A stretch of 64,000 nt of DNA. Source: Mayamaea pseudoterrestris. Its lineage: Eukaryota > Bacillariophyta > Bacillariophyceae > Sellaphorales > Sellaphoraceae. A program made the translations under genes and the position numbers. Shown one piece after another: positions 1-64,000 of this stretch; the stretch's first letter is position 1, and each line of letters begins with the position of its first letter. The notes under the pieces are model-generated. The model was not told the DNA's origin. It was given only the letters and a program-made list of their open reading frames with translations, and did no database searches. The stretch spans positions 62,001 to 126,000 of the forward strand of contig BROI01000022.1 of NCBI GenBank assembly GCA_027923505.1, in the 5' to 3' direction.

Positions 1-400
1 AACGTGCGTCCACGTTACTTCGTAAATCAATAGTACTCTTCGTCGATAAAGTCTCTATGCCGAGGCAATGAGTCTCAAGACAGTGTTAATCTTGTAACTT
101 GTAAATCAAATCGTTGCACCTTTCGCTTGTAGCTGTCCTTGGATGGCCAATCCAAGCTTGCAGTTGCTACAATACGAGAGACGAATAAATCGCTTTCTTA
201 ACTCTTCAAGCTTAGTAAGTCTGCTTGTTTCTACTCTATATCGCACTAGTTTCAGCAATATACTTGTTGAATCGCTTCGAAGCCGTCGCTGCCACGCATC
301 ACGCGATCGTGAGGCTGTGGTGAGCCGCGAGTGCCGCTGTGTCACCCTATCGGACATTCGGTGTGACTTGCCCGATTTTCGCTGTTTTCGTTCGCATCCT
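1..400. other. Unique sequence before satellite A, no gene seen
   Basis: Non-repetitive sequence left of the first satellite unit. Short open frames exist on both strands, but none shows a recognisable domain, and the longest runs on into the satellite. I see no RNA gene or clear regulatory element. Confidence 0.5.
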
Positions 401-3400
401 GCAACATCTATGAGTTTACACCCCTCTGGCTGTGTGAGTGGGTTTTGTCAGCCTGCTACTGGGGACAAGCCAAGGGGCACAAAATATTGGTAGACCCTGT
501 CACAGAACTTGGAGCCTAGATGGGCTAGCAATGACTGCATTGCACTTTCTACATCATGAAACAATGCCTGCCAACTGCAAGCTATCAATTGATACCTCTC
601 TGGCTGTGGGAGTGGGATATGGCAGCCAGCTACCGGTACTGGGGATAAGCCAGGAACACTAAATTCTGGCAGTCCCTGTCACAGATTTTGGTGAGTAGAT
701 GGGCCATCAATCACTGCATTGCACTTTCTACATCATGACACAATTTCTATCATTTGCCATTTATTTGTTTACATCTCTCTGGATGTTGGAGTGGGTCATA
801 GCAGGCAGCTACTATGAGCAAGCCTGGGGGCACGAAATTTGGGCAGTCCCTGTCGCAGAACTCGGAGACTAGATGGGCAATTGATGACTGCATTGCACTT
901 TCTACATCATCAAACAATGCCTGTCAACTGCCAGCTATCACTTGATACCTCTCTGGTGTTTGGAGTGGGTTTCGTCAGCCTACTATTGTGGACAAGCTTA
1001 GGGACTAGGAATTCTGGCAGTCCCTGTCTCAGAACATAGAGACTCGATGGGCTGGCAATTACTGCATTGCGCTTCCTATATCATGACACAACACCTGTCA
1101 ACTGCCAGCTATCAATTGATATTACTCTGGCGTTTGCAGTGGGTCATGTCAGCCAGCTACTGGGGACAAGCCTACGGACAAGAAATTAGGGCAGTCCCTG
1201 TCGCAGAACTTGGAGACTAGATGGTCAATTGATGACTGCATTGCACTTTCTATTTCATGAAACAATGTCTATCAACTGCCAGCTATCAATTGATACCTCT
1301 CTGGCTGTTGGAGTCAGTCATGGCAGCCAGCTACTGGGGACAAGCCTACTGGCACGAAATTCTGGCAGTCCCTGTCGCAGAACTTGGAGACTAGATGGGC
1401 AATTGATGACTGCATTGCACTTACTATTTCATGAAACAGTGCCTGTCAACTGCAGGTATCAATTGATACCTCTCTGGCATTTGGAGTGGGTCATGGCAGC
1501 CAGCTACTGGGGACAAGCCAAGGAGCAAGAAATTTGGGCAGTCCCTGTCTCAGAACATGGAAACTAGATGGGCTGGCAATGACTGCATTGCGCTTTCTAT
1601 ATCATGACACAACACTTGTCAACTGCCAGCTATCAATTGATACCACTCTGACGTTTGGAGTGGGTCATGACAGCCTGCTACTGTGGACAAGCCTAGGGAC
1701 TCAATATTCTGGCAGTCCCTGTCACAGAACATGGAGACTAGATGGCCAATTAATGACTGCATTGCACATTCAACATCTGGAAGCAATGCCTGTCAACTGC
1801 CATCTATGAGTTTACACCCCTCTGGCTGTGTGAGTGGGTTTTGTCAGCCTGCTACTGTGGACAAGCCAAGGGGCACAAAATTTTGGTAGACCCTGTCGCA
1901 GAACTTGGAGCCTAGATGGGCTAGCAATGACTGCATTGCACTTTCTACATCATGAAACAATGCCTGCCAACTGCAAGCTATCAATTGATACCTCTCTGGC
2001 TGTGGGAGTGGGATATGGCAGCCAGCTACCGGTACTGGGGATAAGCCAGGAACACTAAATTCTGGCAGTCCCTGTCACAGAACTTGGTGAGTAGATGGGC
2101 CATCAATCACTGCATTACACTTTCTACATCATGAAACAATTTTTATCACTTGCCATTTATTAGGTTTACATCTCTCTGGATGTTGGAGTGGGTCATAGCA
2201 GGCAGCTACTATGAGCAAGCCTGGGGGCACGAAATTTGGGCAGTCCCTGTCGCAGAACTCGGAGACTAGATGGGCAATTGATGACTGCATTGCACTTTCT
2301 ACATCTGGAAGCAATGCCTGTCAACTGCCATCTATGAGTTTACACCCCTCTGGCTGTGTGAGGGTGAGTGGTGTCATTACTGGCTTCCATCATGACACAA
2401 CACCTCAACTACGCACTATTGGTTGGTGGGACAGGCAGCCTAGGGACAAGAAATTAGGGCAGTCCCTGTTGCAGAACTTGGAGACTAGATGGTCAATTGA
2501 TGACTGCATTGCACTTTCTATTTCATGAAACAATGTCTATCAACTGCCAGCTATCAATTGATACCTCTCTGGCTGTTGGAGTCAGTCATGGCAGCCAGCT
2601 ACTGGGGACAAGCCTACTGGCACGAAATTCTGGCAGTCCCTGCCGCAGAACTTGGAGAATAGATGGGCAATTGATGACTGCATTGCACTTTCTATATCAT
2701 GAAACAATGTCTATCAACTGCCAGCTATCAATTGATACCTCTCTGGCTGTTGGAGTCAGTCATGGCAGCCAGCTACTATGGGCAACCTGGGGGCACATAA
2801 TTCTGGCAGTCCCTGTCGCAGAACTTGGAGACTAGATGGGCTAGCAATGACTGCATTGCGCTTTCTACATCATGAAACAATGCCTGTCAACTGCCAGCTA
2901 TCAATTGATACCACTCTGGCATTTGGAGTGGGTCGTGCAGCCAGCTACTGGGGACAGCCTAGTGGCATGAAACTCTGGCAGTCCCTGTCGCAGAACTTGG
3001 AGACTAGATGGGCTGGCAATGACTGCATTGCGCTTTCTATATCATGGCACAACACTTGTCAACTGCCAGCTATCAATTGATACCACTCTGATGTTTGGAG
3101 TGGGTCATGACAGCCTGCTACTGTGGACAAGCCTTGGTGAACAAAATTTAGGCAGTCCCTGTCACAGAACATGGAGACTAGATGGGCTAGCAATGACTGC
3201 ATGGCACTTTCTACATCATGAGACAATTCTTATCAACTGCCATCTATTGGTTTACATCTCTCTGGATGTTGGAGTGGGTCATGGCAGCCAGCTACTATGG
3301 GCAAGCCTGGGGGCACGAAATTCTGGCAGTTCCTGTCGCAGAACTTGGAGACTAGATGGGTAATTGATGACTGCATTGCACTTTCTACATCATGAAACAA

Positions 3401-6400
3401 TACCAGCGGACTGCCAGCTATCACTTTACATCTCTCTGGATGTGGGAGTGGGTTTTGTCAGCCTACTATTGTGGACAAGCCAAGGGGCACGAAATTCTGG
3501 CAGTCCCTGTCACAGAACTTGGCAATTATATGGGCTATCAATGACTGCATTGCACTTTCTACATCATGAAACAATGCCTATCAACTGCCAGCTATCAGCT
3601 GATACCTCTCTGGCTGTTAAAATGGGTTATAGCAGCCAGCTACTGTGGACAAGCCTAGGAACTAGGAATTCTGGCAGTCCCAGTCTCAGAACATGGAGAC
3701 TAGATGGGCTGGCAATGACTGCATTGCGCTTTCTATATCATGACACAACACCTGTCAACTGCCAGCTATCAATTGATATTACTCTGGCGTTTGCAGTGGG
3801 TCATGGCAGCCAGCTACTGGGGACAAGCCTAGGGACAAGAAATTTGGGCAGTCCCTGTCGCAGAACATGGAAACTAGATGGTCAATTGATGACTGCATTG
3901 CACTTTCTATTTCATGAAACAATGTCTATCAACTGCCAGCTATCAATTGATACCTCTCTGGCTGTTGGAGTGGATCATGGCATCCTGCTACTGTGGACAA
4001 GCCTTGGTGAACAAAATTTGGGCAGTCCCTGTCGCAGAACATGGAGACTAGATGGGCTAGCAATGACTGCATGGCACTTTCTAGATCATGAGACAATTCT
4101 TATCAACTGCCATCTATTGGTTTACATCTCTCTGGATGTTGGAGTGGGTCATGGCAGCCAGCTACTATGGGCAACCAGGGGCACGAAATTCTGGCAGTCC
4201 CTGTCATAGATCTTGGAGACTAGATGGGTAATTGATGACTGCATTGCACTTTCTACATCATGAAACAATACCAGCCGACTGCCAGCTATCAGTTTACATC
4301 TCTCTGGCTGTGGGAATGGGTTTTGTCAGCCTACTATTGTGGACAAGCCAATGGGCACAAAATTCTAGCAGTCTCTGTCACAGAACTTGGCAAATATATG
4401 GGCTATCAATGACTGCATTGCATTTTCTACATCATAAAACAATACCTATCAACTGCCAGCTATCAATTGATCCCTCTCAGACGTTTGGAGTGGGTCATGG
4501 CAGCCAGCTACTGGGGACAAGCCTAGGGGCACGAAATTCTGGCAGTCCCTGTCGCAGAACTTGGAAACTAGATGTGCAATTGATGCCTGCATTGCACTTT
4601 CTACATCATGAAACAATGCCTGCCAACTGCTAGCTATCAGTTTACATCTCTGGCTGTTGGAGTGGGTCATGGCAGCCAGCTACTGGGGACAAGCCTAGGG
4701 ACAAGAAATTTGGGCAGTCCCTGCCGCAGAACTTGGAGACTAGATGGGCAATTGATGACTGCATTGCACTTTCTATTTCATGAAACAATGTCTATTAACT
4801 GCCAGCTATCAATTGATACCTCTCTGGCTGTTGGAATGGGTCATGGCAGCCAGCTACTGTGGACAAGCCTAGGGACACAAATTTCTGGCAGTCCCTGTCG
4901 CAGAACTTGGAGACTAGATGGGTAATAGATGACTGCATTGCACTTACTATTTCATGAAACAGTGCCTGTCAACTGCAGGTATCAATTGATACCTCTCTGG
5001 CTGTTGGAGTGGGTTATGGCAGCCAGCTACTGGGACAAGCCTAGTGGCACGAAATTCTGGCAGTCCCTGTCGCAGAACTTGGAGACTAGACAGGTAATTG
5101 ATGACTGCATTGCACTTACTATTTCATGAAACAAAACTGTCAACTGCAGGGATCAATTGATACCTCTCTGGCTGTTGGAGTGGGTTATGGCAGCCAGCTA
5201 CTGGGGACAAGCCTAGGGACGCGAAATTCTGGCAGTCCCTGTCACAGAACATGGAGACTAGATGGCCGATTCATGACTGCATTGCACATTCAACATCTGG
5301 AAGCAATGCCTGTCAACTGCCATTTATGAGTTTACACCCCTCTGGCTGTGTGAGTGGAATTTGTCAGCCTGCTACTGTGGACAAGCCAAGGGGCACAAAA
5401 TATTGGTAGACCCTGTCGCAGAACTTGGAGCCTAGATGGGCTAGCAATGACTGCATTGCACTTTCAACGTCATGAAACAATGCCTGCCAACTGCCAGCAA
5501 TTAATTGATACCTCTCTGGCTGTGGGAGTGGGGTATGGCAGCCAGCTACTGGGGACAAGCCTAGTGGCACGAAATTCTGGCAGTCCCTGTCGCAGAACTT
5601 GGAAACTAGATGGGCAATTGATGACTACATTGCACTTTCTATTTCATGAAACAATGTCTATCAACTGCCAGCTATCAATTGATACCTCTCTAGCTGTTGG
5701 AGTGGATGATGACAGCCTGCTACTGTGGACAAGCCTAGGTGCACAAAATTTGGGCAGTCCCTGTCGCAGAACATGGAGACTAGATGGGCTAGCAATGACG
5801 GCATGGCACTTTCTAGATCATGAAAAAATTCCTATCAACTGCCATCTATCGGTTTACATCTCTTTGGATGTTGGAGTGGGTAATGGCAGCCAGCTACTAT
5901 GGGCAAGCCTGGGGGCACGAAATTCTGGCAGTCCCTGTCGCAGAACTTGGAGACTAGATGGGTAATTGATGACTGGCATTGCACTTTCTCCATCATGAAT
6001 GAAACAATACCAGCTGACTGCTAGCTATCAGTTTACATCTCTCTGGCTGTGGGAATGGGTTTTGTCAGCCTACTAATGTGGACAAGCCAAGGGGCACGAA
6101 ATTCTGGCAGTCCCTGTCACAGAACTTGGCAATTATATGGGCTATCTATGACTGCATTGCAATCTCTACATCATGAAACAGTGCCTATCAACTGTCATCT
6201 ATCGGTTTACATCTCTCTGGATGTTAGACCGGGTCATGGCAGCCAGCTACTATGGGCAAGCCTAGGGGCAAGAAATTTTGGCAGTCTCTGTCGCAGAACT
6301 TGGAGATGAGATGGGTAATTGATGACTGCATTGAACTTTCTATATCATGAAACAATGTCTATCAACTGCCAGCTATCAATTGATACCTCTCTGGCTGTTG

Positions 6401-8740
6401 GAGTAGGTCATGGCAGCCAGCTACTATGGGCAACCTGGGGGCACATAATTCTGGCAGTCCCTGTCGCAGAACTTGGAGACTAGATGGGCTAGCAATGACT
6501 GCATTGCGCTTTCTACATCATGAAACAATGCCTGTCAACTGCCAGCTATCAATTGATACCACTCTGGCGTTTGGAGTGGGTCGTGCAGCCAGCTACTGGG
6601 GACAGCCTAGTGGCATGAAACTCTGGCAGTCCCTGTCGCAGAACTTGGAGACTAGATGGGTAATTGATGACTGCATTGCAATTTCTATTTCATGAAACAA
6701 TGTCTATCAACTGCCAGCTATCAATTGATACCTCTCTGGCTGTTGGAATGGGTCATGGCAGCCAGCTACTGTGGACAAGCCTAGGGACACAAATTTCTGG
6801 CAGTCCCTGTCGCAGAACTTGGAGACTAGATGGGCTAGCAATGACTGCATGGCACTTTCTATATCATGAAACAGTGCCTATCAACTGTCATCTATCGGTT
6901 TACATCTCTCTGGATGTTGGACCCGGTCATGGCAGCCAGCTACTATGGGCAAGCCTAGTGGCACGAAATTCTGGCAGTCCCTGTCGCAGAACTTGGAAAC
7001 TAGATGGGCAATTGATGACTACATTGCACTTTCTATTTCATGAAACAATGTCTATCAACTGCCAGCTATCAATTGATACCTCTCTAGCTGTTGGAGTGGA
7101 TGATGACAGCCTGCTACTGTGGACAAGCCTAGGTGCACAAAATTTGGGCAGTCCCTGTCGCAGAACATGGAGACTAGATGGGCTAGCAATGACGGCATGG
7201 CACTTTCTAGATCATGAAAAAATTCCTATCAACTGCCATCTATTGGTTTACATCTCTTTGGATGTTGGAGTGGGTAATGGCAGCCAGCTACTATGGGCAA
7301 GCCTGGGGGCACGAAATTCTGGCAGTCCCTGTCGCAGAACTTGGAGACTAGATGGGTAATTGATGACTGGCATTGCACTTTCTCCATCATGAATGAAACA
7401 ATACCAGCTGACTGCTAGCTATCAGTTTACATCTCTCTGGCTGTGGGAATGGGTTTTGTCAGCCTACTAATGTGGACAAGCCAAGGGGCACGAAATTCTG
7501 GCAGTCCCTGTCACAGAACTTGGCAATTATATGGGCTATCTATGACTGCATTGCAATCTCTACATCATTAAACAATGCCTATTAACTGTCAGCTATCAAT
7601 TGATCCCTCTCTGACGTTTGGAGTGGGTCATGGCAGCCAGCTACTGGGCACAAGCCTAGGGGCACGAAATTCTAGCAGTCCCTGTCGCAGAACTTGGAAA
7701 CTAGATGGGCAATTGATGACTGCATTGCACTTTCTATATCATGAAACAGTGCCTATCAACTGTCATCTATCGGTTTACATCTCTCTGGATGTTGGACCGG
7801 GTCATGGCAGCCAGCTACTATGGGCAAGCCTAGGGGCAAGAAATTTTGGCAGTCTCTGTCGCAGAACTTGGAGATGAGATGGGTAATTGATGACTGCATT
7901 GAACTTTCTATATCATGAAACAATGTCTATCAACTGCCAGCTATCAATTGATACCTCTCTGGCTGTTGGAGTAGGTCATGGCAGCCAGCTACTATGGGCA
8001 ACCTGGGGGCACATAATTCTGGCAGTCCCTGTCGCAGAACTTGGAGACTAGATGGGCTAGCAATGACTGCATTGCGCTTTCTACATCATGAAACAATGCC
8101 TGTCAACTGCCAGCTATCAATTGATACCACTCTGGCGTTTGGAGTGGGTCGTGCAGCCAGCTACTGGGGACAGCCTAGTGGCATGAAACTCTGGCAGTCC
8201 CTGTCGCAGAACTTGGAGACTAGATGGGTAATTGATGACTGCATTGCAATTTCTATTTCATGAAACAATGTCTATCAACTGCCAGCTATCAATTGATACC
8301 TCTCTGGCTGTTGGAATGGGTCATGGCAGCCAGCTACTGTGGACAAGCCTAGGGACACAAATTTCTGGCAGTCCCTGTCGCAGAACTTGGAGACTAGATG
8401 GGCTAGCAATGACTGCATGGCACTTTCTAGATCATGAGACAATTCTTATCAACTGCCATCTATTGGTTTACATCTCTCTGGATGTTGGAGTGGGTCATGG
8501 CAGCCAGCTACTATGGGCAAGCCTAGGGGCAAGAAATTTGGGCAGTCCCTGTCGCAGAACTTGGGGAGTAGATAAGCTATCAATGACTGCATTGCACTAT
8601 CTACATCATGAAACAATGCCAGTCAACTGCCAGCTCTCAATTAATACCTCTCTGGCTGTTGGAGTGGGTCATTGCAGCCAGCTACTGGGGACAAGCCTAG
8701 GGGCACGAAATTCTGGCGGTCCCCGTCGCAGAACAGAGAT
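400..8740 (+). repeat. Satellite array A, ~174-bp tandem unit, about 47 copies
   Basis: The landmark ACTGCATT recurs at 534, 713, 887 and 1061 and continues to 8586, giving a period of 174-179 bp. Each unit contains the blocks GCAGTCCCTGTCGCAGAAC, GACTAGATGGGC, CATCATGAAACAATG, CTATCAATTGATACC and GGCAGCCAGCTACT in that order. Several diverged monomer subtypes alternate, for example units reading ATCTATGAGTTTACACC or GGTTTACATCTCTCTGGATG in place of CTATCAATTGATACC. The modal unit is 58 codons long, so one + strand frame often stays open across unit borders, up to 281 codons. I read this as satellite DNA and not as a gene because subtypes carry stops and the frame has no start or end context. 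The array ends about 150 bp before the stop codon of the reductase gene. Confidence 0.93.
5560..8418 (+). repeat. Higher-order duplications inside satellite A
   Basis: Blocks of several monomers recur almost unchanged. The stretch 5560-6165 recurs at about 6954-7560 (offset 1394 bp, eight units). The stretch from about 6180 to 6850 recurs at 7748-8418 (offset 1568 bp, nine units). An 89-codon frame at 6426 and one at 7994 translate identically. An eight-unit offset (1396 bp) also links 438-660 with 1834-2058. These recent block duplications point to unequal exchange within the array. Confidence 0.85.
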
Positions 8741-8892
8741 ATTGGTGCACTGCTTGCACTTTGACGAGCCAATGCAGCTGCGAAGTCCGTGCATCTGTAA
8801 CCAAGGATTCTGTAGGCAATGTCACAATTCCTATTTGCAGAGCCTATCAGTACTTGTAGTGCCACACTGTAGTAGCTAAAAATGGCCCGGCT

Positions 8893-10212
8893 TTATTCAA
8901 AGGCGAGATGCCTCAACGGATCGCGCCGCCAAGCAAGGCGAGTGATGGCTTTTAAATTGCTATCATTTTCATCAGCTACCGCCTCTGGGTTGTTAATTCT
9001 AACTTGTTGCAAGAGCGTGTCCCGCAAGTTGCCAACTTGCTCGCTCGATAGCTGGCCTGCTTTCAAAGCATTGGCATTCTCCATCATGCGCTCCTCTGAT
9101 GTCGTCTTGGGAATGACTGGACAGTTTTGGTCCAAAGCCCAGCGCAGTAGGACTTGGGCGGGTGTCACTTGGAGTGTTTGTGCAAGGTCCAATACAGGTG
9201 AGGCATGCAGCAAGTCAAACTTCGCCTTTGGTTGCTTATTGACCTTTTTTGTTGATAACGTAGTTTTTTCATCACTGCCTCTTTCAAACTGAACGCCACT
9301 CCCTAGCAGCTCCTTCCACTTTGCTTGACCAGTATCTTGTCCGCCAAGACTGCTGTAGGCTTGCACCACAATGCCTTCCTTAGCGCAATACTCTAAAAGG
9401 TCCGTCTGTGGATAGAGTGGATGCAACTCCACTTGGTTGACAGCTGGCGGCCATAACTCTGCCGTCTCTTTGAGTTTCATCAGATGTTGCACCGTCATGT
9501 TGGAAACGCCAATGGCTCGAACTTGGCCCGCGCGGACGGAATCCTCCATGGCCCGCCACGTTTCGCTCCGCAGTTTTGCCATTTCGTTCGCACTGGTTGT
9601 TGCATAGTGCCACGGATCTTCTGCGACGACATCGTTGCGTCGATTCATTGTCGACCACGCTGGTCCCGGCCAGTGCATGAGCCAAAGGTCAATGTAGTCA
9701 AGCTTCAAACGCTGGAGCGAAAGGCGCAAACACTCCAGAGTTGGTTCGTAGCCGTGATACTTGCGCCAGTGCTTGGTCGTTATAAACAATTCGCTGCGAT
9801 CTTTAATGATTCCCTTGCCAATGGCTGCTCGAATGGCTTCGCCGACGAGTGTTTCCGTCGTTTCGCCTCCATATATAAAGGCCGTGTCAATCGCCCTATA
9901 TCCGCATTTCAAGGCTTGGAATGTGGCCTTGGTTGCTTGATCTTTTCCAAGTCGATACGTTCCGTATCCAATCCATGGCATGATTACATTTTCGTGCACA
10001 GAATGTAGTCGAATGCCATCGGTGAGTGTGCATGCGTCGGCCGAAGTTGTTTCGCGAAAGGAGGACGAGATCATGGTAGCTGATGGTTTCTTGACTATCG
10101 TGCTCATTGTTGCAGTGTGTTTCCGCTTCACCATTCTCACTTGACAGAATGCGATGACACTTTTGCTGTGTAGGCAGAGTAATAAAACAAAGTACAGTGG
10201 GCAGCGACCCAT
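8893..10212 (-). CDS. Aldo/keto reductase with N-terminal targeting sequence
   Basis: NAD(P)H-dependent aldo/keto reductase reducing carbonyl substrates; the substrate cannot be told from sequence. I start at the Met at 10212 (439 aa) because it opens a hydrophobic leader (GRCPLYFVLLLC) followed by SVIAF, which resembles the signal-peptide/plastid border (ASAF-like) of diatom plastid proteins. The frame is open upstream to 10350, so a longer N-terminus is possible. With the 10212 start the AKR tetrad is Asp109 and Tyr114 (DTAFIYGG), Lys147 (ITTKHW) and His180 (LMHWPG). The later AKR signatures VRAIGVSN, NQVELHP and IPKTTSEERM are present. A hydrophilic insert of about 30 residues (GSDEKTTLSTKKVNKQ) precedes the last strands. 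The gene is intronless and divergent from the cupin gene. The family is certain; the compartment is inferred. Confidence 0.9.
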   Translation of the reverse strand: MGRCPLYFVLLLCLHSKSVIAFCQVRMVKRKHTATMSTIVKKPSATMISSSFRETTSADACTLTDGIRLHSVHENVIMPWIGYGTYRLGKDQATKATFQALKCGYRAIDTAFIYGGETTETLVGEAIRAAIGKGIIKDRSELFITTKHWRKYHGYEPTLECLRLSLQRLKLDYIDLWLMHWPGPAWSTMNRRNDVVAEDPWHYATTSANEMAKLRSETWRAMEDSVRAGQVRAIGVSNMTVQHLMKLKETAELWPPAVNQVELHPLYPQTDLLEYCAKEGIVVQAYSSLGGQDTGQAKWKELLGSGVQFERGSDEKTTLSTKKVNKQPKAKFDLLHASPVLDLAQTLQVTPAQVLLRWALDQNCPVIPKTTSEERMMENANALKAGQLSSEQVGNLRDTLLQQVRINNPEAVADENDSNLKAITRLAWRRDPLRHLAFE

Positions 10213-10516
10213 ATGCGGGCAGCAATTCTCCTCGTGGGCAGTGACGCCGTGACGGCGGACGCGTTCATGGTTGATGGCTCTCATGGATGGATCGTGCCAA
10301 ATTGACAAGCGAACATCGTGGACGCAAAAGGTCCGGTAAACGACTGTCATGACTCATTGGTTGAAGCGGATCGATCACTATAGGCCAAAGTGTACCATAT
10401 CGTTCGACGTTCGATCGAGATGGATCAAGCGACGACAGTCGCAAGTCTCCAAGTCGCGAGGTGTGCAAGCGTCCAAACGAGCACGAATACGAGGCAGTGA
10501 TCTGTTGTTGCGTATT
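10213..10516. promoter_or_regulatory. Divergent intergenic region, reductase/cupin
   Basis: About 300 bp between the chosen start codons of two divergent genes, so it probably holds both promoters. Both frames can extend into it, so part of it may be coding. I see no clear TATA box or repeated motif. Confidence 0.4.
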
Positions 10517-11164
10517 ATGGACAATCTTCCGTCTCCCAACATACAGGATGGTCCGATGGTTGGAACGCCACTCATTCTCCAATCGAAATATGTCGCCGAA
10601 GCCCCAGAGCGCGTCAACCGACCCGTTCCAGTTCCCTCCTTCTACAGCGACGACCGAGGAGAGATTCACAACGTTTGTGTTGGACAGACAAAATCTACAG
10701 GCTCGCAAAGGAAAGGCCAACGAATTAATCTGCTGTATACCAAAGCTGGCGTCATGCGATCTGGCGATTTGCACCCCAATACACAGCATGATTTTGTGTT
10801 CTCTGGCAGCGTCAAGGTTTGGACGCTACAAAAGGACGGCCATACCCATGTGCATGTGTACAACAAAAACGATGTCATTGCGATTCCGCCGTTTACGCCT
10901 CATCTATTCGAGTTTGAGCAAGATTCTGTGCTGGCAGAATGGTGGGATGGCGACTTCAAGGCCTGGTTCTACGAACCGTATCGGAGCATCGTTGATGCCT
11001 CCTTTGTATCCACTATGCCAGGCCATCTCACAACCTATGTTGTCCAGAACAAAGCTGATAGTGGCCATCGTGCTTTTAGAGTGCATGGCTTGCTGCATGA
11101 CCGATCGTTTTGGATGGGCATTCTTGTCGGCTTGGGTATTGGACTCGCCGTACATCTGCAATGA
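10517..11164 (+). CDS. Cupin-domain protein with C-terminal membrane anchor
   Basis: Small single-domain cupin, 215 aa from the Met at 10517. The frame is open back to a Met at 10349, but the extra N-terminus is basic and looks unlike the family. The double-stranded beta-helix core is visible as SGDLHPNTQHDFVFSG, then the return half IPPFTPHLFEF, with GHTHVHVYNKNDV between. This order fits RmlC-type cupins; possible metal-ligand histidines are present, but the classic two-motif spacing is imperfect. The last 18 residues (FWMGILVGLGIGLAVHLQ) form one hydrophobic helix at the extreme C-terminus, the layout of a tail-anchored protein. Enzymatic role and substrate are unknown. It is divergent from the aldo/keto reductase, and shared regulation is possible but unproven. 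Confidence 0.7.
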   Translation: MDNLPSPNIQDGPMVGTPLILQSKYVAEAPERVNRPVPVPSFYSDDRGEIHNVCVGQTKSTGSQRKGQRINLLYTKAGVMRSGDLHPNTQHDFVFSGSVKVWTLQKDGHTHVHVYNKNDVIAIPPFTPHLFEFEQDSVLAEWWDGDFKAWFYEPYRSIVDASFVSTMPGHLTTYVVQNKADSGHRAFRVHGLLHDRSFWMGILVGLGIGLAVHLQ

Positions 11165-12102
11165 GCAAGGAACAACAAAATAGATTGGCGCAGCAACCTC
11201 TTGTAAAGATCCTTACGCAGCGTCTCCGACCTTGGTGGGAGATAAAGTGCGGAGAACCCGTCGAAACTAAACTTGTGAAACGCATGCTCGCCTTATATGC
11301 GAAACACTCAAGCTCTTTGTAACGCGCTGACGGTTTTCGATTAGACAGATTGCTTACATTGGCAGTTTCGATGTACGCATGCCTTTGGGTCGATACGATC
11401 AAGTTGATTGAAACATGCTGCGCACTTGCTATCTATCATGCGCCCGGTTAAAGTTGCCGGTAGCTGCTAGTTTCCCGTAGCTTTATCATTGAGTGGCTCT
11501 ACTTGTCACGATAGCTTACTCAATGGAAAGCTTTGCTATTTTCGGTGTTAGCTACTGATCAACTTGGGTGGCAATGCTTGCATAAGTCTGGGCCATTGTT
11601 TATTTTTAATACATCTACAGGTAGTAATCTATTAGCCAACGAGACTGATTCCTTCCGCATAATATGATCGACAGATGCTGCATTTTTAACAAGTACGGGT
11701 ATGAGTATAAACGAGTGGCAAGCATTGATTCCTCTATGAAGTCTTGCTAGCAAGCTCCAAGCTAGCGCCAATTGGTTGCGCTGCACTCCAAATATCGCGT
11801 CGATCCAATGCAACGAAGACTTTAGCTGGCGGTTCCTCCGCCGCGCAACGAGCCAGCAAGGTCCCGGTCTTGCGAGTAGCTGTTTCGAGAGCAGCTGGGC
11901 GCTTCCATTGGAGGAGCGTCGGAGGGAGCTAAGAAACCCGGAGAGAATCGGAACGTACACGCCCAGATGCGCATCATTTCTTTCGTGCACAACACACACA
12001 AATTGACAAGGTCGGCAGCTGCAAAAAGGACCTGCATAACATACATAGACTTGATCACACAATAACATAGCGTCACGCTCGACAAGGAACTGAGAAAGGA
12101 TC
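11165..12102. other. Intergenic region, no gene seen
   Basis: About 940 bp between the cupin stop and the cyclin start. A 198-codon antisense frame lies here but overlaps cyclin exon 1 and has no recognisable domain. I see no RNA gene or repeat. The right end presumably holds the cyclin promoter. Confidence 0.5.
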
Positions 12103-13438
12103 ATGGCTTCGACTGGATACGTTTCGAATGATGGAGAGGACTTCTTCAAGCCCATCCAGGTATGTCGAATGCATGTGCAATTTGATTCCAGCTTTGGAGG
12201 AAAATTGCGTTCGTCTCCTCAAAGCTGATGGTTTTGTGAACCACTAGTTTCTTCCTTTCGATCTTGTTTGCTGGCCATGCGCGGAAGAGGCTTTTAGAAG
12301 ATCTATTCTTGTCTCGTGGAGGTCCCTCCTTCATTGTCGTCGGATATCAACGGAGGTCCAAATTTTTGGCTAACCTCGCCTCTTTTCTTGTCGCATTGCA
12401 GCAATTTCCACAGCGCATGACGACTTTCAACCAAGTATCGATTGAAGGAATGGAAGAGGAGGTGTTAAAGGCGCAGCCGTATGGATTAGAGGTCAGTGCG
12501 CGCTGTCCACGGTGGCTACAAAATTTTGTTGCTACCTGTCGCAAGCATTGTCTCACCGTCTCCCTCTTAATCCTCTTGACTTGTTCGTCGTCTTGATCCT
12601 ATACTCGTTGCTTATCATTGCGCAGGAGGAGATTGACTACGTTCTGAATGTTTGCACTTCTGATCTCTATCGCGACATGAAGGAAAGACAGGTTGACTTT
12701 GTTTCGCCACAAACCTACAATCCCTACTCTTCCTACATGCCCTACAGACGCTACTTGGTCGATTGGATGAGCGACGTTGGCGAGCAATGTCGTTTACACA
12801 GCACGACGATTCATGTCAGTATTCTGCTGCTGGACAAGATTTTTCGATCAGCCGAAATTCCGAGGAGTCAGTGGCAACTGCTGGCGACTGCTTGCATTTC
12901 GATTGCCGCCAAGTACGAGGAAGCGGAGGAACAAACTCCGCATATTCCAGAGCTTTTGCAGCTGACGAGATTAAGCGCTGCGGGGCATACGTCGCTCTCG
13001 TTTCGGGAAGGCGAACTTGACGTTTTGCGCCGCTTGTCGTGGAAACTTCGCGCCTTTCCGCCATTGCATGTCGGCAATTACTTTCTTTCCAAGGGAGTCG
13101 TCTTTGAAGATGATTTGTGGCAAGGAAGAGAGCTCATAGAGAAGATTCCAAAGTACATGAAGAAGTACATTGAGTTCTTTTGCAACCTTTGCCTGCAGGA
13201 CTACCAATTCCAGCAGTACTTGCCGACGCAACTTGCTGCCGCAGTCGTTCTATCGAGTCGGGTCGCTCTAAACATTGAACCAAGGTGGAGGTTTGAGCTG
13301 GTCCACCTGACTGGATATGAGGAAGCCGAAATATTTCACATATTCCAGCACGTTTTCCAGTACTATGAGGAACAGTTTCCTGGTCATGGAACCCGATCCA
13401 TTTCGCCGAGATCCGTCACTGACGCGAATGGTTTCTAA
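12103..13438 (+). CDS. Cyclin, J/A/B-like, three exons
   Basis: Cell-cycle cyclin that would bind and activate a CDK. Exons are 12103-12159, 12402-12491 and 12626-13438, joined by two phase-0 GT-AG introns, giving about 319 aa. The start is the ATG at 12103 (context GGATCATGG); the first two exons are short. The cyclin box begins in exon 3 with YRRYLVDWMSDVGEQC, followed by TIHVSILLLDKIF and the hallmark ACISIAAKYEEAEEQ, which holds the Lys and Glu that contact CDKs. A second cyclin fold follows (LPTQLAAAVVLSSRVAL, LVHLTGYEEAEI). The KYEE-based layout resembles cyclin J and the A/B group more than D-type cyclins. I see no clear N-terminal destruction box, although the N-terminus is only ~50 residues. 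The C-terminus has a Ser-Pro site (RSISPRSV). Confidence 0.87.
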
Positions 13439-13882
13439 TGAAACAGTTTGCTTATTGCACCAGTATACACCGCGTATACTTGTTGGGTCTCGCCTTGTCA
13501 AAGCATGCGTCATGTTTTACTTGTCGAGTGACTCATATACCGCTCCATCTATTCATTTAAATTATACTCCGCGCTACTCTAATCAGTAATAAATCACTGC
13601 ATTACTTGAACTCTCATCAACGTCTTTTACGTAGTACTAGTTATGCACAATACAATTGGCTCCCATGAACCGACAGTTTTGTTTGATCCAATCTTTCGCC
13701 AGGCCCTCCGAAGCATTAAGATAGCTAAAACGCTTGGCGCGCCAAGTGTGACTCGCGGTCAAGCAAGACTCAACGAATGATGCGATGATGCGACGATCGA
13801 CCGACGCCATGGAATATCCAGGCCGTGCCTTGCAGAAGGAGTCTGTCAAAAGGAAATATAGCTTCTGGCAGCGTCTAGTAGA
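13439..13882. other. Intergenic region, no gene seen
   Basis: About 440 bp between the cyclin stop and the SDR start. The left half is AT-rich (cyclin 3' end, with AATAAA-like CAGTAATAAATC near 13587). The right half should hold the SDR promoter. No other feature seen. Confidence 0.45.
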
Positions 13883-14954
13883 ATGAGGAGCTTCTTGCTG
13901 GTAGTCGCGAGTGCGTTGCACTTGCTTTGCTCTGGCGTCTCGGCCACCGACATTAATTCTCCTTCCTCGTCGTCACACTGGAAACTTCCATCAAACACTC
14001 ATGCCGTCGTGACGGGAGGAACCAAGGGGATCGGAAAGGCAATTGTGGAAGAGCTTGCCAGTCCACTGGGTTTGGGTATCAAGGTACTCACTTGCGCCCG
14101 CCATCAGCAAGATTTGAATGCGCGCCTCGACGAATGGAAGGCAAAGGGCATGGATTGCACGGGCATCGTTGCCGACTTGTCGAGCAAGGCAGGTCGAGAT
14201 GACTTTGTAAAGGCAGTAAGAGACTGGCTTGGAGAAAAGCCTCTTGATATTCTCGGTAGGTCAATATTGAATGAGTGTTTGCTAACGATGGCCTAGCCAA
14301 GTTCGTGCCATATTCAACGAATTATGCATCGTTTCTTTACTCAGTGAACAACGTCGGAACCAATGTTCGAAAGGCTTCAGTTGATTATACAGACGAGGAT
14401 GTCGAGTTCGTGTGGCGAACCAACTTTCACAGCATGTTTGCCTTGACATGCGCCTGTCACGACCTTCTGATTCGTACGAAGGACGACGGTCGAACAAGCA
14501 GCGTTGTGAACATTGGTAGCGTCGCCGGTGTCACGTGCATCAAGACTGGCACACCGTATGCTAGTACAAAGGCGGCCATGAATCAGGTACGAGGATGAAC
14601 ATGGCTAAGATGTGTACAGTCGTGTCCAGCAGATGGAGTTGCCCACTCACCCCGTTGCTTCCTTTGCAGGTGACGGGAAATTGGGCATGCGAATGGGGAC
14701 CCAAAGGCATACGAGTCAACTGCGTTGCACCTTGGTACATTAACACGGAACTGGCTCAGCAAGTGCTCAAGGATGCGCAGTACAAAACATCTGTTCTTGA
14801 GCGAACGCCACTTGGGCGAGTCGGAGAGCCGACAGAAGTGGCCTCACTCGTTGCCTTTCTTTGCTTGCCGGCGTCAGGCTACATTACAGGCCAGGTTATT
14901 GCTGTCGATGGAGGGTTCAGCCGGAATGGCTACTACGACAGCTTTTACCCATAG
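13883..14954 (+). CDS. Tropinone-reductase-like SDR with signal peptide, three exons
   Basis: Short-chain dehydrogenase/reductase, NAD(P)H-dependent. Exons are 13883-14255, 14345-14586 and 14670-14954; the first intron splits the codon giving DILVNNVG, and the second is phase 0. The product is about 299 aa. Residues 1-22 ([21 protein letters not shown]) form a signal peptide, so the protein enters the ER route; no ASAF motif follows, so plastid import is less likely. SDR motifs in order: cofactor loop [14 protein letters not shown], catalytic Ser in NIGSVAG, YASTK with catalytic Tyr and Lys, and [12 protein letters not shown]. The APWYI and [14 protein letters not shown] signatures match the tropinone reductase-like subfamily. 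The name does not imply tropane chemistry; the substrate is unknown. Confidence 0.9.
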
Positions 14955-15310
14955 CTGCAGACACTACAGAAGCCGTCGAATGTGGACAACCACCGACCGA
15001 CCACCGGTACGGCGGCCCATATTTCATCCATTGCTAGAACATAGTTTGAAAATAAACGAATATGATTCAAAAATATTATTGAAGTTTACTTTCAACGAAT
15101 GTGGCCGATATTCAAGTTTGCAGAAGTCGGCGAGCGGGGTGGTGGAGCGACTTGACACGAAATCGTGTTCAACTTCACAGTCAAAATGGTGTAGTAACTT
15201 GGGTAGAACCATAACTGAAGCACATTGTTTGCCGCTTGTTCTCTCCGTTTGTTGCTGCACATCACAAACGTCGCAAAGAAGTTGCAACTTTATTGCGTGT
15301 TCAAGTAAAC
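14955..15310. other. Intergenic region, no gene seen
   Basis: About 350 bp between the SDR stop and the PHD-gene start on the same strand. An AT-rich stretch near 15050-15080 probably belongs to the SDR 3' end. No other feature recognised. Confidence 0.4.
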
Positions 15311-17705
15311 ATGCCATCAGTCCGTGCTGTGATCGCTCGCAAGAGTTCTGCCGTGGCGGCTACGTTGCCCAACGGTGTGGCACAGCCCTTGAAAAGAAAA
15401 AGAAAGAGATTGGTTGAGAGCTCGGCCACTTTAATGGCAAGTCCCGACTCCGATAATAATGTACATGTGACCGACGCTATGTCGAACTTTAGAGCAAAGC
15501 GAATGCGTAGATCTACGAACGAAGCCTCCGAGCAAGCAGTGGCCACACAACCCCTGCACGTGCAGGATGGCGCTTGCAAAATTGCTAAGAATGGCCGGAC
15601 TACCAATGGCAAGCGTAAAAGTCAATCAAACGGATCAATAACTAATGATCTTAATGTAAGTTTCGTCTTCTAGAGCGCGATTTGCCCAAAAGCCGCTGCA
15701 TATCATCAATTCGCTCAACGATTCCATGTACTCACGTTAGAATCATCAGCCTCGTGAGCACTTAAATGTCGCTCAAGCGGGCTCGATCGAAGCATGCGCA
15801 GCAATATTAGCGTCAATTGATGAGCGCGCATATTCTAGAGCTGTTCTTCGTGATGCGGATGCCTTATTGCATCGTGTAGTGTTGCCCATGAGCTTCCCTT
15901 GGTTCCAGTCCAGCGAAGAAGAGATTTCGCAGGTAATCGCGAGAGACATAGATGAGTTAAATGGAATCGTCACCGCAAATGAACAGCATGTCCCAAATGG
16001 TACTTGTTGCAGCGACGATATCACGGCTTCTGTGCGAAGGACAAGTGATCCCGGTGTACTAGAGCTGACTTCCTTCACCCAACCTTTAAAACGTCTAGTC
16101 CAGCCTCCGTTTGTTGGGCCGACTTGTCCGACAGACAATCCTTTGCATCCTGGCGAGCTTTCTTTGCGAATGTTCCATGATATACGATCAAGGGACCGCG
16201 TGAAGCGCGAGTTGGAAACCCGGCGGCGCAAGAGAACTTACATCTCCTTCAACATTGCGTCTACCAGTAGTCGTTCTACAATATTTGATCCTCACCATGA
16301 AACTCTACAGCCACTTCTTTTGGCAGCGATTCTTCCCCATGAGGTCTTTCGTGGGGCGAGGACTACAAAATTGAATGCTGAAGAGATTGCCGCGCATTTC
16401 GGCTCATATGATTGCAGATACGGACTTGCCGAGCAAAAGGATGGAATCAAACGTTATAGAGCAGGTCGCACGAGAAAAGTTTGGACAAAAAAGGTTCCTT
16501 CTGCGTTCATGCCAGTGTCGATGCTGACCGGTGAGTCTATGACGCCAAGCACTTGGAGGAGACCGAGAGATGTTAGAGTTGGCATTCGGATTAATGGGTC
16601 ATTACTGGCAACGAGTACGGACCCTGACAGGCTCGAGGCTAATGAAATTATTGACGATGCTATTGTTGCAGCTTACGCGGTGCCTGATGAATCTTCTTTC
16701 ATCGACCGACAACTGCAGTGTCGCCTCGATGTAGATTCATTTCTGGCCGCTTCATTTACCAAGGGTCGAGCGCTAAAGGCTGCGCAAGGTGTGGAAACTC
16801 TTCAAATCACAGCCTCTGTGATCTACAACGAGAGTGCTGTCGTTCTTTCCGTAGTGCCTCCAGTGATAGACTGTTTTCCGTCAGACGGCGGTATGCTGTA
16901 CACGACATGCACGGCACCGGGTGCCATCTCGCGTTGCCCCCAGGCCGATGCGAATGAACCAATATCTTCAGTCCTTGACTTGACGGCATCGAATTACAAA
17001 ATATGCACTATTTGCTGGGCGCCCTCTTTTGGCAAAATACTTGAGAATAGTGAGTGTCCACTATTGAGCCAATGCGTCGGATGTGGCTTGGTGGTGCATT
17101 CGCAGTGCTACGGAGGCCGGAATCCCCTTGGATTTGGATGGAAGTGCGACGCATGCCTCGAGTGGACATTAGAAAATCAGGGCAAGGACTGTAACGAATC
17201 AATCTTTAAACAACATCGCTGGAGTATTTCTTGTTCCGATTGTGGAATACGAGGCAGCTCTTTGATCCGTCGCGACGATGGCAAATTTGTCCACAACACT
17301 TGCCGTATTTGGAAGCCACCAAAGCCTGCAGCCGTCGCCCGATCATGTGCACTCTGCGGAACTTACTCAACCTTTCTTGTCCGCTGTGCGGCAAGAAATT
17401 GTCTCGTTGAATTCCATCCTTTGTGTGCACTGATTGCTTCCAACGCTGCAGATCTGCAGCATCAAGACCCAAATCGAACGCCAAACGTTGCGACAAGCAG
17501 CGCGGTCCAGTTGGACCAGTTCCTATGCACTCAATATCGACTTGCTCATCTCGAGGTGGGCTCTCGAGCATCCGAAACAGTCGAGACGGTCCCTGTGGCC
17601 TTTTGTGGGCTCCACAATCGCGACCGACGTGACGATCTTTACGGTCTTCCGGCGGGAGGCAAGTATCTGGAAGGGACGATGCACATTCCTCCACTGTTGC
17701 GATAG
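15311..17705 (+). CDS. PHD plus extended-PHD finger chromatin protein, two exons
   Basis: Probable nuclear histone reader of about 769 aa. Exon 1 is 15311-15655 and exon 2 runs from 15741 (or 15750; both acceptors keep frame) to 17705. The start ATG at 15311 has a good context (GTAAACATG). Residues 1-115 are basic with likely NLS clusters (KRKRKRL, RAKRMRR). From about residue 535 a PHD finger opens with ICTICW and continues with CVGCGLVVHSQCYGG and WKCDAC. It is followed directly by an extended PHD (CSDCGIRGSSLIR, FVHNTCRIW, SCALCGTYSTFLVRC, EFHPLCAL, and a final CGLHNRDRRD). The PHD-knuckle-ePHD order is that of BRPF, JADE and AF10 proteins, which serve HAT or DOT1L complexes. I see no bromodomain or PWWP. 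Membership of a specific complex is inference. Confidence 0.85.
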
Positions 17706-17793
17706 ATACTGAAGTCCTTCGATTGTCTACTGTGCTGACTAGTCTTTTGAAACCTGAAGATCAGTCAGTCGTAAAGTACGTCTGATAAATGCG

Positions 17794-19313
17794 CTACAGA
17801 TTAAATAGATTAAGCGAGAGCGCCATGATAAACATTCCCACCATAAAGGAAAAGGTGGCAACCTTGTCGTTCGGATCGTACCGATGCGCCGTTGGTAACA
17901 GTTCTCTGGCGGCTACAATGACCAACATACCGGAAACAATTCCAAAAAGTGATCCAAACATTGTTGGTGTAAAGGAATTGGCCAGCACGGCCCATCCGAG
18001 CAAGGCCGCTAGTGGTTCCGATACAGCCGAAAGGCAAGCCCATGTAAACGCTTTTAATTTGTTGCCCGTGGCATAGTAGACCGGAAGTGCAACGCAGAGT
18101 CCCATTGGTACATTGTGAATGGCAATGGCAACGGCCAGTACGCCGCCAACCTTGGGGTCGGACAAGGTTGCCACGAATGTCGCCAGCCCTTCTGGAAAAT
18201 TGTGTAATGCTGCGAGTGTAGCAATTGGAGTATTAGTAGCGCTATCAGAACAAATTTAATCGCGAACTTTTAAACGACTTACCAATCGCTAGAGCCGTGT
18301 TTATTCCCATTTTCAAAAGAGCCTTGTCGCGTGGTGGATGTGCATGGTGTTGATTATGTGCATGATCGTGATGCGAGTGACTTGCGGCGTGCTCACTCGT
18401 TTGCTCGTCAAGTACTCCTCCTTCCATCACTGGTACAGATATATCAGTAGCTATCTGTTCACTTTCACAACCATTCTCTATTTCGTCGCCTATTGCAGCC
18501 TCTGCCAATTCCTTGTCATCCATTTCCGTCCCTGCTCGAGAGCACGTTCCTTGGTCGCAGCATGCTTCTTCTTGACAGCCGTCTTGCGCAGTTGTCAAAT
18601 CCCAATTTCGATGCTCCTTTTGTTGAAAGTTGTCAATCTCCTGGGCCATGCGCTGAATGCGCTCCAAGTCGCAGACTGGATCCGACGAGCAGCAGGGGCA
18701 GGCCGACGTTCCCAAATTTGTGGAGTGCGATGACTCACAGGGGCGCTCGAGACAAGCGTCGGCCGATGTCACTGCTGCGGAATGATTATCGTTGCTCTTG
18801 CTTTGTTGCACTGGAACGTCATGATGATGGTGATCATGATCGTGATGGTGGTGATGATGATGTTGATGTCCCCCTTTTCCATGCAGGAGGCAAGTCACAA
18901 GTAGATTCAGCAGCTGAACAATGCACGAGGTAGAACGTCAGAGTAAATTCGAGCATCACAGATATCATACATTCTTTCTGGATGTATACGGTACGTACCA
19001 CCATGAGTATTAATCCTCCAAAGAAACATCCTGTTGCCAAGGCGTACGCTACCCCATCATCGTACCCCGCCTGCAGAAACGACTCGGTCGCTTCGGGAAA
19101 CATGTCCACCAGCGCCAAGTAAATCAAAACACCCGCTGAAAAGCCAAGTCCACTCGCCAAGACGCGCTTGGATGCCAGCTTGACGAGCGATGGAACAAAG
19201 ACAACGGCGGCGCCGACCGCAGTGCAGGCGCCAGCCGCAAAGGTCAATCCAATGGCAATGCCAACGTTTTCATTGCTGCTGGTACTGGATGATGATGTCG
19301 TTTCTCCTGACAT
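17794..19313 (-). CDS. ZIP-family metal transporter 1, atypical TM5 site
   Basis: ZIP (SLC39/ZupT-like) divalent-metal importer, about 454 aa. Exons on the minus strand are 19313-18999, 18913-18283 and 18209-17794; the last intron is phase 1. The start is the ATG at 19313, as the frame upstream has only a TTG. Exon 1 encodes TM1-3 (VGIAIGLTFAAGACTAVGAA onward). Exon 2 encodes a ~210-residue loop with a His stretch (GHQHHHHHHHDHDHHHH), a Cys module at 18539-18703 (CPCCSSDPVCDLERIQRMAQ, ending EEACCDQGTCS) and a second His patch. Exon 3 encodes TM4-8 with the metal site HNFPEG in TM4. In TM5 the usual HNxPEG reads HNVPMG (AAT GTA CCA ATG GGA), so the site glutamate is Met. The tandem paralogue keeps Glu. 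Transport may be altered, or the protein may sense or regulate. Confidence 0.9.
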
Positions 19314-19626
19314 GCTGCTGATGCTGCTGCTGCTGATGCTACCCAATAATCTATATTCAATCTATTTTAGAATTTCGTTGCAGGAAAGAAGCAAGTCGAA
19401 AGGGCCTCCTCATGGTGAAACGGGCTGCATGGAAAATCGCGTGGATGCGGAGGTGACGCGGGAAAGAACGAATGACTCATGAAAGTTCGTTTTCACTGAC
19501 CGAGCTGCGTGGATTGAGCTACCGGTAGCTATCCGTGCCGTACCGGTATCATACATGCTCCTTGACCAATAACGGATGATTGCGAGACAAAAAAGTGTCA
19601 AAACTGGTTAACTCACTTATCCTTTC
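19314..19626. promoter_or_regulatory. Promoter region of ZIP 1, with ACCGGT palindromes
   Basis: About 310 bp between the tandem ZIP genes. A perfect 14-bp palindrome AGCTACCGGTAGCT lies at 19517-19530, about 205 bp upstream of the ZIP 1 start, and a second GTACCGGTATC lies at 19540-19550. A CTACCGGTAG copy also lies upstream of ZIP 2. A trans-acting role is inference. Confidence 0.4.
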
Positions 19627-21068
19627 TTACAACAAAAACAAGGTCAGCGAAAGCGCCATGATGAACATGCCCGCCATGAATGAGTATGTCACCACGGAAT
19701 CTTCGGGATCATAGCGATGAGCCGTTGGTAGCAATTCGCGCGCACTAATTATCACCATCATGCCTCCCACCAAACCAAAGAGTGTGGCATACATGGTGTC
19801 CGTAAATGAGTTTGCCAAGACGGCCCATCCAAGCAGGGCAGCGAATGGTTCGGAAATGCCACTAAGGCAAGCCCAGGTAAAGGCCTTCCATTTGTTGCCC
19901 GTCGCATAGTAAATCGGTAAAGCCACGCACAGGCCTTCTGGTATGTTGTGAATGGCAATGGCGACGGCTAGAACCACCCCAACCTTGGGGTTGTCCAAGG
20001 CAGCAACAAATGTAGCGAGTCCTTCGGGGAAGTTGTGCAGTGCTGAATATTTGACGAATTGGTGCAGATGGTGAGGGAAATAGAGACAAACGACCAAAAC
20101 TTTGGCTTGTGCAACATTGTTAGACGTACCAATTGCAAGCGCCGTATTAATGCTCATTTTGACAAGTGCCTCGTCGTGAACATGTTGCGGCGCACTCTCA
20201 ACCGCTTTGATTCGTTCATCATCGACGACAGCACCACCGTCTCCTGCACCTTTGTCTGCAGTATCTGTAGGTGGTAAATTCGCACTTTGTGGCGCTACAG
20301 TAGCGTTTTTACTCGGCACGCTACAATCAGCAGAACATGTTCCTTGCTCGCAGCAAGCTACTTCTTGCTCCTGTTCTCGCTCATGCGCAGCTGCAGGATC
20401 CCAATCATGATGTACCTTGTGAACAAAGCGGTCCATTTGCTCTGCCATTTGCTGCATTCGATCTAAATCCCCAACTGGATCATTCGAGCAGCAGGCGCAG
20501 GCAACCATTTCGGCAGCGTCTGGTTGATTCGTTGGAGGTGCATCACCGTCTTGGTCCTCCGTCGCGTCTGTGCGCTGTTGAAAGGCATTATTATTCTTTC
20601 CGTTAGTCTCGACTGGAATGTCGTGGCTGTGATGATGACCGCCAAGACCTTTTAGTAGCCATGTCACGATTGCATTGAGTAGCTGATATGAATAAGAAGA
20701 AGCATGTTGGATGAGCAAGTGGTTTTAGAATGACGCATTGACGATGAATCCAGTAGTCAATTCCTCTCATGACTTACAATCATGAATACAACGCCACCAA
20801 AGAAACACCCAGTCGCCAGAGCATACGCCGTTCCTTCCTCATGTCCAGCTGCTTGAAAGGCCAAGTTTGACTTTCTAAAAATCTCGACAAAGGAAACATA
20901 CGTCATGACGCCTGCCGAAAGGCCGAGTCCACCAGCAAGGACGCGCTTGGAGGCAAGCTTGACCAGTGATGGCACAAAGACAACGGCAGCGCCCAATCCA
21001 GTGGCTGCGCCTGCTCCACATGTCAAGGCAAAGGCAATGCCAACATTGGGGTTGTCATTGACAGTCAT
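19627..21068 (-). CDS. ZIP-family metal transporter 2
   Basis: Paralogue of the neighbouring ZIP gene in the same orientation, about 419 aa. Exons on the minus strand are 21068-20778, 20682-20130 and 20042-19627. Exon 3 is 416 bp in both genes and the intron phases match, so this is a tandem duplication. TM1-3 are in exon 1 and TM4-8 in exon 3. Both metal-site motifs are intact here (HNFPEG in TM4, HNIPEG in TM5). The loop has fewer His (GGHHHSHD) than ZIP 1 but keeps the Cys module at 20332-20499 (CACCSNDPVGDLDRMQQMAE, ending VACCEQGTCS). The second intron is 87 bp, a multiple of three with no in-frame stop, so retaining it would insert 29 residues just before TM4. Likely a plasma-membrane or organelle Zn/Fe importer; the metal is not decidable from sequence. 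Confidence 0.9.
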
Positions 21069-21513
21069 TGTAAATGGTTGTTGAGATGAGTGAGGGTCGA
21101 AATAATGTCGAATTTAAAAACAGATCGGTCTGTGCTTCTACCGGTAGCCAAGAGAGTCTTTCCAAATTGAGCCTTCCTGCTATTGCATTTGCGTTATTGG
21201 CGTGACAATACAGTACGTTAATTGAAAGTCTGTTCTTGATAACCAATTGCAGACTGCTCGTTCAAGTCTCGTCGACGACAAGGTTGAAGCGGCGAGATCG
21301 TTCTTTTGGCCATGGAAGGCGAGCGGTTGCGCAGCGACGCGTCGATCGTGTCGTGCGAACGAATGATACTTACCATCTTTTCAGTCGCGCTTACAATCAT
21401 GTGAGTCTTTGTGAGACATCATTCAGCCAATCACAGCGCATCAAAGGCATCTTCGATTCGACAAAGCACGCCTCATCAATGTTCACCATGGAAAGTCACC
21501 TGCTGTACCAAGC
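21069..21513. promoter_or_regulatory. Divergent promoter region, ZIP 2/carnitine acyltransferase
   Basis: About 445 bp between divergent start codons. CTACCGGTAG at 21138-21147, 70 bp upstream of the ZIP 2 start, matches the palindrome upstream of ZIP 1. No other feature recognised. Confidence 0.4.
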
Positions 21514-23636
21514 ATGCTACGCCACCTGACCCGTCTAGTAGAGCAGAGAAAGTTGGGTTTTTCATTAGCTTGCATGACGGCACATGCAAAGAAACTATCG
21601 AATGGCGCGAAAGTGAATGAAGCAACCCACCGACAGTTTGCCTCTCACGCATTCACTTTCATTGACTGTCACGGCGACTACCGAGATGAATTACACCTTG
21701 AGAATCCTTGTCTTCCCCTCTACTCGAATCAAGCAAAGCTTCCTCGACTGCCCATTCCATCCCTTGAAGAAACTGCCGAGAACTTTCTTCAATCGGCGCT
21801 TCCCCTCGCCAAATCCAAGGAGCAAGTTGACACTTTGCTTGCTGCCGCAAAGGTTTTTCCAGAGCAAGCAGCTCACTTGCAACAACGCCTCTTGCAGCGC
21901 CGTCAAGAATACAATGACTCATCGTGGCTGCAGCATTGGTGGAACGAGCAAGTCTACTTGCAATGTCGGGATGCGCTCTTTTACAGTTCCTTCTTTTACC
22001 GTCTTGCATACGACGATTCCTGTCGTCGCGACGGAACATTGCGAGCGGCGGCGGCGCTGCAAGCCTTGACAATCTTGTCGCAAAGGGTTTGTTCGGGTCG
22101 AATGCCGCCGGATACTGCTGGTCGCAGTAAGATTCCGCTTTGCTCGACGCAGTACAAATATTTGTTTCATTCTTGTCGCATTCCGCAACCAAAGCAAGAC
22201 TTGTACCGCATTTACAGTCCCAATACAATTACGCCAACGCCTATACGATTGCATGTAGCAGTGGCTTGCAAGGGTCAGTTCTACAAGGTATATGTGACGG
22301 ACGACGATGGAAGAGTCTATTGTCGAGCTGCTTTGCAGAAGGCATTACGAAAGTGCAGGGAACAATCCATGCGTGACCACGACAAGGCGCTGCCGGAGCT
22401 CGGGTGGTTGACCGCCACGAACCGAAACACTTGGTCTGATACTTACAAAATAATCACGAACGATGCACAACTATCGACTGCCTTGCATGACTTGCAGAGT
22501 GCGCTGTGTATACTAAGTCTGGATGACAATCCAGACGATCCAACTTGCGTCCCGACGGAGGCGCAACATGCAGCGCAAATTTGGCATGGCAATATCACCA
22601 ACTCGGCCAATCGATGGATGGACAAGTCCATGCAAATAACAGTGAATGAGATTGGGGGTCTTGGATACGTTGGAGAACATTCCATGATGGACGGTGTAAG
22701 TGTGTGATTATGTGACCAATATAAACCAAAAAACCTTTTTCTGATATCTCGCCTTTCTCATTCATATAGATGCCGGCAATGATGGTATCACACTACTTGA
22801 TGAACCAAGGCCGTGTCGACCGAGGCGATGCGAAAAATACGTCGCCAGTCAATGTATTACCGGACGAGCCAGTCAACATTTTCAAATCAGCTTTCCGAGC
22901 GCTCGACCCATCCCTCCAACGCGAAGTTGAGACGCGTGTCCATGCTGCCCGGCAGGAGGCAACAGATATCATCTTGAATTACGGCATTGATGTGCTGACA
23001 TTTCAGCATTTTGGCAGTGACACCATCAAGATGACTGGCTGCTCTCCCGATGCGTTTGCACAAATGGCGATTCAATTAGCATGCTATAGAATCTATGGAG
23101 AGCAGGTTGGAACGTACGAGGCAACGCAGATGCGTGCCTTTCTGCACGGCCGGACGGAAACGACGCGCAGTGTCTCCTTGGCCAGCCAGGCGTTTGTGAA
23201 AGCCATGTGCGCGTCAAACATTGACGACTCCAAAAAGCACGAACTACTGCTTCAAGCATGTAAGGTGCACGCGGAAACTACGCGCAAGGCAGCAGGCGGC
23301 ACTGGAGTTGATCGCCATTTCTATGGCTTGACAAATGTTTTAAAGCCCGGTGAGCCAACGCCATCCTTGATAGATCATGAGTTAACAAAAGTATCCAAGC
23401 GATGGAAGGTTTCGACCAGCACAGTCCCCGGCGTTCAGTGTGGGTTCAGCAGCGTTGAGCACGACGGAGTCGGCATTGGCTATGATGTGAAGGGAAAACA
23501 AATTGTTTTTACTGTAACAGGACAATCGAAGGTTGTAAACGTTCGCTGTCTGAATAAGCTCCTGTCGGATGCGCTCAATGAAATGATGCATGTCGCTCAA
23601 CAGGGACACTTTATACAACCTACCAGCAGGTTGTAA
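21514..23636 (+). CDS. Carnitine O-acyltransferase, two exons
   Basis: Transfers acyl groups between CoA and carnitine, moving acetyl or fatty acyl units across organelle membranes. Exons are 21514-22695 and 22770-23636 (phase 0 intron), about 682 aa, the usual family length. The catalytic His is His389 in GEHSMMDG, and the intron falls just after this motif. Other choline/carnitine acyltransferase signatures: an N-terminal PSLEETAENFLQ-type region, WLQHWWNEQVYLQCRD, the CoA/carnitine region YGEQVGTYEATQMRAFLHGR followed by TETTRSVS, and DRHFYGL near the end. The N-terminus (MLRHLTRLVEQRKLGFSLAC) is basic and amphipathic, suggesting a mitochondrial presequence. There are no N-terminal transmembrane pairs as in CPT1, so a soluble CAT/CrAT or CPT2-like enzyme is likelier. 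Acyl-chain preference cannot be read. Confidence 0.93.
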
Positions 23637-24092
23637 GTCGCAAAGCATATAACAGCCAGAATGCAACAAAACACATTAAAAGTTTTTGTCTTTGTCGTAT
23701 AGATAATAGTAAGCTATAGAGCACATGTGGCTTTATGACACATCGCCTGTTGTCTATAGTTGTTATATTGCAGTTATGGCGTCTTTCAACAAATTCGAGC
23801 ATGTGCCTCGCGTATATATGGCAATGGGGAGCACGCTCACTTCCTTGGAGAAAAAGCAAGGTAATTGGCGTGCTGTTTCCGTCCAACGAATGCTGCAATC
23901 TACAGCAACCGAGTCACAAAGCATATGCAAGCTATTTTAAATGGCTCCGGCGAAAGTCGAAAACAAGTAGACCATCTGCCATGATGCAAACCAAGGGGGA
24001 TAAAAAATTAACAGGCTGTTATTTTATCTCCCTTGATGCAAACCATGTTGCTATGAAACAAATGTGAAATTTCCAGGATACTACATCGGCGA
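23637..24092. other. Convergent intergenic region, no gene seen
   Basis: About 455 bp between two convergent stop codons. AT-rich patches near 23660-23730 suggest a 3' end. Short open frames here lack any recognisable domain. Confidence 0.45.
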
Positions 24093-25199
24093 CTACAATA
24101 CGTTTGGGTCGTCCCATCGTGTCTCTCCAGCCGCATTGTAGTAGTAAGTCTTGTTACTGGCAGCGTCAGTTGCCGACTTCCATTCACTCGTAACCTCTTC
24201 ATCCTTTTTTGCAGAAACAGCAACATCAAATGGCTTTTCCCATGTTCGCTCACCAGTGGTTCGATTAAAGTAGTATGGCAGTTTCGTCGCTACATCCGTG
24301 GCTTGCTCCCATCCAAGCGGCAACGCTACTTGATGTACTTGTCGCGACTGCAGCAATGCGGCAATTTGCTCCAATGGATGATTGCTAGTTTCCACAAAAG
24401 TGGGTGGTGCATTCTTCGTTTTGCTCTTTTTGCGAGATTGCTCCGGCTGATTGTCGCCTGCGTCTTGACTTTCGGCGGGACGCTTTTCAAACGTATTGGC
24501 AGCATCCTTTACGCCACTGATCTCTTGAACCACGTCACTGCTGCCTATCACTGAAGTTGCATCAGCATTTTCTAGTCGCTTGACTGAATCGGATCCATCC
24601 CAATAGTAGCCAGTGCCTCGTTCTGGTCGTGTCGTAAACACATAGTCAAACTTTGACCCAGCAAAGGTTTGACTCGGAATAAAGTACTCTTGCTCGTCCG
24701 GCCGAATCTTGCTTTGAATGCGCTTGATTTGCTTCTTGGTGAGTCCAGCTTGTTGCTGTTGCTGCGATGAGGAGGAAAAGGCGGTGTAGCGTTGGTGAAG
24801 CGGAGCGTCGCTTCGCTCGCGTCGCAATGACTCTTCATGCTTTTGTTCGTCTTTCCAGGATGCAAATCCAGAAGCTCGTTGACTTTTACTCAATGGAGCC
24901 ATGGGAGCAGATGATTGTAGACGACGAGTCGTTGTTGTATTTAACTTTTTGTCTTGACGAAAGTTTTGCCATTGGAGAGCCTGGTTGCTACCTGAGACAG
25001 GCTTGGAGACGAGCTCGTCAACCTTTTGAAAGACATTGTAGGCGTCAGCCGTATCCTTTGATTGTCCTTGGTTTTGGCTCATGCTGTAACTGCTGTAAGG
25101 TCGACTACCGTGAAGACGAGGTAAAGTAATGTAATGTCCGCAATGGTTGTCGTCGAGCAATCCTTCGGTCATGGAAGCCATCTTACCGGTACTCGACAT
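24093..25199 (-). CDS. Tandem WW-domain protein, probably splicing-linked
   Basis: Intronless, 368 aa, with the ATG at 25199. Two WW domains lie at the C-terminus: residues 293-324 (LPLGWEQA, PYYFNRTTGERTWEKP) and 337-366 (SEWKSATD, KTYYYNAAGETRWDDP). The second pair of signature Trp and the Pro are present in both, so they should bind Pro-rich ligands. At residues 173-201 is IPSQTFAGSKFDYVF followed by RGTGYYWD, a short FxGxKxxYVFxxRxxGxGYYxD element that I have seen linked to WW and RNA-processing proteins. The rest is low complexity and charged, with a Gln run at 146-150 and a likely NLS (SRKKSKTKN). Paired C-terminal WW domains and this element suggest a spliceosome-associated protein; that is inference. 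It is divergent from phytochelatin synthase with only 140 bp between starts. Confidence 0.8.
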   Translation of the reverse strand: MSSTGKMASMTEGLLDDNHCGHYITLPRLHGSRPYSSYSMSQNQGQSKDTADAYNVFQKVDELVSKPVSGSNQALQWQNFRQDKKLNTTTTRRLQSSAPMAPLSKSQRASGFASWKDEQKHEESLRRERSDAPLHQRYTAFSSSSQQQQQAGLTKKQIKRIQSKIRPDEQEYFIPSQTFAGSKFDYVFTTRPERGTGYYWDGSDSVKRLENADATSVIGSSDVVQEISGVKDAANTFEKRPAESQDAGDNQPEQSRKKSKTKNAPPTFVETSNHPLEQIAALLQSRQVHQVALPLGWEQATDVATKLPYYFNRTTGERTWEKPFDVAVSAKKDEEVTSEWKSATDAASNKTYYYNAAGETRWDDPNVL

Positions 25200-25339
25200 C
25201 TGTTACTGTTCGTTTTCATACGCGCAAGAGACCACGCGATGCCATGCATCCAACTCGCGACAGCCAATTGTTCTTTGCCATGGCAGCATCTCATTGTCCT
25301 TGACAACCACTTTATAGCTGACGAGAAGAAAAGTCAACA

Positions 25340-26674
25340 ATGCGTTCGACGCTAAACGCAGTGATGCGCTTCCGGCGAGCTGCGACTCCTCGTGCTGTCA
25401 CATGCGAACGAATGCAACTGACACGACGTCCTCGGCCTGCCAACTTCGCCTTTCATTCTTCCTTGGCCACGGCGAATCATCATTTGCACGACGAGGAATA
25501 CGACGACGAAGACGACGATTACAGTAATCATGCAGTAGAAAAGTCATCTTCAAAACATTGCAGCACTTGCTCCTGCGAGACAAGTGCGCGTCTTCCGCCG
25601 ACTTCGGACACTCATGCTCTGCTCCAACAGCTGCATCCGCTACCTTCATTCACTTCCTGTCGAAATCCCCTCCACGACCCCATGGAACCACTTCCACGTC
25701 CAAATCCAGAACCAAAGTATTCAGTCCGACGTCGCATTCTTCCATCCTGTCTGACGCCTCTCAATTCACCGGCAGGCCGCCAGTTGCTAGTGCAGTCATT
25801 GACGCTGCAAACAGCAGCCAGCTACTTGACATTGACGGAACACTCCGTCAATCAGTCTGATCCAGCCTACTGCGGCGTCACGACACTGCTTATTGTATTG
25901 AATGCACTCGCCGTCGATCCTATGATACGATGGAAGGGTGGATGGCGCTACTATGGGAGCGAGGAAATGTTGCTGGCGACGTGCCAAAATTGTTTGGATG
26001 TGAGACGAATTGAGCGAGAAGGCATTACGCTGCCCGAGTTTTGTCGAATGGCCGAGTGTCAAGGGCTTGACGTGACGCTCAAGCAGCCAATCTGCACTGG
26101 TAGTGAGCTTGCTGACAATCATGTTGGAGGTTACAGAGTGGACGACTTTCGACGAGACGTGATTGAACTCCTGTCAGAAAGTGGTACTGAAATAGATTCA
26201 CAGAATGATGTTGCAATAAATAATGACAATTTAAATGGGCAACATCAGAGGTGTCCTGGCATCCTGGTCGTCTCCTTTGGACGACCTGCCTTGGAGCAAA
26301 CTGGAGACGGACATTTTTCACCCATTGCCGCATATCACGCAGAAACGGATCAAGTTTTAATACTGGATGTTGCTCGGTTCAAGTACCAGCACTACTGGGT
26401 CAAAATTGATACTTTGTATCGGGCAATGCAGTTGCTGGACAAGAAAACGGAGCAGCCTCGAGGATGGTTCAAACTACATGCGCCAATTGTCAAGAGCAAT
26501 CCAGCCAGTGAATTGCAGACATCACTCTACTACAATATTCACTCGGAAGACAGGCGGGACGTCAAGTTTGTTCCGCTTGCATGTCAGGGTCATCCTTGTC
26601 CAGTACACTCGGTAAAGGTGGACTTTTGCTCATCGGCCGCCAAGAATCGTCCACCATCGGGGTTCATCGAATAA
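25340..26674 (+). CDS. PCS: Phytochelatin synthase
   Basis: Gamma-glutamylcysteine dipeptidyl transpeptidase that builds metal-binding phytochelatins from glutathione; a papain-fold (clan CA) enzyme. 444 aa, intronless, ATG at 25340. The catalytic triad is Cys178 (QSDPAYCG), His325 (GDGHFSPIAAY) and Asp343 (LILDVARFKY). Family blocks VLNALAVDP, RWKGGWRYY and VDDFRRDV are also clear. The core aligns with plant PCS, but the enzyme has a ~120-residue N-terminal extension: an Arg-rich start (MRSTLNAVMRFRRAATPRAV) that may be an organelle transit peptide, an acidic run (DEEYDDEDDDY) and a Cys cluster (KHCSTCSCETS). The plant-type Cys-rich C-terminal domain is short, about 90 residues with CQGHPCP. 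Neighbouring ZIP genes give a metal-homeostasis context. Confidence 0.92.
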   Translation: MRSTLNAVMRFRRAATPRAVTCERMQLTRRPRPANFAFHSSLATANHHLHDEEYDDEDDDYSNHAVEKSSSKHCSTCSCETSARLPPTSDTHALLQQLHPLPSFTSCRNPLHDPMEPLPRPNPEPKYSVRRRILPSCLTPLNSPAGRQLLVQSLTLQTAASYLTLTEHSVNQSDPAYCGVTTLLIVLNALAVDPMIRWKGGWRYYGSEEMLLATCQNCLDVRRIEREGITLPEFCRMAECQGLDVTLKQPICTGSELADNHVGGYRVDDFRRDVIELLSESGTEIDSQNDVAINNDNLNGQHQRCPGILVVSFGRPALEQTGDGHFSPIAAYHAETDQVLILDVARFKYQHYWVKIDTLYRAMQLLDKKTEQPRGWFKLHAPIVKSNPASELQTSLYYNIHSEDRRDVKFVPLACQGHPCPVHSVKVDFCSSAAKNRPPSGFIE

Positions 26675-26962
26675 TGCAACCGGCAATTGTCGCTGAGGGA
26701 TAATCGCGAGCAATCAAACAAATAACTGGTAGGCGTCAGCTATAGTTCAAAGAGAATCGTACGAGTCGGGGTCTTGTAAAGCATGAAAACATGCCTGGCT
26801 CCGCCTCCAGGCGGTGTCGGGTGGCAGCAATCGACGAGTCAGCGGATCGCATGTGAACTGACCACACAATTTTGATGGGTGACAAATTTCATGATCATTT
26901 TACTAAATAATAAATGCTAGTGATTTATTACTACTACGTACGCAATTATACCAGTTTTAAAA
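26675..26962. other. Convergent intergenic region with two small hairpins
   Basis: Between the convergent phytochelatin synthase and ORC6 genes. GCATGAAAACATGC (stem 5, loop 4) is followed closely by CCGCCTCCAGGCGG, another near-perfect inverted repeat, near 26780-26815. Their role is unknown; they could sit in a 3' UTR. The right part is AT-rich. Confidence 0.4.
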
Positions 26963-28252
26963 TCAAATCTCGTCAGCAACATGTAGTCCATACTTGGCAA
27001 AGACTTTGTTTGCTGCGTACTCGAGACAAGCGTCGTCTGTGGGTGTAAACTCGTCCACCGCCGTCGACTCTGATGTCAGACTCTGCTTTGCGTGCTGTAT
27101 GGCGTTGACAAGTATATCCTTACGCCACTGCTCGGACAATGTTCGTCGTTCCTCCCTCAGAGACTCGGGCGAAGCATCTTCTTTGGCAGCATCCATATAT
27201 TCGGCCAATTCAAAAGCAGTAACCGCATTATCATTCTCCCCATTGGTAGCGGTAGTAGACTCCACGGACAATGATGGCCGTCTCTGTCGTTTCTTGCTAG
27301 TGCTGTTGTCCATTTTGCTTTGTTTCATAGTTGCTGCTACTGTCTCGTTCTCCGATACTCCATGCCCCTTCAGTCGTTCCACCCACTGCTCTACTTTCAC
27401 TAGCGTATGTTTGACTTCCGCTGGTAGCAGCTCACTAGTGGCCGTTTCCAAGTCGCGTAAATCCAGAATATCCGACGAAGCAATCGTGTCGGAATCTCGT
27501 CGACGACTTTTTGACTTGGTACGCTCGCAACCCGACTGTTGCTGCTGTTGCTGGATGGCAAAGTAGTAAAAGGCAGCTGCCTCGTAGGCCGCTCCAAAAC
27601 GCTGAAGGTCGTGGAGATGTCCAGCAGTTGCGTGCGACCTGTTAGACTCGATGTACTTGTAAATGTCGTTCAAGAGTCGCTGCGCCGCTTGTACAACTCC
27701 ATGAGGATCCGGAACTTTGGAAGCAAGTCGAATCGCTAGCTCCGGGAGAATGCTGTCTCGAACAGGCGTCAATGGTTTACTAGCGTTCAATCTTGCATTT
27801 AGCTGTAACGTAGAAGCATCAGGTACTGCATGAGTTGTTGTTGCATTGGGTCCAAAGGGGTTTCGAAAACGAGACTTGGCCGAAGGGCCATCTTCAACAG
27901 CTGCTGATGCTCGCGTCAACCTCCCAGCGCCTCCTGTAACTTTCGTCGACTGCAAATAGTTTGTAAGCATTCCCTGTAGCTCCTTCAGCTTGGCTACCTT
28001 GACTCCGGCAGCTTTCGCCAAGACATTTATTGAAATTCGTTCCTTCATTTTGAGTCGGTACAAGTGCTCCAAAATAATGGCAGCGCGTGTATCTTGTCGA
28101 TCAATATTCTTTCCCAGCGACCCAGTCTTTATTCTCACGTCAATGATTCGTAGTGTTTCATTTGCTTCTCGTAAAATCTCTTCTGGAATGTCGATTGATG
28201 TTAGTTTCTTAGCAAGCTGCTCGACGGGGTTTAGCAGATTGAGCGTCTGCAT
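26963..28252 (-). CDS. ORC6: Origin recognition complex subunit 6
   Basis: Subunit of the replication-origin recognition complex that helps load MCM helicases. Intronless, 429 aa, ATG at 28252. The N-terminal TFIIB/cyclin-like fold is visible from residue 1 (LAKKLTSIDIPEEILREANE, then RIIDVRIKT) and again around residue 170 (LPELAIRLASKVPDPHGVVQ, then AQRLLNDIYKYIESN). Near the C-terminus LSEQWRKDILVNAIQHAK aligns with the conserved metazoan Orc6 C-terminal helix (EWKRKILENA), the piece that contacts ORC3. The central linker is acidic, Ser/Thr-rich and contains a Gln run and a basic cluster (SKKRQRRPS), probably an NLS with phosphorylation sites. The protein is longer than human ORC6 (252 aa), mainly through this linker. 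It shares a short divergent promoter with the kinesin-PRC1 fusion gene. Confidence 0.82.
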   Translation of the reverse strand: MQTLNLLNPVEQLAKKLTSIDIPEEILREANETLRIIDVRIKTGSLGKNIDRQDTRAAIILEHLYRLKMKERISINVLAKAAGVKVAKLKELQGMLTNYLQSTKVTGGAGRLTRASAAVEDGPSAKSRFRNPFGPNATTTHAVPDASTLQLNARLNASKPLTPVRDSILPELAIRLASKVPDPHGVVQAAQRLLNDIYKYIESNRSHATAGHLHDLQRFGAAYEAAAFYYFAIQQQQQQSGCERTKSKSRRRDSDTIASSDILDLRDLETATSELLPAEVKHTLVKVEQWVERLKGHGVSENETVAATMKQSKMDNSTSKKRQRRPSLSVESTTATNGENDNAVTAFELAEYMDAAKEDASPESLREERRTLSEQWRKDILVNAIQHAKQSLTSESTAVDEFTPTDDACLEYAANKVFAKYGLHVADEI

Positions 28253-28479
28253 TATCGGTCAATCTTTCTCTCTAACTAAATACGTTTGCGTATCCTCATT
28301 TCGAATGTCCGATTTAGTCTCTGATGGTAGTCAAGGCTGAGCATTACCGGTTGTTGGTGAGAAAGCTCTCTGGACCGTCCACCGTCCATGGTCAAGCATC
28401 AAAATGAGAGATGGCGCGCCCGAAACGTGTTCTGACGTTATCAGGATTACCGGTCCGACGCAAATGTCGTTAGTCGCCA
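28253..28479. promoter_or_regulatory. Divergent promoter, ORC6/kinesin-PRC1
   Basis: 227 bp between divergent start codons of two cell-division genes. It contains two direct copies of ATTACCGGT, at 28343-28351 and 28446-28454. A shared regulatory function is inference. Confidence 0.4.
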
Positions 28480-31400
28480 ATGAAGCCATCACACAACAAA
28501 CCGAGATCCACCATGATGATGAGCTCGTCTACTTCGAAACAAGTAACCTCCCAGGTCCGAGTCGGAGTGCGAGTCCGTCCTTTGACGAGTCAGGAACTAG
28601 GACAAGGCGGAAAATCAGTTCTGAAGGTTATTCCTCCCGAGATTCGCCTCGGCGAACGACGCTTCACCTACGATGCCGTCTTTGACGAGCAAGTCGATCA
28701 GAATGAACTTTATTCGCAAGTCTCCACGCCACTGCTGACTAGCTTTTTGGAAGGCTATAATGCGACGGTGAGTGTCTGGTAGTAAATATTAGTACATTTT
28801 GCTGTTAATGTGGACTTCGGATTGCGATTCAATTCTATGCTCACCGAAACTCGACAATATTTTCCTCTCAGATCATGGCATACGGACAAACTGGCAGCGG
28901 AAAAGTACGTCACAAATGACAATGAATTTGTCGTGTATCTGCTATGCTAGTTTGTCCTCATCCTCGTCTTTATTGCAGACTTTTACCATGGGAAGCGAGG
29001 CGCATACGGAACTCGAGCTTTCGGAGAATACTGGCCTCATTCCTCGCTTTATGAACGACTTGTTCCACAATTTAGAGAAGCAGCAAAGCAGTCATGGATC
29101 ATCTTTGTCGCACTTCAATCTGCAAGCGTCCTTTCTTGAGGTATACGGCGAAGACGTTCATGACCTTTTGGATCCATCTCGAACCTCCCTTCCGCTGCGC
29201 GAGGACGCCAATGGCGGCGTCATTTGCGCAGGCTTGACGCATCGGTCCGTCGCGACTGCCACGCAGGCTCTCACAGTTTTACACGAGGGAACCATGAATC
29301 GAACTACCGCCGCGACGCTCATGAACTTGACGAGTAGTCGGTCGCACGCCATTTTCACTGTGTATCTGACGCAGACGCACTCTACGGATGGAGTTGACGT
29401 TGTCACGACGAGTCGTTTCACCTTTGTCGACCTGGCTGGCAGCGAGAGGATGAAGAAGACTGGCGCAGAAGGCGAGCGAGCGCGAGAGGGAATCAAGATT
29501 AATGAAGGGCTGCTCGCGCTTGGAAACGTTATCAACGCATTGGCCGACGAGGAACGCATCGCAACTGGCAAGACTGTCCATGTACCCTATCGTCAGTCCA
29601 AGCTCACTCGGCTTTTACAAGACGCGCTTGGTGGAAACAGCCAGACTCTATTCTTGGCTTGTGTCTCGCCATCAGATACGAATGCGAATGAAACTTTGTC
29701 GACCATGCATTATGCAAATCGTGCTCGCAACATTAAGAATGCTCCAACGCGCAACGTTGATGGCAACGTAATGGAAATGCAGCGCCTACAGTCGTTGACG
29801 CAGATTCTACAAACAGAACTCGTCAAGCACAAGTTCGGAGGGGACGCGGAGGAATCCAAGATTGGAGAGTGTGATGCAGGCCTTTGGATGCGCCAGGATG
29901 TTTCCGAATATCTTGATCTGCTTCAAGCCGCAGCGATTGAGAAACATGAACTCCAAGGTCCACATCATTCTCGAAATGCATCTTTGACATTGCCAGCTCC
30001 CAAGTCTCGTGCGCTTTCAATCAGTCCTACGGAGCACCGCATGGAATTATACAATCTCAATGAATCAATTCGACTTGACGGAGATCCAAACAAATCCATC
30101 ATGGAGCACTTCAATCCGCTTGCAGAGGTTAATCCAGACGAAGACATGGCTATTTTGGATCAGCTACTAGAGCTTCAGCAGCGTGATAGTGAATTTCAAA
30201 AGGCGCAGGAGGCAGACGATGACGAACTGAAGCAAGTTGAAGGCGAAATTGTTCAGCAGCAAAGCCTGCTTCTGCAGCTTCGAGAAAGTTTAAAAGTGTA
30301 TCACGACATGAAGGATAAATATGAGGTTTTGATGGCGGAGGTTCGGCACCTTGAGGTGGAAAAGACGGAGCTGGTCGAGCAGCTAGACAAGGCTCATACT
30401 GATCCGACGAAAGGTTGCTCGAAAGCTATCAAACGAGAGTTGGAAAAGGTTGAGCAGGCACTAGCTCGCGCGCGTAACGAAAGCCGAAAGCATCGAGAAT
30501 TGTACCGCAAGGCAGAACAGGAAGCCAAGAAATCTGCTGTCCTGCAGCGTAAGATTACGGAACTCAAGACGGGCCGTGCGAAACTTATCAAAAAGCAGCA
30601 AGAGACAGCAGCACGACACAGGGATTATACTGAAGCTCGCACCAGAGAGATTCTGGCGTTAAAACGGAAGGATAGAAGCAATGAACAACGCTTATCCAAA
30701 ATGCAAAAGGAAATTCAAATGCACAAGAAGAATCTAGATAAGCGCCAGGACTACTGCACAAAATTAAAAGACAAACTCGACCAGACGGAATCGCATCTCA
30801 TGAAGCTCCTTGCGATGCGCAATCAAGAATTGCGGGATCGTACAAGTGTTGTAGCGATGTCACGTCGACCCTCTTCAGCCTTGGCTCGCAAGTCAAGCTT
30901 TCCGGTCCCTGCGAACAAGGTTACCTTTGCACCTCGTTCGGATGCAATTGATTCAATCAACTTTATTCTCGACCAAGCTGTTGTCGAAAAGATAATGATT
31001 TTGGAAGCTGATCAGAGGTACGAAGAATGCGTTACCGAATACAGTGAAGCGATGCGAAACATGGTGGAAGCTGTCAAGGCTTTGGAACACGCACGCGAGC
31101 TCGCGAAAAATGTCGATAATGAGATAGACTTAGACGAGAGCGAACTAATTCAGGTTGTTGAGGAGTCTGAATTGAAGGTGGAGCTACTTAGTGAAGAGCT
31201 TGAGTCTCTTCGTCGTCAGCTTTCGGAAACGGACGGGAATGAAGGCAAGGAAGCGCTTGCTGAAAAGTTAATAAAAGACAAGGACGCTCCACTACTCCGA
31301 ACTGTTCTACTCGACACGCTGGAGAAACTGATTGAGACTAAGGTATGCCACTTAATGCTTCGTGCGGTATTATTTTATGTTTGTTAACTCAATTTGCCCT

Positions 31401-33825
31401 TTACCATTTGGTACACCTTCAGATTCTCCACAACCGCCTAGACAAGGTTCTACAGCGGAAGGCATCCGCACTGCATGGCCTTGAGAACGAGGTCGAGCTT
31501 CTCAACGACAAGATTGAATCTTTGACGAGGACTAACAAGCTGCGACAAGTTGTTGATTCTTCTGACGTCGGCAGCGTTGAAACGATCCATCGGCTTGCTT
31601 CCGAAAACCGATCACAAAAAATGCAGTTGCAACATACACAATCTGATCTAACAAAGCTCAATGAGATGCTATCTGAAGCAAGAAATGACAACCGCCTTCT
31701 CGCGACAAAGACCCGCGAGGCCGAAGAAAAAGTCGCTCTCGTTCTGACAGCGTCGAACGTTTCTGAGGCTATCGAACCCTCCAAGGCAACACTCGACAAT
31801 ATACACCGCATTTGGAGGCAGCTTGGTAGACCGTTGGAAGAGTTGGATGAGATCAGGTTCGAAATTGAGAACTGTCTTGACCATACATGTACCAGGCTGC
31901 TCCGAGAGGCACAGGATTTGAAAGAGACCACGCTTGTCGAACTTGAAAGCCTTGAACATGAAATTCGTCGCATGCACATCAGTCTCGGTCGCATGGAAGA
32001 AGACAGCATTCGCGGAGATGGACCGTTAGTTGTGCAACTTGACAGGCTGCGTCGGACACACGCAGAAATAGAAGTTGTATACAGAGAAACAGCTACTCGG
32101 CGCGAGGCTTTAAAGCAGCAAGCGATGAGTCTTGTCACACTGCTTGGACTTGCTGGTGACACGATTCCTGTCGAGCTTCGATCCTTATTGGCTCCAGAGA
32201 CTGAAGTATTGGACCTACGAGATGACTTGATTGCACAATATGAGCTCCAAGTATCAGAGCTACGCGTTAGAAAATCGCAGATGCTTGTTACTAATGCGGA
32301 AGTGCTGAAGAATGCTTATCAACTTGTTTCCGACATGAATCTTGCAGAGCATCAAGTTTTTCCACTGGTACTGGCAGATATCAAACGGAGATGCGTAGAC
32401 CTGCCGGAATGGTGGGACGAGGCGATTGCCGAGATTATTGTCAGAGCAGTCTCGAATGCTGGTGGTGTCGTTCGAGCTACTCAATCCTTTCGAGAGCATC
32501 TTTTAGTTGTTTATGCTTCTTTGGAAAGTCTTTCGAGAAGCCGACGCATTTTATCCGACAAGCTCAAGGAACTTGTGGAAAAGGCGCAAAGAATTCTTCT
32601 TGAAACCGTCGATGGCGAGGTAGATGCAATTGAGGCGTATGCAAGCTTCCACGATGCCCTCTTTCGTCTTCCGCCACTTTCAAAGGAACGCATGAATGCT
32701 TGCATTGCCGAAATTGACGCGCTTCTCACTTGCGTCGACGACATGACCCAGAGTGAGATAGAAGCGCTGGTGGTGGTGCATGAGGCTTTGAATGTGGCTT
32801 CGAATGATCGTAGTATGTTCTGGAGCGAAGTCGAAGTTGCCACTAGCGCAGTTGACGCTAAGAATGTTCGACCATTTAATGAGGTGGTGCAAGATGTTTC
32901 TGTCGATGCCGAAGACTGGGTTCTGCAAATGGTCGCGGACGGAACCAAGAATTATCGCCAGTTGGAGAGTCGTCTCGTCAAGCTACAGATGATACACTCC
33001 GAGGTGGAAAGACTGCGTTCGCGCCAAGATACAAAAAGCAAGATTATCACTCTCGACTCGGAAGTTCGTACGTTGAGCACAAAGATTTCTGAATTTGAAG
33101 ATACGAAATGCAACAAGCAACGGCTTTTGACGAAGAAGTCGGGAAGCGTCAATTTACTAAAAGAGGAGCGCTTCCGGAAACAAATGCAGCAGAAGTTTGC
33201 TTCTAAACTTGAAAAACTCGCCCTGCTGCTACAGAGTTGGCGAGAAGGCAATAAGGAAGATTTCGACTCGAACCTGTTGAGCGATGAAGTACGAATGCTT
33301 CTTGACAATGGTGGCGACAACATGGTCGAGTGGGTTGAGAAGCGAACCGAATTTATGCACCTGAGGACCACGCAATCGACCAAGAAACGTCGGACCGATA
33401 CATCACAAGACATTGACTCGCTAAGCACGAGCAAGGTTGCTATGCATCGCCTTGCCGAACCCGCAAATGCAACCGTAACATTAGATGCTGCCAGGAAAAA
33501 GTCTGTTGCGCCAAGTCAGCCAGCAGAAAGGCGACCAGCATTTCCCAAACCAGCCTCCTCCTTATCAACATCGCGGAAGCGAAAGGGCGATGAGCTTCCT
33601 CCGTCTAAGCCAGCACGTCAAACGCGATCGTCTCGGAGTCAGTCCACGTCTCGCATGCCCCGTTCACCGGCACACGATTCGAGAAAGAGTGGAGGCGAAT
33701 TAGATGCTGCCAAGGAGAACAACGTCAAGCCTGCAGCGGCGAACAAGAAGCGCTTGACACTACCACCATTTGGTCATGTGTTGGAGTCGGCCAGTACGCC
33801 TCGAAACGCTGACAAGGAAAATTGA
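28480..33825 (+). CDS. Kinesin-4 motor fused to a PRC1/MAP65 microtubule bundler
   Basis: About 1695 aa in four exons: 28480-28767, 28872-28904 (33 nt), 28979-31342 and 31423-33825, all phase 0. An ATG at 28513 (CCACCATG) is an alternative start. Motor, residues ~25-360: P-loop GQTGSGKT at 101-108, switch I NLTSSRSH at 223-230, switch II DLAGSE at 258-263, plus HVPYRQSKLTRLLQDALGG and YANRARNIKN, diagnostic of kinesin-4 (KIF4/KIF21). Long coiled coils follow to ~1015. From 1019 the chain reads as PRC1/MAP65/Ase1: LDNIHRIWRQLG (PRC1 start), a rod, then the spectrin-fold hallmark VNLLKEERFRKQ at ~1471 with LLLQSW, and a basic Ser/Arg tail with SP/TP sites and KEN boxes at 33712-33720 and 33814-33822. 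The KIF4 Cys-rich tail is absent. Likely role: spindle midzone or phragmoplast overlaps. The link to PRC1 depends on splicing the 80-bp intron 31343-31422; retention ends the protein 15 codons later. Confidence 0.9.
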
Positions 33826-34152
33826 GCGCTTTTTATACGTCAGAGTATCATAACATGCATGTTTAGTGAGAGATTTACATATAAAAAGCAGAGACTAAAG
33901 GGTTTGTAACGATTCTCAATACTCCTATACGCATATGCTACTCATGCATCAGTGTATCAATAAATGTGTGTTTAATAGCGCTCATCTAGCCAGTTCGTTC
34001 GTGTTAATTGTGTAGGCTCTCGAATGGATGTATGTTGCGTAGATGAAGTTTGGCAATGCTTTCAAGGCAAAGGGACGATGAGTTCAGCGAAAGAATACTT
34101 GCAGCAGTATTTTTCTGCAAAGGTCGGACTCCATCGCAACATTTCTTCTCAA
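33826..34152. other. Convergent intergenic region, no gene seen
   Basis: About 330 bp between convergent stop codons. AT-rich, with an AATAAA-type signal (CAATAAATG near 33958) probably serving the kinesin gene. No other feature seen. Confidence 0.45.
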
Positions 34153-34935
34153 TTAGCTACTCTTGGTCTTGTCCAGGACATCCATGATTGCCTTGGGAAC
34201 AAACTTGTCTGGAACTTGCGCCTTGTATGATGAGTACTCTTGACCATACATTTGGGACAGCTCGTACTCTTCAAGGTTGGACTTAGACTGAAAAATCGCA
34301 TACAGCACCGCCGTCAAGACGAGCCTTGGCACACTATCTGTCACAACAGCCAATCCAGCGCACGCAGCCAGCAGGCCAGCGTACATTGGATGACGACACT
34401 GCGCAAAGAGTCCATCCGTGATTAATCCTTGACCCGATGGCGGCTTGGGCCAGGGCGAAAGAGCCGAACCCATGTCCATGACGCTCAAAAGAATTGCTGC
34501 TGCTCCAATCAGCAACAGTCCAGGTCCAAGAAGAAAAAAGAGGGCATTTCCAATGAATGGAACGCCTCCTCCGAGTATACCCAAGAGGCAAACAAGCTGC
34601 GCAATGAACCAAAGTTCGCCGCGCTGGCCAACCTCGCCCTGCATGACGTTTTCCTTGACGCCCGAGACGCTATCCGAAAGACGATCCCAATCCAATTCGA
34701 CGTTTTGAATCTTGTCAATCAAGCCTTGAATATCAAAGTCAATGCTACTCTTGTTATTGTTGATGCGAGTCTCCTTTTCTTTGTCCACCAAGGCGTAGAG
34801 TGGTGTCGTTGAGCGAGAATGAGGAATCGGTTGAACAAACGGCGAAGAGCTAGTCGTTACACGCGAGTAATGAGGAGATACATGGAAAGCGCTGCTTGCA
34901 GTGAGCAAGGAGAGCAACACGGCGACGCGAATCAT
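34153..34935 (-). CDS. Plastid-targeted ICMT/PEMT-like membrane methyltransferase
   Basis: Intronless, 260 aa from the Met at 34935 (a Met at 34944 adds three residues). The leader MIRVAVLLSLLTASSAFHVS is a signal peptide ending in ASSAF, the bipartite plastid-targeting motif of diatoms, so the protein should reach the plastid. After a Ser/Thr-rich transit region it has about four hydrophobic segments (WFIAQLVCLLGILGGGVPFI, ALFFLLGPGLLLIGAAAIL, then two near AGLLAACAGLAVV and VLTAVLYAIF). The isoprenylcysteine carboxyl methyltransferase / phospholipid methyltransferase block is clear: GLITDGLFAQCRHPMYAG, then SNLEEYELSQMYGQEYSSYK, which carry the SAM-binding RHPxY and the Glu-Glu/Tyr-x-x-Tyr pattern. 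The substrate may be a lipid or prenylated molecule of the plastid; it is not decidable here. Confidence 0.82.
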   Translation of the reverse strand: MIRVAVLLSLLTASSAFHVSPHYSRVTTSSSPFVQPIPHSRSTTPLYALVDKEKETRINNNKSSIDFDIQGLIDKIQNVELDWDRLSDSVSGVKENVMQGEVGQRGELWFIAQLVCLLGILGGGVPFIGNALFFLLGPGLLLIGAAAILLSVMDMGSALSPWPKPPSGQGLITDGLFAQCRHPMYAGLLAACAGLAVVTDSVPRLVLTAVLYAIFQSKSNLEEYELSQMYGQEYSSYKAQVPDKFVPKAIMDVLDKTKSS

Positions 34936-35368
34936 GATGTACATCAGTATGGTAGTGGGAAGATGGGAAGACTATAGGAGCAACGGATAATGGATGAGAG
35001 CTTTTCGATTCGAATCCGATCTTTCGCGTGTCAAGTTGATGCCATGGATCGCGATCTTTTGGTCGTGGTGCGACAGTCTGACTGCGTGAGCACTATTCGT
35101 GATACTTCTTGCTTCAAATGTTGGAGATTATATTGGCAGAAGCGCTCGTCATTGTATCTACAATAGGAGTGAACGATTAACTGTGAGAGACAGCGGAACG
35201 ACGCAGCTCGCTGCACCAGTGATAGCTATCTGGGCATCCTACGGTAGTGTATTTTCTACAGGCTTCAAATGCTTTTCTGAATGCCACAAGAAGCGGAGTC
35301 GAGAAGCAATGACAGAAAACGGAGACAGGTTTTATTACATCAATCCTATACCTATCTTAATCAAACAT
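34936..35368. other. Intergenic region, no gene seen
   Basis: About 430 bp between the methyltransferase start and the stop of the next gene on the same strand. GATTCGAATCC near 35008 resembles a tRNA B box, but no A box or cloverleaf surrounds it. Confidence 0.4.
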
Positions 35369-37017
35369 TCATTCCGAGACATCATAAATCGAGGCGGTGC
35401 TATCGCTTGAAACACCAACGATGAAGGCGTCACCGATTGAGTCAAAACCAACTGAAGTGACTGGGCCACCCAAATCAGATATGGATGCAAACACCGTGCG
35501 CCATTGTTGACCAGAGTATTCATTTCGATAGATTGACTGGTCTTGTGTGGCGACAAGAAGGGAAACGGTCATGCTGTCATTCACAGTCGTCCCACTAATC
35601 GTCCCAGTGCTTCCAATGGCATCATCAGCGCCACCACCAATGCTCGGCCCAAGCTGCTCGAAAGTGACCCGTGTATCGTCAGCAAACGACTCTTGAAATA
35701 CGGTAACAGCTCCTTTTCCAGACGAGGCGCCAGGCTCACCAATGGCAAAGGTTTGCGAATCTAAAAAGGTAACGGCAGAACCAAAGTTACCAGCATCATT
35801 CTCCACTCCCGCCGCTTCCCAAACCTTGGACCATTCACTGGAGGTAGCATTCCAGTCATACATAATTGCCTTGCCTATGCCGTCACCCCATTGAGGTGCT
35901 CCAGCCAAAATGCGGGTGCCATCCGCAGTGATTGTTACTACGTGACCAAGCATGCCTCCGCCAAAAATCGTGTCGTCTGCCAATGGCGCTTCCGACATGT
36001 TTACCCAGTTGTCATTTATATCGTCATATTGAAAAGTATATACGCCTCCGTTGGCGTCGTTGCGCATGGGTGCGCCAACGACAGCAATGAGTGGATCGTC
36101 GCTGCTGCTCATGGCGACGGATGCTCCAAATTGTTCGTCAAGTTCGTCAAAGGCCCCACGAAGAAACGGCCCGAAAATGTTCCAGGTGTTGTTGATGCTT
36201 TCATACTTGTACGTAATTGCGGCGCCCAAGACGCTCGTGCCGTTGCCAGCGGTAACGGCATTCTCCTCCGTCGTGCCGGGTGCTCCAACAATCATGCGAT
36301 CGTTTCGCAAATGTACAGAGTATCCCATTAGCCGAATATCATTTGGGACTGCTCCAGCATAATATCGCATCTGTTTGCTCCAACTGCTATTTGTGCTGTC
36401 ATATTCGTAGATTGTCACCGAGCCGTGTTCAATGTCGTCCAGTGGCGCGCCAACGGCGGCGAAACCATTGTCCAAGGAGGCAGAAAATCCAAACATGGCG
36501 TCGACTTGCGCACCAAGAAAAGGACCTCCGACGACTGAATACGACGAAGCTGCGAATGATGGAGCTGGTGTTGCCGCCGTTGGAACGATCGTGAGTGACG
36601 AGTTCAACTCGGGCTGTCGAATTGGAAACACATCTGTGGTGAGTATTCAGATAGGCATACTGTGAGGACGGAATTGTTGTACGTTGTTCGTACCATTGAA
36701 TTCGGAGCTTGCGTAACGTTTGGTACGGACGACTCATCACTTTGTTCATTGTTATTCTTCTTCAAGACAAAGGGCAGGGCGACAGCAAAGATGATGATTA
36801 CTGCGATGATAAAGACAATGAGAATGATATCGAAGAATGCAACTTGTTTCCGCCGAGCTCGTTGGTAGTCCTCTGGATCATATTCATCGTCATAGTCGTA
36901 ATCATCCTTTTCTGTGTCTGTAGCGCCATTGTCAAACTTGTCGTCTCGCTCGCTGGCAACGTAGTCGTCGCTTTCTCGAGGTAATGCCGCCTTAGCTTCC
37001 TCCAGATCTGCAGTCAT
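35369..37017 (-). CDS. Single-pass membrane protein with FG-GAP-like beta-propeller
   Basis: About 522 aa from two exons on the minus strand, 37017-36694 and 36613-35369. I place the donor after the Met codon at 36694 and the acceptor at TTCGACAG, which keeps frame; an acceptor 22 bases earlier (CACCACAG) would not. Residues 1-58 are a very acidic, Tyr-rich cytoplasmic tail (DDYDYDDEYDPEDYQRARRK). Residues 60-85 are one transmembrane helix (FDIILIVFIIAVIIIFAVAL). The rest is extracellular or lumenal and made of repeats such as MFGFSASLDNGFAAVGAPL, MGYSVHLRNDRMIVGAP, FGASVAMSS..LIAVVGAP, LGHVVTITADGTRILAGAP and FGSAVTFLDSQTFAIGEP, the pattern of integrin-alpha-type FG-GAP blades, with many N-glycosylation sites. 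Likely a surface or vacuolar receptor/adhesin; ligand unknown. Such N-in, propeller-out proteins are frequent in diatoms. Confidence 0.83.
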
Positions 37018-37481
37018 GCTGTTTCAAAAATATATAAAGTCGACAAGCTGAAGACGAGCGTTTCCTCAATTGTAGTAATTTCAAGTGCAAAGTCACCAGG
37101 TTGATTGCTGAAATGTGTGACGACAAGGCGAGATTCACGATGGAGGGAGGTGCTTCCTGATGCTTCCTGGCTGCCGCGCCAGAATTTTGTATTATTTGTT
37201 GACGAAGGAGTGATCGTCATCGCCCTCTCGATATGCCTGGTGTTTCGTACGCTTCAAATGACTCATATATTATAGCCTTTATTTTGGCACGACATGAATC
37301 TGCGCCAGAATGACTCTTTAGCCGGATCGCGGCGTCGCACCCATAAACAGATTGTCGTAGCGTGAGTCAGTGGCTGGGCTGGCGCGTCGCATTGGCCGGA
37401 AACGGTTTTTGCAGCTGGATCGACCGATTCGACCATGGCCATCATCCATTCGTCTTTGCATAGTTCGAAGCTAAAATCAGC
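37018..37481. promoter_or_regulatory. Divergent promoter region, FG-GAP protein/Chk2-like kinase
   Basis: About 465 bp between divergent starts. A TATA-like AAAAATATATAAAG lies at ~37025-37038, within 25 bp of the FG-GAP start codon, so it may lie in a short leader. No other motif stands out. Confidence 0.35.
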
Positions 37482-40475
37482 ATGAGCGAAGTTGATGGCT
37501 GCAACAATAGTAGCAGCAATGCGAGAAATAATCGCTTGTCATGGTCGCAAAGCATTGAGGGAAAATACAACCTAAGCGGAGGCTGCAGCCAGACGAACCA
37601 AAGCAGCAATTCACAGCAGGACTATCAGCCTCATCATCAAAGCCAACTCTCCGATATTTTGACTCAGACAGCTGAATTAACGCAACTAGGAGACTGTGAG
37701 GAAGACTCAGTTGCACTCTCGCCGCTTCCTCCATTTTCTCCGTCGGCTCAACGCAAGATTCCTTGGGGTCGACTCATGCCTTGCAGTAGCGACTCGGCCA
37801 AGGCGATTGACTTGTATCCGCGCGAACCTCTTGATCGAGACAATAATCATCAGCAGCAGCATACAACAGCAGCTACTGCAAGTAATACTCCAGGGGTCTT
37901 CTTTCTCGGCTTGTCCGACATTCATCCTTCGCAAATATTTAATGTTTACACGCTCGGCCGATCCTCCAAGGCGGACGTTCCAGCAATCGCACCTTGCGCC
38001 GATGAACAGGATCCTGTCCGCAAGGCGAGTCTCCAGTGGGCCTTTGGCATGATTTCTAACAAGCATTGTCGCATTTACTCGCAGTTTGTCGCTCCAATGT
38101 ACATGGAAGTTTACATTGAAGATACCTCGGGCAATGGTACACTCATTAACCAAACGACGCTATTATTAAAGGGAGAGAAGCGGCTACTGCATTCAGGCGA
38201 CGAAATCTGCCTTGTCAATCCAGCAACGCTCCGCAAAAAGATTCGTCACGCTGGCGCACTGAATGAAATATTGCGCGAGCATACCTACATTTTTGTCAAT
38301 TTGCTCGTGCAGCAGCAGCAGTCGGCCTTTGGTGCCGCCGTCATTCGACGAGGCGTGGCCAATAGTCATGCCGCTACAAACGCACGTCACAGCATGGGCC
38401 CGCCAGCGTCATCCAGCAAGCGACGAGCCGCCGTGGATCCACGAGCCATCAAGCCGCATGGAGGTCGATTGCTTCCAGGCGCGCCGCCGTTTTCTGCGAA
38501 CGGGAGTCCATCAAGAGCAACAACATCAGCAAGCGCAACATCATCGGCACCCTCCGTCCGTCGAGTCGAGCTCGACTATGACATTCGCGACTTATTAGGA
38601 ACAGGCACGGTTGGAACGGTGCGGAGAGCGATTGACCGCAAGACTGGCATTGAACGAGCCGTCAAGATTATTTCCTTGCAGCGGCAATCCATGAATGGAG
38701 GAAGCAGCAACAACAACAATACTGACAACAGCACTGCCATTTTCCAAGCCGAAGCTGCCATTCTCCAAGGACTCGACCATCCGTACATTGTTAAGCTCAT
38801 TGCCTACTATATTTCGCCATCCAATGTCCACTTGGTTTTCGAATTATGCGTCGGTGGAGACTTGTTCGATCGCATTGTACGCAAAACCAAGTATTCCGAA
38901 TCGGACGCTCGCAAGGTCATGCGACGACTACTAGCCGCCATTTACTATTTACACGAGACCAAGCAAGTGGCACATCGTGATTTGAAACCAGAGAACATTT
39001 TGCTTTCATCCAAGGAGAGTGACATTGACATTCAACTCACCGACTTTGGATTGGCCAAGACTGTGAGTAACGAGGGCCTCAAAACATTTTGCGGAACTCC
39101 AATGTACTTTGCGCCGGAAATCTTGCAGCGACGACATACAATCATGGGCAAAGGCCGATACGGCAAGGAGGCTGACATTTGGTCGCTAGGCATCATTCTC
39201 TACATTTTGCTGAGCGGCGTGCCTCCGTTTGATCCGGATAGTCACCGCGACTTGGTCATTGAATTTCCGCACGAGTTTTGGGCATGCGTTTCCAAACCGG
39301 CGCAAGACTTGGTGCGAAAGCTACTGGTGGTTGATCCAAAGTTGCGATTCACTGTCTCCCAGGCATGTTTGCATGAGTGGATCTTGGAGGAGGATGGCGA
39401 CACGCACTGCAACCCTTTGGATGATCCGCGGCTTGTATCAACGACGCAGAAGCGACTCTTTCTTGACGGCATTGATCATCATGATGATGCTGCTGATACA
39501 TTCGACGACGGAAACGTTGGTCTACCCATTGATGGCGAAGACGACGGCGACAATGCGTCGATGTCAAAAAGAATCGTTGACAAAAAGTGCGTTAATATTG
39601 ACCAAGCTTCCGCTCGTCATTCAAAGGAAACTGCTGCTGTCGTTTCAACTGAGTTGAGTACTTCTAAACATCTCGTCGGAGAAAATGCAAGCGACGATGT
39701 TGCAGACCAGGCTGATATGGCTAGCAAAGAGTTTACCGACGAAGACATCGCGAATGACGACGATGTTCCGAACGAAACTGATGCACCGACGGAAACGAAC
39801 GACAAGCTAGCTAGTGAGAACGATCAAACACCCGAAAAAGTGACCAAAGTTCCAAAGGTATCACTCGGCGGCAACGCATCCGACATCAGCGATATGTACA
39901 GCCCCGAGTGTAGCGAGGCGCACAGCATTCGAGCGCCGCTCGAGCCCATCTTTCCAGTTCCCATCAAGAAGAGCTCCACCAGCAAATCCATGGGTAATCC
40001 ACCCCATGCCTCATCGTTAACAAGCCAAGCACTTACTGTTGCCGCGTATGCGCTATCGACAAATCATATGGGCGAGCTGGTTGAGGACGACATCATGTCC
40101 AACTTCTCGGAAAAGACCGAAAGCGTGTCATCCTTTGGAGATGTACAGCATGCCTCTGATGAAAGCTTTAACAAGATTACAATGCCACCGCTATCCGCTT
40201 TAGCAACTGTGGAAAAGACGGCCGCGAAGAAAATCAAAATGGCCCAACCAGACACCAAGATTGCGACCAAAAAGCGGCGCACAGTTGCTGCTAAACCGAC
40301 CGAATCAACACATAATGACTCGAAAACAATTAAAACGCGCAAGGCACCGGGCAAGAAGGCGGCAATTGGTAGTCCTTCAAAACAGGCCACAAAGAAGAAG
40401 ACTTCGACAGCAACTTCGAACGATGAAAATGGACGACAAACAACATTGTCCAGCTTTTTCGCGAAGCGAAATTAA
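37482..40475 (+). CDS. CHK2-like: Chk2/Rad53-type FHA checkpoint kinase with C-terminal PIP box
   Basis: Intronless, 997 aa. DNA-damage checkpoint Ser/Thr kinase. An SQ/TQ cluster opens the protein (WSQS, CSQT, QSQL, LTQT, LTQL within residues 21-69), the target of ATM/ATR-type kinases. The FHA domain spans ~155-255 (VYTLGRSSKADV, ISNKHCRI, EDTSGNGTLIN). The kinase domain spans ~363-655: glycine loop GTGTVG, Lys395 in AVKII, HRDLKPEN at 498-505, DFG at 521-523, GTPMYFAPE and DIWSLGIILYILLSG. This SQ/TQ-FHA-kinase order defines Chk2/Cds1/Rad53. A ~340-residue acidic then Lys-rich tail with NLS clusters follows (KKRR, APGKKAA), longer than in human Chk2. The last 12 residues are QTTLSSFFAKRN (Q986 to F993), a textbook PCNA-interacting PIP box. 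The kinase core lacks obvious defects. Confidence 0.93.
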   Translation: MSEVDGCNNSSSNARNNRLSWSQSIEGKYNLSGGCSQTNQSSNSQQDYQPHHQSQLSDILTQTAELTQLGDCEEDSVALSPLPPFSPSAQRKIPWGRLMPCSSDSAKAIDLYPREPLDRDNNHQQQHTTAATASNTPGVFFLGLSDIHPSQIFNVYTLGRSSKADVPAIAPCADEQDPVRKASLQWAFGMISNKHCRIYSQFVAPMYMEVYIEDTSGNGTLINQTTLLLKGEKRLLHSGDEICLVNPATLRKKIRHAGALNEILREHTYIFVNLLVQQQQSAFGAAVIRRGVANSHAATNARHSMGPPASSSKRRAAVDPRAIKPHGGRLLPGAPPFSANGSPSRATTSASATSSAPSVRRVELDYDIRDLLGTGTVGTVRRAIDRKTGIERAVKIISLQRQSMNGGSSNNNNTDNSTAIFQAEAAILQGLDHPYIVKLIAYYISPSNVHLVFELCVGGDLFDRIVRKTKYSESDARKVMRRLLAAIYYLHETKQVAHRDLKPENILLSSKESDIDIQLTDFGLAKTVSNEGLKTFCGTPMYFAPEILQRRHTIMGKGRYGKEADIWSLGIILYILLSGVPPFDPDSHRDLVIEFPHEFWACVSKPAQDLVRKLLVVDPKLRFTVSQACLHEWILEEDGDTHCNPLDDPRLVSTTQKRLFLDGIDHHDDAADTFDDGNVGLPIDGEDDGDNASMSKRIVDKKCVNIDQASARHSKETAAVVSTELSTSKHLVGENASDDVADQADMASKEFTDEDIANDDDVPNETDAPTETNDKLASENDQTPEKVTKVPKVSLGGNASDISDMYSPECSEAHSIRAPLEPIFPVPIKKSSTSKSMGNPPHASSLTSQALTVAAYALSTNHMGELVEDDIMSNFSEKTESVSSFGDVQHASDESFNKITMPPLSALATVEKTAAKKIKMAQPDTKIATKKRRTVAAKPTESTHNDSKTIKTRKAPGKKAAIGSPSKQATKKKTSTATSNDENGRQTTLSSFFAKRN

Positions 40476-40619
40476 ACATACCACACACAATACATGTAGA
40501 TTCATACCAGCACACTAACTTATTTGTGTCCACTTTATTTGTATGTAGCGGCCGGCACTTGATAGCACCTTCGATTAACACTAATTTTCCAGAGAACGCA
40601 AGCCCAACGATGCAAATCG

Positions 40620-42731
40620 TTATTGTTTCTCAACCTCCAACTTTGATGTAAGATCATCTGCGTCAATGTTCTCTTCCTCGTCATCCTCCCACCCATCATC
40701 GCCGTATACGTACCCATGCAGTAGCTCCCCAACTGCTCGCATCACAATCAGCGTCATAGCAACGATCCTGAACCTGTAACGCGGTCGAGCAGATAGGATA
40801 GCAGTCGACATACCAACAACAACAATTGGTTGCGGCAACGCTCCCCGACAGCTCGCCCATCTGCACAAGTAACTGGCAATGATGAGACCAGATTTAAAGA
40901 CAGCAGTAAACAGATTAAGAATGGAACCATTGGGACTCAAAATTTTGTCGAAAAGTCTGTTGCTTCCGTTCGAGTTATGTCCAAATAATAAAGACACCAA
41001 GTTGTCTTGTTCCCAAATGGCCTTATCATTTGACTTCTTTCTACCCGGCATGCCTCGGCGCTTGGGTCGACGACCTCGCGCCACAGACAAGGAGTCATAT
41101 CCACTTTGTTTCTTCTGGTCCTCCTTTACCTTCTTGGTCCAACTGTTGTAAAACTCTCCGTCGTTATGGATACCCAACATCGAGTCGAAACGCTCCTCTA
41201 GTCGATCCTTCCAGTGCCTGGGCTTGTGACCTACGGCATTTGTATCATCTGCAGTGGCGTTACCGTCTGTATCGAAGCTTCCCCACATGATCCGGTCGGC
41301 ACTGTCGGCAAGAAAGTCGCCCAATCGATCGAGACTATCCTTATGCGCCGCAGGTTCGGCCCCATACGGAGAGTAGATCCGCTTACTTTTTGAAGGCGAG
41401 GATGACTGAGAGCGATTTCGCGGGCGGGCTTTTGGCGATGCTGACTTCTGATTATTAATTGGATCCTGATCTCGATCATTGCTGGCAAAAGCGCTAGCAG
41501 CTTCCATTGATTCTGCTGGCGGTAATCGTGCAAGTCGGCTTGGTTCTGCACGGCCTGCAGCTGTACTCTCCTTCAAATCACTCATCTTTTTTCTTGCCTC
41601 TTGCGCCTTTTGCAACCGAGATGCCGCGACACGGTCGGGTTTGACGTATTCGAATGTAACATCTCGGACGCCATCGTCGTCGGTGTACAAAAACTCATTG
41701 GCTTTTCGAGACAGTACTTTCGCCTTGTGTATAGCTTTCGTCACACTTTTCTTGGCCTTCTTTGGCAAGGGTGACGCTAGAAAGGAACCAAAGACGGAAG
41801 ATGGCACAGATTGTTGCTCCAGACGAGCTCGTCGCATCATGCGCTGCTGTCGGCGCACCGATGCTGTTGATGCACTTGGTGATGTTAATTCGCTCCTCAT
41901 GCTCTCCTGCAACAGCTGCTCCAGCTCCTGTCGAGTAGCAGCCGGCGAATACCGAATATTGAGACTATCTAGTCGCTCAAGCAGAGTTGAAATGGGCAAT
42001 GATGGCGAAGAAGAGTTGCGTGAGCTTCGCTGAGCTAAACGAGGCATATCATTTGTCGAGTAGTTTTTTCTTGTTTTTTCAGCATCCGAATTCACCGTTG
42101 CGCCTGCTACATACTCCTTTTGAAGCATCTGAATAAGTTCTTGCGGCGTCGCAGTGGGAGAATAGCGTATACCTCGTCGGTCGAGCTCCTGCAGCGTTTC
42201 CGCAAGCGTTTTCGTGGATGCCGTCATGTTGCTCCTATGAGTCTGCTGCAATGGTACGGAATCGTTTGTCGTCTGGAACGCGATGTCTTCGTTGCTACTC
42301 GGCGTTGATGCATGCTTATTGCTGCCTTGATTTTTATCTTCTCTACACGCAGTAGGTTCGTTCCGTGCTGCATGATGGCTGTCGTCATGATCCACGAGCA
42401 TTCGTTCCAACTCTCTCCGACTAGTTGTCGGTGCATATCGAAGATTTCGTGCATTCACCTGTTTGAGAAGCTCTGTAATGCTCAAGCGACTGTATATCGA
42501 ATTTGCGCTGTCTTGTTGTCGCTTCACAGCTTGTGTCTGAAGCAGTTGCGACGAGAATCGGCCATGCTTCAATGTCGCTTCTGGGGTGCGTCGGACTGCA
42601 CGATGATTGGGTGCCGTAATGGGAGATTGGAACGGCCGAAAATTGCGATTCATAACAAAGCATTGTATTCTAGCAAGACTGTAGAAGATATAACAGCAAA
42701 AATGTAGAGTCCATTGCTTCTGCAGCGCCAT
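40620..42731 (-). CDS. Three-repeat SAP-like protein with C-terminal hydrophobic segments
   Basis: Not assigned to a named family. I start at the Met at 42731 (703 aa), which opens a hydrophobic leader (LQKQWTLHFCCYIFYSLARI); the frame is open to 42824. Three repeats of ~30 residues sit at ~84-113, 177-204 and 248-275 and share L-x-L-x-x-R-x-I/L-R-Y-S-P-x-A/T-T-x-x-E-L-x-x-x-L (RNLRYAPTTSRRELERML; RGIRYSPTATPQELIQML; LNIRYSPAATRQELEQLL). Helix-turn-helix length and the final EL..LL resemble SAP motifs, which bind nucleic acid. The middle is basic and Ser-rich (RPRNRSQSSSPSKSKR). Near the C-terminus are hydrophobic stretches (LFTAVFKSGLIIASYL, IVVVGMSTAIL, IVAMTLIVMRAVGELL) and then an acidic end. 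It may be an organelle or nuclear-membrane nucleic-acid tether; that is inference. Confidence 0.7.
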   Translation of the reverse strand: MALQKQWTLHFCCYIFYSLARIQCFVMNRNFRPFQSPITAPNHRAVRRTPEATLKHGRFSSQLLQTQAVKRQQDSANSIYSRLSITELLKQVNARNLRYAPTTSRRELERMLVDHDDSHHAARNEPTACREDKNQGSNKHASTPSSNEDIAFQTTNDSVPLQQTHRSNMTASTKTLAETLQELDRRGIRYSPTATPQELIQMLQKEYVAGATVNSDAEKTRKNYSTNDMPRLAQRSSRNSSSPSLPISTLLERLDSLNIRYSPAATRQELEQLLQESMRSELTSPSASTASVRRQQRMMRRARLEQQSVPSSVFGSFLASPLPKKAKKSVTKAIHKAKVLSRKANEFLYTDDDGVRDVTFEYVKPDRVAASRLQKAQEARKKMSDLKESTAAGRAEPSRLARLPPAESMEAASAFASNDRDQDPINNQKSASPKARPRNRSQSSSPSKSKRIYSPYGAEPAAHKDSLDRLGDFLADSADRIMWGSFDTDGNATADDTNAVGHKPRHWKDRLEERFDSMLGIHNDGEFYNSWTKKVKEDQKKQSGYDSLSVARGRRPKRRGMPGRKKSNDKAIWEQDNLVSLLFGHNSNGSNRLFDKILSPNGSILNLFTAVFKSGLIIASYLCRWASCRGALPQPIVVVGMSTAILSARPRYRFRIVAMTLIVMRAVGELLHGYVYGDDGWEDDEEENIDADDLTSKLEVEKQ

Positions 42732-43082
42732 GATGGAGGAAGGAAAGTGGAAGGTCGAAATTGTGACGTGACGTGTCGATATTTCAAGTGTCGCAACTAT
42801 GTCGCAAAGCCAGTCACCACTCACTCATGAGCGTGGCTCGATCGATATCCACTCCCGCGGATCCAATACAAGCAAACGGCTTCCCATACTTGTCAATCAC
42901 CCGGTAACGATTCCACCTCGCATGAGCACCCTTCATCGACCATCCAAGAGGATCGCTCGAGGTGTGAGAACCCCGCTAGTAGGTCACGCTGGATGACGGA
43001 AGATGCATCAGTGATCCTCTCCCAGATACGTCTACAAAGATACAAGATCCTCGTTTCATCGTCCGCATAAGTATCAAGCAAA
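42732..43082. promoter_or_regulatory. Divergent promoter region, SAP-like protein/light-harvesting gene
   Basis: About 350 bp between divergent starts; presumably contains the light-harvesting gene promoter. ACTCACTCATGAGCG and GATCGATATC palindromes occur near 42820-42850, but I cannot assign function. Confidence 0.35.
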
Positions 43083-43942
43083 ATGCTGCTTTTCTTTTCA
43101 CTCCTCTGGGTCGCGCTTGCAATGCGCTCCGCATCTGCCTTTGTCACTCCATCAGATCCGCAGACGAAACCAGTGCTCCACAGGCCAGTCGTCACCATTG
43201 CCAAGGCCGATCGCGGCAAGGGCCACAACGTCAACAAGCCGCCCGTCTTGGATGGCACCTACCCGGGTGACTACGGATTCGACCCGCTTGGCTTTGTGCG
43301 AACCAAGGATGATTTGGAGTGGTACCGCGAGGCAGAAATAAAGCATGCGCGTTTGGTGCGTACCAGTATTTTTGTTGTCAAGGGGTGGCGGCACCTCTGA
43401 AGCCGATCACGATGCATAGTGGCATCAACATCGGCAACAATCTCTCATTCCACCTCATTCATTCATTCATTCATTCACAGGCCATGCTCGCGGCCGTTGG
43501 TTGGCCGCTTTCGGAATTATTGGATCGGCCAATTGGCAATTACTTTGGGGTTCGACCCGCCGTGGATGCCGCCGAGCGAGCGCCCAGCGTTTTGAACGGC
43601 GGCCTCGATAAGGTCTTGCCTGGGTACTGGGTCTTTTTCTTCCTGCTTGGGGCTTTTGTCGAATATCAATACTATATCGCCAAGGAAAAGCCGGGCTACT
43701 TTCCCGGCAATCTTGATTTTGATCCCCTGCGTCTCTATCCTGACGACAAGGCGGGCCAGCGTCGACGCCAACTAGCAGAGATTCGCAACGGTCGTTTGGC
43801 CATGCTAGCCGTCGTCACGTATGCCTTGGAGGAGTGGATCTACAAGCTCGCCGTGGTGGAGTTGACGCCTGGGTTCTTCAAGCCGGCGTGGGTGTGGTTG
43901 GATCATGGTGGAGTTCAAGGCGTGGATACGATGGTGCAGTAG
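43083..43942 (+). CDS. Light-harvesting chlorophyll a/c-type antenna protein (LHC superfamily)
   Basis: Thylakoid antenna protein, 244 aa from exons 43083-43355 and 43481-43942 (phase 0). The leader [19 protein letters not shown] is a signal peptide ending in ASAF, followed by a transit-like region, so it goes to a four-membrane plastid. The mature part has the three LHC helices: helix 1 [17 protein letters not shown] (ExxHxR chlorophyll site, split by the intron just after ARL), helix 2 [18 protein letters not shown], and helix 3 [20 protein letters not shown] (ExxNxR site). The entry motif [15 protein letters not shown] and PGNLDFDPL are typical. The length and motifs fit the Lhcr or a related minor group better than the main FCPs, but I cannot assign a clade by eye. 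The intron ends in a CATT microsatellite that runs into its acceptor. Confidence 0.92.
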
Positions 43943-44442
43943 CGACAATATTATTAGCAAGCAGGGTTATCACTGATACATACATTTGCACTGCATAATA
44001 AACTAGTTGTGGACTAAAATAATAGTAGCTGAACGTTACCCCTTTCAACGCTGTTTTTGACTATTGCCTTGGTGACTAGCTGTTTCGCGCCTTTTTATTT
44101 AATGACTCACAGTCAAGTTGAAGTTTCGCCGCGCGCGAAAATGATGTGATCGACCATGGAGATTATTTGGAGGCCACCACATCTGACTCGCAAGCGTCAG
44201 ATTGATAAAAAGATTTCCTCTTGCTGTTCATGCAAGACCAAATGAGTTGCTGGATGAGCAGATTTTCGACTCGTCGAAATGCGTCGTTCGCTCGACAGCA
44301 CCAAACCACCTGTCTCCATCGACGGCATCCACAAGGAACAACAACAAAGGCCTTTCGAACAGCACTTTTCTCATCAATAGTACTGCTACTAGCATTAACA
44401 TCAAACTCGAGCGCACTGATTCAGCCGTACCAAACCGCCTAC

Positions 44443-44462
44443 GCGTCAAACTTTTGACGTCA
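44443..44462 (+). repeat. Left arm of 20-bp inverted repeat with a TGACGTCA site
   Basis: GCGTCAAACTTTTGACGTCA; its exact reverse complement lies at 45427-45446. It contains TGACGTCA, the palindromic CRE that bZIP factors bind. Confidence 0.7.
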
Positions 44463-45426
44463 TCACATGAGTCATTTGTGAGTCTCAGCTGTTTTTATAG
44501 TCTTTGGATACGTTTTTGGTCGAGCCAGGCGAGCTACTACCCTCAATCCTTAAATGAGAGAACATTCACAATTTGTTTGGACTTGGGCAAATTTTAGCAA
44601 GTCGACGAGGGATGATGCACCTGTTTGAGCCCATCTTTTATAACGTACATTTGGTCTTTAACATTGATTTAAAGCACTAGATCTATTGATTAAGTCAAGA
44701 GGCATCTATTGGTGTGATTACTTTTGTCATACAAGGCGTATTGGTCCCGCTGCTGCTCCATCTTTGGTCGAGTTGCATCTGGCCCTTCCTCGTCGCTCGT
44801 CACAGCCGCTCTTTTGAAAAAATTCTCATTTGTCCTATAGTATACACTTGCTTGCAACTTGCTTTTATACTTCACAAGGGATAGATTTCGCATAAAAGAT
44901 TCACTTGAGACCTTTGATTAGCGCTTTAGCACGTCGCAACGTCGCAGTAAAAGGATGCCACAAGGTCAATATCATCTGTGGGAATGAACGTTGAGCCCTG
45001 ATTGGAAAATGGGAAAGATTCATGTGCGCTGTAAAAAACGATGACTTGGATGTGCGTGGTAAGCTGGTTAAGCATTAAGGAATGTAATGGCAATCAACGA
45101 GGCGGTCGACGTCATGAATCGCCTCAGCTCAGCCTCGGCCAAAAATTTGGTGAGATATTGACAAAACCAACTAGTTACGCATCATTTTGCTTTGCACAGT
45201 CAAAGAATGCTTACTTATGATGTTATATTATCCATAGCCATCCAGAATTGTTACAGTTGAAAAGGTTTGTTTCCCATCGTCCAACGATGCAACCGCGGCA
45301 GTTTGTGGCAACGATCAATCCGACAGTCGGTCCTTCAACGGAAGGTGTGTATTAATTTAACCAGCATGCATATACATATAAAAGATTCGAACTGGCCGGC
45401 GTCCCCGAATTTTGATGACGTTTTGC

Positions 45427-45446
45427 TGACGTCAAAAGTTTGACGC
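45427..45446 (-). repeat. Right arm of 20-bp inverted repeat with a TGACGTCA site
   Basis: Reverse complement of 44443-44462, located about 90 bp upstream of the OTU-protease start codon, so a promoter element is plausible. A half site TGACG lies just upstream at ~45416. Confidence 0.65.
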
Positions 45447-45533
45447 CTATGCAGTTTCTATCGCTTTGCTCCGAATGGCGTTTGCCTATCGCCTCGTCGA
45501 TTCATTGACACTCACAGCCAGCAAGCATTCACC

Positions 45534-46178
45534 ATGCGATCCGTTCCAGGCGATGGAGATTGCATGTTTCTCGCCGTTGCGCTGGCTGCACTGACAAGCA
45601 TGGGTCTTGGAGCAAACAATGCTTTGCTGACGGCCATTTCGCGCGAGCAGCGCAACGTTGTTGCCTCCGTATTAGAGTCTGGCAATGCTGCATCAGCAGC
45701 TGGCAACCTTGTCATTGAAGGAAAACGACTGGTTTCGACGGAAGCGTTGCTCAAGTCGGCGGCACGAAAGGAAGGTTTGACGACTGACGAGTACTTGACG
45801 CTGCTGCGCAAGGACGGCAAGAATGGAGGTTTGTACGGCGGAGGTCCGGAGCTAACTGTATTGGCGAACATTTTGCGGCGTCCGATTAGCATCTACGAAA
45901 TTGTTGATGGCACAGACGACAAAGGCGAGATAAACGCGGTAAATGGCAGTGCTGAACCAATCGAAGATTACGAGATTGAATGCAAGGGCGTCTTTGGCCT
46001 TGAAACATTTCAAGATCCATTGATGCAAGTGCCAGATTCGGCCATTCTTTCCAGCTCACTCCAGCGCGACTTTCAGGGAGCCTACAGTTGGCATATTCAC
46101 ATTCTCGTTGTCGATGCATCGCCTCGAGAGAAGCATGCCTGCGTTCTGCTGCCGCTTGCTCAAGATGCGTTACTTTGA
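45534..46178 (+). CDS. OTU-type cysteine protease (deubiquitinase-like)
   Basis: Intronless, 214 aa, ATG at 45534 (context CACCATG). OTU-fold deubiquitinase. The catalytic loop is at the very N-terminus: VPGDGDCMFLAVA with Asp7 and nucleophile Cys10. The C-terminal catalytic His lies in WHIHILVVD (187 or 189). Between them, GGLYGGGPELTVLANILRRP and ISIYE match the OTU block that usually reads GxxxELxxLAxxLxRPIxVY. The domain begins at residue 1, which is tight for an OTU protein, so an upstream coding exon is possible; an in-register frame upstream is not open without splicing. The insert ~125-170 is acidic. Linkage preference is unknown. A CRE-like site lies ~90 bp upstream. Confidence 0.82.
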   Translation: MRSVPGDGDCMFLAVALAALTSMGLGANNALLTAISREQRNVVASVLESGNAASAAGNLVIEGKRLVSTEALLKSAARKEGLTTDEYLTLLRKDGKNGGLYGGGPELTVLANILRRPISIYEIVDGTDDKGEINAVNGSAEPIEDYEIECKGVFGLETFQDPLMQVPDSAILSSSLQRDFQGAYSWHIHILVVDASPREKHACVLLPLAQDALL

Positions 46179-46351
46179 CGAAAAACTTCCCTCGGCACTT
46201 ATAGCGCCGGCCATGCTCACGACAGGCGAAATTTACCGGAAAACCGCCATGAGCACACGGTGTTCGCCCTTTTTCCCAGACGAAGCCGTAGATTTTTTCC
46301 TCGTGAAGTCGAACCAAGCTTGCGACAAATCCTGGTTGAAAGTATAGCAGT

Positions 46352-47773
46352 ATGCTTGATGAAGTGCTTTGGCGTGTGTCGGGATCAGCATACATCAAAG
46401 ATATGGAGGCGCTGGATCGACAGACTGGCGCTCGTATCAGAGTAGACATGGCTCTCATGAATGGACTCTATAATCTTGATGCGGAAGGAGTGTGTTTAGT
46501 GTTTGATGCCATAGAGAGCGCTCCCATCTTTGAAGTGAATTATATATATTTTTATTATCCTCAAACGGGCCTGCAATTGAATCGATTTCAAAAATTGTTT
46601 CAAGTGCTCGCATCAGTTACGCGTCTTGATTCTCTCATTCTAACTTTTCAAGCTCGGGATAATGATGGGAGAGGCTTTGGTTACGCAATCTGCGAACTTG
46701 CGCGGGTAAATAGACTTTCTATTCACGCCAGTTGGATAATACACGAAGGCTTGATTGTTGGTTTGACCAGCGACCGTTTCGACATGGCACCTATTGTCCA
46801 GAGCATAAGAGCACAGCAATCGCTCATTGATATAGATATCCAAATGAATGGACTTGAAAGTTACCCAATGCTTTTGGAGGCGCTCCAGCATGTGCCGACT
46901 CTAAGACATCTGTCGCTAAAGAGTGGCGCCGGAATTTGTACGCGGGAGGTTGCTCTTGCTTTGGCTACCTTTGTGCAGAGCGATGCACCAAAGCTTCGAC
47001 ATGATATTGTTTTCTTTGATTTCTCAAATCTAGAGGCTCTTGCCACATTTTGCGAGGGAGTCATCGGATCCCGCATAAGAACCGTGAATATTTTGCGCGG
47101 CATTGTGCCTTTTGGTGACGAACTCGCGTGGGCCCTGACACATTCTCCCATGAGAGACATTTGTCTGTCGTGGCTCGCTTCATTTGAATTCGACTTGCCT
47201 GCAACCATGGCAGTGCTTAGCGCGCATCTACCTCAGATGGCCCAATTAGAAAAAGTGCTATGTGGTTGCAATCCGGCTGACGCTCCAGTTGGAAATTTTG
47301 TCGACACTGCCCTTGATGTCGTGCGTATAATTCCGACCTGCGCAAATTTGGTCTCGCTGGAAGTGAATATGCATTCGTTCACGGAAGAAATGGATAACGC
47401 GTTGGCAACCTGTATTCGGGTCAACTCGAGCCTACAAGAAATCTCGCTTACTTGTGTCAAACGTGATCCAGGTACTAGCACAGCGCCGAACGCGCCGAAC
47501 GCGATGCTGAAAGCTTTGGCCGCCAGTTACACACTAACATACATTCACTTTCAAACATATTCCGATGTAAGCGAACATGGAAAAGGCGGCGCTCGTACAT
47601 GGAACGCTTCTCTTATTGTGGCGATGGAATGCATCACGGCTTTGAACAGAATGGTCGAATTTACTTGCGCGATAAACCCGGTGACAAGAATATGGGATAC
47701 ACTGTGCTTGAAGGCGTTAAGGACGACATGGCATGTCTATATTATCATCTCCGCGAGAATCCGTCGCTCGTAA
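46352..47773 (+). CDS. Leucine-rich-repeat-like (RNI-type) protein
   Basis: Intronless, 473 aa, not assigned to a named family. ATG at 46352. The body is made of irregular repeats of ~28-35 residues with Leu/Ile at fixed spacing, for example VTRLDSLILTFQ, VPTLRHLSLKSG, IRTVNILRGIV, MAQLEKVLCGCN, CANLVSLEVNMHSF and NSSLQEISLTCVK. This is the pattern of ribonuclease-inhibitor-like or variant LRRs and would form a protein-binding arc. No signal peptide or transmembrane helix is visible, so it is probably cytosolic. The last ~30 residues (ALRTTWHVYIIISARIRRS) look unlike the repeats and may reflect an unseen intron or a frame change. It stands 173 bp after the OTU gene and ~190 bp before satellite B. 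Confidence 0.65.
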   Translation: MLDEVLWRVSGSAYIKDMEALDRQTGARIRVDMALMNGLYNLDAEGVCLVFDAIESAPIFEVNYIYFYYPQTGLQLNRFQKLFQVLASVTRLDSLILTFQARDNDGRGFGYAICELARVNRLSIHASWIIHEGLIVGLTSDRFDMAPIVQSIRAQQSLIDIDIQMNGLESYPMLLEALQHVPTLRHLSLKSGAGICTREVALALATFVQSDAPKLRHDIVFFDFSNLEALATFCEGVIGSRIRTVNILRGIVPFGDELAWALTHSPMRDICLSWLASFEFDLPATMAVLSAHLPQMAQLEKVLCGCNPADAPVGNFVDTALDVVRIIPTCANLVSLEVNMHSFTEEMDNALATCIRVNSSLQEISLTCVKRDPGTSTAPNAPNAMLKALAASYTLTYIHFQTYSDVSEHGKGGARTWNASLIVAMECITALNRMVEFTCAINPVTRIWDTLCLKALRTTWHVYIIISARIRRS

Positions 47774-47965
47774 GATAGAGCAGTGAGGCGCGTATAGTCT
47801 TGCCGTCAGCGCTCGACTCGTAGGCTAAGCCGTCCATTTACACTTTCGTTTTCAAATCTAAATAGCATATTTGAGTTATGTCTCATGGTTTACTTCGCCA
47901 TCTGCCTTTTTAAATAAACGACGAAGATACGTAGGTGCATTTACAATAAAGGAGTAGCTAGTTTC

Positions 47966-50900
47966 GAGATCGTCTCCCTTGCCACGTGAGGTGCACCGCC
48001 AGCTGATCCAACAAGTTGTTGGATTTAATTAGTCTCACCACGGCATTCACAGTGATGGATGCAGAGGTGCAACTGACCAACTTACGGCCCATCATTGAAA
48101 ACAAACATGATTTGAAAGAAGTTGGAGGGCTCAGCGGGAAATGCCAATGATCCCTGCAGCCAAAAAGGGAGCAGGTCTGGCACATTCAACCATTGGTTGA
48201 ATGTGCCAGACAGTGATGGATGCTGAGGTGCAACTGACCATCTTATGGCCCATCATTGACAACAAACATGATTTGAGAGAAATTGGAGGGCTCAGCGGGC
48301 AATTCTGATGATCCCTGCTGCCAAAAAGGGAGCAGTGCTGGCACATTCAACAACTTGTTGAATGTGCTCAGTCTCTTGCCATAGTGATGGCTTCCATGCC
48401 CAAATGAACAACTCCATGAGTCCCAACCAATGTTCAAGTCCATATTGGTTGTATTATAGGGTCTGCAGGCCATTTTGGAAGTCTCAATTGCCACGTGAGG
48501 TGCACCGCTAGCAGATCCAACAAGTTGTTGGATCTGCTCAGTCTCACCATGGTATTCACAGTGATGGATGCTGAGGTGCAACAAACCAACTTATGGCCCA
48601 TTATTGACAACAAACATGATTTGAAAGAAATTGGAGGGCTCAGCGGGCAATTCTGATGATCCCTGCTGCCAAAATTGGGCAGTGCTGGCACATTCAACAA
48701 CAAGTTGAATGTGCTCAGTCTCTTGCCATAGTGATGGCTTCCACGCCCAAATGGTCAAGTCTATGAGTCCCAATCAATGTTCAAGTCCATATTGGTTGTA
48801 TTATGGGGTCTGCAGCCCATTTTGTAAGTCTCCCTTGCCACTTGAGGTGCACCTCTAGCAGATCCAACAAGTTGTTGGATCTGCTCAGTCTCACCATGGC
48901 ATTCACAGTGAGGATGCTGAGGTGCAACAAACCATCTTATGGCCCATCGTTGACAATAAACATGATTTGACATAAATTGGAGGGCTCAGCGGGCAATTCT
49001 GATGATCCCTGCAGCCAAAAAGGGAGCAGTGCTGGCACATTCAACAACTTGTTGAATGTGCTCAGTCTCTTGCCATAGTGATGGCTTCCACGCCCAAATG
49101 GACAAGTCTATAAGTCCCAATCAATGTTCAAGTCCATATTGGTTGTTTAATGGGTCTACAGGTCATTTTGGAAGTCTCACTTGCCACGTGAGGTGCACCG
49201 CTAGCAGATCCAACAAGTTGAGCAGTGCTGGCACATTCAACAACAAGTTGAATGTGCTCAGTCTCTTGCCATAGTGATGGCTTCCACGCCCAAATGGTCA
49301 AGTCTATGAGTCCCAATCAATGTTCAAGTCCATATTGGTTGTATTATGGGGTCTGCAGCCCATTTTGTAAGTCTCCCTTGCCACTTGAGGTGCACCTCTA
49401 GCAGATCCAACAAGTTGTTGGATCTGCTCAGTCTCACCATGGCATTCACAGTGATGGATGCTGAGGTGCAACAAACCATCTTATGGCCCATCGTTGACAA
49501 TAAACATGATTTGACATAAATTGGAGGGCTCAGCGGGCAATTCTGATGATCCCTGCAGCCAAAAAGGGAGCAGTGCTGGCACATTCAACAACTTGTTGAA
49601 TGTGCTCAGTCTCTTGCCAAAGTGATGGCTTCCGCGCCCAAATGGACAAGTCTATAAGTCCCAATCAATGTTCAAGTCCATATTGGTTGTTTAATGGGTC
49701 TACAGGTCATTTTGGAAGTCTCACTTGCCACGTGAGGTGCACCGCTAGCAGATCCAACAAGTTTATACCATGGATGTGAGGTGCACTGACCATCTTATGG
49801 CCCATCATTGACAACAAACATGATTGAAATTGAAGGGCCAGTAAAGCCGGTCTATGTAGTCCCAATCAATGTTCAAGTCCATATTGGTTGTTTTATGGGT
49901 CTGCAGGCCATTTTGGAAGTCTCACTTGCCACGTGAGGTGCACCGCTAGCATATCCAACAAGTTGTTGGATCTGCCATCTCACGCACTGTGGCATTCACA
50001 TGTGATGGATGCTGAGGTGCAACTGACCATCTTATGAGCCCATCATTGACAACAATACATGATTTGACAGAAATTGAGGGAGGGGTCAGTGGGCAATTGC
50101 TGATGATCCCTGCAGCCAAAAGGGATCAGTGCTGGCACATTCAACAACTTGTTGAATGCGCAGCCCAGTGATGGAAGCTTCCACGCCCAAATGGACAAGT
50201 CTATGAGTCCCAATCAATGTTCAAGTCCATATTGGTTGTATTATGGGGTCTGCAGGTCATTTTGGAAGTCTCTGTCCACGTGAGGTGCACCGCTAGCAGA
50301 TCCAACAAGTTGTTGGATCTGCTCTCACATGCGTACATGGTGATGGATGCTGAGGTGCAAAAAACCATCTTATGGCCCATCAATGACAACAAACATGATT
50401 TGACATAAATTGGAGGGCTCAGCGGGCAATTCTGATGATCCCTGCAGCCAAAAAGGGAGCAGTGCTGGCACATTCAACAACTTGTTGAATGTGCTCAGTC
50501 TCTTGCCATAGTGATGGCTTCCACGCCCAAATGGACAAGTCTATGAGTCCCAACCAATATTCAAGTCCATATTGGTTGTATTATGGGTCTACAGGTCATT
50601 TTGGAAGTCTCACTTGCCACGTGAGGTGCACCGCTAGCAGATCCAACAAGTTGTTGGATGTGCTCTTACGCACTGTGGCATACATGGTGATGGATGCTGA
50701 GGTGCAACTGACCATCTTATGGCCCATCATTGACAACATACATGATTTGAGAGAAATTGGAGGGCTCAGCGGGCAATTCTGATGATCCCTGCTGCCAAAA
50801 TTGGGCAGTGCTGGCACATTCAACAACTTGTTGAATGTGCTCAGTCTCTTGCCATAATGATGGCTTCCACACCCAAATGAACAAGTCTATGAGTCCCAGT

Positions 50901-53900
50901 CAATGTTCAAGTCCATATTGGTTGTATTATGGGTCTGCAGGCCATTTTGGAAGTCTCACTTGCCACGTGAGGTGCACCGCTAGCAGATCCAACAAGTTAT
51001 TGGATCTGCTTGGATGCTGAGGTGTAACTGTCCAGCTTATGGCCCCTCATTGACAACAAACATGATTCGACAGAAATTGGAGGGCTCAGCGGGCAATTCT
51101 GATGATCCCTGCTGCCAAAATGGGAGCAGGGCTGGCACATTCAACAACTTGTTTAATGTGCGCAGTCTCTTGCCATAGTGATGGCTTCCACACCCAAATA
51201 AACAAGTCTATGAGTCCCAACCAATGTTCAAGTCCATATTGGTTGTATTATGGGTCTGCAGGCCATTTTGGAAGTCTCACTTGCCACGTGAGGTGCACCG
51301 CTAGCAGATCCAACAAGTTGTTGGATCTGCTAGTCCCAATCAATGTTCAAGTCCATATTGGTTGTTTTATGGGTCTGCAGGCCATTTTGGAAGTCTCACT
51401 TGCCACGTGAGGTGCACCGCTAGCATATCCAACAAGTTGTTGGATCTGCCATCTCACGCACTGTGGCATTCACATGTGATGGATGCTGAGGTGCAACTGA
51501 CCATCTTATGAGCCCATCATTGACAACAATACATGATTTGACAGAAATTGAGGGAGGGGTCAGTGGGCAATTGCTGATGATCCCTGCAGCCAAAAGGGAT
51601 CAGTGCTGGCACATTCAACAACTTGTTGAATGCGCAGCCCAGTGATGGAAGCTTCCACGCCCAAATGGACAAGTCTATGAGTCCCAATCAATGTTCAAGT
51701 CCATATTGGTTGTATTTTGGGGTCTGCAGGTCATTTTGGAAGTCTCTGTCCACGTGAGGTGCACCGCTAGCAGATCCAACAAGTTGTTGGATCTGCTCTC
51801 ACATGCGTACATGGTGATGGATGCTGAGGTGCAAAAAACCATCTTATGGCCCATCAATGACAACAAACATGATTTGACATAAATTGGAGGGCTCAGCGGG
51901 CAATTCTGATGATCCCTGCAGCCAAAAAGGGAGCAGTGCTGGCACATTCAACAACTTGTTGAATGTGCTCAGTCTCTTGCCATAGTGATGGCTTCCACGC
52001 CCAAATGGACAAGTCTATGAGTCCCAACCAATATTCAAGTCCATATTGGTTGTATTATGGGTCTACAGGTCATTTTGGAAGTCTCACTTGCCACGTGAGG
52101 TGCACCGCTAGCAGATCCAACAAGTTGTTGGATGTGCTCTTACGCACTGTGGCATACATGGTGATGGATGCTGAGGTGCAACTGACCATCTTATGGCCCA
52201 TCATTGACAACATACATGATTTGAGAGAAATTGGAGGGCTCAGCGGGCAATTCTGATGATCCCTGCTGCCAAAATTGGGCAGTGCTGGCACATTCAACAA
52301 CTTGTTGAATGTGCTCAGTCTCTTGCCATAATGATGGCTTCCACACCCAAATGAACAAGTCTATGAGTCCCAGTCAATGTTCAAGTCCATATTGGTTGTA
52401 TTATGGGTCTGCAGGCCATTTTGGAAGTCTCACTTGCCACGTGAGGTGCACCGCTAGCAGATCCAACAAGTTATTGGATCTGCTTGGATGCTGAGGTGTA
52501 ACTGTCCAGCTTATGGCCCCTCATTGACAACAAACATGATTCGACAGAAATTGGAGGGCTCAGCGGGCAATTCTGATGATCCCTGCTGCCAAAATGGGAG
52601 CAGGGCTGGCACATTCAACAACTTGTTTAATGTGCGCAGTCTCTTGCCATAGTGATGGCTTCCACACCCAAATAAACAAGTCTATGAGTCCCAACCAATG
52701 TTCAAGTCCATATTGGTTGTATTATGGGTCTGCAGGCCATTTTGGAAGTCTCACTTGCCACGTGAGGTGCACCGCTAGCAGATCCAACAAGTTGTTGGAT
52801 CTGCTCAGTCTCACCATGGCATTCACAGTGATGGATGCTGAGGTGCAACTGACCATCTTATGGCCCATCATTGACAACAATCATGATTTGAGAGAAATTG
52901 GAGGGCTCAGTGGGCAATTCTGATGATCCTTGCAGCCAAAAAGGGAGTAGTGCTGGCACATTCAACAACTTGTTGAATGTGCTCAGTCTCTTGCCATAGT
53001 GATGGCTTCCACGCCCAAATGGTCAAGTCTATGAGTCCCAATCAATATTCAAGTCCATATTGGTTGTATTATGGGGTCTACAGGTCATTTTGGAAGTCTC
53101 ACTTGCCACGTGAGGTGCACCGCTAGCAGATCCAACAAGTTGTTGGATGTGCTCTTACGCACTGTGGCATACATGGTGATGGATGCTGAGGTGCAAGGAA
53201 ACATCTTATGGCCCATCATTGACAACAAACATGATTTGACATAAATTGGAGGGCTCAGCGGGCAATGCCAATGATCCCTGCAGCCAAAAAGGGAGCAGGG
53301 CTGGCACATTCAACCATTAATTGAATGTACGGAGTCTCAGGGCATGATGAAAGCTTCCACGCCCAAATGGACAAGCCTATGAGTCCCAATCAATGTTCAA
53401 GTCCATATTGGTTGTATTATGGGTCTGCAGGCCATTTTGGAAGTCTCACTTGCCACGTGAGGTGCACCGCTAGCAGATCCAACAAGTTGTTGGATGTGCT
53501 CTTACGCACTGTGGCATACATGGTGATGGATGCTGAGGTGCAACTGACCATCTTATGGCCCATCATTGACAACAAACATGATTTGAGAGAAATTGGAGGG
53601 CTCAGCGGGCAATTCTGATGATCCCTGCAGCCAAAAAGGGAGCAGGGCTGGCACATTCAACCATTAATTGAATGTACGGAGTCTCAGGGCATGATGAAAG
53701 CTTCCACGCCCAAATGGACAAGGCTATGAGTCCCAATCAATGTTCAAGTCCATATTAGCTGTATTATGGGACTACAGGTCATTTTGGAAGTCTCACTTGC
53801 CACGTGAGGTGCACCGCTAGCAGATCCAACAAGTTGTTGGATGTGCTCTTACGCACTGTGGCATACATGGTGATGGATGCTGAGGTGCAACTGACCATCT

Positions 53901-55911
53901 TATGGCCCATCATTGACAACAAACATATTTTGACATAAATTGGAGGTTTCAGTGGGCAATGCCAATGATCCCTGCAGCCAAAAAGGGAGCAGGGCTGGCA
54001 CAGTCAACCATTAATTGAATGTACGGAGTCTCAGGGCATGATGAAAGCTTCCACGCCCAAATGGACAAGTCTATGAGTCCCAATCAATGTTCAAGTCCAT
54101 ATTGGTTGTATTATGGGGTCTGCAGGCCATTTTGGAAGTCTCAGTTGCCACTTGAGGTGCACTGCTAGCAGATCCAACAAGTTATTGGATCTGCTTGGAT
54201 GCTGAGGTGCAACTGTCCAGCTTATGGCCCCTCATTGACAACAAACAAGATTTGACAGAAATTGAAGGGCTCAGCGGGCAATTCTGATCATCCCTGCTGC
54301 CAAAATGGGGCAGTGCTGGCACATTCAACAACTTGTTGAATGTGCTCAGTCTCTTGCCATAGTGATGGCTTCCACGCCCAAATGGACAAGTCTATGAGTC
54401 CCAATCAATGTTCAAGTCCATATTGGTTGTATTATGGGTCTGCAGGCTATTTTGGAAGTCATACTTGCCACGTGAGGTGCACCTCTAGCAGATCCAACAA
54501 GTTGTTGGATCTGCTCAGTCTCACCATGGCATTCACAGTGATGGATGCTGAGGTGCAACTGACCATCTTATGGCCCATCATTGACAAAAATCATGATTTG
54601 TGAGAGATTGGAGGTCTCAGCGGGCAATTCAGATGATCCCTGCAGCCAAAAAGGGAGCAGTGCTGGCACATTGAATAACTTGTTGAATGTGCTCAGTCTC
54701 TTGCCATAGTGATGGCTTCCACGCCCAAATGGACAAGTCTATGAGTCCCAACCAATGTTCAAGTCCAGATTGGTTGTATTATAGGGTCTGCAGCCCATTT
54801 TGGAAGTCTCCCTTGCCACTTGAGGTGCACCGCTAGCAGATCCAACAAGTTGTTGGATGTGCTCTTACGCACTGTGGCATACATGGTGATGGATGCTGAG
54901 GTGCAACTGACCATCATATGGCCCATCATTGACAACAATCATGATTTGAGAGAAATTGAAGGGCTCAGCGGGCAATTCTGATGATCCCTGCAGCCAAAAA
55001 GGGAGCAGTGCTGGCACATTCAACAACTTGTTGAATGTGCTCAGTCTCTTGCCATAGTGATGGCTTCCACGCCCAAATGGACAAGTCTATGAGTCCCAAT
55101 CAATGTTCAAGTCCATATTGGTTGTATTATGGGTCTACAGGTCATTTTGGAAGTCTCACTTGCCACGTGAGGTGCACCGCTAGCAGATCCAACAAGTTGT
55201 TGGATGTGCTCTTACGCACTGTGGCATACATGGTGATGAATGCTGAGGTGCAAGGAAACATCTTATGGCCCATCATTGACAACAATCATGATTTGAGAGA
55301 AATTGAAGGGCTCAGCGGGCAATTCTGATGATCCCTGCAGCCAAAAAGGGAGCAGGGCTGGCACATTCAACCATTAATTGAATGTACGGAATCTCAGGGC
55401 ATGATGAAAGCTTCCACGCCCAAATGGACAAGTCTATGAGTCCCAATCAATGTTCAAGTCCATATTGGTTGTATTATGGGGTCTGCAGGCCATTTTGGAA
55501 GTCTCACTTGCCACGTGAGGTGCACCGCTAGCAGATCCAACAAGTTGTTGGATCTGCTCAGTCTCACCATGGCATTCACAGTGATGGATGCTGAGGTGCA
55601 ACTGACCATCTTATGGCCCATCATTGACAACAAACATAATTTGAAAGAAGTTGGGCAATGCCAATGATCCCTGCAGCCAAAAAAGGGAGCAGGGCTGGCA
55701 CATTCAACCATTGGTTGAATGTGCGGAGTCTCCGGGCATGGTGATGGCTTCCACACCCAAAAATACAAGTCTATGAGTCCCAATCAATGTTCAAGTCCAT
55801 ATTGGTTGTAATATAGGGTCTGCAGGCCATTTTGGAAGTCTCACTTGCCACTTGAGGTGCACCGCTAGCAGATCCAGCATGTTGTTGGATCTGCTCAGTC
55901 TCACCACAAGA
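47966..55911 (+). repeat. Satellite array B, ~347-bp dimeric unit, about 23 copies
   Basis: AGTCTCTTGCCATAGTGATGG begins at 48370, 48717 and 49064, a period of 347 bp, with some shortened units (49064 to 49260). Each unit is two diverged half-units of ~170-177 bp. Each half has a near-perfect palindrome followed by TCAGTCTC. One palindrome (48342-48366) reads CACATTCAACAA / TTGTTGAATGTG around one base; the other (48511-48537) reads GCAGATCCAACAA / TTGTTGGATCTGC. Further shared text: GTGATGGATGCTGAGGTGC, GGAGGGCTCAGCGGGCAATT, ATGATCCCTGC and GCCACGTGAGGTGCACCGCT. Open frames of up to 115 codons recur in many units but lack start/stop logic, so I call this non-coding satellite. Sequence is unrelated to satellite A, although the half-unit length is nearly the same. 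Confidence 0.93.
49856..52803 (+). repeat. 1474-bp direct duplication inside satellite B
   Basis: The block 49856-51329 is repeated at 51330-52803. Matching open frames recur at offset 1474 (50201/51675, 50489/51963, 50835/52309). The only difference I noticed is A versus T in TGTATTATGGGG/TGTATTTTGGGG (~50241 and ~51717), so the copy is very recent. The length is not a whole number of 347-bp units because both blocks contain shortened units. Confidence 0.9.
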
Positions 55912-56855
55912 CTTACCGCTAGCATGTTCCAAGTATAGCCAAATGGAATTGATGGAGCAAGACTACAGATGGGGTGAAGTTTTAATGCCATGCACTGTAG
56001 CACCCTGAGGCTGGTTCCCGTGTGGATGTCTGAACTGCCCTCCCATACCGTAGCTGCTTGGAATCAGCTATGGATGATTTATATGCACCAAACTCACCGC
56101 AAGCATGTCCCCAAGCATAGCAAAACAGTTTGATGGAGCATGACTGCAATTGGGGGAAGGTTTGTTAGGGCACTGTAGCACCATGGAGCTGGTCTGTGTG
56201 GATGTATGAACTGCCCTCCCATACCAGTACTGTAGCTGCTTGGAATCAGCTATGGATGATTTATATGCACCAAACTCACCGCAAGCATGTCCCCAAGCAT
56301 AGCAAAACAGTTTGATGGAGCAGCACTACAATTGGGGGAAGGTTTGTTAGGGCACTGTAGCACCATGGAGCTGGTCTGTGTGGATGTATGAACTGCCCTC
56401 CCATACCGGTACCGTAGCTGCTTGGAATCAGCTTTGGATGATTTTTTGCAACAATCTCACCGCAAGCATGTCCTTAAGCATAGTTAAGCAGGATTGATGG
56501 AACAAGACTACAATTGGGGGTAGATTTGAAAGGCCATGCACTGTAGCACCATGTGGCTGGTACGTGTGTGGATGTCTGGATTGCCCTCCCATACCATTGC
56601 TGCTAGGAATCAGTTATGGATTATGTTTTGCACCAATCTCACCGTAAGCTTGTTTACAAGCGTAGCCAAACAGGATTGATGGAACAAGACTACAATTGGG
56701 GGTAGACTTGGAAGGCCATGCATTGTACCACCATGGAGCTGGTTTCTGTGTGAATGTCTGAACTGCCCTCCCATACCGTAGCTGCTTGGAATCAACTTTG
56801 GATGATTTTTTTGCAACAATCTCACCACAAGCATGTCACCAAGCATAAACAAACA
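55912..56855 (+). repeat. Satellite C, ~176-188-bp tandem unit, five copies
   Basis: The landmark C/TTGCCCTCCCATACC occurs at 56035, 56211, 56393, 56581 and 56763, spacing 176-188 bp. Units share GCTGCTTGGAATCAGCT, TGGATGATTT, CTCACCGCAAGCATGTCC, GATGGAGCAAGACTACAATTG and CTGTAGCACCATGGAGCTGG. It joins satellite B directly. Confidence 0.88.
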
Positions 56856-56875
56856 GGATTGATAGCTGATAGTAA

Positions 56876-57190
56876 TTGGAGCCTGATAGGTGTTTGGCAG
56901 TCAGCTGGTGTGGTCGTTTCCACACTTTCTCTGGAGCATTGGCCTGAGCTGGCCAGAGCCTGGGGCATGAAATCCATTCCATGGGATATAGAACAGTCAC
57001 TTACATATATATTTTGGGTTTGTGCGCAAGAATGAATCATTCCATGGGTGTGTGGATGCCAGAGCAAGTGGCATATAGCAGGAACAATGGCTAGGCCCAT
57101 CAGTTTACGGTTCATAAAACAATAAAATGGAGACTATACTGTGCCATGACGCCATCCCACTACCATATCCATCCTTTTGCACTTCCAAAA
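56876..57190 (+). repeat. Dispersed ~310-bp direct repeat, copy 1
   Basis: Starts TTGGAGCCTGATAGG and ends GCACTTCCAAAAAA. It matches 59456-59763 along its whole length with scattered small changes (shared: TTTCCACACTTTCTCTGGAG, AAGTGGCATATAGCAGG, CCATCCCACTACCATATCC). No coding capacity, no terminal inverted repeats seen. Confidence 0.85.
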
Positions 57191-57570
57191 AATAGCATAT
57201 TCGGTCTGACCTCGTCAGATCGGTCCCTTCCCCCTGCTGCAAGGTGGAAATTCCGGCGCGCAAAACACGTTTTCGGTACAAGGTCTACACAAATTTCTAC
57301 CCAGACAAAGCCTCTCGGGACTCGATAACGGTCAGCGGATTTCTTAGGAACTGTACCAGTATGACGCACCGGTACCGGTACACAAGCATGGAACGACATG
57401 ACCGCCGGTGCTACGGTACTACACACTCACCGGGCATGATTGCATAGAAGCTAACAAGCAGGCCTTGTAATAGCAGCTCAAGAGGCATGGGCCTACCTTC
57501 AAAATGCATGAATGTAGTTCAACTCCTTGTCACCAAGATTGTCATCCTGTGAGGCTCCCAATCCAAGCAG
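57191..57570. other. Unique spacer, no gene seen
   Basis: About 380 bp between repeat blocks. It contains overlapping ACCGGTACCGGTAC (~57370). Short frames only, no recognisable domain. Confidence 0.4.
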
Positions 57571-59262
57571 CTCATCAAGTAGCCATTAAGTGAGACATCA
57601 TGTGACTCAAGCGCCAAGTCCAGTGAGTCACCTACCTCAAGACCAGTCTCTTTCCCAGTGCAGCACCAAGCTTGTCACCTTCTGTGCTCCCAGTTTCTCC
57701 CAGCACTCACCCCAGCAGCCTACCACCAAGTGTGCCATCAAATGTCCCCCTCTGTGGCTTCCAGTTTGTCTCCCAGCACTCACCCCAACAGCTTGCCATC
57801 AAGTGTGCCATCCAGGAAACCAGGTTCAGCGCGTCACTAGCCAGGAATCCCTCAGTGCCAAGGGAACAGTTGACTGCCACATTCAACCACTGGTTGATAT
57901 GTCCGTCTCAGTGCATAGTGATGCCTTCCTCACCCAAATGGCCAAGTCTATGAGCCCCACAGTGCAAGTCCATATTGTTGATCCTGCTCAAACCACTCAC
58001 CCAGCAGCTTGCATCCAAAAAGGTGCCACCTAGCGCAAACCCAGTCTCCTTCCCAGTGCTGCACCAAGTTTGTCCCCTCCGTAAATCACTGATTTTTTCC
58101 AAGCACTTAGCCCAGCAGCTTGCCATCAACCATGCCGTCAAGTGATCCAAGTGATCCAAGTGTACGTCACCTAGCCCAGGACCCAGTCTCCTTTCAGTGC
58201 AGCATCAGATTCTGGGTGTGTCTTCAGGCACTCAACCCAGCAGCTGGCCATCAAGTTTGCTGTTAAGTGATCCAAGCGCCAAGCCCAGTAAGTCACCTAG
58301 CTCAGTGCAGCATCATGCTTGTCCCCCTCTATTTTTGCCTCCAGGCACTCAGATAACCAGCTTGTTATCAAGTGTGCCATCAAGTGATCCAAGTGTCATG
58401 CCCAGTACAGTATGTCACCTAGTGCAAAGGACCCAGTCTTCTTTCAGTGCAGCATCAAGCTTGTCACCCTCTGGATTGTCTCCAAGCACTTAACCAAGCA
58501 GCATGCCATCAAGTTCACTATCAAGTGTTCCAAGTGTCGCACCCAGTACGTCACCTATCGCGGGACCCAGTCTCCTTTCAGTGCAGCATCAGGTTTGTCT
58601 TTCTCTGGGTTTGTCTTTAGGCATTCAACCCAGCAGCTGGCCATCAAGTTTGCTGTTAAGTGATCCAAGCGCCAAGCCCAGTAAGTCACCTAGCTCAGTG
58701 CAGCATCATGCTTGTCCCCCTCTATTTTTGCCTCCAGGCACTCAGATAACCAGCTTGTTATCAAGTGTGCCATCAAGTGATCCAAGTGTCACGCCCAGTA
58801 CAGTATGTCACCTAGTGCAAAGGACCCAGTCTTCTTTCAGTGCAGCATCAAGCTTGTCACCCTCTGGATTGTCTCCAAGCACTTAACCAAGCAGCTTGCC
58901 ATCAAGTTCACTCTCAAGTGATCCAAGTGTCACGCCCAGTACGTCACCTAGCGCAGGACCCAGTCTCCTTTCAGTGCAGCATCAGGTTTGTCTTTCTCTG
59001 GGTTTGTCTTTAGGCATTCAACCCAGCAGCTGGCCATCAAGTTTGCCATTAAGTGATCCAAGCACCAAGCCCAGTAAGTCACCTAGCTCAGTGCAGCATC
59101 ATGCTTGTCCCCCTCTATTTTTGCCTCCAGGCACTCAGATAACCAGCTTGCCATCAAGTGTGCCATCAAGTGATCCAAGTGTCATGCCCAGTACAATATG
59201 TCACCTAGTGCAAAGGACCCAGTCTTCTTTCAGTGCAGCATCAAGCTTGTCACCCTCTGAGA
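57570..59262 (+). pseudogene. Degenerate Pro/Ser-rich (PSxxPS-type) repeat block
   Basis: Repeats of ~393 bp with ~130-bp subunits; the block at 58503 recurs at 58896. Translation gives SSDPSVTPSTSPSAGPS, SDPSAKPSKSPSS and SSVPSSDPSVTPS, the PSxxPS pattern of many secreted or wall-associated diatom proteins. The Pro/Ser text moves among three frames, with stops and no flanking signal peptide or anchor, so no intact gene can be drawn. I read it as the decayed repeat domain of such a gene, or as satellite DNA grown from one. Frames of 127-136 codons at 58503-58886 and 58896-59306 are the longest remnants. Part of another satellite is embedded at 57876-57975. Confidence 0.6.
57876..57975 (+). 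repeat. Orphan fragment of satellite B
   Basis: ACATTCAACCACTGGTTGAT, then CATAGTGATGCCTTCC, CACCCAAATGGCCAAGTC and TATGAGCCCCACAGTGCAAG align in order with the second half of a satellite B unit, with more divergence than between array units. It sits about 2 kb beyond the array, inside the Pro/Ser block. Confidence 0.7.
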
Positions 59263-59347
59263 TTGGTCCAAAATCATCCATAGCTGATTCCAAGCAGCTA
59301 CGGTAAGGGAGGGCAATTCAGACATCCACACAGGTACCAGCTCCATG
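59262..59347 (-). repeat. Inverted partial copy of satellite C
   Basis: Reads in reverse complement as GGTACCTGTGTGGATGTC, TGAATTGCCCTCCC, TTACCGTAGCTGCTTGGAAT and CAGCTATGGATGATTTTGG, the core of the satellite C unit, but opposite in orientation to the array at 55.9-56.9 kb. Confidence 0.8.
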
Positions 59348-59455
59348 CGACAGTGGAGACTATACCATGCCATGGCGCCCTTCCAATACCATGGCATGAC
59401 AAGATTGGCCTGTTTGATTGTTCAGTAATGCACTGAAGCCTCCTTCAGCAAGTGG

Positions 59456-59763
59456 TTGGAGCCTGGTTGGGGTTTGGCAGTCAACTGGTGTGGTTGTTTC
59501 CACACTTTCTCTGGAGCATTGGCCTGAGCTTGGCCAGAGCCTGGTGCATGAAATCCGATGTAGAACAGTCACTAACATATATTTTGGGTTTGTGCTCAAG
59601 AATGGATCATTCCAATGTGCTTGTGGGTGCCAGAGCAAGTGGCATATAGCAGGGACAATGGCTAGGCCCATCATTTTATGGTTCATAACACAATGAAATG
59701 GAGATTTATATTGTGCCATGGCGCCATCCCACTACCATATCCATCCTTTGGCACTTCCGAAAA
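59456..59763 (+). repeat. Dispersed ~310-bp direct repeat, copy 2
   Basis: Second copy of 56876-57190, same orientation, 2.58 kb apart. A further short piece of its 3' part (GTGGAGACTATACCATGCC) lies at ~59349-59400. The element between the copies has no polymerase or capsid-like genes. Confidence 0.85.
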
Positions 59764-60008
59764 TTTGTTTTAAATTCTAAATAGCAGTTATCTCAGGTGT
59801 ACCTTGGCATCTGCCTGAAACGCTAAAGATCTGTCGTTCCGTTACTCGCTGCGTCACGCTTTTGCCGCGATGGCGCGCTTCGAAACAATCACATCGACGA
59901 CACGGCAGAGCAGCTTCGACTGTTGTCGCTGTGGAACCTACGAGTTTCCCATAAATACAGCTTATGCAAGACAAGGGTCTATGAAGGCAAAGCAGGCAGT
60001 GAGAATTT

Positions 60009-60866
60009 ATGGTTGGCGTTGAATCTGCTGACATCACCCAAAACGACGAGCGATTCGATGATGCTGCTGCGTTTGACGATGATTGGCAACTTCCACTCGA
60101 CTTTCACCTCTTTGCAAACTTTGTTCCGCACAAGGTTTACTACTCGGCGACAAGCTACTTTACGATTGACTGCGTCGAGTCATTGACTCCCATTGACATG
60201 ACGAGCTTGTCATCGGGTGCTCACGATGCGACTGGTTTGTGCGCGTGGAGAGGTGCGTTTCTCTTGGTGGCCATGATGGATGCTCTGCAAGATTTTGTGA
60301 CTGGGAACCGCAACGTCTTGGAACTTGGCTCCGGGACTGGTGTAGGAGGTATTGCTTTACTGAAAGCTGGACTCGCGTCAACCTTGTGCTTCTCCGACGC
60401 TGATCCTGCTGCCATTCAATTGTGTCGACGCAACTGCATCACCAACAACTTGCCTCTGTCATCGTAACACATTGAAGAGTTGCATTGGGGCGAAGCATTG
60501 CCTTTTACAATACAGGCAGCATCATTCGACGCTGTCGTTGCTGCCGACGTCATTTACGATATTGAACTGCTTTCCATTTGCCTCCAGTCGGCAGCCGACT
60601 GCGTGCGCGTCGATGGCTACTTGATTCTTTCACACGTTCCTCGGGCCTGCTGCAAGGCGAATCAGTCTGCTGGTGATGAGAGCTTGGAGCAACTCATTGT
60701 TCGTCGTGCAACGCAAGTTGGATTTGAGCTTGCGACTATTCTACAACCGACTCATGACGCTGAACTGTGGAGAGCACCGAGCGATTCGTTGAATCGTCTC
60801 ATTGGAGGAACCTTTGAGGACATGGTAGAGGTTGATGCGTTAATACTGGTCTTCCAAAAGAAATGA
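60009..60866 (+). CDS. METTL-type (Methyltransf_16) methyltransferase with in-frame stop
   Basis: Class I SAM-dependent methyltransferase, lysine/protein type of the METTL21/22-FAM86 group. ATG at 60009. SAM motif I is VLELGSGTGVGGIAL, followed by CFSDADPAAIQLCRRNC, and the post-I block FDAVVAADVIYDIELL. The frame is broken by TAA at 60465-60467, between ITNNLPLSS and HIEELHWGEALPF; the same frame then continues open to a stop at 60864-60866. Total length (285 codons) suits the family. I found no GT-AG intron that removes the TAA and keeps frame: the best acceptor (AATACAG, ~60515) gives lengths not divisible by three. It could be a young pseudogene, a readthrough gene or a sequence error. 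Both halves keep family motifs, so any loss must be recent. It stands clear of the repeat mosaic by ~250 bp. Confidence 0.75.
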
Positions 60867-61515
60867 TAGTTGTTAGGCTGTTGTTGAAATACATAGAATT
60901 GTAGTAGCAGAGCCAATAAAAAGTTACCCTGCCGGTACCTCATTTACAGATGCAGAACAAAGTTCTTGTGTAGGTTTTATAGTGGATACCCAAGCGAAAT
61001 TCAGCTTGGCAAAAGCAGGCGACATGTAGCGCGTCAAAAACATACTACTCTTCATGGAATGATTGGGTAGACTTTATCGCAATGTGACTCACTGCCAGGA
61101 TGTCACTGTCAATGTCAGTCGTGCCAAACGGATGGTGTCAGTGACGCAAATGGAAATCGGATCGCGTCACGAAGGAACAAGCAGAAGGCGTCAAAGAAAA
61201 TCAGAACCCGCAGCGCCTGCCTTGGAAGGCGAAAGATCGTGCACAAAACCAAACTGCAAGGTACGATGCGCAATATGGATGGATCGTTTTGTCTTGACTT
61301 GATGTTAACCATGAGAGATGAGAGAATGAGAGAGATGGAGAGATGAGAGATGATTCATGGAAGGACGACGAGTCGACGGAACGAGTGGGAAACGTGCGCG
61401 AAGCGACAAGTGTCACGGAATCCTTTCGATGCTGGTGATCAAGACTGACTTTTTCATTCTTCTCTCGCAGGCACAAAGCTTTTGCTATTGAACTTGTTAC
61501 GCTATACAAGTAAAC
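60867..61515. other. Intergenic region, probable PGK promoter and leader
   Basis: About 650 bp. A GAGA-rich stretch (GAGAGATGAGAGAATGAGAG, 61313-61352) lies ~170 bp upstream of the PGK start. A CTTCTCTCGCAG acceptor-like site at ~61459-61470 could end an intron in the PGK 5' leader. A frame at 61063 has no recognisable domain. Confidence 0.45.
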
Positions 61516-62850
61516 ATGTCATCAGTTGACGATTCCAATCTCATGCCGTCGCTTCCTCCTGGAGCGACTCGCAAGCGCAACGTTCTCGACGTCCTCGAGG
61601 AGCTTGAAAAGCAAGACTCGAACAAGCGCAATGTGCTTGTTCGCGTTGATTTCAACGTTCCCATGAACAAGCAGGGCGAAATTACCGACGACTCGCGTAT
61701 TCGCGGTGCCTTGCCGACGATTGAAACCATTTTGCGTCATGGCTGCAATGCCATTCTAATGTCGCACATGGGTCGTCCCAAGCTGGTGCAAAAGAATGAA
61801 GACAATGAGGAAACTACAAAGGAGAAGGAATCCTTATCGCTCAAGCCAGTGGCGGAACATTTGGGAAATCTTTTGAATCAAGACGTTTTGTTTGCCGACG
61901 ATTGCTTGAATGCGCAAGCAACGATTGATAAGCTTGACGCGAATGGAGGCAGCGTGGCGCTGTTGGAGAATTTGCGTTTCTACAAGCAGGAGGAGAAGAA
62001 CGATAAGGACTTTGCGCAGACGCTGGCTAACTACGCGGATGCCTTTGTCAATGACGCGTTTGGCACTTGCCATCGCGCGCATGCCAGTGTGTCGGGCGTG
62101 CCAGCCTTGCTTGACCCAAAGCTTTGCGGCATTGGATGCTTGGTGGCGAGCGAATTGGCCTACTTGGATTTTTCCAATGTTTCCGACTCGGACAAGATTG
62201 CCGCCATTATTGGAGGCTCCAAGGTTAGCACTAAACTGCCAGTCATTCAAGGCATTTTGAAGAGCGCCAATGTTTTGATTCTTCAAGGAGGACTGGCCTT
62301 TACCTTTTTAAAGGCGCAGGGTATCTCCGTCGGAAGCTCGCTCTTGGAAGATTCCATGATTGATACCGCCAAGGACTTGTTGGAGGAGGCCAAGACAAGC
62401 GGAAAGGAAATGGTGTTGCCAGTTGACGCCGTATGTTCCCAGTCTTTTCCCAGTGGTCCCATGGACAAGGCCGACACGCAAACGTTTGACTTGACACCCG
62501 AGGCTGGCATTCCAGAAGGATGGATGGGACTAGACATTGGTCCGAAATCGGTCGAACTCTTTGCCGAAAAGCTGCAGGGAACGACCAAGATTGTTTTCAA
62601 CGGACCGGCTGGTGTGTTCGAAGTGACACCCTTTGATGAAGGCACGCGTGAATTGGTCAAGACTATTGCTAAGCTAACCAAGGAGGGAACGGTTTCGGTT
62701 GTTGGCGGTGGTGACAGTGTGGCCGCTTTGGAGCAGTTTGGTCAAACGGACTCTGTGAGCTATGTGTCGACTGGAGGTGGAGCGACGCTGGAACTCTTGG
62801 CGGGCGATACATTGCCTGGCGTCGCTGCCATTGCCGATTACGAAGAATAA
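61516..62850 (+). CDS. PGK: Phosphoglycerate kinase
   Basis: Glycolytic enzyme converting 1,3-bisphosphoglycerate plus ADP to 3-phosphoglycerate plus ATP, and the reverse in gluconeogenesis or the Calvin cycle. 444 aa, no intron in the coding region, ATG at 61516 (context AAACATGTC). Motifs in order: NVLVRVDFNVPMN with substrate Asp/Asn, DSRIRGALPTIE, LMSHMGRPK, the VALLENLRFYKQEEK block, FVNDAFGTCHRAHAS, the hinge and nucleotide site GGSKVSTKLPVI, FNGPAGVFE, and GGGDSVAALEQFG. The N-terminal ~30-residue extension (VDDSNLMPSLPPGATRKR) has no signal peptide or ASAF motif, so this is a cytosolic or possibly mitochondrial isoform, not the plastid one. The acidic loop after GRPK (KNEDNEETTKEKE) is longer than usual. 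All catalytic blocks look intact. Confidence 0.96.
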   Translation: MSSVDDSNLMPSLPPGATRKRNVLDVLEELEKQDSNKRNVLVRVDFNVPMNKQGEITDDSRIRGALPTIETILRHGCNAILMSHMGRPKLVQKNEDNEETTKEKESLSLKPVAEHLGNLLNQDVLFADDCLNAQATIDKLDANGGSVALLENLRFYKQEEKNDKDFAQTLANYADAFVNDAFGTCHRAHASVSGVPALLDPKLCGIGCLVASELAYLDFSNVSDSDKIAAIIGGSKVSTKLPVIQGILKSANVLILQGGLAFTFLKAQGISVGSSLLEDSMIDTAKDLLEEAKTSGKEMVLPVDAVCSQSFPSGPMDKADTQTFDLTPEAGIPEGWMGLDIGPKSVELFAEKLQGTTKIVFNGPAGVFEVTPFDEGTRELVKTIAKLTKEGTVSVVGGGDSVAALEQFGQTDSVSYVSTGGGATLELLAGDTLPGVAAIADYEE

Positions 62851-62983
62851 AAGAAGCTTGATCGATGTCGACTCCTTGAACACCTGCGCCGAACGGCGAA
62901 ACTTTCGTTCATGTTGTTAATCTACGTAATTCACGATTTAAGTACCTTTACAAGGACACGTTTAGAGCATGGTTTAACTTTAT

Positions 62984-64000
62984 TTATAGCAGTCGCAGTG
63001 TTTCGCTTGGTAGTTCCAGCCCCTCCTTCTTCAGCAACGCGTACGCCACCTTTGGTTGCGCGATGGAATGGAGCAAACCCTTCAGCACTAGGCAGTCAAA
63101 CTCATGCTTCGAAAGATCACCCGGCCGCAGTGGTCCAGTAGTCGTTTGCGCCGATGCCGCACTCAAATGCGCCAGTGTAATGGCTGTGGCAACGCTCAAG
63201 TTGAATGATTCAGCAAAGCCCTGCATGGGAAGATAAAATGTCTCGTCGACGAGCTCACGCATTTCATCCGAAATGCCGCGCTCTTCATTTCCCATGACAA
63301 TGCAAATTTGTTGGTCAGCATGTGCTTTCCAGTCAATCGTCCTTATATCTCTGGCCTTTGGATTCACGTCGCTGGCATATAATCGAACATTGTTTCGCTT
63401 CAATGTTGCGACGGCTTCCTTGGCCGACGCGTAGTTGCTCAACGTGAGCCACTGCGCAGCGCCCATGGCGGTCCGCATCCCCCGCTTTTGTGAAAGAGCA
63501 GCCTTGCCTAGATAGCGACCCGATTCAATGACAACGTGAACGTGCTGGACGCCAAAGGATTCAATAGTTCGTAAACAAGCCCATACATTAGATGGGTTGC
63601 TTGGATTTTCAAATAAAAATGAAGTTTGTATGGTCCGTTGGCGGAGAACTCCTCTTATTCGCTCCAGTCGATCAGGCTTGACGTATGGTATTAGCAGTTC
63701 TGTCGCTTTTGGGACAGAGTCTGGCGATAGTTGTTCCCAAGCTGCAGCATGTTGATTGATTTGCTCGAGCGCAACTTGATCCTTGGCGGCTTCTTCCTGC
63801 ACGACGCGTTGCAACTCCTCCTCGTTGTTAGTGATAAAAGTCCGACTGCTTTCAAAGCGATCGTCCCACTTGGGACTTTCTCCGAATTCGAATCGCTCCC
63901 ATTCAAGTGTAGTTGATTGCTGTTGATTGGATTTTCGTTTCCGTGGCGAGGAACCAGCGTACAATCGACACGAAAAAGGCTTTACAAATGACCTTTTTGA
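62984..64000 (-). CDS. SpoU/TrmH-family RNA 2'-O-methyltransferase, 5' end outside window
   Basis: SPOUT-class methyltransferase that would methylate a ribose 2'-OH of tRNA or rRNA. The frame stays open from the stop at 62984 to the window end without an ATG, so the gene is partial at its start; at least 326 residues are seen, preceded by FVKPFSCRLYAGSS. SpoU motif 1 is ENPSNPSNVWACLRTIESFG, motif 2 is CIVMGNEERGIS, and motif 3 is LPMQGFAESFNLSVATAIT, which together form the knotted SAM site with the catalytic Arg and Asn. The N-terminal half is charged (KRKSNQQQ and a helical acidic stretch), unlike bacterial TrmH, and the protein is longer than bacterial members. It could act in mitochondrion, plastid or cytosol. 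It converges on PGK with a 133-bp gap. Confidence 0.88.
   Translation of the reverse strand, partial: SKRSFVKPFSCRLYAGSSPRKRKSNQQQSTTLEWERFEFGESPKWDDRFESSRTFITNNEEELQRVVQEEAAKDQVALEQINQHAAAWEQLSPDSVPKATELLIPYVKPDRLERIRGVLRQRTIQTSFLFENPSNPSNVWACLRTIESFGVQHVHVVIESGRYLGKAALSQKRGMRTAMGAAQWLTLSNYASAKEAVATLKRNNVRLYASDVNPKARDIRTIDWKAHADQQICIVMGNEERGISDEMRELVDETFYLPMQGFAESFNLSVATAITLAHLSAASAQTTTGPLRPGDLSKHEFDCLVLKGLLHSIAQPKVAYALLKKEGLELPSETLRLL

Follow-up and report, generated by a model that had tools for sequence, protein, structure and literature searches.

Background

Diatom spindles have historically served to study how overlapping microtubules slide. According to an extract of a review (PMC5192431), the microtubule overlap of the diatom spindle is almost paracrystalline and the matrix that anchors kinesins in its midzone may comprise Ase1p, which is a speculation of that review; the same extract cites a diatom matrix kinesin, DSK1, and ascribes spindle elongation to a sliding kinesin, leaving unsaid which of them. 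The animal KIF4A-PRC1 midzone complex is encoded by two genes, and its partners dock via two aromatic motifs with micromolar affinity, a KIF4A fragment (residues 1133-1232) co-eluting with PRC1 residues 1-168, which the KIF4A tail contacts and which include the human motor-docking residue E58 (extract of PMC10620760). PRC1 and kinesin-4 are described as a minimal pair sufficient to form midzone bundles in vitro, their ratio setting overlap length (extract of PMC6616649). Among the open-licence PMC papers listed, up to 20 per search and as represented by titles and the beginnings of abstracts, no account of a kinesin-4/PRC1 fusion was found; the preliminary description of the present locus knew of none.

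Gene structure

The window analysed is a 64,000-nucleotide stretch of a Mayamaea pseudoterrestris contig (BROI01000022.1, positions 62,001 to 126,000). An open protein of 1695 amino acids is encoded in it by four exons (28480-33825, plus strand for this and all features of the gene), which were established from the open frame and by splice enumeration, and which begins with a kinesin-4 motor and its stalk, continues with a PRC1/MAP65/Ase1 module and ends in a basic tail. The three introns (104, 74 and 80 bases) are all of the GT..AG type. The gene comprises (i) exon 1 (28480-28767; residues 1-96), with the start and the first part of the motor, matched by Pfam Kinesin, (ii) exon 2 (28872-28904; residues 97-107, IMAYGQTGSGK), which encodes most of a P-loop conserved in relatives, (iii) exon 3 (28979-31342; residues 108-895), with the remainder of the motor and the kinesin-4 stalk, (iv) a phase-0 junction intron of 80 bases (31343-31422; GTATGC..TTCAG) with an in-frame stop at 31385-31387, so that the kinesin/PRC1 junction falls between residues 895 and 896, and (v) exon 4 (31423-33825; residues 896-1695 and the stop), with a linker, the PRC1/MAP65 module and the basic tail. 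The linker (31423-31779; residues 896-1014) is fast evolving, its residues 915-1014 sharing 18-33% identity between the window protein and rows P0002-P0049. A neighbouring open reading frame (26963-28252) was presumed from its resemblance to encode ORC6, an identity supported neither by Pfam nor by the PDB.

Distribution of the fusion and evidence from the junction

Proteins were fetched from searches that each scored about 8000 candidates, the last one giving the best 120 of 8000; the absence of other groups from these matches therefore carries no weight. Motor and PRC1 part occur together in 77 of the 136 proteins fetched. Among the matches listed, the named carriers are diatoms, Triparma (bolidophytes) and one dinoflagellate, and the fusion is found in centric and pennate diatoms as well as in the closely related bolidophytes; three of the full fusions carry transcriptome labels (P0020, P0022 and P0037). 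The named matches include neither Phaeodactylum tricornutum nor Thalassiosira pseudonana. A scan of viral contigs yielded no relative.

Two adjacent genes, a kinesin-4 gene ending at TAA 31385-31387 and a separate PRC1-like gene, could in principle have been misjoined by the gene model. The kinesin frame does meet a stop inside the 80-base intron, and in 43 of the 136 proteins, here called short models, the PRC1 part is missing entirely or for the most part. However, in 33 of these 43 the sequence beyond the junction looks like a translated GT splice donor and soon terminates, which is explained by the phase-0 junction intron, apparently common to the relatives. In addition, the tree mixes short models with full ones, with 24 label changes, at least 21 of which are forced by strong branches, as is expected for models cut by an unspliced intron; for this reason a motor-only paralogue was also rejected as the origin of all short models. 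By the pattern used, 59 of the 77 full relatives continue across the junction without interruption, and the transcriptome-labelled proteins are full ones. Finally, the deposited gene model of the locus (MPSEU_000906400, 1256 amino acids), from which nearly the entire motor is missing, splices the junction identically. Two separate genes are thus rejected in view of the junction evidence and are given next to no probability. The other short models are of several kinds: P0098 and P0100 retain part of the PRC1 module, P0131 and P0135 stop before the junction, and P0107, P0109, P0132, P0133 and P0136 cross it with no PRC1 match. The linker is retained in short Thalassiosirales relatives that have no PRC1 match.

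The kinesin-4 half

The N-terminal half is recognised from its sequence as a kinesin-4 motor and stalk. Pfam Kinesin matches residues 54-359 (E 7.8e-104), KIF4 ranks first in the PDB for the motor piece (3.6e-65), and the stalk domain KIF21A_4th covers residues 505-672 (30170-30673; E 2.8e-12, 47.1 bits against a cut-off of 33.1) and is present in all 29 relatives that were scanned. The protein thus resembles the kinesin-4 family (KIF4, KIF21, KIF7, plant FRA1) in a motor closest to KIF4 and in its stalk, but differs in its C-terminal region, whose place is taken by the PRC1 module. KIF4 has a Cys-rich tail, which had been reported as absent here; indeed, the window protein is devoid of any 3-Cys cluster, and a 4-Cys cluster occurs in one of the 77 full relatives. 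Since this tail is absent, the protein is not filed as a KIF4 chromokinesin. The best 60 of 183 PDB matches to a profile of the whole length are kinesin motors only, and this search is therefore uninformative on PRC1.

The PRC1/MAP65 half

The C-terminal half is, on the evidence of profiles and a predicted model, a module of PRC1/MAP65 fold (31780-33363; residues 1015-1542, with N-terminal part, rod and spectrin domain) with a spectrin-type end (33010-33366; residues 1425-1543), microtubule-binding in PRC1, which contains NLLKEER, and a basic tail (33508-33822; residues 1591-1695), which contains PFGHVL and a terminal KEN. It is like the PRC1/Ase1/MAP65 family (PF03999) in fold, domain order, spectrin-type end with an NLLKEE-like motif and basic tail, but it is motor-linked and its middle block aligns poorly to PRC1. 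In the window protein the tail holds 22 K/R against 10 D/E, and it is net positive in all 77 full relatives.

Direct family searches score the Mayamaea pseudoterrestris sequence below the Pfam cut-off: MAP65_ASE1 is not listed by Pfam for the whole 1695-residue protein, matches the C-terminal 681 residues with E 6.6e-6 and 25.6 bits (cut-off 26.9), and gives the locus 22.8 bits in a whole-genome search, while phmmer with these 681 residues found no match in the PDB. The same domain is detected at E<=0.01 in 15 of the 29 scanned fusions, relative P0002 reaching 36.2 bits. A generic helical or spectrin-like tail unrelated to PRC1 is nevertheless highly improbable. Indeed, (i) a 93-sequence profile of the PRC1 part gives 37.0 bits on the diatom PRC1 and 31.2 on human PRC1, against at most 8.3 on 46 controls (39 open frames of the same genome, 5 shuffles and 2 reversals), and the stalk profile, as a negative control, gives -9.8 bits on PRC1, (ii) hhalign aligns the PRC1 part with these two PRC1s over 413 columns (P 3.9e-9) and with the diatom PRC1 alone over 144 columns (P 1.7e-6), and (iii) all PDB matches of the predicted structure with a Foldseek E<=0.001, four chains in total, belong to PRC1, which ranks first in Foldseek and VIA and whose match keeps the chain order across positions 1-528 of the model, where N-terminal helical part, rod and spectrin domain follow one another. 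The kinesin-4 and PRC1/MAP65 fusion into one polypeptide, as first proposed for this gene, is confirmed and extends to other diatoms and bolidophytes.

The module might have ceased to bundle microtubules and act as an anchor or arm that raises motor processivity. Its N-terminal segment is of low conservation, and the position of the human motor-docking residue E58 is acidic in none of 92 sequences, whereas the stand-alone PRC1 of the same genome reads E-E there (by eye). This loss of the acid could be ancestral, since plant MAP65 may likewise be without it, and its use as a hallmark of the fusion was dropped. On the other side, the N-terminal motif is retained (W1026 in 67 and G1030 in 92 of 93 sequences), which is compatible with N-terminal homodimerisation and antiparallel bundling, and the predicted fold spans the length of PRC1. 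Loss of bundling is accordingly considered unlikely, and a bundling module is preferred.

Other PRC1 and kinesin-4 genes and proposed function

A loss of stand-alone PRC1 had been suggested as something to look for; in this genome, a canonical PRC1 is retained (C38:154759-156168; PF03999, E 4.5e-63), as is a second kinesin-4 on C22 (motor at 518262-519275 and stalk domain at 516902-517270, treated as a single gene). The fusion had been expected to fix motor and bundler at 1:1 and to remove recruitment control. The fixed ratio holds per molecule but not for the cell, and control of recruitment and of the ratio is not abolished at the cell level, because the stand-alone PRC1 and the second kinesin-4 exist.

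Compared with the KIF4A-PRC1 complex, the fusion contains the same two modules with the same polarity, but as one covalent chain. The analysis supports the view that this polarity, in which the C-terminus of the kinesin leads into the N-terminus of PRC1, mirrors the KIF4A tail-PRC1 contact given in the extract of PMC10620760. The best explanation, with a probability of about 0.6, is that one gene produces a covalent kinesin-4-PRC1 protein which would recruit itself to the midzone of the diatom spindle and there both cross-link microtubules and regulate the length of their overlap. The PRC1 module would dimerise and cross-link antiparallel microtubules, and would thereby carry the motor pair to overlaps with no docking step needed. 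The motor pair would leave the PRC1 rod about halfway along its length, at the place where the animal KIF4A tail docks, walk to plus ends and limit growth and sliding there. Stand-alone PRC1 would dilute the fusion, so that overlap length would depend on how much PRC1 is present relative to the fusion, and the C-terminal KEN could allow removal by APC/C after mitosis. The protein probably acts in the midzone of the central spindle of diatoms.

More tentatively, and with the odds somewhat against it, the ancestor of diatoms and bolidophytes may have fused the two proteins, and the product may be a part of the midzone matrix of the classic diatom central spindle that carries a kinesin. It would recruit itself to overlaps and regulate them, and the degree to which separate PRC1 dilutes it would set how long the near-crystalline overlap is. 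DSK1, the diatom spindle kinesin of a midzone matrix that may contain Ase1p, counts among the known systems nearest to the fusion. The gene is a concrete candidate for a motor supplied with an Ase1-type cross-linker of its own; a much-studied animal pair of separate partners becomes open to study as a single natural machine, and algae with the fused pair are a natural experiment on the importance of the ratio and of the docking step.

In land plants, certain members of the kinesin-4 and MAP65 families act outside mitosis, and a real fusion could likewise serve interphase or cortical microtubules, or a microtubule centre involved in cell-wall formation. The separate PRC1 and second kinesin-4 could then serve mitosis, and block 1201-1480, the most conserved non-motor block compared, is not typical of PRC1. 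Such a non-mitotic role is nonetheless rather improbable, and a midzone role is favoured: PRC1 and kinesin-4 are the known minimal midzone pair (extract of PMC6616649), and 64 of 93 sequences have a KEN among their last 80 residues, where shuffles lead one to expect 2.8 (a count to which no probability is attached, the sequences being related), which suggests cell-cycle-dependent destruction.

Gene structure and domain organization

Enumeration of GT..AG splices resolves the fusion gene (window positions 28480-33825, + strand) into a frame of 1695 residues that runs from an ATG at 28480 to a stop codon at 33823-33825 and is interrupted by introns at 28768-28871, 28905-28978 and 31343-31422 (+ strand); in one alternative, a splice donor at 28774 adds two residues. 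Residue 895 is the last before the exon 3/exon 4 junction, where the kinesin half meets the PRC1-side exon, and residue 896 is the first after it. At 1256 aa, the deposited model is missing almost the whole motor, but it uses the same junction splice, with identical residues across it. The source genome, that of a diatom of the class Bacillariophyceae (Mayamaea pseudoterrestris), comprises 30.6 Mb in 41 contigs; P0001, a database protein with an identical stretch, carries this species name.

Pfam places a kinesin motor at residues 54-359 (E 7.8e-104), followed at residues 505-672 by KIF21A_4th, the stalk domain of kinesin-4 (E 2.8e-12); the best PDB match of the motor piece submitted is KIF4. 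The P-loop and the inspected switch segments are mostly 90-100% identical across the 77 relatives that have both motor and PRC1 part (full relatives). As the preliminary description had claimed, the fusion protein has no Cys-rich tail of the KIF4 type; among its 77 full relatives, one shows a 4-Cys cluster. Outside the motor, residues 1201-1480 (window 32338-33177) are the best conserved of the segments compared (35-58% identity to the window protein across the relatives compared), with the sole exception of the stalk (residues 361-914, 33-51%); despite this conservation, the block, which carries the patterns PxWW, FRLPPLSKE and QSEIEALTVVWEAL, is the least PRC1-like part. The final 105 residues are basic.

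Relatives and the junction intron

Among the matches listed in protein searches, 136 relatives, each representing one 90%-identity cluster, were sorted by alignment. Motor and PRC1 part occur together in 77, another 43 are short models that include the motor, and the remaining 16 are without most of the motor. Where a source is named, the full relatives among these matches come from the diatoms Seminavis, Fistulifera, Nitzschia, Skeletonema, Thalassiosira, Stephanodiscus, Chaetoceros, Epithemia and Extubocellulus and, beyond diatoms, from Bolidophyceae (two Triparma species) and a dinoflagellate, Kryptoperidinium foliaceum (two of the source names were completed from the taxid); three of these relatives (P0020, P0022 and P0037) bear transcriptome labels. 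The Kryptoperidinium transcript (P0022) clusters with Nitzschia in the tree, the placement expected of this dinoflagellate's diatom endosymbiont. P0022 therefore probably derives from the endosymbiont, whose nucleus would then still express the fusion motor.

In 33 of the 43 short models (30 by another pattern), the residues at the junction turn splice-donor-like (V followed by R, S, G, N, C etc.) and the protein ends soon after; the window's own donor, GTATGC, would give VC if read through. With the pattern used, 59 full relatives run straight through the junction, six are donor-like, with the intron read through, and the remaining 12 match neither description; by eye, several of these 12 are plainly continuous. 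Furthermore, fitting the labels short and full to the tree (FastTree, 122 rows) takes 24 changes, at least 21 of them forced by strong branches. Because of these junction residues and label changes, the phase-0 junction intron appears to be old and to occur often, and the majority of the short models are read as truncations, the evidence for the relatives being their protein models.

The PRC1 part is missing in some Thalassiosirales relatives. Five proteins of this group (P0107, P0109, P0132, P0133 and P0136) run past the junction into the linker with no PRC1 match, yet P0132 and P0136 have a PFG motif close to their end; the five may represent a paralogue, or a form from which the PRC1 part disappeared once the fusion had arisen.

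No kinesin-4/PRC1 fusion of this kind was found among the open-licence papers listed in literature searches. According to a 2006 kinesin survey of photosynthetic eukaryotes, including Thalassiosira pseudonana, the diatom kinesins in its set were mostly short, possibly through poor gene models (PMC1434745), which may be one reason why the fusion went unseen.

Other PRC1 and kinesin-4 genes

MAP65_ASE1 matches the genome at two places, the fusion gene and a canonical PRC1 on contig C38 (216 bits). KIF21A_4th exceeds the cut-off in the fusion gene and in a second kinesin-4, about 421 kb apart on contig C22, and KIF4 is the best PDB match for both motors; a third place, on contig C16, is below the cut-off and inside a long coiled-coil frame. 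Since the genome also carries this PRC1 and this second kinesin-4, the fusion is an addition to the set and not a replacement. Loss of stand-alone PRC1, suggested earlier as a point to survey, is not seen in this genome.

The motif PF[GQAES] is present in 88 of 93 sequences and KEN in 64 of 93 within the last 80 residues, against 2.8 expected for KEN from shuffling, an excess that is not a probability because the sequences are related. A KEN box can act as an APC/C signal. The stand-alone PRC1 has a QPFGHL...KEN stretch near its C-terminus, and this PFG-and-KEN arrangement, common to it and the fusion tail, may reflect common origin or common cell-cycle control.

Possible role in the spindle midzone

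In animals, the KIF4A tail (1133-1232) is described as binding PRC1 1-168 (dimerization and rod region) via two aromatic motifs (PMC10620760), and both proteins also gather at plus ends (PMC6200392). Joining the kinesin C-terminus to the PRC1 N-terminus would make the same tail-to-N-terminus contact permanent. The fusion would form a T-shaped dimer with motors close to the middle of the PRC1 rod, always at hand wherever the rod cross-links. The fixed 1:1 ratio proposed in the preliminary description would hold per molecule but not in the cell, where stand-alone PRC1, also encoded, could still change it. A review describes the diatom central spindle as hundreds of microtubules in almost paracrystalline overlap, reports antibody inhibition implicating a kinesin and speculates that Ase1 may be part of the spindle matrix (PMC5192431). 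A natural candidate for such a kinesin/Ase1-type component is the fusion.

Neighbouring genes

The ORF at 26963-28252 (- strand) is oriented divergently to the fusion gene and starts 228 bases from the fusion ATG; a likeness to ORC6 found no support from Pfam or PDB. Genes for a phytochelatin synthase domain protein (25340-26674, + strand, E 2.1e-66) and a phospholipid methyltransferase-like protein (34153-34944, - strand, E 2.5e-10) are also encoded.
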